Shown: positions 1 to 38,984 of the stretch, one piece after another | Layout of the letters: each line of letters starts with the position of its first letter | Position numbering within the stretch: the stretch's first letter is position 1 | NCBI GenBank assembly: GCA_030145625.1 | Contig: JAQYVF010000045.1 | Coordinates: 1 to 38,984, forward strand | Length of the DNA: 38,984 nt | Reading direction: 5' to 3' | DNA from: Desulfocapsa sp. | GTDB lineage: Bacteria; Desulfobacterota; Desulfobulbia; Desulfobulbales; Desulfocapsaceae | Translations under genes and position numbers: made by a program | Notes under the pieces: model-generated | Seen by the model: only the letters and a program-made list of their open reading frames with translations | What the model was told of the DNA's origin: nothing | Database searches by the model: none

Positions 1-1530
1 ATATTTATTATAATACATGCTCAAGTCAAAAAAGATATTCGCATTGAGCCTGGCACGGTAACCTGTTTCATAGGAATAAACTGTTTCTGATTCTGTCTCC
101 TCGTTGCCCATAAGGCGTATAAAAGTGAGCAAACCTCCTTGCTGGGTGGACAAAAGAAAGGCTCCTGCATTGATTTCCGCATCATGTTCAAGGCGTGAGG
201 GGGTACGAACTGATCGTGATATTGCACCCCAAAATGAATGGTTGGAACTCAGGTTCCACATGGCACGAGCGCTGGGTTGCCATTCAAACCCTGTATAATC
301 GTTGTGTTCCAGTTTGGTTCCAATGGTAATTTCACCTCTATCGTCAGCAATAGGAATGCGCCCCTGCAGGAAACCACTGAACAGATTATCTTCTCTGATT
401 TGTGGATCCAATTTATAAGAAAAAATTCCTGGAATGTCCTCTTTGCCTGCAGTGTTGCCCTTTGTGTAGCGGTAGCCGATCCCCCAGAGTATTTCCAGTC
501 TGCTAACCATGTTCAGGCGGTGCTGAAAGTCAAGATCCATGGTGTCAGCTGTCTCATCAACAAAGAATTCGTTGCGTTCGATATGGTCATAATAGACCTG
601 GAGGGTGATCTCCGAATTTTTGGAGAAAGTGCGATTCCAGCGACCAAGTATGTTGCCACCGGAGACGGGGGCGTCGGTGGAGGCAATATTTTGATAAGGT
701 GGGAAGGGGGTGAGGTATTGAATCGATTCTCCTGATTCCCCTTGGTATAAATCCCCCTGTAACGTTACTTTGTTTGATGCCGTAAGGTTCATATCCATTC
801 GAAAACCTCCACGGGCGGAATGCCAGTCATCGGTGGCGTCTTCGTCCGAAGGAGTTTCATAGTTTCCACGGTTGAAATACTTTCCATATAAACGATATGA
901 TATTCTGTCGTTTAACCAACCTCCATAGCGGGTGGATATTTCACCACTTGCACTGGTATCGGCGTGCAGAGAGACAAGGCCTCCCTGTGTGTCGGCACTA
1001 TCTTTACTGATAATGTTGATAACGCCATTCACCGCATTGGCACCCCATAAGGTTCCACCGGGGCCACGGACAACCTCAATACGGTCGATATCTTCAAGCA
1101 TGACATCTTGTACATCCCAGAACACTCCTGAAAACAGTGTGGAATAAACTGTGCGACCATCAATCATGACCAGCATTTTATTCGCAAACCTGGAAGAGTA
1201 ACCGCGTGCACTGACAGCCCATTTGTTGGCGTCAATCTGATAAACGTGCATGCCTGGAACCATACGCAGGGCCTCTGGAATGCTTTGAACGCCGTTTCTG
1301 CGTAGATCTTCCTGGGTGATGATATAAATAGCTGCAGGGGTATCGGTTACCTTTTCCGGTACTTTGGCGACCGATATCACCTCAAGATCAAGGAGTTCAT
1401 CTAAAGAGAGGACACCTAGATTTTTAGCATTTGCTGAAGGGGGAAAGGTCGTGGACAGGAACAAAAAGATGGCGATGAGAATATGATGAGTCAGGAATAA
1501 TATTCGCATTTTTGTGTGTATTAATAGCAT
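1..1530 (-). CDS. TonB-dependent outer-membrane receptor, C-terminus off the window
   Basis: Partial gene: it starts inside the window and stays open to the left edge, so 510 codons are visible and the end of the barrel is missing. The protein should be an outer-membrane receptor that imports a substrate with energy from TonB-ExbBD. It has a signal peptide (hydrophobic core after MRILFLTHH, A-N-A cleavage region). A TonB plug follows: an LDELLDLEVISVAKVPEK segment, then DTPAAIYIITQEDLRRNG, then RIEVVRGPGGTLWGANAVNG (the hallmark plug motif), then VINIISKDS. After it come alternating aromatic beta-strands typical of a barrel. The start at 1530 has an AGGTG ribosome site about 9 nt upstream; an in-frame ATG at 1509 is the alternative. 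The substrate cannot be told: plugs of this style occur in siderophore, cobalamin and other receptors. No transporter genes lie next to it in the window. Confidence 0.9.
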   Translation of the reverse strand, partial: MLLIHTKMRILFLTHHILIAIFLFLSTTFPPSANAKNLGVLSLDELLDLEVISVAKVPEKVTDTPAAIYIITQEDLRRNGVQSIPEALRMVPGMHVYQIDANKWAVSARGYSSRFANKMLVMIDGRTVYSTLFSGVFWDVQDVMLEDIDRIEVVRGPGGTLWGANAVNGVINIISKDSADTQGGLVSLHADTSASGEISTRYGGWLNDRISYRLYGKYFNRGNYETPSDEDATDDWHSARGGFRMDMNLTASNKVTLQGDLYQGESGESIQYLTPFPPYQNIASTDAPVSGGNILGRWNRTFSKNSEITLQVYYDHIERNEFFVDETADTMDLDFQHRLNMVSRLEILWGIGYRYTKGNTAGKEDIPGIFSYKLDPQIREDNLFSGFLQGRIPIADDRGEITIGTKLEHNDYTGFEWQPSARAMWNLSSNHSFWGAISRSVRTPSRLEHDAEINAGAFLLSTQQGGLLTFIRLMGNEETESETVYSYETGYRARLNANIFFDLSMYYNKY

Positions 1531-2206
1531 ATTCTTCTACACCTTTCTTTGAGTGTCCACAATAATGTGCGTCTATCTCAGCCCGTAGCAGGTAAAAAAT
1601 GTTATCAATCGTATTGGATTCTCATGCTCTGATAACGCTGTACTGTTGCACAATATTTGTCTGTTTTTGTATTTGCCTTCCTGTAAGGTGAATGATTTCA
1701 GTGTCCCCAGGCGCTTATAAATATGTTCTGATATTCTTTATCAAATGTCAATGCGATTAAAATATCCACAAATGTCGATACTTGAGATGGTATCCAAAAT
1801 TGGAAAAGGAGGAATAGTTGCGATTGAGGCATATGGTTTAATTATCTACTTAGGATGAGTCACAAAGTAATGAGTTTCTTTGCTGGCTTTTTATTGTTTA
1901 ATGTAGTTTTGATGAGTTTACGCTTCATAAGCGTTGAAATCGTAAAAAAGGCTTGTGAACGATTTGCGTACCTTGGCATTGCTTAAATTTCGGTTCTCTT
2001 CTACATGAGGTGGTGTAGAAAAAGAGGACATAACGTTCAGTGAATACAGAGTGTCGAAAAGAGGTTTTCAAGTTACCGAAACAGCTTCTAAAAACCTATA
2101 GGATTTGTCAATGTAAGGGGAGTTGTTGCTTTCATATGATTTTCTTGGTTTTTCAATAAGTTGAAAGAATAAAAATATCTAAGTGGGCAGGAGGCCTAAT
2201 GGCAAG
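1531..2206. other. Intergenic gap, no convincing gene
   Basis: This AT-rich 676-bp region lies between the TonB receptor and the small gene at 2207. It holds several short inverted repeats: ACGCTT-CAT-AAGCGT at 1920-1934, AAATCGT/ACGATTT with a 15-nt loop around 1937-1965, and TTCTACA/TGTAGAA at 1999-2020. None is followed by a T run. A 37-codon plus-strand ORF (1745-1858) ends in a hydrophobic stretch but has no ribosome site. A region with GATAA-like words around 1600-1635 could hold a Fur-type site for the receptor, but no good 19-bp match is visible. Confidence 0.5.
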
Positions 2207-2422
2207 ATGAAGACTCATGTAGCTGTCTTAAAACCGTATCCCTTTGAGGCAGGTGAAAAAATATTTATCGAGAGTGGCCCGCGGCGTGGTGATTGGCTGG
2301 TCCTTGCCTGTAATGAGAAAAAGGTTACGTTACAGTGTCCAATCAGTAAGAGAGAATTTTCCTGGGATCGTTTCTGCTTTCATGTCGAAAATCGTGAACA
2401 GGAGTGGCCGACACCGGAGTGA
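2207..2422 (+). CDS. Small uncharacterised protein, 71 aa
   Basis: A 71-residue soluble protein without cysteine pairs for metal binding, signal peptide or membrane segment. Its core (GEKIFIESGPRRGDWLV, then KVTLQCPISKREFSWDRFCF) alternates hydrophobic and charged residues like a small beta-barrel (SH3/KOW-like), an inference only. The start at 2207 is preferred because an AGGAGG lies at 2189-2194. The upstream in-frame GTG at 2183 has no ribosome site of its own and would put that AGGAGG inside the gene. The gene converges on the YqaA-like gene with only 16 bp between the stop codons. No function is recognised. Confidence 0.6.
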   Translation: MKTHVAVLKPYPFEAGEKIFIESGPRRGDWLVLACNEKKVTLQCPISKREFSWDRFCFHVENREQEWPTPE

Positions 2423-2438
2423 TGATTGTGTCATTGGC

Positions 2439-2882
2439 TCAGATCTGCATGTCAGTTAACATGGCAATAACGGTGTAACGACCTAACTTTCCGATAAAAA
2501 CAAGGAAGAGAAAAAGCAGTGGCTGTAGACGTAAGATTCCTGCTGCCAGGCAGAGGGGGTCGCCGATGATGGGGAGCCAGGCAAAGAGGAGAGAAATGGC
2601 ACCGTAACGTTGATAGAGGGCTATGGCCCTGGCCGTCTGCCGCTTGTCTACTCTCAATAGTCTCTTCATGAAGAACCCAGAGCCCCATATACCGATTCCG
2701 TAGGTAATGAAGGCGCCCAGAACATTACCCAACGTGGCGACAGTAATTACCTGTGTCGATGGTATTCCCTGGAGGATAAGGGCGACCAGTAGCCATTCAG
2801 AGCCCAGAGGCAGGAGAGTGGCTGCCAGGAGGCTGAGCAGAAAGAGGGCCGGTAGGCCATGATCCAGAAGGATATTCTCCAT
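2439..2882 (-). CDS. YqaA/DedA-type (SNARE-associated, VTT) membrane protein
   Basis: A 147-residue inner-membrane protein with about four hydrophobic helices. Features of the short YqaA branch of the DedA/VTT superfamily are visible: an N-terminal segment with LLPLGSEWLLVALILQG, then ATLGNVLGAFITYGIGIWG (the conserved glycine-rich G-N-x-x-G-A re-entrant region), and a second re-entrant-like part FAWLPIIGDPLCLAAGILRL with the P-x-x-G-D-P-L motif. Related DedA proteins take part in lipid flipping and membrane homeostasis, but the YqaA branch has no firm substrate. It is transcribed alone and convergent with the small gene at 2207. Confidence 0.85.
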   Translation of the reverse strand: MENILLDHGLPALFLLSLLAATLLPLGSEWLLVALILQGIPSTQVITVATLGNVLGAFITYGIGIWGSGFFMKRLLRVDKRQTARAIALYQRYGAISLLFAWLPIIGDPLCLAAGILRLQPLLFLFLVFIGKLGRYTVIAMLTDMQI

Positions 2883-3091
2883 TTTTTGTATTACACATTG
2901 AATGGGTTATATGAATGCCTCTGGATTGGGAGATAGGGGGAAGAACTCGGAGCCAGAGAGTCTGTCAGTTAGTCAAGACTACCCATTTTCCCTTGGTGTT
3001 GCCAGGATAATCTGTCTCCTGAACTTTCCTTTGTCTGTAAGAAAAATAAGAGCAAATAGCTTCTCACGCAAATCTTCTGCTCAGGAGAGTT

Positions 3092-3232
3092 ATGAATGCA
3101 TTGGTGATTTTCATCCAGCTAATTGCCGTAGAAGAAAAAGGAGGAAAAGAGAGATGGCAGGGGGAAAGTGACTGGGCGGGTGATGAAAGAGCCAAAGTCG
3201 ATCGTCTTGCCTGGTATGTGTTGGAGAGATGA
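3092..3232 (+). CDS. Possible small protein, 46 aa
   Basis: A short open frame in an otherwise empty 506-bp gap (2883-3388). It starts at ATG 3092 with an AGGAG four bases upstream and ends with TGA at 3230. The peptide has a hydrophobic N-terminus (MNALVIFIQLIAVEEK) followed by a charged, tryptophan-containing tail (RWQGESDWAG, then RLAWYVLER), which is not typical of random translation. There is no membrane anchor of normal length and no recognisable family. The flanking parts of the gap (2883-3091 and 3233-3388) hold nothing else supportable. It could equally be a chance ORF. Confidence 0.35.
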   Translation: MNALVIFIQLIAVEEKGGKERWQGESDWAGDERAKVDRLAWYVLER

Positions 3233-3388
3233 AGTTTGAGGAATGTTTACAGGGTGAAAGAGTGCTCCACTTACTTTTCAGTTGATGACAAGACTGTCGG
3301 AAATTATCTGGTCACTTCTGGTTTAGATCATAACTCTTTAGTGCCTATGGTCTTGTATCTTTTTGGGGGAGCAGGGATAAGAAAAGCT

Positions 3389-4483
3389 TCACTCCTTTTC
3401 TGTGAGCTCAGCGAGAAAATGTCTTCTCCAACCACTTCTTTGCTTGATCTGAGAAGAAGTGGAGGAAGCTTGTTTTACAAGCTCTCTCAGTTCACTTTTA
3501 TTGCCTACCAGGGTTGGATCGATCCCATGGACGTCACTTTTGAGAATAATAAAATCGTGGAGTTTGGTCAGAGCTGTTTTTTCTTTTTGATTCAGCTTGA
3601 TATTCTGCAACAGGGGAGGGCAGTCTTCTTCTGGTCGACTCAGTCCTTTTTGTACTAATTGGATCAAAACGTCGCCATAGGCATTTGCGCATCTGGTGGA
3701 TATGTCGTCGCAGTCCTGTATGGCTGATTTGTCCTGCATCTGTTGCCTGGCTATGCAGAGGAGGACAGTGTCGCGGATTATATGTCCCCTGGGGCGATTT
3801 CTTTTCCGTGCTTCTTTCTCTCTCCAGGATGCAAGTTCCTGAAGAGCGGCAAGGGCGTGGCGATTCAGTTTGCCTGCGCCTTTTATTTTGCGATAACGTG
3901 ACATGTCGCTTACGCCGATATAGCTTTCAGGGTCATTCAGCTTCTGGAGTTCTTCTTCCAGCCATTTTTCGGCATCCTGGATGGTACGGGCCAGGAGCAG
4001 GATACGCACTGCCCGAAGATAACGGACATCATCCATGGCATATTCTTTTTGCCGAGTGTGCAATGGACGTTTAAGCCAGTTCGTTCGAGTTTCTGTCTTT
4101 TCCAGTTTGATGTCGAGGAGGATCTCAACCAGGGCTGCCAAAGAGAGAGTGGATGAGAGGCCGGCAAAGCCTGCTGCAAGCCTGGTGTCGAAAACGTTTT
4201 TGGGATCAGCTCCTGTGGCATTGCGCAGGATGATGATATCTTGAGGGGCATCATGAAATATTTTGACAACTGCTGGGTCAGCGAGCAACTCTCCTAAAGG
4301 AGAAAGGTCATCTAACACGCAAGGATCGATGAGGAAACACTCCTCGTTGGAAAGAGCGAGCTGGATCAGTCCAAGACGGGGATAATAGGTCCGTTCCCAT
4401 ACAAATTCCGTGTCCAGGGCCACTGCATCAATTTTGCGTGCTCGTTCAACCAGAGCCTGGAGATCTTCTGCGTTATCAATCAT
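3389..4483 (-). CDS. rnd: Ribonuclease D
   Basis: 3'-5' exoribonuclease of the DEDDy group, acting in tRNA and stable-RNA 3' maturation. All exonuclease motifs are visible: D24 and E26 in ALDTEF (Exo I), D82 in HDAPQDI (Exo II), and Y148 and D152 in KEYAMDDVRYL (Exo III). The central and C-terminal part, from about residue 205, contains the helical region with ALAALQELASWREKEARKRNRPRGHIIRD, the HRDC-type domain of RNase D proteins. Its 364 residues match the family length of about 370. The start has an AGGAAG just upstream. It is divergent from the ABC permease genes and appears monocistronic. A second HRDC-like part near the C-terminus is only weakly recognisable. Confidence 0.92.
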   Translation of the reverse strand: MIDNAEDLQALVERARKIDAVALDTEFVWERTYYPRLGLIQLALSNEECFLIDPCVLDDLSPLGELLADPAVVKIFHDAPQDIIILRNATGADPKNVFDTRLAAGFAGLSSTLSLAALVEILLDIKLEKTETRTNWLKRPLHTRQKEYAMDDVRYLRAVRILLLARTIQDAEKWLEEELQKLNDPESYIGVSDMSRYRKIKGAGKLNRHALAALQELASWREKEARKRNRPRGHIIRDTVLLCIARQQMQDKSAIQDCDDISTRCANAYGDVLIQLVQKGLSRPEEDCPPLLQNIKLNQKEKTALTKLHDFIILKSDVHGIDPTLVGNKSELRELVKQASSTSSQIKQRSGWRRHFLAELTEKE

Positions 4484-4717
4484 TGCTTCCTGCTGTATGA
4501 AGAAGTTTCATTGGAGTACTTAAGTAATATTGTTTCTGAAACAAGACATATCAGTAAAAAAAATACAAGTAGTATTCGCATAATAGCTATTTGTTGCTGG
4601 GTTTTTTGTCTCCATGAAGTAATTTACTTGTTTTTTTATGACAATAAATTCATTATCAAATAATAATTCGAAGAGTTACTGTCTCTTGTTGACGTAGTTG
4701 CAGTCATTGAGGAAATA

Positions 4718-4792
4718 ATGGAACGACTCCTTAGGGGAAAAATCCTTAGAAACATGCCTTCCTGGTTAAAGAACCGAACCCTGTCACTATGA
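4718..4792 (+). CDS. Possible 24-residue leader ORF coupled to the ABC permease
   Basis: A short frame with a good ribosome site (TGAGGA about five bases before ATG 4718). It runs without interruption to a TGA that overlaps the permease start as ATGA at 4789-4792. The peptide is basic (MERLLRGKIL, then PSWLKNRTLSL). The permease start itself has no purine-rich ribosome site, so translation may depend on re-initiation from this leader. This is an inference from spacing only. The frame stays open upstream back to about 4670 without a better start. It may also be the degraded end of a lost upstream gene. Confidence 0.4.
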   Translation: MERLLRGKILRNMPSWLKNRTLSL

Positions 4793-5835
4793 TATTTTAT
4801 ATCTTAAAGCGTGTTGCGCTCATGATTCCAACCCTCATCGGGGTGATGCTCATCACTTTTACTGTTACTCAGTTTGTACCTGGTGGTCCGGTGGAGCGGA
4901 TGGTAGCGGAGATGGAAGGACTGGGGAAGGGGGGAGAAGTTGGAGGAGACAGCTCGTTCTATCGGGGAAATTCCGGTCTTGACTCCAGTCGTGTGGAAAA
5001 GCTTAGAGAACTCTATGGTTTTGATAAACCACCGCTCCAGCGTTTTTTGAGCATGATGCAAAACTATCTCGTATTTGATTTCGGTTCTTCCTACTACTAT
5101 CACCAGTCTGTGGTGGATCTTGTGATATCGCGAATGCCGGTTTCCATGTCACTGGGACTGTGGAGTTTTCTCATTGTCTATGGCGTCTGTATTCCATTAG
5201 GGATTGCCAAAGCAGTCCGTGACGGTTCTCGTTTTGACATCCTGACCAGTACTGCTATCCTGGTTGGGTATGCTATTCCAGGTTTTGTCCTTGCCATTGT
5301 CCTTATTGTGTTGTTTGGAGGGGGATCGTTTTGGAATATTTTTCCCCTGCGGGGATTGGTCTCGGATAACTGGACTGAAATGGGTTTGATTCAGAAAATT
5401 CTCGACTATCTCTGGCACATGGTCTTGCCCATTGTTTCCAGCGCAGTTGGGAGTTTGGCTGTTATGACCATGTTAACCAAGAATTCATTTCTCGAAGAAA
5501 TTCGTAAACAGTATGTGTTGACGGCTCGTGCCAAGGGCCTGAGTGAGCAGCAAGTCTTGTATAAACACGTATTCAGAAATGGTATTATTCCCATTATCAC
5601 AGGATTTCCAGGATATTTCATTGCCGCCTTTTTTACCGGCAGTCTACTGATTGAGACAATTTTTTCTTTGAACGGAATGGGATTGCTCGCCTATCAGTCT
5701 GTTTTGAACCGGGATTACCCGGTGGTGCTGGGGACCTTGTATTTTTTTACTATTATCGGTCTGTTTTCCAGATTGCTTTCTGATTTGAGCTATGTCTTTG
5801 TGGACCCGAGGATAAGTTTTGACAGTGTTGAATGA
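4789..5835 (+). CDS. Oligopeptide/microcin C-type ABC transporter permease, YejB-like
   Basis: Inner-membrane permease of a binding-protein-dependent peptide importer. Its 348 residues carry an N-terminal helix (ILKRVALMIPTLIGVMLITF), then the family sequence TQFVPGGPVERM. A hydrophilic loop rich in glycine (residues about 45-65) is typical of the YejB branch rather than OppB. The ATPase-coupling EAA loop is visible as VLTARAKGLSEQQVLYKHVFRNGIIPI near residue 240-270, and it ends with FVDPRISFD. The downstream permease overlaps it by 17 bp, so the two are co-translated. In other genomes yejB is flanked by yejA (binding protein) and yejF (ATPase); neither is present here. Substrates are probably peptides, but this is family knowledge only. 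Confidence 0.88.
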   Translation: MIFYILKRVALMIPTLIGVMLITFTVTQFVPGGPVERMVAEMEGLGKGGEVGGDSSFYRGNSGLDSSRVEKLRELYGFDKPPLQRFLSMMQNYLVFDFGSSYYYHQSVVDLVISRMPVSMSLGLWSFLIVYGVCIPLGIAKAVRDGSRFDILTSTAILVGYAIPGFVLAIVLIVLFGGGSFWNIFPLRGLVSDNWTEMGLIQKILDYLWHMVLPIVSSAVGSLAVMTMLTKNSFLEEIRKQYVLTARAKGLSEQQVLYKHVFRNGIIPIITGFPGYFIAAFFTGSLLIETIFSLNGMGLLAYQSVLNRDYPVVLGTLYFFTIIGLFSRLLSDLSYVFVDPRISFDSVE

Positions 5836-6871
5836 TATAAAAACTGATGAAAAGTCCATTGGCTTAGGGCGTAGGCGGTGGCGTCGTTTTCGTCGTAACC
5901 GTAGAGGGTTCTACAGTTTTCTGGCTTTTTCCCTTATTTTTCTCATCAGTCTCTTTGCCGAGGGAATCAGCAATGATGTCCCGCTATTGGTCATTTATGA
6001 AGGAGAACCCTATTTCCCTCTGTTGAATGAATATCCCGAAACAACTTTTGGCGGTGATTTTGAGACAGAGACTGATTACCTAGACCCCTATATTCTGGAA
6101 CGTCTGACAACAAACGAAAATAAAATCTATTTTTCATTTAATAGACACAGCTATCAGTCCATCAATTTTGATATTGACGGTCCGGTGCCTTCTCCTCCTA
6201 CCAGGGAAAATATCCTTGGGACAGATGATCGGGGAAGAGATGTCTTTGCTCGTTTGCTTTACGGTTTTCGGCTCAGTGTACTTTTTGGCTTTGCCCTCAC
6301 AGGCGTAGGTACCATTGTAGGGATCATTGCTGGTGCTATTCAGGGGTTCTTTGGGGGCAGGATCGATCTTTTTTTCCAGCGCTTTATCGAAATATGGGGT
6401 GCCATGCCGGAGCTCTATTTATTGATTATATTTGCCTCCATTTTTAAGCCCAGTGTCCTCCTGCTTCTTATCCTTTTGTCTCTGTTTAGCTGGATGGGTC
6501 TCTCCGATTATGTCCGGGCGGAATTTCTCAAAGGGAGAAACATGGAATATGTGAAGGCGGCCAAGGCCCTTGGTGTTTCCAATGTGACCATCATGTATCG
6601 TCACCTCTTGCCCAATGGCATGACTCCGGTAATCACTTTTCTTCCCTTCAGGATGTCTGCCTCCATTCTTGCCTTGACCAGTCTGGATTTTCTAGGCTTG
6701 GGCGTACCACCGTCAACCCCGAGTCTTGGTGAACTCTTGGCCCAGGGAAAGGCAAATATCGATGCCTGGTGGCTGTCCCTTTCCACCTTTCTTGTTCTGG
6801 TAGGAACCCTGGTGCTTCTGATATTTATTGGGGAAGCCCTGCGCGAGACCTTTGATCCAAGGAAAAGCTAA
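5819..6871 (+). CDS. Oligopeptide/microcin C-type ABC transporter permease, YejE-like
   Basis: Second permease of the importer, 350 residues. It has an arginine-rich N-terminus (RRRWRRFRRNRRGFYSF) before the first membrane helix. A long periplasmic insertion (residues about 50-130) with YEGEPYFPLLNEYPETTFGGDF is characteristic of YejE. The conserved ENILGTDDRGRDVFARLLYG follows, then the EAA loop YVKAAKALGVSNVTIMYRHLLPNG, and the C-terminus LIFIGEALRETFDPRK. The TTG start at 5819 lies six bases after GAGGA; GTG 5825 is a weaker alternative. It overlaps the stop of the first permease. No ATP-binding subunit follows: the next gene is an unrelated TetR regulator, so the ATPase must be encoded elsewhere or be shared. 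Confidence 0.88.
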   Translation: MTVLNDIKTDEKSIGLGRRRWRRFRRNRRGFYSFLAFSLIFLISLFAEGISNDVPLLVIYEGEPYFPLLNEYPETTFGGDFETETDYLDPYILERLTTNENKIYFSFNRHSYQSINFDIDGPVPSPPTRENILGTDDRGRDVFARLLYGFRLSVLFGFALTGVGTIVGIIAGAIQGFFGGRIDLFFQRFIEIWGAMPELYLLIIFASIFKPSVLLLLILLSLFSWMGLSDYVRAEFLKGRNMEYVKAAKALGVSNVTIMYRHLLPNGMTPVITFLPFRMSASILALTSLDFLGLGVPPSTPSLGELLAQGKANIDAWWLSLSTFLVLVGTLVLLIFIGEALRETFDPRKS

Positions 6872-6974
6872 ACTGGGTTGCCGGGTTAGTGGGAATATTT
6901 AGTAGCCTGCAAATTCCATTGACACACATTTTGGACGTTTGTTGACCATACAATGGTTTATGACAACAAGGATC

Positions 6975-7003
6975 TTGACAGCTAATCTGCAAATCAGTAG
7001 ACT
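6975..7003 (+). promoter_or_regulatory. Sigma70-like promoter of the tetR gene
   Basis: TTGACA at 6975-6980 and TAGACT at 6998-7003 are separated by exactly 17 bp, close to the sigma70 consensus. The operator at 7001-7018 starts within the -10 box, so a bound repressor would block this promoter. The start of transcription would lie near 7010, about 20 bases before the tetR start codon. Confidence 0.6.
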
Positions 7004-7018
7004 GACTAAACAGTCGGT
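7001..7018. promoter_or_regulatory. TetR-type operator, autoregulatory site
   Basis: An imperfect palindrome: half-site ACTGACT, a four-base centre, and AGTCGGT. The half-sites match those of the operator at 7614-7633 downstream of the gene. The position over the -10 box and transcription start suggests autorepression by the product of the gene at 7032. Confidence 0.55.
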
Positions 7019-7031
7019 TTTGGAGTGACGG

Positions 7032-7595
7032 ATGAAAAAAGAAAAGCGTGATCAAATTTTAGAGGCGGCATTGGAGCTTTTGGCTGCACAAGGATTTCGT
7101 GGTACCTCAACTGCAGAGATTGCAAGACATGCCGGTGTGGCAACCGGTACCCTGTTCCATCATTTCAAAACCAAAGAGGAGCTGATCAATACCCTTTATC
7201 TGAAGATTAAGACAAACATGGCAGAGAGTCTGCTGCTTCCATCGCCAGGTGTATCGGGAATGCGGGATGAGCTTCACAATATCTGGCACAATTATGTTTC
7301 TTGGGCGCTGGAACGCAGGCAGGAATATAGATTTATGAAGCATTGCGAGGCTTCTCCTTATATTAGCGGAGTACTGCGCAAAGAGTGTGAGGTCAAATTC
7401 CTACCGCTTTGGGAATTATTTGAACAGGCGATAGCAGATGGTGTTATTAAGGAATTACCCCTTGAACTGTTGATGAATATGCTCGCTGGAACTATGGATG
7501 GCTTTCTTCGTTACCTGATCGCCTATCCTGAGGCGGTCAATGACAAAGAACTTTGGGAGAAAGCTTATTTAGCGGCCTGGGATACGATCAGGTAG
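7032..7595 (+). CDS. TetR/AcrR family transcriptional regulator
   Basis: A 187-residue dimeric repressor. The N-terminal 50 residues form the TetR DNA-binding domain: RDQILEAALELLAAQGFRGTSTAEIARHAGVATGTLFHHFKTKEELI, with the conserved helix-turn-helix and the G-T-L-F-x-H-F-K signature. The C-terminal ligand domain is helical with several tryptophans and no recognisable ligand signature. Matching operators lie upstream (7001-7018) and downstream (7614-7633) of the gene, so it probably represses itself and the next gene, originally a short-chain dehydrogenase now broken. The ligand may be a hydrophobic small molecule, as is usual in this family; that is unproven. Confidence 0.9.
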   Translation: MKKEKRDQILEAALELLAAQGFRGTSTAEIARHAGVATGTLFHHFKTKEELINTLYLKIKTNMAESLLLPSPGVSGMRDELHNIWHNYVSWALERRQEYRFMKHCEASPYISGVLRKECEVKFLPLWELFEQAIADGVIKELPLELLMNMLAGTMDGFLRYLIAYPEAVNDKELWEKAYLAAWDTIR

Positions 7596-7613
7596 TTTTT
7601 TTTATCAAAACCA

Positions 7614-7633
7614 GCGACTGACTAGTCGGTCGC
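7614..7633. promoter_or_regulatory. TetR-type operator upstream of the decayed dehydrogenase gene
   Basis: A 20-bp near-perfect palindrome (only one symmetric pair mismatched) centred on GACTAGTC, with half-sites ACTGACT and AGTCGGT directly abutting. It lies 18 bp after the tetR stop and 9 bp before the GTG of the dehydrogenase pseudogene. The spacing of half-sites is zero here and four at the 7001 site, so the two may differ in affinity. Confidence 0.6.
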
Positions 7634-7642
7634 AATAGGGGG

Positions 7643-8048
7643 GTGAAAGAATTAAATAAAGGGTCCCTTGAAAAATTAGAATTTTCGTTCAAAATCGAGG
7701 CATGAGAAAAATTCCACAGCAGGTGCCCTGCAAGAATCACCCTAACTACGGGTACAAGTACCCTTGAGGTACATATATTTGATATTCCGAGGATAAAAAT
7801 TTTCTCATAACGAAGAGTTTGGGCGAAAAGGCAATTTTGCAAGGTGGCCTAAAGTTGTTTTGGTTACTGGGGCATCTTCGGGAATTGGTAAAGCCATTGC
7901 GCAGTTACTTTCTAAAACAAAATTGGCAAGTTTATGGGGTTGCCCGGTGACTGGAGGCGATGGAAGATCGGGCCGCTATCGGGATCAAAATATTGCCATT
8001 TGATTTTCCTGCTGATGCGTCGATTGTTGCCCGATTGGGCTTTTGATT
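7643..8048 (+). pseudogene. Short-chain dehydrogenase/reductase (SDR), disrupted and truncated
   Basis: The frame begins GTG-AAA-GAA-TTA-AAT-AAA at 7643-7660, is split by a 189-bp mobile element, and resumes at 7854 as VVLVTGASSGIGKAIAQLL. This is the NAD(P)-binding T-G-x3-G-x-G motif of SDR enzymes. Removing the element and one 4-bp duplication restores the reading frame exactly. Three further lesions are seen: an extra A in the run at 7914-7917 shifts the frame (the other frame continues as QNWQVYGVAR), a TGA at 7948-7950 replaces what looks like an arginine codon, and the gene stops after DASIVARLGF at about residue 75 where about 250 are expected. The catalytic Y-x3-K half is missing. The GTG start is inferred; its GGGGG-rich ribosome site is unusually close. 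Operator position suggests the gene was once the TetR target. Confidence 0.8.
7661..7849 (+). mobile_element. Fold-back MITE-like element, copy A (189 bp)
   Basis: A non-coding element with ends GGGTCCCTTGAAAAATT (left) and, read inwards from the right, GGCCACCTTGCAAAATT. It is flanked by a 4-bp direct duplication TAAA (7657-7660 and 7850-7853). The arms remain partly complementary for about 50 bp (left CATGAGAAAAATT pairs with AAATTTTCTCATA on the right), so the whole element can fold back on itself. This is the longest of three copies; it carries a central stretch of about 48 bp, including GGGTACAAGTACCC, that copy C lacks. It lies six codons into the SDR pseudogene. Confidence 0.8.
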
Positions 8049-8088
8049 GCATGATGAAAAAAACAGATTTCCAATTTGGCCAGGCAAA

Positions 8089-9276
8089 ATGTTTAAGACG
8101 ATAAAAAGAGGATTGACAATGATGATTTTATTATTGGTGCTGTTGCTCGGTTCGGGACTCTTGTTTGGAGCTTGCGCTCCGCAATTAGGGGCTGCGGGAG
8201 ACGATGACGGAAACCTGCGTTCGATAAACTTTCGCGACGGTAAGTTCCATAACTTGGTGAAAACCAGTGTCAGTACATCAACGAACGAGACCTTCAGGGC
8301 AATGATTGAATACTTTATTGGCAAGCAAAATCGTGAACCGGTAACGTTATTGCCTTCTGTACCTGTTTCGCTTGAGCAAATAGGCAAAAAAAACGATCTC
8401 CGAATTACTTGGTTGGGGCATTCGACTTGTCTCATTGAAATAGATGGACGGGTAATTCTCACCGATCCAATGTTCAGTGAACGTGCTTCTCCATTCTCTT
8501 TTATGGGACCGAAACGTTTTGCATCGGAAATACCGATTCAGGTGGAAGAACTGCCGCAGCTTGATGCAGTATTGATCTCGCATGATCATTACGACCACAT
8601 GGATTATCAGAGTATCCTGGCGTTGAAAGGTAAAGCGAAGCGTTTTTACGTCCCTTTAGGTGTTGCCGGTCACTTGCAGCGCTGGGGTATTCCATTGTTA
8701 CAGATCATTGAACTCGATTGGTGGGAACAAAGAACAAATGATGGACTTTCTTTTACTGCTACCCCGGCCAGGCATTTTTCTGGTCGTGGTTTCATCAGCA
8801 ATAAAACCCTCTGGGCCTCCTGGGTGATTAAGGGCAATCAGCAGCGTGTCTTTTTCAGTGGCGATTCCGGCTATTTCGGAGGTTTTGAAACGATAGGCGA
8901 AAAGTACGGACCTTTTGATGTGACCTTGCTCGAATCAGGTGCTTACAACAAGGCCTGGGCCGATATCCACATGACGCCGGAGCAGACGGTTCAGGCCCAT
9001 CTTGATCTAAAAGGAAAGATGTTACTGCCTATTCACTGGGGTAAATTTAACCTCTCTCTTCATTCCTGGACAGAACCGATTGAGCGACTTTTGGTCGCTG
9101 CAAAAAATCAAGGAGTTTTGGTGGTAACACCGATGCAAGGAGAAAATGTGGTGGCCACTAACCCGCAAACGGTAGAGCGTTGGTGGGGAAAGTCTCTCTA
9201 CAGCAAGCTAACCGCTGAAAATAACAAAACTACGTATACCGAGATCAAGGATGAGGCAACGTCGATTGAGAACTAA
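8089..9276 (+). CDS. MBL-fold metallo-hydrolase, lipoprotein (NAPE-PLD/UlaG-like)
   Basis: About 395 residues. The start at 8089 gives a positively charged n-region (MFKTIKRG), a hydrophobic core and a lipobox-like end LLFGAC with the lipid cysteine at residue 29, so it is probably a membrane-anchored lipoprotein. ATG 8119 has the better ribosome site (AGAGGA) but loses the basic n-region. The metal site is complete: H165-D-H-Y-D-H170, preceded by TWLGHSTCLIEIDGRVILTDPMF. FSGDSGYF and the later LLPIHWGKF histidine follow. This pattern is that of the N-acyl-phosphatidylethanolamine phospholipase D branch; the real substrate is unknown. It lies behind the broken SDR gene and the TetR operator, and was probably the second gene of that operon. 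Confidence 0.88.
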   Translation: MFKTIKRGLTMMILLLVLLLGSGLLFGACAPQLGAAGDDDGNLRSINFRDGKFHNLVKTSVSTSTNETFRAMIEYFIGKQNREPVTLLPSVPVSLEQIGKKNDLRITWLGHSTCLIEIDGRVILTDPMFSERASPFSFMGPKRFASEIPIQVEELPQLDAVLISHDHYDHMDYQSILALKGKAKRFYVPLGVAGHLQRWGIPLLQIIELDWWEQRTNDGLSFTATPARHFSGRGFISNKTLWASWVIKGNQQRVFFSGDSGYFGGFETIGEKYGPFDVTLLESGAYNKAWADIHMTPEQTVQAHLDLKGKMLLPIHWGKFNLSLHSWTEPIERLLVAAKNQGVLVVTPMQGENVVATNPQTVERWWGKSLYSKLTAENNKTTYTEIKDEATSIEN

Positions 9277-9634
9277 AGGCTGAAATCACAAGCCAATGGT
9301 GGATTCTATTCAATGATCCTATAGCTGATATGAAGTAGGATGATAACATGGCTAATGTTCTAGTTGCCAAATTGTCTGTCAAAGACAATGACATCAGACC
9401 TTGAGTTATCCATAAAGGAACTGAAAGGTTTGTTGGAAATGATGCCTTGTTATAGGCCACCTTGCAAAATTGCCTTTTCGCCCAAATTTTTCTCATGCCT
9501 CGATTTTGAACGAAAATTCTAATTTTTCAAGGTACCCTATAGTTACGTATCATATTGAATATTAAAAAAATGGAATTATGAGAGTTAGTTCGACCATAGA
9601 TTTTCAATATATAAAGTAAAAATGGAGAAAAGAA
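9277..9634. other. Intergenic region with mobile element copy B
   Basis: Apart from the element at 9455-9537, no gene was found. The part 9277-9454 has an open stretch on the plus strand (around 9379-9455) without a start or recognisable family. The part 9542-9634 is very AT-rich and probably holds the promoter of the barrel protein at 9635; an ATATTGA/TCAATAT inverted repeat spans it, but no clear -35/-10 pair is seen. Confidence 0.4.
9455..9537 (-). mobile_element. Fold-back MITE-like element, copy B (83 bp, internally deleted)
   Basis: The same element family in inverted orientation, flanked by its own 4-bp duplication TATA (9451-9454 and 9538-9541). Both ends are intact (GGCCACCTTGCAAAATT on the left, and the complement of GGGTACCTTGAAAAATT on the right). 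The centre present in copies A and C is gone: the arms join at GAGAAAAATTTGGGCG. It faces copy A across the MBL gene. Each copy has its own target duplication, which argues for two separate insertions rather than one composite transposon. Confidence 0.8.
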
Positions 9635-10609
9635 ATGAAAATTGTTTTGTCAGGTATATCAACGTTGTTTCTTGGCTGCACCTTGATGATGGCCGGAGCC
9701 TCAGCTGAGGAAATTAATAAGCTGGATGCAAGTGTGGGGCTTGGGATGATAGTTATCAACAGTGGTAATAATCTAAATACCAAGGGGTCCAATGAGTATC
9801 TGACAGATCTTGACTCTGCTGCAGACAAAGAATCGTATGTCATCCCTCTCATTTTGCCTAGTATTACCTATGATGTTGGAGAAACCGGTGGCCTAAAATT
9901 GTACCTAGATACAAAACCACCAATTGATGAAGTTGGTGGTTTTGCAATTAATATTGGCGGAAACTACCTTTATGAAGATATAGGAATCCTGGATGTCAAT
10001 GTGTTTTTTTCTCCCTTTGAAGAGGCATGGGAAAATCCATATGTTGTAGGAGTGTCCCGCACAACCACTTCTACTGCAAAGTATGGAGCAAAAGTGGCCT
10101 TTAATAGGATTTTTGGAACCGGATTGAGGACAAATTTTGTCTACATGAATGACGATGTGGACAGAGATGTGATTGGTGATTTAATTCCAGAGCTTGGGAG
10201 AGATGGAGAAGTTTATGCCTTAAATGTTAATTATAGTTTCTTTCCTTCAAAAAGACTGGAAATACGTCCACGGGCAGGTATCCGCAAAGGATTTTACGAT
10301 GGTGACAGCAACTCTTTTACTAAATACAAGATTGACCTGGAAGCCAGGTACAGAAGAGGGAAGTTGATGATTATACCACGTATCTTTTATAGCAGTAGCG
10401 AGTATGATGAGGTCAACCCAATCTTTAATGAGACCAGGGAAGATGATGGTTATGGTGTCAGTGTGAAGGGAAATTATATTGCCCCATTTAATTGGGAAGA
10501 TTGGTCAGTTCAGGGGCTTATCAATTATAGTATAGGGGAAAGTAACATTACTTTTTATGATACAGAAGGCATAAGTGCCGGTCTATTCATGTCCTATCAC
10601 TGGAACTAG
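9635..10609 (+). CDS. Outer-membrane beta-barrel protein, DUF2860-like
   Basis: 324 residues with a clear signal peptide (KIVLSGISTLFLGCTLMMAG, cleaved after A-S-A). The rest consists of amphipathic beta-strands rich in Y, F, G and N, ending with FMSYHWN, a C-terminal strand suited to outer-membrane insertion by the Bam machinery. The internal pattern PYVVGVSRTTTSTAKYG and YDEVNPIFNETREDDGYG resembles the DUF2860 outer-membrane family, so that assignment is from memory and moderate. A good ribosome site (GGAGAAAAGAA) precedes the start. It stands alone between the mobile element copy B and the Mla operon. Its function is unknown; porin-like or structural roles are possible. Confidence 0.75.
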   Translation: MKIVLSGISTLFLGCTLMMAGASAEEINKLDASVGLGMIVINSGNNLNTKGSNEYLTDLDSAADKESYVIPLILPSITYDVGETGGLKLYLDTKPPIDEVGGFAINIGGNYLYEDIGILDVNVFFSPFEEAWENPYVVGVSRTTTSTAKYGAKVAFNRIFGTGLRTNFVYMNDDVDRDVIGDLIPELGRDGEVYALNVNYSFFPSKRLEIRPRAGIRKGFYDGDSNSFTKYKIDLEARYRRGKLMIIPRIFYSSSEYDEVNPIFNETREDDGYGVSVKGNYIAPFNWEDWSVQGLINYSIGESNITFYDTEGISAGLFMSYHWN

Positions 10610-11360
10610 ATTGACGTGGTTTTTGACAAATTGTTTTTAAGTACATTTTATGTTGAGGTGTCTGTTCTCTATGTGTGTACAGAAGCATACACTGCTTGCG
10701 TAACTTTTCATATTTCTCTTTAACTTGTATTTAGATAACTTAAGTCTTTCAACCCTCCTTGAATCTTGCCAAACAAATGGCACTGTGGTAACCAAGCTAT
10801 CGCTACACACCCCTGGTTTGAGTAATTATGACTTAGATAAGTACTTCAATAAATGTTGGAACTGAACGAACAGGTAGTGTATGTGTAATTAATATGACAG
10901 GTTCAAACAGGGAGCTGGGGGGATATTGTTTTATCCCTTGGTATCCATGCAAGTTTCCAGGAAATTGAATGGAAAAATTCGTCACTGGTAGACCTTTTTC
11001 TTAACCGAATTGATTTTACTGTAAATTTATACTGTTATCAATCCGGCTAAGAATGTGGCGCGTTTTTGTGTTATTATGTCAAGGTTGTCTTGAATTTTGT
11101 GTTTTTTTGTTTGCAACTCTCGCTGAGTTGCTGAAATTTTAAACTCCAGTTAATAAGGCTCTCTTTTTTTGAATCGTCCTCAAACATTGACATTCTATAG
11201 TTCTAATTTTATCATGGAAATTAGTGGCTCTAATTTTTTCTGTTTTTCAGTGGCTAATTGAAAAATTGCTTGGTGAAAGAACGGAGTGCTTGTATGCATA
11301 ATTCCGGATAGCCAGTGGCAACGACAGCCGGATTCCTTATTATAGGTTGGTAAAAAGTAA
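10610..11360. other. Intergenic gap upstream of the Mla operon
   Basis: This AT-rich 751-bp region contains no convincing ORF. Visible structures are a hairpin GCAACTC-TCGCT-GAGTTGC (11113-11131), a GGGATA/TATCCC hairpin around 10920-10936, a GTGTA/TACAC hairpin near 10675-10694, and the Mla promoter at 11187-11215. No T-run terminator for the preceding barrel gene is evident. Confidence 0.5.
11187..11215 (+). promoter_or_regulatory. Sigma70-like promoter of the Mla operon
   Basis: A perfect TTGACA at 11187-11192, a 17-bp spacer, and TATCAT at 11210-11215. Transcription would begin near 11222, leaving an untranslated leader of about 140 bases before mlaE. No operator is recognised next to it. 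Confidence 0.65.
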
Positions 11361-12152
11361 ATGCTACAGAACTCCATAGCAAGACTGGGCAATACAGGCC
11401 TCTATGTGGTCAATGATCTTGGCCGTATGGGGCTTTACCTGTTACAGGCTGTCCGCGGGTGTTTCAGGCGCCCATTTCGTTTTGCTGAATTCCTTCGTCA
11501 ACTGCACTTTATCGGTGTTGGATCACTGGTCGTCATTTTTTTTACTGCTGCCTCCACAGGTATGGTGCTGGGTTTGCAAGGCTATTATTCCCTGCACAAG
11601 TTTGGTGCCGAAGGGATGCTGGGATCAGCTGTTTCACTCACCCTTATCATGGAACTTGGGCCTGTGCTTACCGCTTTGATGGTTGCCGGACGTGCCGGAT
11701 CAGCCATGTGCGCTGAACTTGGCATCATGAGGATCTCTGAACAGATTGATGCCTTGGATTGTATGGCCGTGGACCCTTTCCGTTATTTGATCTCTCCAAA
11801 ATTTCTTGCAGCCCTTATTTCGGTCCCTTTGCTCACCGCACTCTTTGATGTAGTTGGTATTGCCGGAGGATATCTGGCCGGGGTCAAACTGATGGGGGTT
11901 AATCCAGGCAGTTATTATGAAGGGATGCGTACCAGTGTCACCAATCACGATATCTGGATTGGCGTTGTCAAATCCTTTGTCTTTGGTTTGTTGGTCGTCT
12001 GGATTTGTACCGGTCGTGGGTATTTTGTTCATCAGATAAGGGGAGCCGGTTTCGGGGCACAGAGCGTGTCCAGAGTGACGACCCAGGCTGTGGTGCTGTC
12101 GTCGATTTCCGTGCTTATTTTTGATTATCTCCTCACCGCTGTCCTCCTATGA
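11361..12152 (+). CDS. mlaE: Phospholipid ABC transporter permease MlaE
   Basis: Inner-membrane permease of the Mla complex, which moves phospholipids between the inner and outer membranes to keep outer-membrane asymmetry. Its 263 residues match the family. Visible are the amphipathic N-terminal part, the helix region GSLVVIFFTAASTGMVLGLQGYYSL, the signature LGPVLTALMVAGRAGSAMCAELG with M-R-I-S-E-Q-I-D-A-L following (the coupling region), and the C-terminal FDYLLTAVLL. The stop overlaps the start of mlaF (ATGA), so translation is coupled. The ribosome site is weak (AGG about 14 bases upstream). First gene of the operon behind the promoter at 11187. Confidence 0.93.
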   Translation: MLQNSIARLGNTGLYVVNDLGRMGLYLLQAVRGCFRRPFRFAEFLRQLHFIGVGSLVVIFFTAASTGMVLGLQGYYSLHKFGAEGMLGSAVSLTLIMELGPVLTALMVAGRAGSAMCAELGIMRISEQIDALDCMAVDPFRYLISPKFLAALISVPLLTALFDVVGIAGGYLAGVKLMGVNPGSYYEGMRTSVTNHDIWIGVVKSFVFGLLVVWICTGRGYFVHQIRGAGFGAQSVSRVTTQAVVLSSISVLIFDYLLTAVLL

Positions 12153-12934
12153 ACGATATCGCCATAGAGTTTAAAAATGTAGAAAAGTCTTTTATCCGCG
12201 AAGATGGCCAAAAACAGGTCATTCTGGATAAAGTTAATTTTACTATTCCTGCTGGCAAAACTACAGTGATAGCAGGTGGTAGCGGTCAAGGCAAAAGTGT
12301 TACCTTAAAACTGGTGTTGGGATTGATGGAGGCTGACGGTGGTCAGATCTTTGTGGGCGGCAGGGAGAGCACCAGAAGTCGGGGACGTGAACTGGAAGAG
12401 TTGCGGACCCGTTTTGGAGTCCTTTTCCAAGGATCAGCCCTGTTTGATTCCCTGACGGTCTTTGAAAATGTAGCCTTGCCTCTCAGGGAACGTACCAAAA
12501 AGACGGAGAAGGAGATCAGAGATCAGGTGCTTTCCACTCTGGAGCAGTTGGAACTTCTGGGCCATGAAGAAAAATTCCCTGCTCAGCTGAGCGGTGGAAT
12601 GAAAAAACGGGCAGGTTTGGCCCGGGCTCTGCAGCTGAAACCTGAGATCATGCTCTTTGATGAACCAACCACTGGGCTTGATCCGGTAATGACCCAGGAA
12701 ATTTATCATCTTTTTGCCCGGACTCAGAAGCAGATCGGCTATACCTCTATAATTGTCAGTCACGATATTCCCAAAGTATTTAACCTCGCTGATCAGGTTA
12801 TCGTTCTTTATGACGGAGGGATGGATATTTTCACCTCTCCTGAAGCGATTCAGTGGTCACAGAAACCCCATATTAAAGAGTTTGTCAAAACCACTATGGG
12901 GGAAATTTATCAGAGTCACTTGGTGGAACAATGA
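12149..12934 (+). CDS. mlaF: Phospholipid ABC transporter ATP-binding protein MlaF
   Basis: Cytoplasmic ATPase subunit of the Mla transporter, 261 residues. The Walker A loop GGSGQGKS lies at residues 43-50, the Q-loop as FGVLFQGSALFDSLTVFENV, the ABC signature as LSGGMKKRAGLARAL, Walker B as IMLFDEPTTGLDP, and the switch histidine in SIIVSHDI. The order and the DSLTVFENVALPLRE wording are typical of MlaF. It overlaps mlaE and mlaD by four bases each (ATGA). MlaB, the STAS-domain partner found in enterobacteria, is not encoded in this operon. Confidence 0.94.
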   Translation: MNDIAIEFKNVEKSFIREDGQKQVILDKVNFTIPAGKTTVIAGGSGQGKSVTLKLVLGLMEADGGQIFVGGRESTRSRGRELEELRTRFGVLFQGSALFDSLTVFENVALPLRERTKKTEKEIRDQVLSTLEQLELLGHEEKFPAQLSGGMKKRAGLARALQLKPEIMLFDEPTTGLDPVMTQEIYHLFARTQKQIGYTSIIVSHDIPKVFNLADQVIVLYDGGMDIFTSPEAIQWSQKPHIKEFVKTTMGEIYQSHLVEQ

Positions 12935-13380
12935 AAAACAGCAGTATACAATTCTGGGTTGGAATTTTTATGATTGCCGGATTTGTTGCCTTTGGTTATC
13001 TGGCCCTGCAACTGGGTGAGGTTTCGTTTTTGAGCAGCAGTAAAAGCTACACCATTACTGCCCAGTTTGATAATATCTCCGGAATAAAAAAAGGTGCCTC
13101 GGTGCAGATTGCCGGAGTGGTGATAGGGGAAGCCTCCAGGATCTGGCTTGACGATGATGGGGTTGCTAATGTTTTTTTGCTGATAAATAAGGAAGTTCAG
13201 CTGAACGTTGATTCCATGGCCTCGATCAAATCACAGGGGCTGATCGGGGATAAGTATATTCAGTTGAGTTTGGGTGGGGATGAAGAGTTCTTCCAGGAAG
13301 GTGATGTCTTGACCGATACCGAATCGGCAGTGGATCTCGAATCTCTCATCAGTAAGTTTGCTTTTGGCAGTGTGAAATAA
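12931..13380 (+). CDS. mlaD: MlaD/MCE domain lipid-transport protein
   Basis: Periplasmic substrate-binding subunit anchored by one N-terminal helix (QFWVGIFMIAGFVAFGYLAL). A single MCE domain follows: YTITAQFDNISGIKKGASVQIAGVVIGEA and, later, SIKSQGLIGDKYIQLSLGG, the conserved end of the MCE fold. At 149 residues it is a short MlaD; enterobacterial MlaD has about 180, so the C-terminal tail that helps hexamer formation is reduced here. It overlaps mlaF by four bases and is followed by mlaA after 28 bases. Confidence 0.93.
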   Translation: MKNSSIQFWVGIFMIAGFVAFGYLALQLGEVSFLSSSKSYTITAQFDNISGIKKGASVQIAGVVIGEASRIWLDDDGVANVFLLINKEVQLNVDSMASIKSQGLIGDKYIQLSLGGDEEFFQEGDVLTDTESAVDLESLISKFAFGSVK

Positions 13381-13408
13381 TTTTGAGTAGCTCAGGACTC
13401 TTCCTGAT

Positions 13409-14242
13409 ATGTTGATAACCATGAGATACACTATTCTTTTTTTGACGGGAATTTTTCTGTTGGCTTCTCTGGGTTGTGCCCAGCGCCAATCTGCCACCAG
13501 TGTGCCGGACACATCGCTGGAAGCGGCTCAAGGGCAAGATGAAGAGTTTGACCTGCTCAGTGACGATTTTTTTAGTGATGCCCCCTCCTCTGTCCATGAG
13601 CCGGTATATTACGATCCTCTTGAACCCATGAACAGGATCTTTTTCGAATTTAACGATAAACTCTATTATTGGGTGTTGAAACCTGTGAATACGGCATACA
13701 GTGCCGTTGTGCCGGTAGATTTTCGTTATTGTTTCGGTAATTTTTTCACTAACCTGTCTGCCCCTATTCGGCTTTTAAACAATCTGTTGCAAGGGAAATT
13801 CAGTGATGCTGGGATAGTGCTCTCTCGTTTTCTCATTAATTCCACACTCGGTGTGTATGGATTGGGGGATCCGGCTCTTGTGGATTTCGATCTGGAACCA
13901 AAACCCGAAGATTTTGGTCAGACCCTTGGTGCCTGGGGGGTGGGGGAGGGAATCTATCTCTGCTGGCCTATTCTCGGACCGTCTAATGCGCGAGATACCC
14001 TTGGATTTGGTGTGGATGTCTACTCGCATCCTGTGGTCTATTTAAACGATGATCTTCTGGTTAGTGCGGCCTATTATTCCGGGAATAAGGTTAATCTGCT
14101 CTCTCTCAACCCGGAAGCCTACGATGATCTGAAAAAATATTCTTTGGATCCTTATGTCTCCATGCGCCAGGTTTATCTCGATTACAGGAGAAACAAGATT
14201 AAGGATAAAGCCGCAAAACAGAATGTTGTTGATGAACTGTAG
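13409..14242 (+). CDS. mlaA: Outer-membrane lipoprotein MlaA (VacJ)
   Basis: A lipoprotein that removes misplaced phospholipids from the outer leaflet and passes them to MlaC. 277 residues. The signal peptide ends in the lipobox LASLGC. The VacJ core is clear: DPLEPMNRIFFEFNDKLY, then the donut-forming helices with LSAPIRLLNNLLQGKF and RFLINSTLGVYGLGDPA, and DFGQTLGAWGVGEGIYLCWP, all family signatures. ATG 13409 was chosen for an AGGA 11 bases upstream; ATG 13421 is possible. The stop codon is TAG at 14240-14242, and its G is the first base of mobile element copy C; without the element the stop would be TAA. Confidence 0.93.
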   Translation: MLITMRYTILFLTGIFLLASLGCAQRQSATSVPDTSLEAAQGQDEEFDLLSDDFFSDAPSSVHEPVYYDPLEPMNRIFFEFNDKLYYWVLKPVNTAYSAVVPVDFRYCFGNFFTNLSAPIRLLNNLLQGKFSDAGIVLSRFLINSTLGVYGLGDPALVDFDLEPKPEDFGQTLGAWGVGEGIYLCWPILGPSNARDTLGFGVDVYSHPVVYLNDDLLVSAAYYSGNKVNLLSLNPEAYDDLKKYSLDPYVSMRQVYLDYRRNKIKDKAAKQNVVDEL

Positions 14243-14382
14243 GGTACCTTGAAAAATTAGAATTTTTGTTCAAAATCGAGGCATGAGAGAAATTTCACCG
14301 CAGGCATATATTTGATATTCCAAGGATGAAATTTTTTTCATAACGAAGAGTTTGGGCGAAAAGGCAATTTTGCAAGGTGGCC
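14242..14382 (+). mobile_element. Fold-back MITE-like element, copy C (141 bp) in the Mla operon
   Basis: The element runs from GGGTACCTTGAAAAATT to the complement of GGCCACCTTGCAAAATT, flanked by a 4-bp duplication TGTA (14238-14241 and 14383-14386). It lacks the central ~48 bp of copy A but has both complementary arms. It entered the gap between mlaA and mlaC, which would have been 27 bases. Excision would leave mlaA with a TAA stop at the same codon. On the transcript it would form a long hairpin between two operon genes. Confidence 0.82.
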
Positions 14383-14414
14383 TGTAATTTAATTCTAGCA
14401 ATGAGGTTTACGCG

Positions 14415-15032
14415 ATGACCGCCAAGCGTCTCTTTTATATTACCCTCTGTTTCTGCTTCTTCAGTGGATTGTCCACTGCTCTGGCTTCACTGGGACCCAC
14501 CGAAGAGCTGAAGCCTACGCTTAATAAGATTATTGATATCCTTGCTGATTCTGATCTTTCAGGAAATCAGCACAAAGAGGAAAGACGGGAGAAAATCATG
14601 ACCATTGCCATTCAGGGATTTGATTTCCTAGAGATGGCAAAACTTGTATTAGGCAGGACCTGGAATCGTATTGATCAACAGCAGAAGGCCCATTTTGAGC
14701 AACTGTTTACCAAACTGCTTGAAAACACGTATATTGGGAAACTTGAAAGTTATTCAGGTCAGGAAGTCAAATTCCAGGATGAACGAATAAAGGGGAATAG
14801 GGCTAAAGTCTCCACCATCGTAGATAATAATGGAATGGCTATTCCTGTCAATTATGTCATGCTACAGAAAGCATCCAGCTGGAAGGTTTACGATATTAAT
14901 ATAGAAGGAGTGAGTCTGGTTCGTAATTTTAGGGAGCAGTTTAAATCAATCCTCAGAAAAGAAAAATTTGATGGTCTGGTTAAAGTACTGGAAGAGAAGA
15001 ATGCAAGTTTTTTGACAGAGGAAAGCAAGTAG
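14415..15032 (+). CDS. mlaC: Periplasmic phospholipid-binding protein MlaC
   Basis: A soluble periplasmic shuttle carrying phospholipids between MlaA and the inner-membrane Mla complex. 205 residues, with a signal peptide (ITLCFCFFSGLSTALA). The Ttg2 fold is visible: ILADSDLS then EERREKIMTIAIQGFDFLEMAKLVLGRTW, YIGKLESYSGQEVKF, and the end SWKVYDINIEGVSLVRNFREQF, which is strongly conserved in MlaC. GAGG lies eight bases before the start. It sits 28 bases after the inserted mobile element, and its stop overlaps the next start by one base (TAGTG). Confidence 0.92.
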   Translation: MTAKRLFYITLCFCFFSGLSTALASLGPTEELKPTLNKIIDILADSDLSGNQHKEERREKIMTIAIQGFDFLEMAKLVLGRTWNRIDQQQKAHFEQLFTKLLENTYIGKLESYSGQEVKFQDERIKGNRAKVSTIVDNNGMAIPVNYVMLQKASSWKVYDINIEGVSLVRNFREQFKSILRKEKFDGLVKVLEEKNASFLTEESK

Positions 15033-15466
15033 TGGAAGACTTTTTTTCTTTCTTGGATTTTTTGGATGAGGATGGTTGTCGCTCCCTCTCTGTGTTGCTG
15101 AGTGAAAAAAAGATATCGGCAGGAGATGTCCTGTTTGACTATGGTGATCCTGCTGAGTCTATCTTTTTTTTGAATCATGGGTGTCTTTCTGTTCACAAGT
15201 TCACTGGATTTCAGGAAAAAATGCAGGTTATCGCTTTGCTGGACCCTGGAGCGATTATCGGTGAGGCAGCCATCCTGCAAAACCATGTGCATCAGACACG
15301 GGTTTCGGCCATTGAAGATTGCCAGCTTTATTGCCTTAACAGAAAAGATTTTTCCGGTCTAAAAGATCAATCAAGTGAATTGACCAGTCGTTTTCTTGAG
15401 CATATTCTCTCTATTGTCACTTTGCGCCTGGAAAAGACATCAGACAGGCTTGCGCGCGTTTTATAA
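15032..15466 (+). CDS. Cyclic-nucleotide-binding domain protein
   Basis: A 144-residue single-domain protein of the CRP/cNMP-binding fold with no DNA-binding domain. The double-stranded beta-helix is recognisable: ISAGDVLFDYGDPAESIFFLNHGCLSV, then the phosphate-binding cassette IIGEAAIL with a conserved G-E pair and a downstream TRVSA arginine, and a helical C-terminus. The GTG start overlaps the mlaC stop (TAGTG) with GAGG about ten bases upstream, so it belongs to the Mla operon. It could sense a nucleotide and adjust lipid transport, or serve as a scaffold; nothing in the sequence decides this. Ligand binding is plausible but unproven. Confidence 0.82.
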   Translation: MEDFFSFLDFLDEDGCRSLSVLLSEKKISAGDVLFDYGDPAESIFFLNHGCLSVHKFTGFQEKMQVIALLDPGAIIGEAAILQNHVHQTRVSAIEDCQLYCLNRKDFSGLKDQSSELTSRFLEHILSIVTLRLEKTSDRLARVL

Positions 15467-15489
15467 CTACCCTTGAAAAAGGTGGTTAT
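15463..15489 (+). terminator. Hairpin at the end of the Mla operon, weak terminator
   Basis: ATAACTACC at 15463-15471 pairs with GGTGGTTAT at 15481-15489 (nine pairs including one G-U). The left arm overlaps the stop codon of the cyclic-nucleotide-binding gene. No T run follows directly; the nearest is the run of nine T at about 15515, so termination is uncertain. Confidence 0.3.
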
Positions 15490-15873
15490 TAAACGGATTT
15501 TTCATTTTGCCCCCTTTTTTTTTATCATGATTTGAGTGGCCAAGAATTTTTTTCTAGCCATTCTTCCCAAAATTGGGTATTTCTGTGCAGTTTGTCTGAT
15601 TTCGTATTGCAGAATCCATTTTCTTCATTCGATGATGATTTTGAGCAGGATATATCGAATGAGCGCAGGCTTCAGTCTAACATTGTAATGGGGAAGTGAC
15701 CGTTCCCGTATGGTATCTGCTGAGTTAACCTTGAATTACTGTGGAGTAAACTGAGTAAAAAAATGCATTTCATTGCGCCTGCGAAGGTGTCAGATTATTC
15801 CTTGTTGTTTGAAAATTAAATAAATTAAGTTAGTTCATGCCGCTTGACGGCAGTTGATCTATTGGAGGAAAGC
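15490..15873. other. Intergenic region upstream of rpmF
   Basis: About 380 bp without a convincing gene. The yceD (DUF177) gene that often precedes rpmF is not here. Just before the rpmF ribosome site is a small hairpin TGCCG-CTTGA-CGGCA (about 15838-15852). A promoter for the lipid cluster must lie here, but no -35/-10 pair stands out. Confidence 0.4.
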
Positions 15874-16062
15874 ATGGCTGTACCTAAAAGAAGACACTCT
15901 CACTCTCGTACCCGTAAAAGAAGATCTCATGATGCCTTGAAGGCACCTGGCATTTCTACTTGCGCCGATTGCGGTGAACCAAAACAACCACATCGTCTCT
16001 GCCCAAGCTGCGGTATGTATAAGGGACGTTCTGTTTTTAGTCTGGATGCGGAATTAGAGTAG
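15874..16062 (+). CDS. rpmF: 50S ribosomal protein L32
   Basis: A 62-residue ribosomal protein of the large subunit. It starts [23 protein letters not shown], the standard L32 opening, and has a zinc-ribbon form with two C-x2-C pairs (CADCG and CPSCG). The start at 15874 has a GGAGG five bases upstream; an in-frame GTG-like extension to 15844 has no ribosome site. It heads the rpmF-plsX-fabH cluster, an arrangement conserved in many bacteria that links ribosome and membrane-lipid production. Confidence 0.96.
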
Positions 16063-16072
16063 GACGTTTGCT

Positions 16073-17092
16073 GTGCATATTGCCTTGGATGCCATGGGCG
16101 GAGACCATGGGCCTGATGAGCTGATTGCCGGCGCAATACAGGCAGTGCAGGAGGTAGACCTGCGGGTGACTTTGGTTGGAGATGAGCAACTTATCCGGGC
16201 CTCTCTTGACAGATTGTCATCCGCCGGCGATGCGTCGTCTAGATTGCAGGTCGTTCATACGTCTGAAATGGTTGAAATGGGAGAATCTCCTGTTGAGGCC
16301 ATTCGCAAAAAAAAGAATGCCTCGGTGATGGTTGCGTTTGATCTTGTGCGTACTGGTGACGTCGATGCTGCAGTCAGCGCCGGAAATTCCGGAGCAACCA
16401 TGGCTGCTGCCATTCGTAAGCTTGGGCGTCTGAAACATGTCGCCAGGCCTGGGCTTGCCAGTATTGTTCCCACCCTGAAGAAACCAGTAGTTATGATGGA
16501 TGTTGGAGCCAATGTCGATTGTCGTCCTCAGCATCTATTCCAGTTTGCCCTCATGGCCTCAGCCTTTTCCCAGATTTTTGATATCGATGCTCCTCGCGTA
16601 GGAATTCTCAGTATTGGAGAAGAAACTGGAAAAGGAAATCATCTGGTGAAAGAGGCGCATGCCATGCTGGCTGAAAGTTCATTAAATTTTATTGGCAATG
16701 TTGAAGGAAGAGATATCTTCCAGGGTGATGTTGATGTCATAGTTTGTGACGGTTTTGTCGGTAATATTTGCTTGAAAGTGAGTGAGGGACTTGTCGAGGC
16801 TGCCAGTCAGATGATTCGTGAGGGGATTATGGGTTCCTGGGCGGCTAAAATGGGATATCTCCTGGCTCGCCCGGTATTTCGGCGTCTGAAAAAACGTGTT
16901 GATTATGCTGAGTATGGTGGTGCACCACTTTTGGGAATCAATGGGACCGGATTGATTTGTCATGGGAAATCCAGTGCCGCAGCAATTAAAAATGCACTCA
17001 TTGAAACCGGAAAGATTGTTGACATGCAAGTAAACGCAAAGATTGCAGAAAGTATTGCCGAAAATCTTGACGCCACCAGGGAGAGGGATTAA
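16073..17092 (+). CDS. plsX: Phosphate acyltransferase PlsX
   Basis: Makes acyl-phosphate from acyl-ACP for phospholipid synthesis at the membrane surface. 339 residues, with the conserved IALDAMGGDHGPDELIAGA at the N-terminus, VSAGNSGATMAAAIRKLGRL in the middle, and the C-terminal GGAPLLGINGTGLICHGKSSA, all family hallmarks. It starts with GTG at 16073 with an AGGA nine bases upstream. Only 10 bases separate it from rpmF. The stop TAA overlaps the fabH start by one base (TAATG). Confidence 0.95.
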   Translation: MHIALDAMGGDHGPDELIAGAIQAVQEVDLRVTLVGDEQLIRASLDRLSSAGDASSRLQVVHTSEMVEMGESPVEAIRKKKNASVMVAFDLVRTGDVDAAVSAGNSGATMAAAIRKLGRLKHVARPGLASIVPTLKKPVVMMDVGANVDCRPQHLFQFALMASAFSQIFDIDAPRVGILSIGEETGKGNHLVKEAHAMLAESSLNFIGNVEGRDIFQGDVDVIVCDGFVGNICLKVSEGLVEAASQMIREGIMGSWAAKMGYLLARPVFRRLKKRVDYAEYGGAPLLGINGTGLICHGKSSAAAIKNALIETGKIVDMQVNAKIAESIAENLDATRERD

Positions 17093-18066
17093 TGGGTGCG
17101 GTCATTCTGGGGACCGGTTCCTGTCTTCCCGACAGGGTCCTTTCCAACCACGATCTTGAAAAAATTGTTGAGACTAACGACGAATGGATTCGTACCCGTA
17201 CCGGTATAAATACTCGTCGGATAGCTGGTAAGGGTGAGGAAACGTATCTTCTCGCAACTCTAGCTGGTCAGCGTGCTATGGAGAAGGCAGGAATAACGGC
17301 AGAGGAGATTGATCTCATTGTCGTTGCCACCATGAGTTCTCATATGCTCATGCCGTCATGCGCCTGTTTTGTGCAAAAGGAACTAGGTGCAGTAAAGGCT
17401 TTTGCCTATGATATCAATGCGGCTTGTTCCGGATTTCTCTTTGGCCTGGATATGGTAGACAAGTATCTTCGTGGAGATCGGGAGAAAAAAATTCTGCTGA
17501 TTGGAGCCGAGACACTTTCCAGTCGTACAAACTGGGAAGATCGAAATACTTGTATCCTCTTTGGAGATGGCGCTGGTGCTGTGGTCATGGGTTATCGTGA
17601 CGAAGCACGTGGAGTTGTTGCATCCAATCTGTTTTCTGATGGTAAGCTCTGGTCTCTACTCTGTATGCATAATGCTCCTTCTTATAATCCAGACTTGATT
17701 CATCCCGATCATCCCGGTACTCATATCCTCATGGAGGGCAGAGAGGTTTTTAAATATGCAGTAAAGGCTATGGAAGGTGCTGTTTTAGATCTTCTGTCCA
17801 AGGAAAATATCGATCTCGATTCCATTGGACTCATGGTTCCCCATCAGGCCAATATCCGTATTCTCAATAAGCTAGTCTCCCGATTAGGCATCCCCAAAGA
17901 AAAAGTATTCATAAACGTCCAGAAATATGGTAATACATCCGCTGCTTCCATACCCATTGCGCTTGATGAGGCAAGCCGGGAAGGAAGATTGAAAACTGGT
18001 GATTTGCTCTTAGTTTGTTCTTTTGGTGGAGGGTTCACCTGGGGAGCAGCTTTGGTAAGATGGTAA
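17092..18066 (+). CDS. fabH: 3-oxoacyl-ACP synthase III FabH
   Basis: Condenses acetyl-CoA with malonyl-ACP to begin fatty-acid synthesis. 324 residues. The catalytic triad is intact: C112 in NAACSGF, H251 in VPHQANIR and N281 in KYGNTSAAS. The N-terminus GTGSCLPDRVLSNHDLEK and the TNDEWIRTRTGI motif are typical. The C-terminus has the GGGFTWGA loop. It is translated directly after plsX with a one-base overlap and is followed by the acyl-CoA dehydrogenase gene after 12 bases instead of fabD. Confidence 0.95.
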   Translation: MGAVILGTGSCLPDRVLSNHDLEKIVETNDEWIRTRTGINTRRIAGKGEETYLLATLAGQRAMEKAGITAEEIDLIVVATMSSHMLMPSCACFVQKELGAVKAFAYDINAACSGFLFGLDMVDKYLRGDREKKILLIGAETLSSRTNWEDRNTCILFGDGAGAVVMGYRDEARGVVASNLFSDGKLWSLLCMHNAPSYNPDLIHPDHPGTHILMEGREVFKYAVKAMEGAVLDLLSKENIDLDSIGLMVPHQANIRILNKLVSRLGIPKEKVFINVQKYGNTSAASIPIALDEASREGRLKTGDLLLVCSFGGGFTWGAALVRW

Positions 18067-18078
18067 ACAGGAGAAACA

Positions 18079-19233
18079 ATGGATTATTTTTTTTCAGAAG
18101 AACAGAGTATGATCGTAGAGATCGCTAAGCAGATCACTGATGAGCGTATCATTCCACACCGTGCCGAGTTAGATGAAAAAGATGAATTTCCGCGTGAGAT
18201 TCTTAAAAGTATGGCCCAAGCGGATCTTTTTGGTGTACCGATTCCTGAAGAATATGGTGGTTTTGGTGGCGGATGCCTGGATATCGTTTTGGCCTTGGAA
18301 CAGCTTGGTCGTGGTTGCATCGGTGTGGGAACTGCCTTTGCGGCCAGTGCTCTTGGTGTCTATCCCATCATCATTTCCGGGTCCGATGAGTTAAAAGAAA
18401 GATACCTTCCTTCGGTTGCCACTGGTGAAAAATATGCCGCGTTTGGTCTTACCGAAGCCAATGCAGGTTCTGACGCCTCAGGTATTCAGACAACTGCAGT
18501 TTTAGATGGTGAAGAATGGGTCTTAAATGGAACCAAACAGTGGATTACTAACGGTGGTGAAGCACAGATCTATACAGTAGTTGCCATTACTGATCGAAAA
18601 AAAGGTGCTCGTGGGGCCTCCATGTTTGTTGTTGAGGAAGGTGACGTTGGTTTTAGCTGTGGACCCAAAGAAAAAAAGATGGGTATCCGAGCATCATCGA
18701 CCACCGAATTAATCTTCAAAGATTGCCGGATTCCCAAAGACCGTATTGTCGGAAGAGCCGGAACTGGATTTATTACGGTGATGAAGACCCTTGATTCTTC
18801 TCGACCAGGTATTGCCGCTTTAGGCCTTGGCATTGGACAGGCGTGTTTAGACGAGGCTACTACCTATGCTAAGCAGCGGGTACAGTTCGGTAAACCTATT
18901 ATTGCTTTTCAGGCTGTGCAGCACATGCTTGCAGATATGGCCATTCAGCTTGAAGCCTCTCGTGCTCTGGTCTATTCCGCTGCCAAACATATAGATGCTC
19001 ATCCCAAAGATATGTCCAAGGTCTCTTCTATGTGTAAGGTCATGGCTACTGATATGGCCATGAAGGTGAGTGTCGATACCGTTCAGGTCATGGGGGGCTA
19101 CGGATATATGCGTGAATATCCCGTAGAGAAAATGATGCGAGATGCCAAGATTCTTCAGATTTATGAAGGAACTAATCAGGTGCAGCGCAATGTCATTGGA
19201 CAGGAACTTAATAAAGAATATTCCCGCAAATAA
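18079..19233 (+). CDS. Acyl-CoA dehydrogenase (short-chain/butyryl-CoA type)
   Basis: FAD-dependent alpha,beta-dehydrogenase or, in reverse, enoyl-CoA reductase, handing electrons to Etf. 384 residues, the normal length. Visible are YAAFGLTEANAGSDASG (FAD/substrate signature), the KQWITNGG segment, RVQFGKPIIAFQAVQHMLADMA (second signature), VQVMGGYGYMREYPVEKMMRD, and the catalytic glutamate in ILQIYEGTNQVQRN near the C-terminus. The direct neighbours etfB and etfA supply its electron partner. It sits inside a fatty-acid synthesis cluster, which suggests a part in acyl reduction or recycling; the direction of the reaction cannot be read from the sequence. Confidence 0.93.
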   Translation: MDYFFSEEQSMIVEIAKQITDERIIPHRAELDEKDEFPREILKSMAQADLFGVPIPEEYGGFGGGCLDIVLALEQLGRGCIGVGTAFAASALGVYPIIISGSDELKERYLPSVATGEKYAAFGLTEANAGSDASGIQTTAVLDGEEWVLNGTKQWITNGGEAQIYTVVAITDRKKGARGASMFVVEEGDVGFSCGPKEKKMGIRASSTTELIFKDCRIPKDRIVGRAGTGFITVMKTLDSSRPGIAALGLGIGQACLDEATTYAKQRVQFGKPIIAFQAVQHMLADMAIQLEASRALVYSAAKHIDAHPKDMSKVSSMCKVMATDMAMKVSVDTVQVMGGYGYMREYPVEKMMRDAKILQIYEGTNQVQRNVIGQELNKEYSRK

Positions 19234-19251
19234 ACCTGCAAGAGGAATGCA

Positions 19252-20031
19252 ATGAAGATTATTGTTTGCGTAAAACAGGTCCCGGATGCCAAAGATGTAC
19301 GCTTGGATCCTGAGACTAATACCTTAGCCAGGGAAGGGGTTCAGTCCATAATGAACCCTTATGACCAGCATGCGCTGGAAGAGGCTGTACGGTTAAAAGA
19401 ACAACTGGGTGGAGAAGTTACTGTATTAAGCATGGGCCCGCCTCAGGCAGTGGATGTTTTAAGACAAGCCATCTCCTGTGGAGCAGACCGTGGGGTGCTT
19501 GTGTCTGATCGAGCCTTTGCAGGCGCCGATACCTGGGCTACCTCTTACACCCTGGCCAAGGCCGTTCATAAGATTGGTGATTTTGATCTCATTCTCTGTG
19601 GTAAACAGGCAATTGACGGGGATACTGCTCAGGTGGGTCCTGGTCTTGCCATACAGCTTGATATTCCTTTTGTAACCTGTATCCAAAAAGTTCGTGAAGT
19701 CGACGATAAGGGGTTGGTTCTGGAGCGGATGATGGATGACGGCTATGACGTTGTAGCTGTTTCATATCCTGCATTGCTGACCGTAGTCAAAGATTTGAAT
19801 GAACCCCGCATCCCTTCTCTCAAGGGTAAAATGAAGGCAAAAAAGGCAGAGTTTGAGATTTTTTCAGCCGAAGATGTCGGTGCTGACTCTACCTGTATAG
19901 GTCTGGCAGGATCACCCACTCAGGTGGTCAATGTTTTTCCTCCGCCACCTCGTGGCAAAAGAGCTGTTTTGACAGGGACCGTTGAAGAACAAATCGAGCA
20001 GTTGGTTGAAAAATTAGCTGTCTATCTCTAG
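19252..20031 (+). CDS. etfB: Electron transfer flavoprotein beta subunit
   Basis: Etf beta chain binding AMP or, in bifurcating types, a second FAD; partner of the acyl-CoA dehydrogenase before it. 259 residues with KIIVCVKQVPDAKDVRLDPETNTL at the N-terminus, the MNPYDQHALEEAVRLKE helix, LSMGPPQAVDVLRQAISCGAD and DFDLILCGKQAIDGDTAQVGPGLA, all Etf-beta landmarks. An AGAGG site precedes the start, 18 bases after the dehydrogenase stop. A stem-loop with a T run follows, so expression of etfA may be lowered or uncoupled. Confidence 0.93.
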   Translation: MKIIVCVKQVPDAKDVRLDPETNTLAREGVQSIMNPYDQHALEEAVRLKEQLGGEVTVLSMGPPQAVDVLRQAISCGADRGVLVSDRAFAGADTWATSYTLAKAVHKIGDFDLILCGKQAIDGDTAQVGPGLAIQLDIPFVTCIQKVREVDDKGLVLERMMDDGYDVVAVSYPALLTVVKDLNEPRIPSLKGKMKAKKAEFEIFSAEDVGADSTCIGLAGSPTQVVNVFPPPPRGKRAVLTGTVEEQIEQLVEKLAVYL

Positions 20032-20049
20032 TCCTGAAGGACTCTTTTT
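20030..20049 (+). terminator. Short terminator/attenuator hairpin between etfB and etfA
   Basis: AGTCC at 20030-20034, loop TGAA, GGACT at 20039-20043, followed by CTTTTT. The left arm begins within the etfB stop codon. The stem has only five pairs, so partial termination within the operon is more likely than a full stop. Confidence 0.45.
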
Positions 20050-20137
20050 AGTACCTCTCTTTTCAGGGGAATAAGTGCTTTACCAGCAGGTAGTATAAGA
20101 AACTGTTTATGAGGCACGAAGCAGACAGGAGAAAAGA

Positions 20138-21331
20138 ATGTTGATCGTAGATAGTGAACTGTGTATCGGTTGCGGTGTCTGTGAGGAAAGCTGCGCCTTT
20201 GGTGCCATTGAAGTTGTTGACGGTTGTGCCGTAGTTGGAGATGCTTGTACCCTCTGCGGTGCCTGCGTAGAGAGTTGTGAAGTAGAGGCTCTGGAAATAG
20301 ATGGCGGGGAAAAAAGTATCCAGGCAGATTTCGAGAGTTGGCAAGGTGTTTGGGTGTACTGCGAGTTCAGGGCAGGGACCTTGGCCCCGGTGTCTCTGGA
20401 GCTTCTTGGAGCAGGTCGAAGGCTTGCTGATGCACGTGGGGTGAGCCTTTCTGCCGTGCTCATTGGTGCTGATACTGGAGATACCGCACAGAGGCTGATT
20501 GGTCATGGTGCTGATAGAGTCTATCGAATAGACGATTCTGCACTGGCCTATTTCACCGATGAATCTTATGGCGCAGTGTTAACGGATCTGATCAAGACAC
20601 ACAAGCCTGAGATTGTCCTTGCCGGAGCTACTGCCATCGGCAGGTCTTTTATCCCCGGTGTGGCTAATAGCCTTGGTGCCGGACTGACAGCAGATTGTAC
20701 TCAACTCGACATCCGTGCAGACGACGGAGCTCTTCTCCAGACTCGTCCGGCATTTGGTGGAAATATTATGGCCACCATTGTCTGTCTCAGTTCCAGGCCT
20801 CAGATGTGTACAGTTCGTCATAAAGTCATGAAGGAGTTGGAATTCGATTCCAGCCATCAGGGTGAGATAGTTGATGTTACACCGGATCCTGTATTGCTGC
20901 AGAGCAAGGTGCGTGTGTTAGAGTCTGTTATTTCCGAGCAGGATAATGTGAATATCCAGGAGTCAGACATCCTGGTGGCCGGTGGTCGAGGAATGGATAA
21001 TGCTAAGGGATTTGAGCTTATTCGTGAACTTGCCGATTCCATTGATGCTGCCGTAGCCGCCAGTCGAGCCGTTGTCGATGCCGGATGGATCGCATATCCG
21101 CATCAGGTCGGACAGACCGGAAAAACCGTGGCTCCGAAACTCTATATTGCCTGCGGTATCTCCGGAGCTATCCAGCATGTTGCCGGAATGCAGTCATCCG
21201 AGACCATAGTTGCGATCAATCGCGATGAGAATGCACCTATTTTTGATATTGCGGATTTTGGCATTGTCGGAGATATGTATGAAATTATACCAATGCTTAT
21301 CACCAAAATAGAAGGACAGCGAGGATCATGA
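20138..21331 (+). CDS. etfA: Electron transfer flavoprotein alpha subunit with N-terminal ferredoxin domain
   Basis: 397 residues, longer than a plain EtfA (about 320) because of a ferredoxin module at residues 1-60. This module carries two four-cysteine sets for [4Fe-4S] clusters: CIGCGVCEESC and CTLCGACVESC, each followed by a distant C-terminal part. The EtfA part follows, ending with the FAD domain: VVAGGRGMDNAKGFELI, then GQTGKTVAPKLYIACGISGAIQHVAGM and VAINRDENAPIF, all diagnostic. Ferredoxin-fused EtfA is known in anaerobes, for example CarE of the caffeyl-CoA reductase complex, so links to low-potential electron carriers are possible. The start has AGGAGAAAAGA upstream. The stop overlaps fabG (ATGA). 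Confidence 0.94.
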   Translation: MLIVDSELCIGCGVCEESCAFGAIEVVDGCAVVGDACTLCGACVESCEVEALEIDGGEKSIQADFESWQGVWVYCEFRAGTLAPVSLELLGAGRRLADARGVSLSAVLIGADTGDTAQRLIGHGADRVYRIDDSALAYFTDESYGAVLTDLIKTHKPEIVLAGATAIGRSFIPGVANSLGAGLTADCTQLDIRADDGALLQTRPAFGGNIMATIVCLSSRPQMCTVRHKVMKELEFDSSHQGEIVDVTPDPVLLQSKVRVLESVISEQDNVNIQESDILVAGGRGMDNAKGFELIRELADSIDAAVAASRAVVDAGWIAYPHQVGQTGKTVAPKLYIACGISGAIQHVAGMQSSETIVAINRDENAPIFDIADFGIVGDMYEIIPMLITKIEGQRGS

Positions 21332-22071
21332 GCCTAAAGAGCAAAAATGCACTTGTTACCGGAGGAAGTAGAGGAATCGGACGTGCTGTCTGTATACGTC
21401 TTGCAGCTATGGGTGCTCATGTTTATATAAATTATGTAAGCAATCCTGATGCGGCAGAGGAGACTCGGCAGGAAATTATTGGTGCCGGCGGGACAGCCGA
21501 GGTTATCGCTTTCAATGTTGCTGATACCGCTCAGGCGGAAGGTGCTATAAAACAGCTCATTAAGGATGCAGGCTCCCTCGATATATTGGTGAACAATGCT
21601 GGTATCACCAGGGATGGACTCATGGCCCGAATGAAAGAGGGAGATTGGGATGCTGTGCTCGATACCAATCTCAAGGGGGCTTTTATCTGTGCAAAAGCGG
21701 CATCCAGAGCAATGATTAAAAAGAGATGGGGCCGTATTGTCAATATCTCTTCAGTGATCGGTTTTGCCGGAAATGCTGGACAGATCAATTATGCCTCAGC
21801 AAAGGCTGGTATGCAGGGATTAACTAAGTCCATGGCCAGAGAATTTGCCTCGCGCAATATTACTGTGAACGCTGTGGCGCCGGGATATATTGTGACAGAT
21901 ATGACCAGTACGCTGGCCGAGGATATCCAGGAAAAAATCAAGGCAGAAATCCCATTAGCCAGCCTTGGCACTCCAGAAGATGTGGCTGGTGCCGTAGCCT
22001 ATCTTGTAGGCGACGACAGTGCCTATATCACAGGACAGACTATTCATGTCAATGGTGGTATGTATATGTGA
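21328..22071 (+). CDS. fabG: 3-oxoacyl-ACP reductase FabG
   Basis: NADPH-dependent keto-reductase of fatty-acid elongation, 247 residues. The cofactor motif is TGGSRGIGRAV at the N-terminus, then NNAG in LDILVNNAGITRDGL. The catalytic serine lies in NISSVIGFAGNAGQ, followed by Y-A-S-A-K, and PGYIVTDMT completes the SDR core. The C-terminus YITGQTIHVNGGMYM is typical of FabG. It overlaps etfA by four bases, so the Etf and fatty-acid genes are one translational unit here. It is followed by acpP after 120 bases, a gap that holds a CCGGG-AAGA-CCCGG hairpin. Confidence 0.95.
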   Translation: MSLKSKNALVTGGSRGIGRAVCIRLAAMGAHVYINYVSNPDAAEETRQEIIGAGGTAEVIAFNVADTAQAEGAIKQLIKDAGSLDILVNNAGITRDGLMARMKEGDWDAVLDTNLKGAFICAKAASRAMIKKRWGRIVNISSVIGFAGNAGQINYASAKAGMQGLTKSMAREFASRNITVNAVAPGYIVTDMTSTLAEDIQEKIKAEIPLASLGTPEDVAGAVAYLVGDDSAYITGQTIHVNGGMYM

Positions 22072-22191
22072 TTTACAGTTTGTCTGGAGTTTGTTACTAA
22101 TGAAGCGTTTTAAACTAGTTTGTAATAGAGTTGCCGGGAAGACCCGGGCTCACCAAAAATAGAATAGATAACCCCATAGAGGAGATAGAAA

Positions 22192-22422
22192 ATGGCAATT
22201 GAACAGCAGATGGTTGATATTATTGTTGAGCAGTTGAGTGTTGATAAAGAAAAAGTTGTTCCCAATGCATCTTTTGTTGATGATCTTGGTGCAGATTCTT
22301 TGGATCTTGTTGAACTGATTATGGCTATGGAAGAGGAATTTGATGTAGAAATTCCTGATGAAGAGGCCGAAAAAATCACCACAGTGCAGAATGCCATAGA
22401 TTTTGTAAGCAATTTGAAATAA
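22192..22422 (+). CDS. acpP: Acyl carrier protein
   Basis: A small acidic carrier of acyl chains, 76 residues. The phosphopantetheine serine is S36 in [20 protein letters not shown], followed by [16 protein letters not shown] strong ribosome site (GAGGAGATAGAAA) precedes the start. The 3' end is followed directly by a perfect 13-bp hairpin without a T run. Confidence 0.96.
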
Positions 22423-22424
22423 AC

Positions 22425-22454
22425 GATTTTCAGGAACTTCAGTTCCTGAAAATC
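22425..22454 (+). terminator. Perfect 13-bp hairpin after acpP, no T run
   Basis: GATTTTCAGGAAC at 22425-22437, loop TTCA, GTTCCTGAAAATC at 22442-22454. There is no uridine tract, so it is better read as an RNA-stability or processing element that separates the strongly expressed acpP message from fabF than as a terminator. Confidence 0.5.
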
Positions 22455-22492
22455 TCTGTCAAAAAAGCATATTTAATCTCAAGAGACGTTCA

Positions 22493-23737
22493 ATGGTAAA
22501 ACGTAGAGTTGTGGTTACCGGTGTAGGATTGGTAACCCCCTTAGGAACAGGAACAGATAAAACCTGGAATAATATCTGTGCTGGCAAGAGCGGAGTAGGT
22601 TCAATTACTCGGTTTGATGCAAGTGAGCTTGCCGTAAATATAGCTGCGGAAGTGAAAGATTTTCACCAGGAAGATCATTTCGACAAAAAGGCAGCGAGAC
22701 GCCTTGATCTTTTTGTTCAATATGGGATAGTTGCTGCAAAATTTGCCGTGGAAGACAGTGGGTTGACTATCAATGATGAAAACTGTACGCGAGTTGGCGT
22801 GATCACCGGTTGTGGTATTGGTGGTCTGCCCATCATTGAAAAAACACATTCTGTGTGCCTTGAACGCGGGGCAAAAAAAATCACACCTTTTTTTATACCC
22901 ATGGCAATTCCTAATATGCCTTCCGGGCATATTTCCATGCAGATTGGAGCAAAAGGTCCGAACCTTGCCCTTTCCACTGCTTGTGCAGCAGGAACCCATG
23001 CTGTAGGTGAGGCGTATCGGACTATTGTTTATGGTGACTGTGATGCCGTAGTTACCGGAGGGACAGAGGCAGTTATTTGTGTTTTGGGAGTTGGCGGATT
23101 TAGTTCTATGAAGGCCTTGTCCACAAGAAATGATGCTCCGGAGCTGGCTTCCCGTCCATTTGATAAGGATCGTGATGGCTTTGTAATTTCTGAAGGCTCA
23201 GGAATGTTGGTTGTGGAAGAACTTGAGCATGCTCAAAAGCGAGGGGCTGAAATTTATGCCGAGATCGTGGGCTTTGGTGCAACAAGTGATGCCTACCATA
23301 TTGCCGCACCTCCAGAAGATGGAGAGGGAGCTGCGCGATGTATGAATATGGCATTGAATGATGCAGATATGAAACCTGAAGACATTGATTACATTAATGC
23401 TCATGGGACGTCGACTCCTTTGAATGACAGATGTGAAACACTGGCCATTAAGACTGTTTTTGGCGATCATGCCAGCAAGCTGGCCATTAGTTCTACAAAA
23501 TCGATGACAGGTCATATGCTGGGTGCTGCCGGGGGAATTGAAGCTGCTTTTACAGCGCTTAGTATTCGGGATCAGATTGCTCCGCCTACCATCAATCTGC
23601 AGACACCCAGTCCTGAATGTGATCTCGATTATGTTCCCAATAAAGCAAGGAAAATGGAAATTAGGGCTGCACTTTCTAATTCCTTTGGTTTTGGCGGGAC
23701 CAATGGTGTTGTGATCATGAAGCGTTTTGATGAGTAG
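22493..23737 (+). CDS. fabF: 3-oxoacyl-ACP synthase II FabF
   Basis: Elongating condensing enzyme, 414 residues. The catalytic Cys-His-His triad is intact: C164 in STACAAGTHA, H304 in NAHGTSTPLNDRCE and H341 in SMTGHMLGAAGGIEA. The N-terminus RRVVVTGVGLVTPLGTGTDKTWNNICAG and the C-terminal NSFGFGGTNGVVIMKR are standard. The ribosome site is only moderate (AGAGA). It is the last fatty-acid gene of the cluster; rpiB follows after 52 bases. Confidence 0.96.
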   Translation: MVKRRVVVTGVGLVTPLGTGTDKTWNNICAGKSGVGSITRFDASELAVNIAAEVKDFHQEDHFDKKAARRLDLFVQYGIVAAKFAVEDSGLTINDENCTRVGVITGCGIGGLPIIEKTHSVCLERGAKKITPFFIPMAIPNMPSGHISMQIGAKGPNLALSTACAAGTHAVGEAYRTIVYGDCDAVVTGGTEAVICVLGVGGFSSMKALSTRNDAPELASRPFDKDRDGFVISEGSGMLVVEELEHAQKRGAEIYAEIVGFGATSDAYHIAAPPEDGEGAARCMNMALNDADMKPEDIDYINAHGTSTPLNDRCETLAIKTVFGDHASKLAISSTKSMTGHMLGAAGGIEAAFTALSIRDQIAPPTINLQTPSPECDLDYVPNKARKMEIRAALSNSFGFGGTNGVVIMKRFDE

Positions 23738-23789
23738 TATTTTTCTTATTTTCTGCGTTCGGTAAAAATTCGTTTGTAAGGAGAAAGAG

Positions 23790-24215
23790 GTGAAGATAGT
23801 AATTGGCTCTGATCATGGTGGGCTTGCATTAAAAAATAATGTTATTGCCCTGTTGCAGGAGCTTGGCCACGACGGAGAAGATGTCGGTTGCTTTGAAAAC
23901 GATTCCGTTGATTATCCGCAATTTGCCGATCTGGTATGCGAAAAAGTTGCCAAGGGTCATGCAGACAGGGGAATCCTGATCTGTGGTACCGGCATTGGTA
24001 TGTCCATGGCTGCCAACAGGCATGACAATATCAGGGCAGCGCTGTGTAGCGAACAGTATACCGCACGCATGAGCCGGGAACATAACGATGCCAATGTTCT
24101 CTGCATGGGAGAACGAGTGACGGGGCCCGGTATTGCCGATGAAATAGTTCGCACCTGGTTGGGTACCTCGTTTTGTGGTGGCAGGCATTTGCGCCGCATA
24201 GAGTTGTTTAATTGA
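23790..24215 (+). CDS. rpiB: Ribose 5-phosphate isomerase B
   Basis: Interconverts ribose 5-phosphate and ribulose 5-phosphate in the cytoplasm. 141 residues, the family length. Conserved parts are MKIVIGSDHGGLALKN, the catalytic-cysteine loop LICGTGIGMSMAANR, HDNIRAALC and SREHNDANVLCMGERV. It starts with GTG and has an AGGAG six bases upstream. A strong terminator (24241-24276) follows. The neighbouring glyA-nrdR-ribD genes give it a place in a nucleotide/C1/riboflavin context. Confidence 0.95.
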   Translation: MKIVIGSDHGGLALKNNVIALLQELGHDGEDVGCFENDSVDYPQFADLVCEKVAKGHADRGILICGTGIGMSMAANRHDNIRAALCSEQYTARMSREHNDANVLCMGERVTGPGIADEIVRTWLGTSFCGGRHLRRIELFN

Positions 24216-24240
24216 TGGAGTTGTATCATACTGGTATATG

Positions 24241-24276
24241 AAAACCGGCATTGCAGAACAGGCATGCCGGTTTTTT
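24241..24276 (+). terminator. Rho-independent terminator after rpiB
   Basis: AAAACCGGCAT at 24241-24251 pairs with ATGCCGGTTTT from 24264, with a 12-base loop, followed by a T run to 24276. A clear intrinsic terminator that ends the lipid cluster before glyA, 37 bases upstream of that gene. Confidence 0.85.
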
Positions 24277-24312
24277 CGTCTGTTATATATTTGAAGTGAG
24301 AGGAATTAGAGT

Positions 24313-25551
24313 ATGTCATCCCTGCAAAATACAGATCTGGATGTCTTTAAGTTTATAAACAATGAATTTGATCGACAGAATAGTCAGCTGGAGTTAATTG
24401 CCTCGGAAAACATTGTTTCGGGTGCTGTTCTTGAGGCTCAAGGGTCTATCTTTACCAATAAGTATGCAGAAGGGTATCCGAAAAAAAGGTATTACGGCGG
24501 ATGCGATTATGCTGATGAAGTTGAGACTTTGGCCATTGACAGGGCCAAAGAGATTTTTGGTGCTGAATACGCAAATGTACAGCCCCATTCAGGTTCCCAA
24601 GCCAACATGGCAGTCTATTTTGCGACCCTGAAACCTGGCGACAAGGTACTTGGTATGGATCTTGCTCACGGTGGCCATTTGACCCATGGCAGCGCCGTTA
24701 ATTTTTCAGGCCAGTTGTTCAATTTTATCTCCTATGGTGTTGATCGGAAGACTGAGCAGATCAACATGGAGGAAGTAGAGCGTATTGCCTTTGAGAATCG
24801 CCCAAAAATGATTGTTGCTGGAGCCAGCGCATATTCCCGATTTATTGATTTTGAAGGATTTAGAAAAATTGCCGATCAGATAGGTGCCCTGTTCATGGTT
24901 GATATGGCTCATATAGCTGGTCTTATAGCCGGTGGAGTTCATCCTTCGCCTGTTCCTTGTGCTGATTTCGTCACTTCAACTACTCACAAAACTCTTCGTG
25001 GGCCCAGAGGCGGACTGATCCTTGCTAAAAGTAAGTGGGAAAAAAGCATTAACTCTAAGATTTTCCCGGGGATACAGGGTGGGCCTCTTGTCCACGTGAT
25101 TGCAGCCAAAGCTGTTGCTTTTAAAGAGGCAATGAGCGATTCGTTTAAAACATATCAACAGCAAGTTGTAGATAACGCGGCAGCCCTTGGGACTAATCTC
25201 ATTGACAGAGGTTTTCGTCTGGTGTCTGGAGGCACTGATAACCACCTTCTTCTCCTGGATCTCACCAGTAAGGATATCACAGGTAAGGAGGCTGAGGAAC
25301 TTCTTGAAAAGGCTGGGCTTACCGTTAATAAAAATGCGATTCCTTTTGATGGTCAGCCACGATTTGTTACTTCCGGTGTTCGCATTGGTACCCCGGCTGT
25401 TACCACTAGAGGCCTTAAAACCAACGAGATGGAACTCGTTGCAGGTTGGATTGAGCGTGTCATCAGGGATCGAGATGAGGCATCTCTAACAGCTGTTCGT
25501 CATGAAGTTCGCGAGTTGTGCAACAAATTTCCTCTCTCAGCCATTATTTAG
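24313..25551 (+). CDS. glyA: Serine hydroxymethyltransferase
   Basis: PLP enzyme that moves a one-carbon unit from serine to tetrahydrofolate. 412 residues. The PLP lysine is K226 in [23 protein letters not shown] at the N-terminus, [16 protein letters not shown], and [19 protein letters not shown] are family signatures. A GAGAGGAA ribosome site precedes the ATG. A terminator lies just upstream, so it is probably expressed from its own promoter. Confidence 0.96.
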
Positions 25552-25636
25552 TGTTTTACAAGTGAGTTTTTTTATTTCTTTGACATTTAAAAAACTGAAA
25601 TCTTAAGAATCCTATCAACTGTGAAGGCATTTGTGC

Positions 25637-25666
25637 CCATTAAGGATTAAAAAGAGTCCTTAATGG
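25637..25666. repeat. Ten-bp inverted repeat between glyA and nrdR
   Basis: CCATTAAGGA at 25637-25646 and TCCTTAATGG at 25657-25666, perfectly complementary, with a 10-base centre. No T run follows. It lies 30 bases before the nrdR start, and could be a hairpin in the leader or a protein site. It does not resemble the NrdR box. Confidence 0.45.
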
Positions 25667-25696
25667 TAAAATGTAGCTTAAGCCTCTGGAGACAGC

Positions 25697-26179
25697 ATGA
25701 AATGTCCATATTGTGGTCATCTTGATAACAAGGTCATTGATTCACGTTTGAATAAGGAGTCTACTATTACCAGGAGAAGGCGTTCGTGTCTTTCCTGTGA
25801 CCAGCGTTTCACCACATATGAGCGATTGGAGGTGATGTTGCCAATGCTTGTCAAAAAGGATGGACGCAGAGAGGTTTGGGACCGCCAGAAAATGGTTATC
25901 GGTTTAGAAAAAGCTTGCGAAAAACGACCAGTAAGCTGCGATAATATCGATGAATTTGTTGATCAGATAGAGAAGAAACTACAGGATTATGGTTCCAAAG
26001 AGGTACCTTCCAAGGTCATTGGTGAATGGGTAATGGAAGAACTGCCTAATCTGGATGAGGTCGCCTATGTTCGCTTTGCATCAGTATATCGTCAATTTAA
26101 AGATGTCAATGAATTCATGGATGAATTAAAAGGCTTACTCGATTCCAGAGATGAAAGTGATTCCGAGAAAGATTCCTGA
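25697..26179 (+). CDS. nrdR: Transcriptional repressor NrdR
   Basis: Nucleotide-sensing repressor of ribonucleotide reductase genes. 160 residues: an N-terminal zinc ribbon with C-x2-C pairs (KCPYCGH and SCLSCDQ), the [20 protein letters not shown] stretch, then an ATP-cone domain ([30 protein letters not shown]). The tail is acidic. It overlaps or nearly touches ribD, a gene order common in bacteria. No NrdR boxes were seen in this window. Confidence 0.95.
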
Positions 26180-26183
26180 GCAG

Positions 26184-27305
26184 ATGAAGGCGTCGCCAAC
26201 TGACCTCCGTTTTATGCGACTTGCATTGCGGGAGGCGAGGAAGGGGCTGGGGAGAACTTCTCCTAATCCTTGTGTTGGTGCTGTAGTTGTCCAGGATGAT
26301 AGTGTCGTCAGTCGAGGGTACCACAAAAAGGCTGGCACCCCTCATGCTGAAATTCATGCCCTGCGCAAAGCTGGTGGACAGGCGAGTGGGGCTACAATCT
26401 ATGTCACTCTGGAGCCATGTAGCCATACTGGGCGAACACCTCCTTGTTGCCAAGCTGTTGCTGCTGCTGGAATCAAGCGGGTGGTCGTAGGGATGGAAGA
26501 TCCCAATCCACTGGTGAGAGGGAGGGGCAATACCTATCTCCAGGATCATGGGATTGAAGTCCTTAGTAGCGTCTTAGAGCAGGAATGTCGAGAGCTAAAC
26601 CTTCCTTTTATCAAACATATCACCTCCGGAATGCCATTTGTGGTGATGAAGGCCGGTATGAGCCTTGATGGGAAAATCAGTTATCAACTTGGACAACCTG
26701 GATGGATGACAGGGAAGAACAGCTCAAAAAAGGTACACGAGCTACGTAACCATTTTGATGCTATTCTGGTAGGCAGGGGGACTATAGTAGTCGATGATCC
26801 CTCCCTAACCACTCGTCTTCCTGGTAAGCGTGGCAGAGATCCGGTTCGGGTGATCCTTGATAGCCGTTTGCAGCTCTCGCTGACATCTAAAATTCTTCTT
26901 TTGGCTTCTCCCGCACCTACTCTTGTTTTTTGCAGTCACTCAGCCGATGAAGAGAAAAAAGACGAATTAAGGTCAATGGAAAATGTCCTCATTTGCGGTG
27001 TTAACTGTGATGCAGATGGTGGGTTAAACCTGGTTGAGGTCTTGGCAGAGCTTGGCAGGATGGGAATATGTTCGCTCCTGGTGGAAGGAGGAGCAGCCGT
27101 TCATGGCAGTTTTCTCAGGCAGGGATTGGTAGATAGGGTATTCCTCTTCATGGCCCCTCTGTTTGCTGGCTCCAACGGTACACCCTTGGTGAGTGGTTTT
27201 TCGGTAGGAGAACGAGCAGAGGCCCTGACGTTGAGAGATGTACGCTATAGTCGATGCGGTGATGACATGCTCATTCAGGGAGACCTGTTCAAAGCTTTTT
27301 TTTAA
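26184..27305 (+). CDS. ribD: Bifunctional riboflavin deaminase/reductase RibD
   Basis: Catalyses deamination of the pyrimidine intermediate and then reduction of its ribosyl chain in riboflavin synthesis. The N-terminal deaminase (about residues 1-145) has H54-A-E56 and the zinc cysteines in EPCSHTGRTPPCC. The C-terminal reductase (from about 150) has MKAGMSLDGKIS and LLVEGGAAVHGSFL. The start at 26184 was chosen because homologues begin about 10 residues before the R-F-M-R-L-A-L helix; an upstream in-frame ATG at 26151 inside nrdR would add 11 residues. Neither start has a good ribosome site, so coupling to nrdR is likely. Confidence 0.93.
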   Translation: MKASPTDLRFMRLALREARKGLGRTSPNPCVGAVVVQDDSVVSRGYHKKAGTPHAEIHALRKAGGQASGATIYVTLEPCSHTGRTPPCCQAVAAAGIKRVVVGMEDPNPLVRGRGNTYLQDHGIEVLSSVLEQECRELNLPFIKHITSGMPFVVMKAGMSLDGKISYQLGQPGWMTGKNSSKKVHELRNHFDAILVGRGTIVVDDPSLTTRLPGKRGRDPVRVILDSRLQLSLTSKILLLASPAPTLVFCSHSADEEKKDELRSMENVLICGVNCDADGGLNLVEVLAELGRMGICSLLVEGGAAVHGSFLRQGLVDRVFLFMAPLFAGSNGTPLVSGFSVGERAEALTLRDVRYSRCGDDMLIQGDLFKAFF

Positions 27306-27312
27306 AAAAAGC
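27291..27312. terminator. Bidirectional terminator-like T/A palindrome
   Basis: GC followed by eight T, seven A and GC (27294-27312), a palindrome overlapping the ribD stop. Further T runs follow at about 27327-27341. It lies between the convergent ribD and the ParB-like gene and may end both transcripts, although the stem is weak. Confidence 0.4.
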
Positions 27313-27340
27313 AGTCATTGAAACTCTTTTTTTTCTTTTT

Positions 27341-28297
27341 TCAGTCAGCTAAGGCTTTTATTTTCCGGAGCCGATTTTCTACCTCTTTCAGAGTATCAAA
27401 ACGCAGAGTTACATAAACCTCATCTTTTTCAAATGCCGGGCTATGACTGATACTACATGCTGGAGGCAGCTGCATTTGAGAGACTGTTTTTTTGAAAGTT
27501 TCCTCGGCTGCGCCACTTTCCGGTGAAAGTCTTTTTTGTAAAATTGTGAGAAGTGCTGATGCCTTTTGTGGTCGATTCATCTCGGGGTGATCAAGGATAA
27601 GGACAAAGTCAGGCTCTGCCAAGAGTGTGGTAATTGTCTTCCCCTGGCCCAAGGCCAGGTCTTTTGTGAGCGCTAAAAGCCTTTTTTGTTTTCCTCCACC
27701 AAGTTCCAGTTCTTGAAATATCCAGTGCAGTGTAAGTCTGTCATCAGATGGTAATAGTAGCAAGTCAAGTGCGAGTCTTTCTCCAATCTTTCCAATGTGA
27801 ATATTTTTCTGTATACCTTGTTCAAGATCAAGCAACGGCAGCGTTCGGATAATTATATGGGCCTGCACTTTTTCTTTAAGGATTGGAAGAAAACAATGGG
27901 CTGCCTTCTCAACCTCCATATATTTGAGGCAGTATTTGAAAAAATATGCTTTTTCCATAGGGCTGAGTGTCCCTGAAATCAGCTGGTCTTCAAGAATATA
28001 GTGCAACACTCTTTGGGGTGGGGTCTCTTCGTCGAGTATCAGAGCATTGATTGGTGTTGGTAGCTGCTTATCAGTCTGGTGGGCTCGAAGTCTATTTCGC
28101 CCACAGAGTAACTGGTACCTGCCGTCAGGACGTTTGTGCACGATTATCGGGCGTAACAAACCTATGCTTTGAATGGAGTGTAGAAGTCTGGGTGATGGTT
28201 CGTGAGAAAGAAATGGATGGATGTTCCATTCATCTGAAAGGTCAATATCTTTTATGTCTATTTGTCGAAGAGTAGGGGAGTGCAGCATGCTTTTCAC
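27341..28297 (-). CDS. Orphan ParB/Srx-fold protein
   Basis: 318 residues. The N-terminal ParB/sulfiredoxin-like domain is visible: LLHSIQSIGLLRPIIVHKRPDGRYQLLCGRNRLRA (residues about 40-75), resembling the ParB nucleotide-binding motif G-x-R-R-x-x-A. A helical middle follows with HIGKIGERLALDLLLLP, similar to the ParB helix-turn-helix region. The C-terminal third is not recognised. No parA lies nearby, so this is not a normal chromosome-partition operon. It may be a ParB-type regulator or a relic. The start is GTG 28297 or ATG 28288; neither has a strong ribosome site. Confidence 0.75.
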   Translation of the reverse strand: MKSMLHSPTLRQIDIKDIDLSDEWNIHPFLSHEPSPRLLHSIQSIGLLRPIIVHKRPDGRYQLLCGRNRLRAHQTDKQLPTPINALILDEETPPQRVLHYILEDQLISGTLSPMEKAYFFKYCLKYMEVEKAAHCFLPILKEKVQAHIIIRTLPLLDLEQGIQKNIHIGKIGERLALDLLLLPSDDRLTLHWIFQELELGGGKQKRLLALTKDLALGQGKTITTLLAEPDFVLILDHPEMNRPQKASALLTILQKRLSPESGAAEETFKKTVSQMQLPPACSISHSPAFEKDEVYVTLRFDTLKEVENRLRKIKALAD

Positions 28298-28363
28298 AGG
28301 TACAGGAATTTGGGAAATTAGAGAATTGGGAGAGTTATGAAAAACGGGGGGCAGTTAAAAAGC

Positions 28364-28410
28364 AAAAAAATACCTGTACAGTGTTGTGTGAGACGCAAAA
28401 CTGTACAGGT
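28364..28410 (-). terminator. Terminator of the IHF/HU gene
   Basis: On the minus strand ACCTGTACAG and CTGTACAGGT form a perfect 10-bp stem (28401-28410 and 28372-28381) with a 19-base loop, followed by A and a run of seven T. This is an intrinsic terminator about 50 bases downstream of the IHF/HU gene. Confidence 0.75.
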
Positions 28411-28459
28411 TTATACCCTAAAGGAAGACTGTCTTTGTAGAGTACTTCTCGGAGGCAGA

Positions 28460-28747
28460 TTAAGCTTCGTTGATTTTATTACGAAGAATGCCTGATGGTT
28501 TAAAGGTGACAACCCGACGGGCATCCAGGGTTAATTCGTCACCAGTCTGGGGATTGCGTCCTCTGCGAGATTTCTTATCTTTGACGTTGAATTTGCCAAA
28601 TCCACTCAATAGGAGGTCGGTTCCATCAATGAGGGAAGACTTTGAGATACGAAGAAAGGCCTCAACAGAATCGGTAGCCTGGGCTTTTGTCAAAGAACCA
28701 TGGGATTTGTATACCTGTTGTACCAGGTCAGCTTTTGTAAGGGTCAT
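28460..28747 (-). CDS. HU/IHF family DNA-binding protein, IHF-alpha type
   Basis: A nucleoid protein that bends DNA. 95 residues. TLTKADLVQQVY at the N-terminus, GFGKFNVKDKKSRRGRNPQTGDEL (the DNA-arm with the conserved G-R-N-P-x-T-G) and VVTFKPSGILRNKIN at the end point to an IHF alpha subunit rather than HU, but the distinction by eye is not firm. AAGGAG lies upstream. It has its own promoter at 28799-28826 and terminator, so it is monocistronic. Confidence 0.92.
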   Translation of the reverse strand: MTLTKADLVQQVYKSHGSLTKAQATDSVEAFLRISKSSLIDGTDLLLSGFGKFNVKDKKSRRGRNPQTGDELTLDARRVVTFKPSGILRNKINEA

Positions 28748-28798
28748 GTTTAGATTCTCCTTTTAAAATAATCGATTGGTATTTAAACTCTGTAGTTA

Positions 28799-28826
28799 AT
28801 GATAGGCGTACGGAGAATAAAGTCAA
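28799..28826 (-). promoter_or_regulatory. Promoter of the IHF/HU gene
   Basis: On the minus strand TTGACT (28821-28826), 16 bp, TATCAT (28799-28804). Transcription would begin about 45 bases before the gene's start codon. Confidence 0.55.
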
Positions 28827-28842
28827 CAGTTAGATAGTTTTT

Positions 28843-30054
28843 TTATCCTCCAACGGCACTGGCCATTGAAAAAATCGGAAGATACATGGCAATTACAAGT
28901 CCACCAATCATACCTCCAAGAAAAACCATCATAAATGGTTCGATCATGGCTGTAAGATTTTCTACGGCCTGATCAACTTCTTCGTCATAAAAGTCGGCGA
29001 TTTTGGCAAGCATAGTGTCCAAGGCACCAACCGATTCACCGACATTGATCATTTGAACGACCATGTTGGGGAATACGCCGCTTTCTTCAAGGGGTTCAGC
29101 AATGGGGCGACCTTCGGCAATACTGTCGGCAACACGGAACACGGCAGCTTCGATGATCTTGTTGCCTGCTGTCTTTGCAACTACCTGTAAGGCTTCAAGA
29201 ATTGGGACACCACTCTGAAGCATGGTGCTGAGAGTCCTGGTGAATTTTGCCACTGCAACTTTTCGAATCAAAGGGCCGGCGACAGGAGCTCTGAGGACCA
29301 TTGCATCCATCTTTATCCGTCCTTTTTCCGTATTGTATATCTTCTTGATAGTATAAAAGACAGCCACTGTTGCCATAGCAATCCAGAGAAAATTGGATTT
29401 GAAATAGCTGGACATGTTTACCACTATCTGTGTGGGCATTGGGAGTGCCGAGCCAAAACTTGCGAACATCTCTTCAAACACAGGGATGACGAATACGAGG
29501 ATGACAACTAGAATAAGAACGGCAATAGCCAGGCAGATTGCCGGATAGGTCATGGCTCCTTTGATCTTTTTCTTCAATGCCATGGATTTTTCCATGAAGA
29601 GCGCAAGGCGACCGAGGATGGTATCCAAGATACCGCCGGTTTCACCAGCTTCGATCATATTTGAAAAAAGGTTGTCGAATACCTTGGGATGCTTGCGCAT
29701 GGAGTCGGCAAAGGTTGTACCAGTTTCAACATCCATCCTAATGGTGGTCAGGACTTTTTTGAAAGTTGAGTTTTCCTGCTGTTTTGAAAGGATTTCAAGG
29801 CTTTGTACCAGCGGTAAGCCGGCATCAATCATGGTGGAGAGCTGCCTGGTGAAGATAACTAAATCCTTACCGGTAACCTTTGGTTGAAAAAAGGAGATGT
29901 TCTCCAGTAGATCCTTAGACTTTTCTTTGATAACCGGTTCTTGAATGCGAAGTCGCTTGATATGGCTGAGGGCTGCCGCCTGATTAGGGGCCTCAATTTC
30001 TCCCTTGCGTTTGTCACCGTATGAATTGATACCTTTCCATGTATAGATAGGCAT
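28843..30054 (-). CDS. pilC: Type IV pilus / type II secretion inner-membrane platform protein, PilC-type
   Basis: An inner-membrane platform that couples the assembly ATPase to pilus extension. 403 residues with two T2SSF domains: the first (about residues 65-190) contains FTRQLSTMIDAGLPLVQSLEIL and the following ENSTFKKVL region, the second (about 270-395) contains FTRTLSTMLQSGVPILEALQV. Three membrane helices are visible near residues 170-190, 220-240 and the C-terminus. The N-terminal PIYTWKGINSYGDKRKGEI is the PilC start. A good AGGAGAGAA ribosome site is present. The pilB and pilT genes usually next to it are absent. GspF is possible but less likely. Confidence 0.9.
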   Translation of the reverse strand: MPIYTWKGINSYGDKRKGEIEAPNQAAALSHIKRLRIQEPVIKEKSKDLLENISFFQPKVTGKDLVIFTRQLSTMIDAGLPLVQSLEILSKQQENSTFKKVLTTIRMDVETGTTFADSMRKHPKVFDNLFSNMIEAGETGGILDTILGRLALFMEKSMALKKKIKGAMTYPAICLAIAVLILVVILVFVIPVFEEMFASFGSALPMPTQIVVNMSSYFKSNFLWIAMATVAVFYTIKKIYNTEKGRIKMDAMVLRAPVAGPLIRKVAVAKFTRTLSTMLQSGVPILEALQVVAKTAGNKIIEAAVFRVADSIAEGRPIAEPLEESGVFPNMVVQMINVGESVGALDTMLAKIADFYDEEVDQAVENLTAMIEPFMMVFLGGMIGGLVIAMYLPIFSMASAVGG

Positions 30055-30144
30055 TATATTCTCTCCTGCTTGAGCTGATTTTTCTAGGGATTGCCTATAA
30101 GTGCTGTGAATGCAAAGATTAATTATCCTAGTGGAATAAATCTC

Positions 30145-30173
30145 ATTCTATATCATGAAGTTGTAGATTACAA
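30145..30173 (-). promoter_or_regulatory. Candidate promoter of pilC
   Basis: On the minus strand TTGTAA (30168-30173), 17 bp, TAGAAT (30145-30150). The untranslated leader would be about 85 bases. Both boxes differ from consensus at two positions, so it is a candidate only. Confidence 0.4.
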
Positions 30174-30352
30174 GGAAGTCTACTACTATCTTTCTTTTTT
30201 TTGGATAGGGGTAAATATACACAACATTTGTGGGTGAAAAGAGAGTCAGGAGTGATTGAGAGAAAGCTTTTATCACCTTAAGATTGGTCTTTGTTGATGT
30301 GGCTAGAATATGTCTTGTTTGACTGGTATCAGTTCTTACAGTTTTTTTGTTC

Positions 30353-30381
30353 TTGTTTTAAATATGCTGTCCTGTTATAAT
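30353..30381 (+). promoter_or_regulatory. Promoter of the PxxKW protein gene
   Basis: TTGTTT (30353-30358), 17 bp, TATAAT (30376-30381). A perfect -10 box. The leader would be about 94 bases before the start at 30482. Confidence 0.5.
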
Positions 30382-30481
30382 ATAAAGTTCTGTGAACTGT
30401 AGATGGAAGACTACACATTCCTAGCTTCCTGATAGACAAAAAAAATTACAAAATTGTTTTTTATACTTTGAGGAGAACAAT

Positions 30482-30730
30482 ATGCAGAATCAAGCTGCGA
30501 TGACTTATGGTGAAAGGAATTTTCAACCTGTTGTTGAAAAGTGTGAAGGATGTGAGAGGATTGTGGATGAGGCCGGAGCACAATTTTGTCAGTCCTATCT
30601 TAAGCCGGAAGCAAAATGGCGCCTGGGGATTTGTAATTTTGCAACCCACGCAAAGCCTGAAATAACAGTGACTACTGTACGTGTCAATCCTTTGAAGGCA
30701 GCCAAACGTGCATCTGCCAAAAAAGTTTGA
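30482..30730 (+). CDS. PxxKW family cysteine-rich small protein
   Basis: 82 residues. It shows the pattern of a family known from sulfate reducers and relatives: C-x2-C (KCEGCERIV), a further cysteine FCQSYLKPEAKW with the P-x2-K-W motif, then GICNFATH with another cysteine. The four cysteines could hold zinc or an iron-sulfur cluster. The C-terminal part is basic (NPLKAAKRASAKKV). The start has a TGAGGAG site upstream. It has its own promoter and a strong terminator, which fits an abundant small protein of unknown role. Confidence 0.82.
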   Translation: MQNQAAMTYGERNFQPVVEKCEGCERIVDEAGAQFCQSYLKPEAKWRLGICNFATHAKPEITVTTVRVNPLKAAKRASAKKV

Positions 30731-30754
30731 TTGTTGTTTCAAAGAGTAGTTTTG

Positions 30755-30796
30755 AAAAAGGCATCGTTCCATTGTTATGGAACGATGCCTTTTTTT
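30755..30796. terminator. Strong bidirectional intrinsic terminator
   Basis: GGCATCGTTCCA at 30760-30771 pairs with TGGAACGATGCC at 30778-30789 (12 bp, six-base loop), flanked by A5 on the left and a T run on the right. It can terminate the PxxKW gene and, from the other side, the ugd operon that ends at 30825. Confidence 0.85.
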
Positions 30797-30824
30797 GTTT
30801 CCTGATGACGAAAAGAGTGAGAGT

Positions 30825-32135
30825 TTAAGAGCGTCCTACGCCAACATATTGAAACCCTGCAGCTTTTACGGTTTTGGGGTCATAGACATTACGAAGGTCG
30901 ATGAAAGTATGATTGCGCATGAGTCCTGCAAGTTTGTTGAGATCCAGGGCTCGATATTGATTCCATTCGGTCATCAGGATGACTGAATCGGCATCGGTAC
31001 AGGCCTCATAGGCATTTTCTGTGTATTCGATTCCAGGAGGCATGGCTTTTTTTGCCTCTTCCATTCCAAATGGATCATGCGCTTTGATTTTTGCGCCTTT
31101 TTCCAAAAGAGCTGGAAGGATGGTAACAGCCGGGGATTCGCGCATATCATCGGTCTCTGGCTTGAAGGTCAGGCCTAAAACAGCAATGGTTTTTCCTGCC
31201 TCACTTCCACCGACTGCATCACGTATTTTTTTGATCATTTTTGCCTTTTGGGCTGCATTGACTTCCACCGTAGCCTCGACAATCCGTAGGTTCTGACCGT
31301 GCTCCTGAGCAATGCGCATGAGTGCGAGAGTGTCTTTGGGAAAGCAGGAGCCGCCGTATCCAGGACCGGGGTGAAGGAATTTGGAACCGATACGACCATC
31401 CATACCTATTCCCTTGGCCAGAGCTATTACGTCTGCACCAATGGTGTCACAGAGTAGAGCAATTTCATTGATAAAACTGATTTTGGCTGCGAGAAAGGCA
31501 TTTGCTGCATATTTTGTCAGTTCTGCTGTTTTAATATCGGTTTTGACGATGGGTGTTTCCTGAAGAAAGAGAGGCTGGTAGATTGCCCTGAGTATTGCCT
31601 CTGCTCGTTCGCTTTCGACTCCAATAACGACTCTGTCAGGTCGCATAAAGTCAGCTATTGCTGCTCCCTCACGGAGAAATTCTGGATTTGAGGCCACATC
31701 GAAATCAGCATCTGGATTACTTTCCCTGATTATTCTCTCTACCTGACTAGCCGTTCCTGTAGGAACAGTGCTCTTATCGATGATTACCGTATAACCTTTA
31801 AGATGTGCTGCAATCTCTTTACTGGCCTGGTAAATGTAGGAGAGGTCGGCATAACCGTCTCCACGCCTGCTGGTCGGTGTGCCAACAGCAAGAAAAATGG
31901 CTTCAGCTTCAGCTACGGCCTCTTCCAGGTTCGAAGTGAATTGCAGGCGGCCTTCTCTGACGGTTTTTGCTACAAGGGTGTCAAGCCCTGGTTCGTAGAT
32001 GGGGATGTGTCCCTGGCACAGTCGTTCTATTTTACTCGTATCTTTGTCTACGCAAGTGACATGGTGGCCAAATTCGGCAAAGCAGGTACCGGTTACCAGG
32101 CCGACATATCCTGTTCCTATCATTGTAATTCGCAT
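30825..32135 (-). CDS. ugd: UDP-glucose 6-dehydrogenase
   Basis: Oxidises UDP-glucose to UDP-glucuronate for surface polysaccharide synthesis. 436 residues. GTGYVGLVTGTCFAEFGH is the NAD-binding N-terminus; SNPEFLREGAAIADF, the catalytic C264 in GYGGSCFPKDT, and LGLTFKPETDDMRESPA are diagnostic. It lies 24 bases after yggS on the minus strand, the last gene of the tatD-yggS-ugd operon. Confidence 0.95.
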   Translation of the reverse strand: MRITMIGTGYVGLVTGTCFAEFGHHVTCVDKDTSKIERLCQGHIPIYEPGLDTLVAKTVREGRLQFTSNLEEAVAEAEAIFLAVGTPTSRRGDGYADLSYIYQASKEIAAHLKGYTVIIDKSTVPTGTASQVERIIRESNPDADFDVASNPEFLREGAAIADFMRPDRVVIGVESERAEAILRAIYQPLFLQETPIVKTDIKTAELTKYAANAFLAAKISFINEIALLCDTIGADVIALAKGIGMDGRIGSKFLHPGPGYGGSCFPKDTLALMRIAQEHGQNLRIVEATVEVNAAQKAKMIKKIRDAVGGSEAGKTIAVLGLTFKPETDDMRESPAVTILPALLEKGAKIKAHDPFGMEEAKKAMPPGIEYTENAYEACTDADSVILMTEWNQYRALDLNKLAGLMRNHTFIDLRNVYDPKTVKAAGFQYVGVGRS

Positions 32136-32159
32136 AATTTTGTATCTCTTGGTTGAATA

Positions 32160-32876
32160 TTAGCTTAGGGACGGATTTAGAGGTCTTTCACCAAAAATCG
32201 CTGTTCCTATACGTATAAGAGTTGCGCCCTCTTCAATGGCTTCTGGGAAGTCGTGAGACATTCCCATGGATAGTTCAATGGATTCATTGTTATAAAAAAG
32301 GTCATGCTCACCCAGTTCAAGAGCCAAGAGTCGGAGGGCCTTGAAGTAAGTTCTGCTTTCCTTGGGATCACTGGTAAAGGGGGGCATGGTCATTAACCCC
32401 TTTGGGCGTAATCTCGAGAGAGGGGATATCTGTTTTAAGAGTTCTTTGGCTTTTTCCGGGAGGATGCCGGATTTCTTGGGGTCTCTGCCGATGTTTACCT
32501 GAATGAGGATATCCAGGGTCTTGTCAAGCTTTTCAAGGTGTGAATGTAAGGCCTTGGCCAGCTTGTAACGATCGACTGTTTCGATCATGGTAAATAATTC
32601 GGCAGCAAGTTTTGCCTTGTTGGATTGCAGGTGGCCGATGAAATGAAATGAAGCCTCTTTGCCAATTATACGGCATTTATCTGCTGCCTCCTGAATGTAA
32701 TTTTCTCCGAAAAGATTTTGGCCGGCTGCCATTGCCTTTCTAATACTATCTGTAGGATGACGTTTGGATACAGCAACAAGTCTGATTGTGGAGGGGTCTC
32801 TTCCGCATTTGTAGGCCGTATTTGTTATTGTCGTTTGAATTGTTTTGAGGTTCTCGGTAATCATCGTCAAATTCAT
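32160..32876 (-). CDS. PLP homeostasis protein YggS/PROSC type
   Basis: A single-domain PLP-binding protein that balances cellular PLP and amino-acid pools, without enzyme activity of its own. 238 residues. The PLP lysine is K38 in RLVAVSKRHPTD. GENYIQEAADK, FHFIGHLQSNKAK and LSMGMSHDFPEAIEEGATLIRIGTAIFG are family signatures. Its start overlaps the tatD stop by one base (TAATG), so translation is coupled. Confidence 0.94.
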   Translation of the reverse strand: MNLTMITENLKTIQTTITNTAYKCGRDPSTIRLVAVSKRHPTDSIRKAMAAGQNLFGENYIQEAADKCRIIGKEASFHFIGHLQSNKAKLAAELFTMIETVDRYKLAKALHSHLEKLDKTLDILIQVNIGRDPKKSGILPEKAKELLKQISPLSRLRPKGLMTMPPFTSDPKESRTYFKALRLLALELGEHDLFYNNESIELSMGMSHDFPEAIEEGATLIRIGTAIFGERPLNPSLS

Positions 32877-33709
32877 TACTGTACGCTATATCTAAAGAGC
32901 GTTTGGGCGTTATTGCTGGTTTGGTCTGCAAGCTCTTCAAGCGAGATTCCACGAAGTTCTGCTACCCTTGCAGCTGTATAGGGAAGGTAGGATGGTTCAT
33001 TTCTCTTTCCTCTCCAGGGAACCGGGGAAAGAAATGGGCCGTCGGTTTCCAAAAGTAGAGAGTCAAGGGGCACTGTTGCGGCCACTTTTTGAAGTTCAAT
33101 GCCGTTTTTAAAGGTGACAACACCGGGGATGGAGAGGTAGAATCCCAGATTTATTATCTGTTCTGCCAAAAGGGTGTCGCCCGAAAAGCAGTGCATTACT
33201 CCCCCCCTGGGAAACGGGCCTGATTGACGTAGAATATCAAGGGTGTCATCATGGGCATCACGATTATGGATGATGACAGGGAGGTCCAGTTCTTTGGCAA
33301 GATCCAGCTGTTCGCAGAAGGCTTTTTGTTGAACCGCTGGTTCTGCGTAGAGTTTTGCGTAGTCGAGCCCGATTTCTCCATAGCCAACGATATGCTCTTT
33401 GTTTTCTGCGGCAAGAGTCTTTAATCGTTGGTAAGTTTCTGGTTTTATCTGATTAACGTCGTGCGGGTGAATGCCGATGCTGGCCTTGATAAGTGAATGT
33501 TTTTTGGCCAGTTCAACGGCGGCAATGGAGCTTTCTTCGTCAATGCCGATGGTAATGATGGAGTGTACCCCATGTTGACGTGCTTTTTCCAGGATGTCAT
33601 CTAAGTCGTCCCTGTAGTTCTTCATGTCAAGATGACAGTGGGTATCTATGAAGAAGCTATTGTTGCTGACACATGGTATGGGAGGCTTTTTGATTTTTGT
33701 TTTGCTCAT
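32876..33709 (-). CDS. tatD: TatD family metal-dependent hydrolase (DNase)
   Basis: A TIM-barrel metallo-hydrolase/nuclease. 277 residues, with about 20 extra at the N-terminus. Metal-site motifs are FIDTHCHLD, IGIHPHD, GYGEIGLDY, VIIHNRDA and MHCFSGD, then LLLETDGPFLSPVPWRGKRNEPSYLP. It is the first gene of the minus-strand tatD-yggS-ugd operon and divergent from adenine deaminase. Its ribosome site is weak; a later start would remove only the extension. Confidence 0.94.
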   Translation of the reverse strand: MSKTKIKKPPIPCVSNNSFFIDTHCHLDMKNYRDDLDDILEKARQHGVHSIITIGIDEESSIAAVELAKKHSLIKASIGIHPHDVNQIKPETYQRLKTLAAENKEHIVGYGEIGLDYAKLYAEPAVQQKAFCEQLDLAKELDLPVIIHNRDAHDDTLDILRQSGPFPRGGVMHCFSGDTLLAEQIINLGFYLSIPGVVTFKNGIELQKVAATVPLDSLLLETDGPFLSPVPWRGKRNEPSYLPYTAARVAELRGISLEELADQTSNNAQTLFRYSVQ

Positions 33710-33881
33710 CTACTGTTTCATAGCAGATTCAACCTGGCACTGCAATGGCGAAATATTTTGAAAAAGAGTTTTTTCCCAAAAGGGAATGTGTCCCGTTCCC
33801 ACACCCATTAATGACTATTACCCGGTGGATGATGTTTTTTAAGAAGGGATAAGACGTATTTATAAATGAAGAGGTGTTGTG

Positions 33882-35612
33882 ATGGAAACAAGATCGACAA
33901 CGGGAAAAATGATTCGTCAGGCAAGGGGTGTAGAGCCTGCTGATTGTGTACTCAAAAATTGTCGTCTTATCGATGTGTTTTGCGGGGAAATTGTTCCGGC
34001 CGATGTGGCAATCTGCGGCGAGCAAATTGCAGGAATAGGTGAATATTCGGGTGTGGAGGAAATTGACTGCAAAGGTGCTTATGTCTGTCCGGGATTTATG
34101 GAGGGGCACATTCATATTGAAAGCTCTATGCTCGCTCCAGAGCAATTTACTCACACAGTGTCACCCCATGGCACAACAACAGTAATTTGTGATCCACATG
34201 AAATTGCCAATGTTGCAGGAATAGGGGGAGTAAACTTTATCCTCAGAGAGAGTGCTGGTCTGTTATGCAGTTTTTATGTCATGGCACCTTCCTGTGTCCC
34301 GGCCACTCACCTGGAGACTTCCGGAGCCACTCTGGATTCAGGAGAGATGGCAAAGATACTGCAATTTCCACGGGTAATCGGTGTTGCAGAGATGATGAAC
34401 TTTCCTGGGGTTCTGTTTGAGGATGGGGAAGTGTTACAGAAACTTCTACTTGGTAAAGAAATGAATGTTCCGGTGGACGGACACGCACCAGGCCTGGCTG
34501 GTAAGGATCTTCAAGCCTATATCGGAAGTGGAATCAGATCGGATCATGAATGTACCACAGCAACAGAGGCGAGGGAAAAGCTTCGTTCAGGGATGTTTCT
34601 TTTCATTCGTGAGGGTTCCACGGCAAAGAACCTTACTGCTTTGCTTCCTGCTGTCACTGCGAAAAACAGTCATCGCTGTCTGCTGGTTACTGACGACTGT
34701 CACCCGCATGATCTATTGGTTGATGGGCATCTTGATCGAATTATACGCAAAGCTGTCACATTTGGGTTGGATCCGGTTACGGCTATTCAAATGGTGACTA
34801 TTAATGTGGCTAACTATTTTGACCTGAAAGACAGAGGGGCTGTTGCACCGGGATATCGAGCAGATCTTGTTCTTTTTGATGATCTTACTGATATCAGGCC
34901 TAAGTTGGTTTTTTCTGGTGGAAAGCAGGTAGTAGAAAAAAATTGTTTGAGGAGTACCAGCAAGGAAGAGCTTGCTGAAAAGTATCCTGAGTTATTTGAC
35001 TCGGTACATGTGGATGTGAAGAAAATCTCATTTAGCATTCCGGTTAAAGGGGAAAAAGTCAGGGGGATAAGGGTGATAAAAGATCAGCTTATTACTGAAG
35101 CAAAAGAACTTCCCGTTAAGATTGTTGACGGTATGGCTGTGGCTGATCCGGAAAACGATATTATAAAACTTGCTGTTATAGAACGACACAAGAACAGTGG
35201 GAATATAGGGTTGGGCTTTGTTCAGGGTCTTGGCTTGCAGAGGGGGGCGCTCGCTTCAACTGTTGGGCATGATTCTCACAATATTACGGTGGTAGGCGTT
35301 GATGATCGTGATATGACATTGGCAGTTGAAGCCGTTGTTGATCATGGCGGTGGGTTGGCTGTGGTGGCTGATGGGAGAATTCTCGCATCTCTTCCCTTGC
35401 CTATTGCCGGCCTTATGTCTATTTGTGGTGCTCAGGAGGTTGCTGCAGGTTTTTCCTCTTTGTTGCATGCTGCTCAGGGACTTGGAGTTTTGATTGAGGA
35501 TCCTTTTATGCTTATGAGTTTTCTTAGTCTTCCTGTTATTCCTCATCTAAAAATGACGGATATTGGTCTGGTTGATGTGGATGCTTTTAAGCACGTGGGC
35601 TTGTGGGTATAA
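33882..35612 (+). CDS. ade: Adenine deaminase
   Basis: Amidohydrolase converting adenine to hypoxanthine for purine salvage, in the Ade branch of bacteria. 576 residues. The metal-binding motif is PGFMEGHIHIESSML (H-x-H), then VDGHAPGLAG, SDHECTTATEA and VTDDCHPHDLL with the catalytic aspartate. MVTINVANYFDLKDRGAVAPGYRADLVLFDDL ends the barrel. The C-terminal domain has GLGFVQGLGLQRGALASTVGHDSHN. The start at 33882 has a GAGG seven bases upstream. Monocistronic, divergent from tatD. Confidence 0.94.
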   Translation: METRSTTGKMIRQARGVEPADCVLKNCRLIDVFCGEIVPADVAICGEQIAGIGEYSGVEEIDCKGAYVCPGFMEGHIHIESSMLAPEQFTHTVSPHGTTTVICDPHEIANVAGIGGVNFILRESAGLLCSFYVMAPSCVPATHLETSGATLDSGEMAKILQFPRVIGVAEMMNFPGVLFEDGEVLQKLLLGKEMNVPVDGHAPGLAGKDLQAYIGSGIRSDHECTTATEAREKLRSGMFLFIREGSTAKNLTALLPAVTAKNSHRCLLVTDDCHPHDLLVDGHLDRIIRKAVTFGLDPVTAIQMVTINVANYFDLKDRGAVAPGYRADLVLFDDLTDIRPKLVFSGGKQVVEKNCLRSTSKEELAEKYPELFDSVHVDVKKISFSIPVKGEKVRGIRVIKDQLITEAKELPVKIVDGMAVADPENDIIKLAVIERHKNSGNIGLGFVQGLGLQRGALASTVGHDSHNITVVGVDDRDMTLAVEAVVDHGGGLAVVADGRILASLPLPIAGLMSICGAQEVAAGFSSLLHAAQGLGVLIEDPFMLMSFLSLPVIPHLKMTDIGLVDVDAFKHVGLWV

Positions 35613-35855
35613 TGTTCCATTAAATGGTTATCGATGGTATAAATCCTGTTAGATCAGTGTGTTGGGCGCTTTGCCCTTGTTGGAAAAAGATGTTTTGCTA
35701 TATCGTTATGATTTTTTTAGGAAAAATAAAAAAAACAACTTCATATCGGTATAAATCTGTCGTATACTCATTTTTGTATTGTTTGCGGCTTATATTTTTT
35801 TGATGAAACAAAATCATCACTTTGAAAAAAACTTGAAAAATTGGGAAGTGAAAAT
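35613..35855. other. Intergenic region with promoter of the roadblock-MglA module
   Basis: 243 bp, very AT-rich. A candidate promoter lies at 35740-35768. No terminator with a T run is seen after ade; a short CCATT-AA-ATGG hairpin lies just past its stop. No gene was found. Confidence 0.4.
35740..35768 (+). promoter_or_regulatory. Candidate promoter of the roadblock-MglA module
   Basis: TTCATA (35740-35745), 17 bp, TATACT (35763-35768). The -10 box matches well; the -35 is weak. Transcription would begin near 35775. Confidence 0.45.
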
Positions 35856-35984
35856 ATGAGCGGGTTATTTAACTGCTTGGTAAAAATATATTTTTTCTCT
35901 AATGCTATGGGCGCTACAGAGCAAATAGAGTCAAGAGGAACCAAAATAATGGTTCATAATAAAGCAAAGAGGTATTTGGCATGA
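35856..35984 (+). CDS. Possible 42-aa protein coupled to the roadblock gene
   Basis: An open frame from ATG 35856 (GGAAG eight bases upstream) to a TGA overlapping the roadblock start as ATGA (35981-35984). The peptide starts MSGLFNCLVKIYFFSNAMG and ends basic (HNKAKRYLA). It has no recognisable domain. The roadblock gene also has its own GAGG site within this frame, so the small ORF is not needed for its translation. It could be a chance ORF. Confidence 0.3.
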   Translation: MSGLFNCLVKIYFFSNAMGATEQIESRGTKIMVHNKAKRYLA

Positions 35985-36385
35985 ACTATGGAATCGTCAG
36001 TCAGGAGCAGCTCGAGCAGATCGATACGATTTTGGCTGATAAATTGATAAAACTCGGTGTCGACTGTGTTATTATTATCGACATGGCAGGGAACATTATT
36101 ACTGCTAAAGATAATGGCGAAAGTAAGTATGATGTCTATTCGTTTGCTGCACTGGCAGCAGGAAATTTCGCCACGGTAGATGCTATGGCCAAACTTGTAG
36201 GAGAGGCTGAGTTTTCTCTCCTTTTTCATAAAGGGCAGGACTCTAATATTCATTTCAGCAAGATTGATGATGAACTTCTCCTCATTTCCATGTTTGGGAA
36301 GGATATCTCACTCGGATTTCTCAGGTTGAATGTGGTTGAAGCAATTGATGAGATAAAAACGGTATGGGACACTAGTAGTTCCTGA
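35981..36385 (+). CDS. Roadblock/LC7 domain protein (MglB-type partner of MglA)
   Basis: 134 residues of the roadblock/LC7 alpha/beta fold. LADKLIKLGVDCVIIIDMAGNIITAKDNG, then YSFAALAAGNFATVDAMAKLVGE and FSLLFHKGQDSNIHFSKIDDELLLISMFGKDISLGFLRL, all in the order of bacterial roadblock proteins. In Myxococcus the roadblock protein MglB is the GTPase-activating partner of MglA and sets cell polarity. An MglA-type gene follows here, so the same pairing is likely. A GAGG site lies eight bases before the start. Confidence 0.88.
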   Translation: MNYGIVSQEQLEQIDTILADKLIKLGVDCVIIIDMAGNIITAKDNGESKYDVYSFAALAAGNFATVDAMAKLVGEAEFSLLFHKGQDSNIHFSKIDDELLLISMFGKDISLGFLRLNVVEAIDEIKTVWDTSSS

Positions 36386-36420
36386 TTGATTACCGCTAGT
36401 AATACCCTGTGGAAATAGAG

Positions 36421-36506
36421 ATGAATGGATTGAGTACCGGAGGAAAACTTTTATGAAGGTACTTACACTCCTCATGGGATACGAAGGAAATATCCTGAGA
36501 CTTTAA
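36421..36506 (+). other. Two tiny overlapping ORFs between the roadblock and MglA genes
   Basis: An 11-residue frame (36421-36456, MNGLSTGGKLL) overlaps a 17-residue frame (36453-36506, MKVLTLLMGYEGNILRL) as ATGA. The second has an excellent GGAGGA ribosome site eight bases upstream. They lie in the only gap of the module, so they may be a translated leader for mglA; they may also be chance. Confidence 0.3.
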
Positions 36507-36513
36507 ATAAATA

Positions 36514-36533
36514 AGGTAGCCTTTAGGTTACCT
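36514..36533 (+). repeat. Hairpin before the mglA ribosome site
   Basis: AGGTAGCC at 36514-36521, loop TTTA, GGTTACCT at 36526-36533 (eight pairs with one G-U). It ends 18 bases before the TTG start and just ahead of the G-rich ribosome site, so it could affect mglA translation. Confidence 0.4.
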
Positions 36534-36551
36534 GGGTTAGGGGGTGAAGGG

Positions 36552-37157
36552 TTGAGCTTTATCAACTTAAAAGACAAGGTTGTACAGGTTAAGATTGTTT
36601 ATTACGGCCCTGGACGCTGCGGAAAGACAACAAACTTGGAATATGTAAATCGTAAATTTCGTGATCAGATCCAATCGGAGATGGTAAGTCTGAAAACTCA
36701 TGGCGATCGCACATTATTTTTTGATTTTCTTCCCTTTGATATGGGACAGATCAAAGGTTACGATATCAAAATTCAGCTCTACACTGTACCGGGACAGGTA
36801 AAATATAATGCAACCCGTAAGTTGGTATTAAAAGGTGTGGATGGCGTTGTGTTTGTTGCAGATGCCATGGAGAAGCAGCGAGAGAAAAATATCCGCTCTT
36901 TGAATCAGCTGCATGAAAATCTTCAGGCATATAAAGAGTCTATCTTTAAGATTCCAATGGTTATTCAGTATAACAAAGTCGATTTAAAAGATCATGGTGT
37001 ACCTGTGTTGCCCACGGCTGTTTTACGGAAAGATCTGAATAGTCGATTGAAAGTGCCTGACCTTGAAGCGAGTGCCATTACCGGGTACAATGTTGCGGCA
37101 ACGTTGAAGAAAATCATATCATCAACAGTTGTCTCTATACAGAAAAAATTACTCTAG
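36552..37157 (+). CDS. mglA: MglA-type small Ras-like GTPase
   Basis: 201 residues. P-loop G19-PGRCGKT26-T, switch-2 region T78-V-P-G-Q (the family has Thr where Ras has Asp), then RKLVLKGVDGVVFVAD and the base motif N141-KVD. These match bacterial MglA, which switches cell polarity and motility together with a roadblock protein. The start is TTG; the G-rich AGGGGG upstream is its ribosome site. The downstream acidic protein begins 11 bases after its stop. In this organism motility, polar positioning of pili or secretion are possible roles. Confidence 0.92.
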   Translation: MSFINLKDKVVQVKIVYYGPGRCGKTTNLEYVNRKFRDQIQSEMVSLKTHGDRTLFFDFLPFDMGQIKGYDIKIQLYTVPGQVKYNATRKLVLKGVDGVVFVADAMEKQREKNIRSLNQLHENLQAYKESIFKIPMVIQYNKVDLKDHGVPVLPTAVLRKDLNSRLKVPDLEASAITGYNVAATLKKIISSTVVSIQKKLL

Positions 37158-37168
37158 GGAATGAAACG

Positions 37169-38984
37169 GTGACCCAGCATAGTGAAAATCAATATGATGA
37201 TGATCTGACCGTTGGCATGGATGATAATGATTCCTTTTCCACGGACTCTGTCAATCTGTTTGAATTTACCGGTGATGATGACTCGCCCATTGCCCGGTTG
37301 AAAACTATCATTCTCTCCATTGACTGGGAGATAAATGACGATATTCTCCAGCAGCTTGAGGAGGAACTCCTGGACCTTAATGAAATCTGGTCCGGTGATA
37401 AAATCAAACAGGTTTATATCCAGGGTCTGGATAAAATTGGGAAGTATATCTTTAAGGAAAGGGCCAAAGCTCATCCCAATGCTATTAAATTACTTCTTAC
37501 ATTTTACTATAATCTGGAAAAAATTGTTTCTTCTGAAGAGATGATGAGTGAAGAGGAGAAGAAAAAAATCCTCCTTGAAGATGTTAAAAAATTTGATCAG
37601 TTAAAAGTACAGATTAGTAAATCCAGTGCGTCATCGCCCCCCCCTAAAGCTGTTGGTTCTGAATCGTTTGCAACAGGGACACAAAGTGAGCAAGATAGCG
37701 AGAATGTTCTTAAGACTCTTAAGGCACAGGTGCTTGGAATTGACTGGGAGATCAACGACAAGGAACTGCAAAAACTGGGTGAGGAGGTTAGGCGCCTGGA
37801 AGGGGTGTTCAGCCAGAGTAAAGCCAAACTGATTCTGTTACAGGGAATTGGTGCGCTCAGTTCTTACATTAATAAAATGCGAAGTCAGTCCAACTCCAAT
37901 GCTTTTACCCTTCTTCACTCGTTTTATGGAGCTTTGGAAAAAACCAGTCTTTCTGAACTTTCAGGAGATGAGGAAAAAAAGATTCTTCTCACTGAAGTTG
38001 CTAAATTTAACGAATTTAAGGCAGAGATTTCAAAAGAGAAGTCTGAATCGCCTGCAGTAGTAGGTGATGCAACATCTGGTGTTGGTCAAGGTGAACCGGC
38101 ATTGGCTACCAAAGGCCCTGCTCAAGCTTTTCAATCCGAGGAGGATACTGAAATTCCTGAGCAAGATGAAGATGAGAATAAAGTCGCTTCTGATGTTGAA
38201 TCTCGACTGGCATCAGTTTTTGGAGATATTGATGAAGAACAGGTGCTCGATAGTTCGGATGAGAGTGTTCTGGCTGGGGTGAACGTTGAAACTGATGCCG
38301 ACGATGATTCTGATGAAGAGGCATTACCCTATGAAGGAGGCACTGTTGCACCGGCTCTGGCTGATGTTGAAGAGGAGAGTAGTTTTAGTGTAGACAGCTT
38401 GGCCAAAGAGTTGGCTGCTGCAAGTGAAGACCAAGAGCAACAAGCAAAAGGTGGTGTTACGCCGGGTATAGATGTGGAAACCGAGGCGGATGATGATTCA
38501 GATGAGGAAGCTCTTCCCATGAGTGATGGAGAGTTGGCACCTGCCTTATCTGGTGGTGAAGAGGACCTCGCTTTTGATGAATCTTCGATGGATAATGAAT
38601 TTGAGGAAACTGAATCTACTGATTTAGAGAATAGGTTAGATTCGTTTTTTGGTGACGCAATAGAATCGTCCTCTGATGACTGGGACTCGGAAGAAGAACA
38701 TGCTTTCTCGACGGAAGAAGAGGTGTCTGCCGGGTTGTCCTTCCTGGATGAAGAGAGCGAAGAACAAGCCGTAGCTGAAGAGTTAGAGCCTGAAGAAGAG
38801 GTAGCAGCCGGACTGTCCTTCCTGGATGAAGAAGTTTCTGCGCCAGTAGTTGTTGAAGAGGGCGAAGAACAAGCCGTAGCTGAAGAGTTAGAGCCTGAAG
38901 AAGAGGTAGCAGCCGGACTGTCCTTCCTGGATGAAGAAGTTCCTGCACCGGTCGTTGAAGAGAGCGAAGAACAAGCCGTAGCTG
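37169..38984 (+). CDS. Large acidic protein with duplicated helical domain and Glu-rich repeats, C-terminus off the window
   Basis: Partial: 605 codons are open to the right edge without a stop. GTG start at 37169 with AGGGA eight bases upstream, 11 bases after mglA, so same operon. Two copies of a roughly 105-residue domain are visible: residues about 43-150 and 184-288, each beginning with an L-K-x-x-x-L/I-x-I-D-W-E-I-N motif (D52-W-E-I-N and D192-W-E-I-N), followed by leucine-rich amphipathic helices, an FY-x-x-L-E-K stretch and EEEKKKILL/DEEKKILL. After residue 290 the chain is strongly acidic and probably disordered, with paired units VESRLASVFGD/LENRLDSFFGD and VETDADDDSDEEALP/VETEADDDSDEEALP, then the 34-35 residue tandem repeats. 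No catalytic motif, signal or membrane segment is seen. No family name is recognised; it could be an MglA effector or scaffold. Confidence 0.82.
   Translation, partial: MTQHSENQYDDDLTVGMDDNDSFSTDSVNLFEFTGDDDSPIARLKTIILSIDWEINDDILQQLEEELLDLNEIWSGDKIKQVYIQGLDKIGKYIFKERAKAHPNAIKLLLTFYYNLEKIVSSEEMMSEEEKKKILLEDVKKFDQLKVQISKSSASSPPPKAVGSESFATGTQSEQDSENVLKTLKAQVLGIDWEINDKELQKLGEEVRRLEGVFSQSKAKLILLQGIGALSSYINKMRSQSNSNAFTLLHSFYGALEKTSLSELSGDEEKKILLTEVAKFNEFKAEISKEKSESPAVVGDATSGVGQGEPALATKGPAQAFQSEEDTEIPEQDEDENKVASDVESRLASVFGDIDEEQVLDSSDESVLAGVNVETDADDDSDEEALPYEGGTVAPALADVEEESSFSVDSLAKELAAASEDQEQQAKGGVTPGIDVETEADDDSDEEALPMSDGELAPALSGGEEDLAFDESSMDNEFEETESTDLENRLDSFFGDAIESSSDDWDSEEEHAFSTEEEVSAGLSFLDEESEEQAVAEELEPEEEVAAGLSFLDEEVSAPVVVEEGEEQAVAEELEPEEEVAAGLSFLDEEVPAPVVEESEEQAVA
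38714..38984 (+). repeat. In-frame tandem repeat, 34-35 codon unit
   Basis: Units of EEEVxAGLSFLDEE followed by SEEQAVAEELEPE occur three times or more. An 80-bp stretch (38757-38836) is identical to 38862-38941 at a distance of 105 bp; the next unit follows at 102 bp and is cut by the window end. Near-identity at DNA level shows recent copying by slippage or recombination. Copy number beyond the edge is unknown. Confidence 0.85.

Follow-up and report, generated by a model that had tools for sequence, protein, structure and literature searches.

Copies of a very abundant gene-less mini-transposon found across an order of sulfur bacteria

The repeats described here are copies of a very abundant gene-less mini-transposon (MITE) that is found across an order of sulfur bacteria. 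Three of them lie in the window, that is, the whole stretch of 38,984 nucleotides of Desulfocapsa sp. (contig JAQYVF010000045.1) that was analyzed. We consider it very probable that these repeats are non-autonomous fold-back MITEs which are moved in a cut-and-paste manner by an IS5-family DDE transposase encoded elsewhere. No description of this MITE family was found in the open-licence literature searched by text, and the present analysis adds to the known MITEs an abundant one whose range covers an order of sulfur bacteria.

Three copies in the window

The copies, their target-site duplications (TSDs) and the segment that distinguishes copy A from copy C are located as follows.

7657..7660, no strand: TSD TAAA, left flank of copy A (read from the sequence)
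7661..7849, + strand: copy A, of the 189-bp class, which is the 141-bp element plus a 48-bp apical insert
7724..7771, + strand: 48-bp segment of copy A without counterpart in copy C (from the repeat boundaries)
7850..7853, no strand: TSD TAAA, right flank of copy A (read from the sequence)
9451..9454, no strand: TSD TATA, left flank of copy B (read from the sequence)
9455..9537, - strand: copy B, inverted, a probable internal-deletion derivative of 83 bp (first 54 and last 29 bases)
9538..9541, no strand: TSD TATA, right flank of copy B (read from the sequence)
14238..14241, no strand: TSD TGTA, left flank of copy C (read from the sequence)
14242..14382, + strand: copy C, 141 bp long, in the form that is common among relatives
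14383..14386, no strand: TSD TGTA, right flank of copy C (read from the sequence)

The initial annotation had described copies A, B and C as fold-back elements with common ends and perfect 4-bp TSDs, and both parts of this description were confirmed at the positions given. When folded as single-stranded DNA, each copy was more stable than its dinucleotide shuffles, with z values of -4.25 for copy A, -2.66 for copy B and -3.81 for copy C; among 200 shuffles, none was as stable as copy A or copy C, and two were as stable as copy B. The tip of copy A has C for A at position 5. The repeat shared by A and C is bounded at 7651-7723 and 7772-7850 in the one and at 14232-14304 and 14305-14383 in the other. 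The ORF at 13409-14242 ends in a TAG stop, to which the left TGTA TSD gives its last letters and copy C its first G; read without copy C, the ORF would have a TAA stop at the same place. A known Rfam RNA was ruled out, since the whole window gave no match at the gathering score.

Abundance, placement and target duplications

A search for further copies, which the initial annotation had proposed as a check, showed that a family of three is true only inside the window. The host genome (G000, 4.98 Mb) contains 226 matches to the left tip with at most two mismatches, a few of which could instead be right tips that carry A at position 11, and the reversed pattern used as a control gave one match. 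Family matches were also present in 26 of 35 related genomes (27 of 36 counting the host), and the named records with matches include Desulfobulbales. The parsed copies are 36-245 bp long, short, multi-copy and bounded by terminal inverted repeats, and are too small for a transposase gene.

The copies avoid reading frames. A 438,984-bp sample contained 24 copies that measure 75 bp or more; 22 of them had no ORF of at least 100 aa across the joined empty site, and 760 of 1050 random points in the same sample fell inside a 100-aa ORF. The orientations of the neighboring genes were 10 --, 8 ++, 3 -+ and 3 +-. Carriage by a plasmid or phage was ruled out, as copy A had no blastn match in either the plasmid or the phage collection.

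A target duplication of fixed length, which is a mark of MITEs, was found. That is, a perfect 4-bp duplication flanks 47 of the 59 parsed host copies with both flanks, and when the flanks of these 59 copies were paired at random, 2000 shuffles gave 3.9 such duplications on average and never more than 13; five of the other 12 copies are one mismatch off. The target consensus of 48 host and 32 relatives' sites, all 80 of which were chosen for having duplications, is the palindrome ACTWWAGT (AC-TWWA-GT). A chance repeat is ruled out by the ratio of 226 to 1 in tip matches together with these TSD statistics.

Size classes

The initial annotation had taken copy C for a deletion of copy A that lost about 48 bp of its centre, and this is probably wrong. 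In the host, 32 of the 60 parsed copies measure 188-191 bp. Of the 32 relatives' copies with duplications, 24 measure 140-143 bp and none measures 189 bp; one relative's copy is 190 bp long and has an unrelated middle. In the same-genus genomes G002, G007 and G012, the matches to bases 1-63 and 112-189 of copy A adjoin each other. Of 280 loci outside the host genome, one contains the 48-bp segment, namely L062, which belongs to the host's genus. Because the 140-143-bp form is common in relatives and the 48-bp segment is so rare there, copy C is best read as the standard form, to which 48 bp near the apex have been added in copy A. Copy B, in contrast, looks like an internal deletion, as had been proposed, and it would be a later one; it is the only 83-bp copy among the 60 parsed.

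Pairing of the arms

The fold-back is kept across genera by paired changes. Double changes occur in 20 of 54 pairs; no shuffle out of 500 equalled the fold-back on even one of the five measures, and at most 11 double-change pairs were seen in slid controls. Well inside the tips, the column pair 42-102 has AU in 16 rows and GC in 12, and the pair 43-101 has UA in 17 rows and CG in 11.

Such paired changes over the whole fold-back, together with the position of 22 of the 24 sampled sites between reading frames, would also suit a chiefly transcribed structural repeat of the ERIC/REP kind, in which the host keeps an RNA or DNA hairpin, the body is functional and transposition accounts for past spread. 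We regard this as unlikely, because the copies vary in size and occur in all gene orientations, and the window has no Rfam match at the gathering score. Moreover, template switching between the arms of an imperfect palindrome can keep the arms paired without selection. The kept pairing of a stem that is not terminal makes a host benefit of such hairpins testable.

IS5-family relatives and the second tip type

The initial annotation held that no known family could be assigned. This did not stand: the 17-bp tip of the family, GG(G/C)(T/C)ACCTTG(A/C)AAAATT at both ends, is of the type found at IS5-family ends. The transposases P0002 and P0003 belong to the IS5 family (NCBIfam IS5_4, 257 and 214 bits; cut-off 140). 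The IS of G002, a genome of the host's genus, ends in GGGTTCCTTGAAAAAT, that of G095 in GGGAACCTTGAAAATT and GGGTTCCTTGAAAATT, and that of G129 in GGCTACTTTGAAAAATT. Agreement with the tip reaches 15 of 17 bases at the left end of the G002 IS and at those of two IS5 copies from Alphaproteobacteria, and 13-14 at the IS ends of L372 and G095. Among eight ISs with both ends, six have 4-bp duplications. These are the intact 1317-bp IS of L372 (TTTA) and five alphaproteobacterial plasmid IS5 copies (L373-L377), picked from the 25 best rows; in each of the five the left end resembles GGGCACCTCGAAAAATT and the duplication is perfect. The inverted repeat of L374 fell below the threshold of the first test and was seen with a looser one. 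The other two, those of G129 and G002, have no duplication, and the transposase gene of the latter is split over two frames.

From these findings we infer that an IS5-family transposase moved the copies. Such an enzyme would recognize the 17-bp tip at both ends, excise the element and insert it at AT-rich sites (ACTWWAGT), and a 4-bp stagger at the target would then be duplicated. In the IS5_4-type ISs found here, the ends resemble GGG..ACCT(T/C)GAAAAATT and 4-bp duplications are present. In the IS5 group, ISPmar3 (1282 bp) and ISPha2 (1387 bp) each have a DR of 4 (PMC3281130, Table 2), which is the feature compared here for these two. The window elements differ from the group in having no transposase and a body of no recognizable IS origin. 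Several findings count against the IS5 explanation: the ISs of G129 and G002 without duplications, the DR of 6 of ISPhae1 in the same group (PMC3281130, Table 2), the 12 of 59 copies without perfect duplication, and a body without significant similarity to the G129 IS beyond the tip. When the inner 63 bp of each end of the body were compared with the G129 IS, p was 0.13 to 0.76 (1000 shuffles), and derivation of the body from that IS by internal deletion does not appear likely.

The same MITE body carries GAGCC tips in G021 and G034. The GAGCC... tip matches another IS5/IS1182-like IS, that is, the GAGCCTCTTGCAAAA insertion sequences of the P0001 type, which have 4-bp duplications in five of nine copies with both ends and have left remnants in genomes of the host's genus (G007, G011, G019, G001). 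It is conceivable from these three points that the GG-tip elements were moved by a P0001-type IS1182/IS5-like transposase acting on diverged ends rather than by an IS5_4-type enzyme. We think this quite improbable: within its first 15 bases the right tip differs from the GAGCCTCTTGCAAAA IS tip at positions 2, 3, 5 and 6, a closer match is offered by the IS5-type tips (up to 15 of 17), and no P0001 relative was found in G000 or G021. At 18 loci with diverged P0001-like remnants, GAGCC tips were present at eight and the GG..ACCTTG tip at none.

The IS5 explanation is also to be preferred to the scarcely credible view that the copies are not mobile and arose from an intergenic hairpin by recombination or segmental duplication. 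In favour of that view, the contig ends L012 and L056 have 93 bases in common next to copies that differ in size, and a perfect duplication is missing at 12 of 59 copies; both would be expected of recombination between copies. Against it, 47 of the 59 copies, which lie at unrelated sites, are bounded by 4-bp duplications, which rule out segmental duplication, and the targets share a palindromic consensus.

Search for the mobilizing transposase

The initial annotation had further proposed movement in trans by a transposase outside the window. This is probably right; since the search of the host genome yielded no transposase of this kind, we infer the mobilization in trans. Of four DDE_Tnp_1 matches in G000, none is tip-bounded and none resembles the G129 transposase at 1e-8, and an autonomous partner with the same ends was not found in this assembly of 229 contigs, from which collapsed ISs may be absent. 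Nor did any IS found within the order combine exactly the family tips with an intact transposase and a 4-bp duplication. These negative results, too, count against the IS5 explanation.

Among 257 genomes of the order, 28, host counted, have unusual tips, at 57 places in all; 30 of these loci were scanned, and of the other 27, 15 were scanned together with a longer stretch at one earlier place. The translations at 9 and 8 loci, judged by eye, were short elements, truncated tips or host genes, and no transposase was recognized among them. The tip search for a partner IS gave matches in 23 of 395 genomes of the phylum, where the matched letters were read. Of 62 DDE_Tnp_1 places in seven genomes, 30 were scanned for tips and gave no IS with exact GG tips, and the viral contigs searched with P0002 contained no relative. 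An IS1595-like fragment (by eye) between inverted copies in L121 was rejected as partner, as the two copies, one of which has a TTTT duplication, read as separate insertions. The family provides clear material for the question of how the spread of a MITE can go on once its transposase is missing or changes.

Comparison with other small repeats

REPs and REPINs are small, palindromic, abundant and extragenic, as are the present elements, and depend on a RAYT (Y1) transposase. REPs are not known to have target duplications, whereas 47 of 59 copies here have them. The duplications of Correia and ERIC elements are of the TA type. The present elements resemble Correia, ERIC and QMITE2 as abundant fold-back repeats, and differ from them in their ends and duplications, which are 4 bp here, and in that their body also occurs with another kind of tip; in the passages of PMC10969869 that concern them, Correia has more than 120 copies, ERIC up to 711, and QMITE2 duplications of 7-9 bp. 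The same source describes, in its account of the element, the Chunjie MITE of Geobacter uraniireducens, which has a full length of 235 bp; another 37 copies measure 178-235 bp, and 57 are partial. Chunjie, compared by this description only, is likewise an intergenic MITE with many copies and size variants, and the present family differs in its order-wide spread and common size of 141 bp.

Tip-only palindromes

The smallest copies, palindromes of 33-37 bp, are little more than two tips, and 14 of 17 have perfect 4-bp duplications. AATTTT repeats lie close to the two ends, and a deletion between them yields precisely the 36-bp copy of L058; for the copy of L292 the product is off by one base. 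Because this deletion reproduces them, deletion after insertion seems the simpler reading for these two copies; the centres of the other palindromes are not explained by it. We give little credence to the broader reading that one body, order-wide, switches both ends together between GG..ACCTTG (IS5) and GAGCC..CTTG (IS1182/IS5-like) tips, with its stem under selection and the 33-37-bp palindromes mobile. If it were true, these palindromes would be among the smallest transposing units known. The family also offers clear material for the question of the minimum length of a DDE element.

As a separate observation, tips 844 bp apart flank a PhnA-like gene at L283, where the flanks are TATA and TAAA.

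A MITE family in the host genome

The three fold-back elements belong to a MITE family that is real and abundant and has IS5-type ends; the kind is known, and the family itself is new. As far as we searched, it is undescribed in the open-licence literature. Prokaryotic MITEs have been reviewed (PMC10969869), and in the paper on the Desulfocapsa sulfexigens genome (PMC3739170) the string 'transpos' is absent from the main text. Three less ordinary features deserve testing: the two types of element end (tip), the maintained fold-back and the tip-only palindromes. The positions, lengths and perfect 4-bp duplications in the initial annotation were all confirmed in the sequence:

7661-7849, copy A, 189 bp, perfect duplication TAAA
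9455-9537, inverted, copy B, 83 bp, perfect duplication TATA
14242-14382, copy C, 141 bp, perfect duplication TGTA

In a repeat search of the window, A and C shared stretches of 73 and 79 bases, and B came out as an inverted repeat of both. Folded as single-stranded DNA, the elements beat shuffles (z -4.25 for A, -2.66 for B, -3.81 for C). Copy C occupies a stop codon; that is, the duplication and the first G of C form TAG, and without C the frame would end at TAA. Elsewhere, tandem repeats of about 104-105 bp at 38714-38984 reach the contig end and possibly encode a repeat protein.

The host genome (G000) comprises 4.98 Mb in 229 contigs, the window being contig C217. BLAST with copy A gave 231 candidates, and all 40 that were scored matched. 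A search of the whole genome yielded 226 matches to the left tip (17 bases, at most 2 mismatches), a few of which may be right tips carrying A at position 11, against 1 for the reversed-pattern control. We then parsed a non-random sample, the window together with the first 60 loci, of which 30 were the best BLAST matches and 30 were exact-tip matches. Pairs over 250 bp, pairs whose tips had over 3 mismatches and readings in reverse were left out. The 60 distinct copies obtained measured 188-191 bp (32), 140-142 bp (21), 167-168 bp (two), 36 bp (three), 83 bp (one, copy B) and 245 bp (one). Perfect 4-bp duplications were present in 47 of the 59 copies with both flanks, and five more had one mismatch; flanks paired at random gave 3.9 on average and never more than 13. 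Two host contigs (L012, L056) share their first 93 bases beside copies of 189 and 141 bp and have different right flanks, a pattern expected from recombination between copies or from a break in the assembly.

Size history in relatives

Matches occurred in 27 of 36 genomes including the host, that is, in 26 of 35 relatives. Among the matches listed, the tip pattern was found in Desulfogranum, Desulfofustis, Desulfocapsa, Desulforhopalus and Desulfobulbus. These names suggest a place for the host in the order Desulfobulbales. Of the relatives' copies with duplications, 24/32 measured 140-143 bp and 0/32 measured 189 bp; a 190-bp copy (L091) has an unrelated middle. In three genomes of the same genus (G002, G007, G012), the parts of copy A at bases 1-63 and 112-189 have matches that directly adjoin (for example G002:C74:14517-14579 and 14580-14656), and in other genera the listed matches start near base 112. 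Of 280 loci from other genomes, a single one, L062 of the same genus, yielded the 48-bp segment that copy A has at 7724-7771. Forms of 166-168 bp also occur in the host's genus. From the relatives' sizes, the adjoining matches and the single locus in 280, we infer that copies of 141 bp are the common form and that the 48-bp segment has been added, being seen in the host's genus only. The earlier reading of C as a deletion of A would thus be reversed. Its reading of B as a deletion derivative stands: bases 1-54 of the element are fused to its last 29, no other 83-bp copy occurs among the 60 parsed, and B looks like a private deletion.

At another locus, L121, inverted 143-bp copies (3467-3609 and 4422-4564; 99.3% identical; TTTT duplication at the second) enclose a transposase fragment that is IS1595-like by eye. 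At 772-1615 of L283 (G000:C139:17000-21000), a left tip and a degenerate right tip with a spacing of 844 bp enclose a PhnA-like gene (by eye); the flanks are TATA and TAAA, and a host gene may have been captured between element ends.

Candidate transposase

Seven genomes that carry the tip were searched for DDE_Tnp_1, which gave 62 places; loci were fetched at 30 of them, and these included IS5-family ISs whose ends match.

IS5-family ISs in three relatives
G002 (host's genus): ends GGGTTCCTTGAAAAAT and GGGAACCTTGAAAAGT; gene split over two frames
G095: ends GGGAACCTTGAAAATT and GGGTTCCTTGAAAATT; copies at contig ends
G129: ends GGGTTCTTTGCAAAAT and GGCTACTTTGAAAAATT; one open gene

G095 is probably Desulfogranum mediterraneum, because its 35-base element and flank are identical in locus L077. 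The transposases of G129 (P0002) and G095 (P0003, truncated) scored 257 and 214 bits with NCBIfam IS5_4 (cut-off 140), and both carry the Pfam domains DDE_Tnp_1 and DUF772. An intact 1317-bp IS on a viral-collection contig has TTTA on both sides. Five alphaproteobacterial plasmid ISs, picked from the 25 best rows and not five independent cases since three are from Sulfitobacter or Pseudosulfitobacter, encode transposases about 50% identical to P0002, have left ends that equal or resemble GGGCACCTCGAAAAATT, and are flanked by perfect duplications (TGCG, TAAA, AATC, TTAC, CTTA). Duplications were absent at the G129 and G002 copies, so that 6/8 ISs had 4-bp duplications overall. For the IS5/IS5 group, Table 2 of PMC3281130 gives a DR of 4 for ISPmar3 (1282 bp) and ISPha2 (1387 bp), and of 6 for ISPhae1.

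In the host genome, none of the four DDE_Tnp_1 matches was bounded by tips or similar to the G129 transposase at 1e-8. Beyond the tip, the MITE body had no significant likeness to the G129 IS, and no IS with the exact tips was found in 257 genomes of the order or, less thoroughly, 395 of the phylum. For these reasons we propose mobilisation by an IS5-group enzyme from the tip and the duplication, no partner having been found in G000.

Placement and target site

The placement sample (438,984 bp, made up of the window and 20 stretches, all on large contigs that were known to carry copies) contained 27 matches, 24 of at least 75 bp. All 24 lay outside crude ORF calls, which cover 82% of the sequence; this test is partly circular, as stop codons in the element would truncate an entered gene, and therefore we joined the flanks and tested the empty sites instead. 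No ORF of 100 aa spanned the joined site at 22/24, and 760 of 1050 random points lay inside one. At 7/24 sites an ORF stop end was within 2 bp of the element. The target consensus over 80 sites (48 own, 32 relatives'), all chosen for possessing duplications, was the palindrome AC-TWWA-GT, of which the central four bases are duplicated.

A second tip type

Copies in two relatives, G021 and G034, have the same body with ends GAGCC(T/A)(T/C)TTGCAAAA. In an alignment (A2) of 31 chosen copies the body is shared; identity was 83-86% over about 77 bases (G021) and 89% over 62 (G034). The GAGCC tip with a preceding T had 115 matches in G021. Of 13 copies parsed from G021 and G034, one of which (L194) has a different body, seven carried a perfect 4-bp duplication and another carried one of 5 bp. 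The L194 element (G034:C287, 662-791; 130 bp) represents a second MITE with the GAGCC ends.

GAGCC ends also bound ISs of about 1.2-1.5 kb, with 4-bp duplications in 5/9 distinct copies with both ends. Their transposase, P0001, has IS1182 as best NCBIfam model (85.6 bits, cut-off 270) together with DUF772 and DDE_Tnp_1, and is 39% identical to P0002 over 85 residues (E 4e-6). No P0001 relatives were found in G000 or G021. Next to a GAGCC tip, four loci (L324, L325, L329, L333) yielded only the first, the last or both end parts of a P0001-type transposase gene; deletion derivatives seem to arise in this IS group as well.

Maintained fold-back

We examined pairing in 30 distinct aligned copies under the fold of copy C, a structure from one row, the rows being related to each other; 90.9% of the cells were paired. 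Two-sided changes occurred at 20/54 pairs, with 78 doubly changed cells where shuffles gave 26.6. Not one of the 500 shuffles attained any of five pairing measures, and sliding the partners gave at most 11 two-sided pairs. Changes in the tip (columns 2-142, 5-139) track the tip type. Columns 42-102 and 43-101 also change, well inside the stem, where end recognition offers no explanation. Template switching in quasi-palindromes could likewise keep the arms matched.

Tip-only palindromes

Tip pairs 20-70 bp apart numbered 27 among the examined loci, some by chance. Seventeen measured 33-37 bp, a number that is not a share of the family, as searches favouring unusual inner sequence supplied many of them; five were in G000, and 14/17 had perfect duplications. 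In G000, deleting the stretch from one AATTTT repeat to another gives the copy at L058; the others vary in their centres and may be mobile. In one genome, two-tip palindromes of only 23-24 bases, below this class, occur at G196:C12:215461 and G196:C18:17507. Also on G196:C18, locus L295 has three right-type tips in tandem with 19-bp spacing (1227-1281) at one end of an element that carries a 4-bp duplication.
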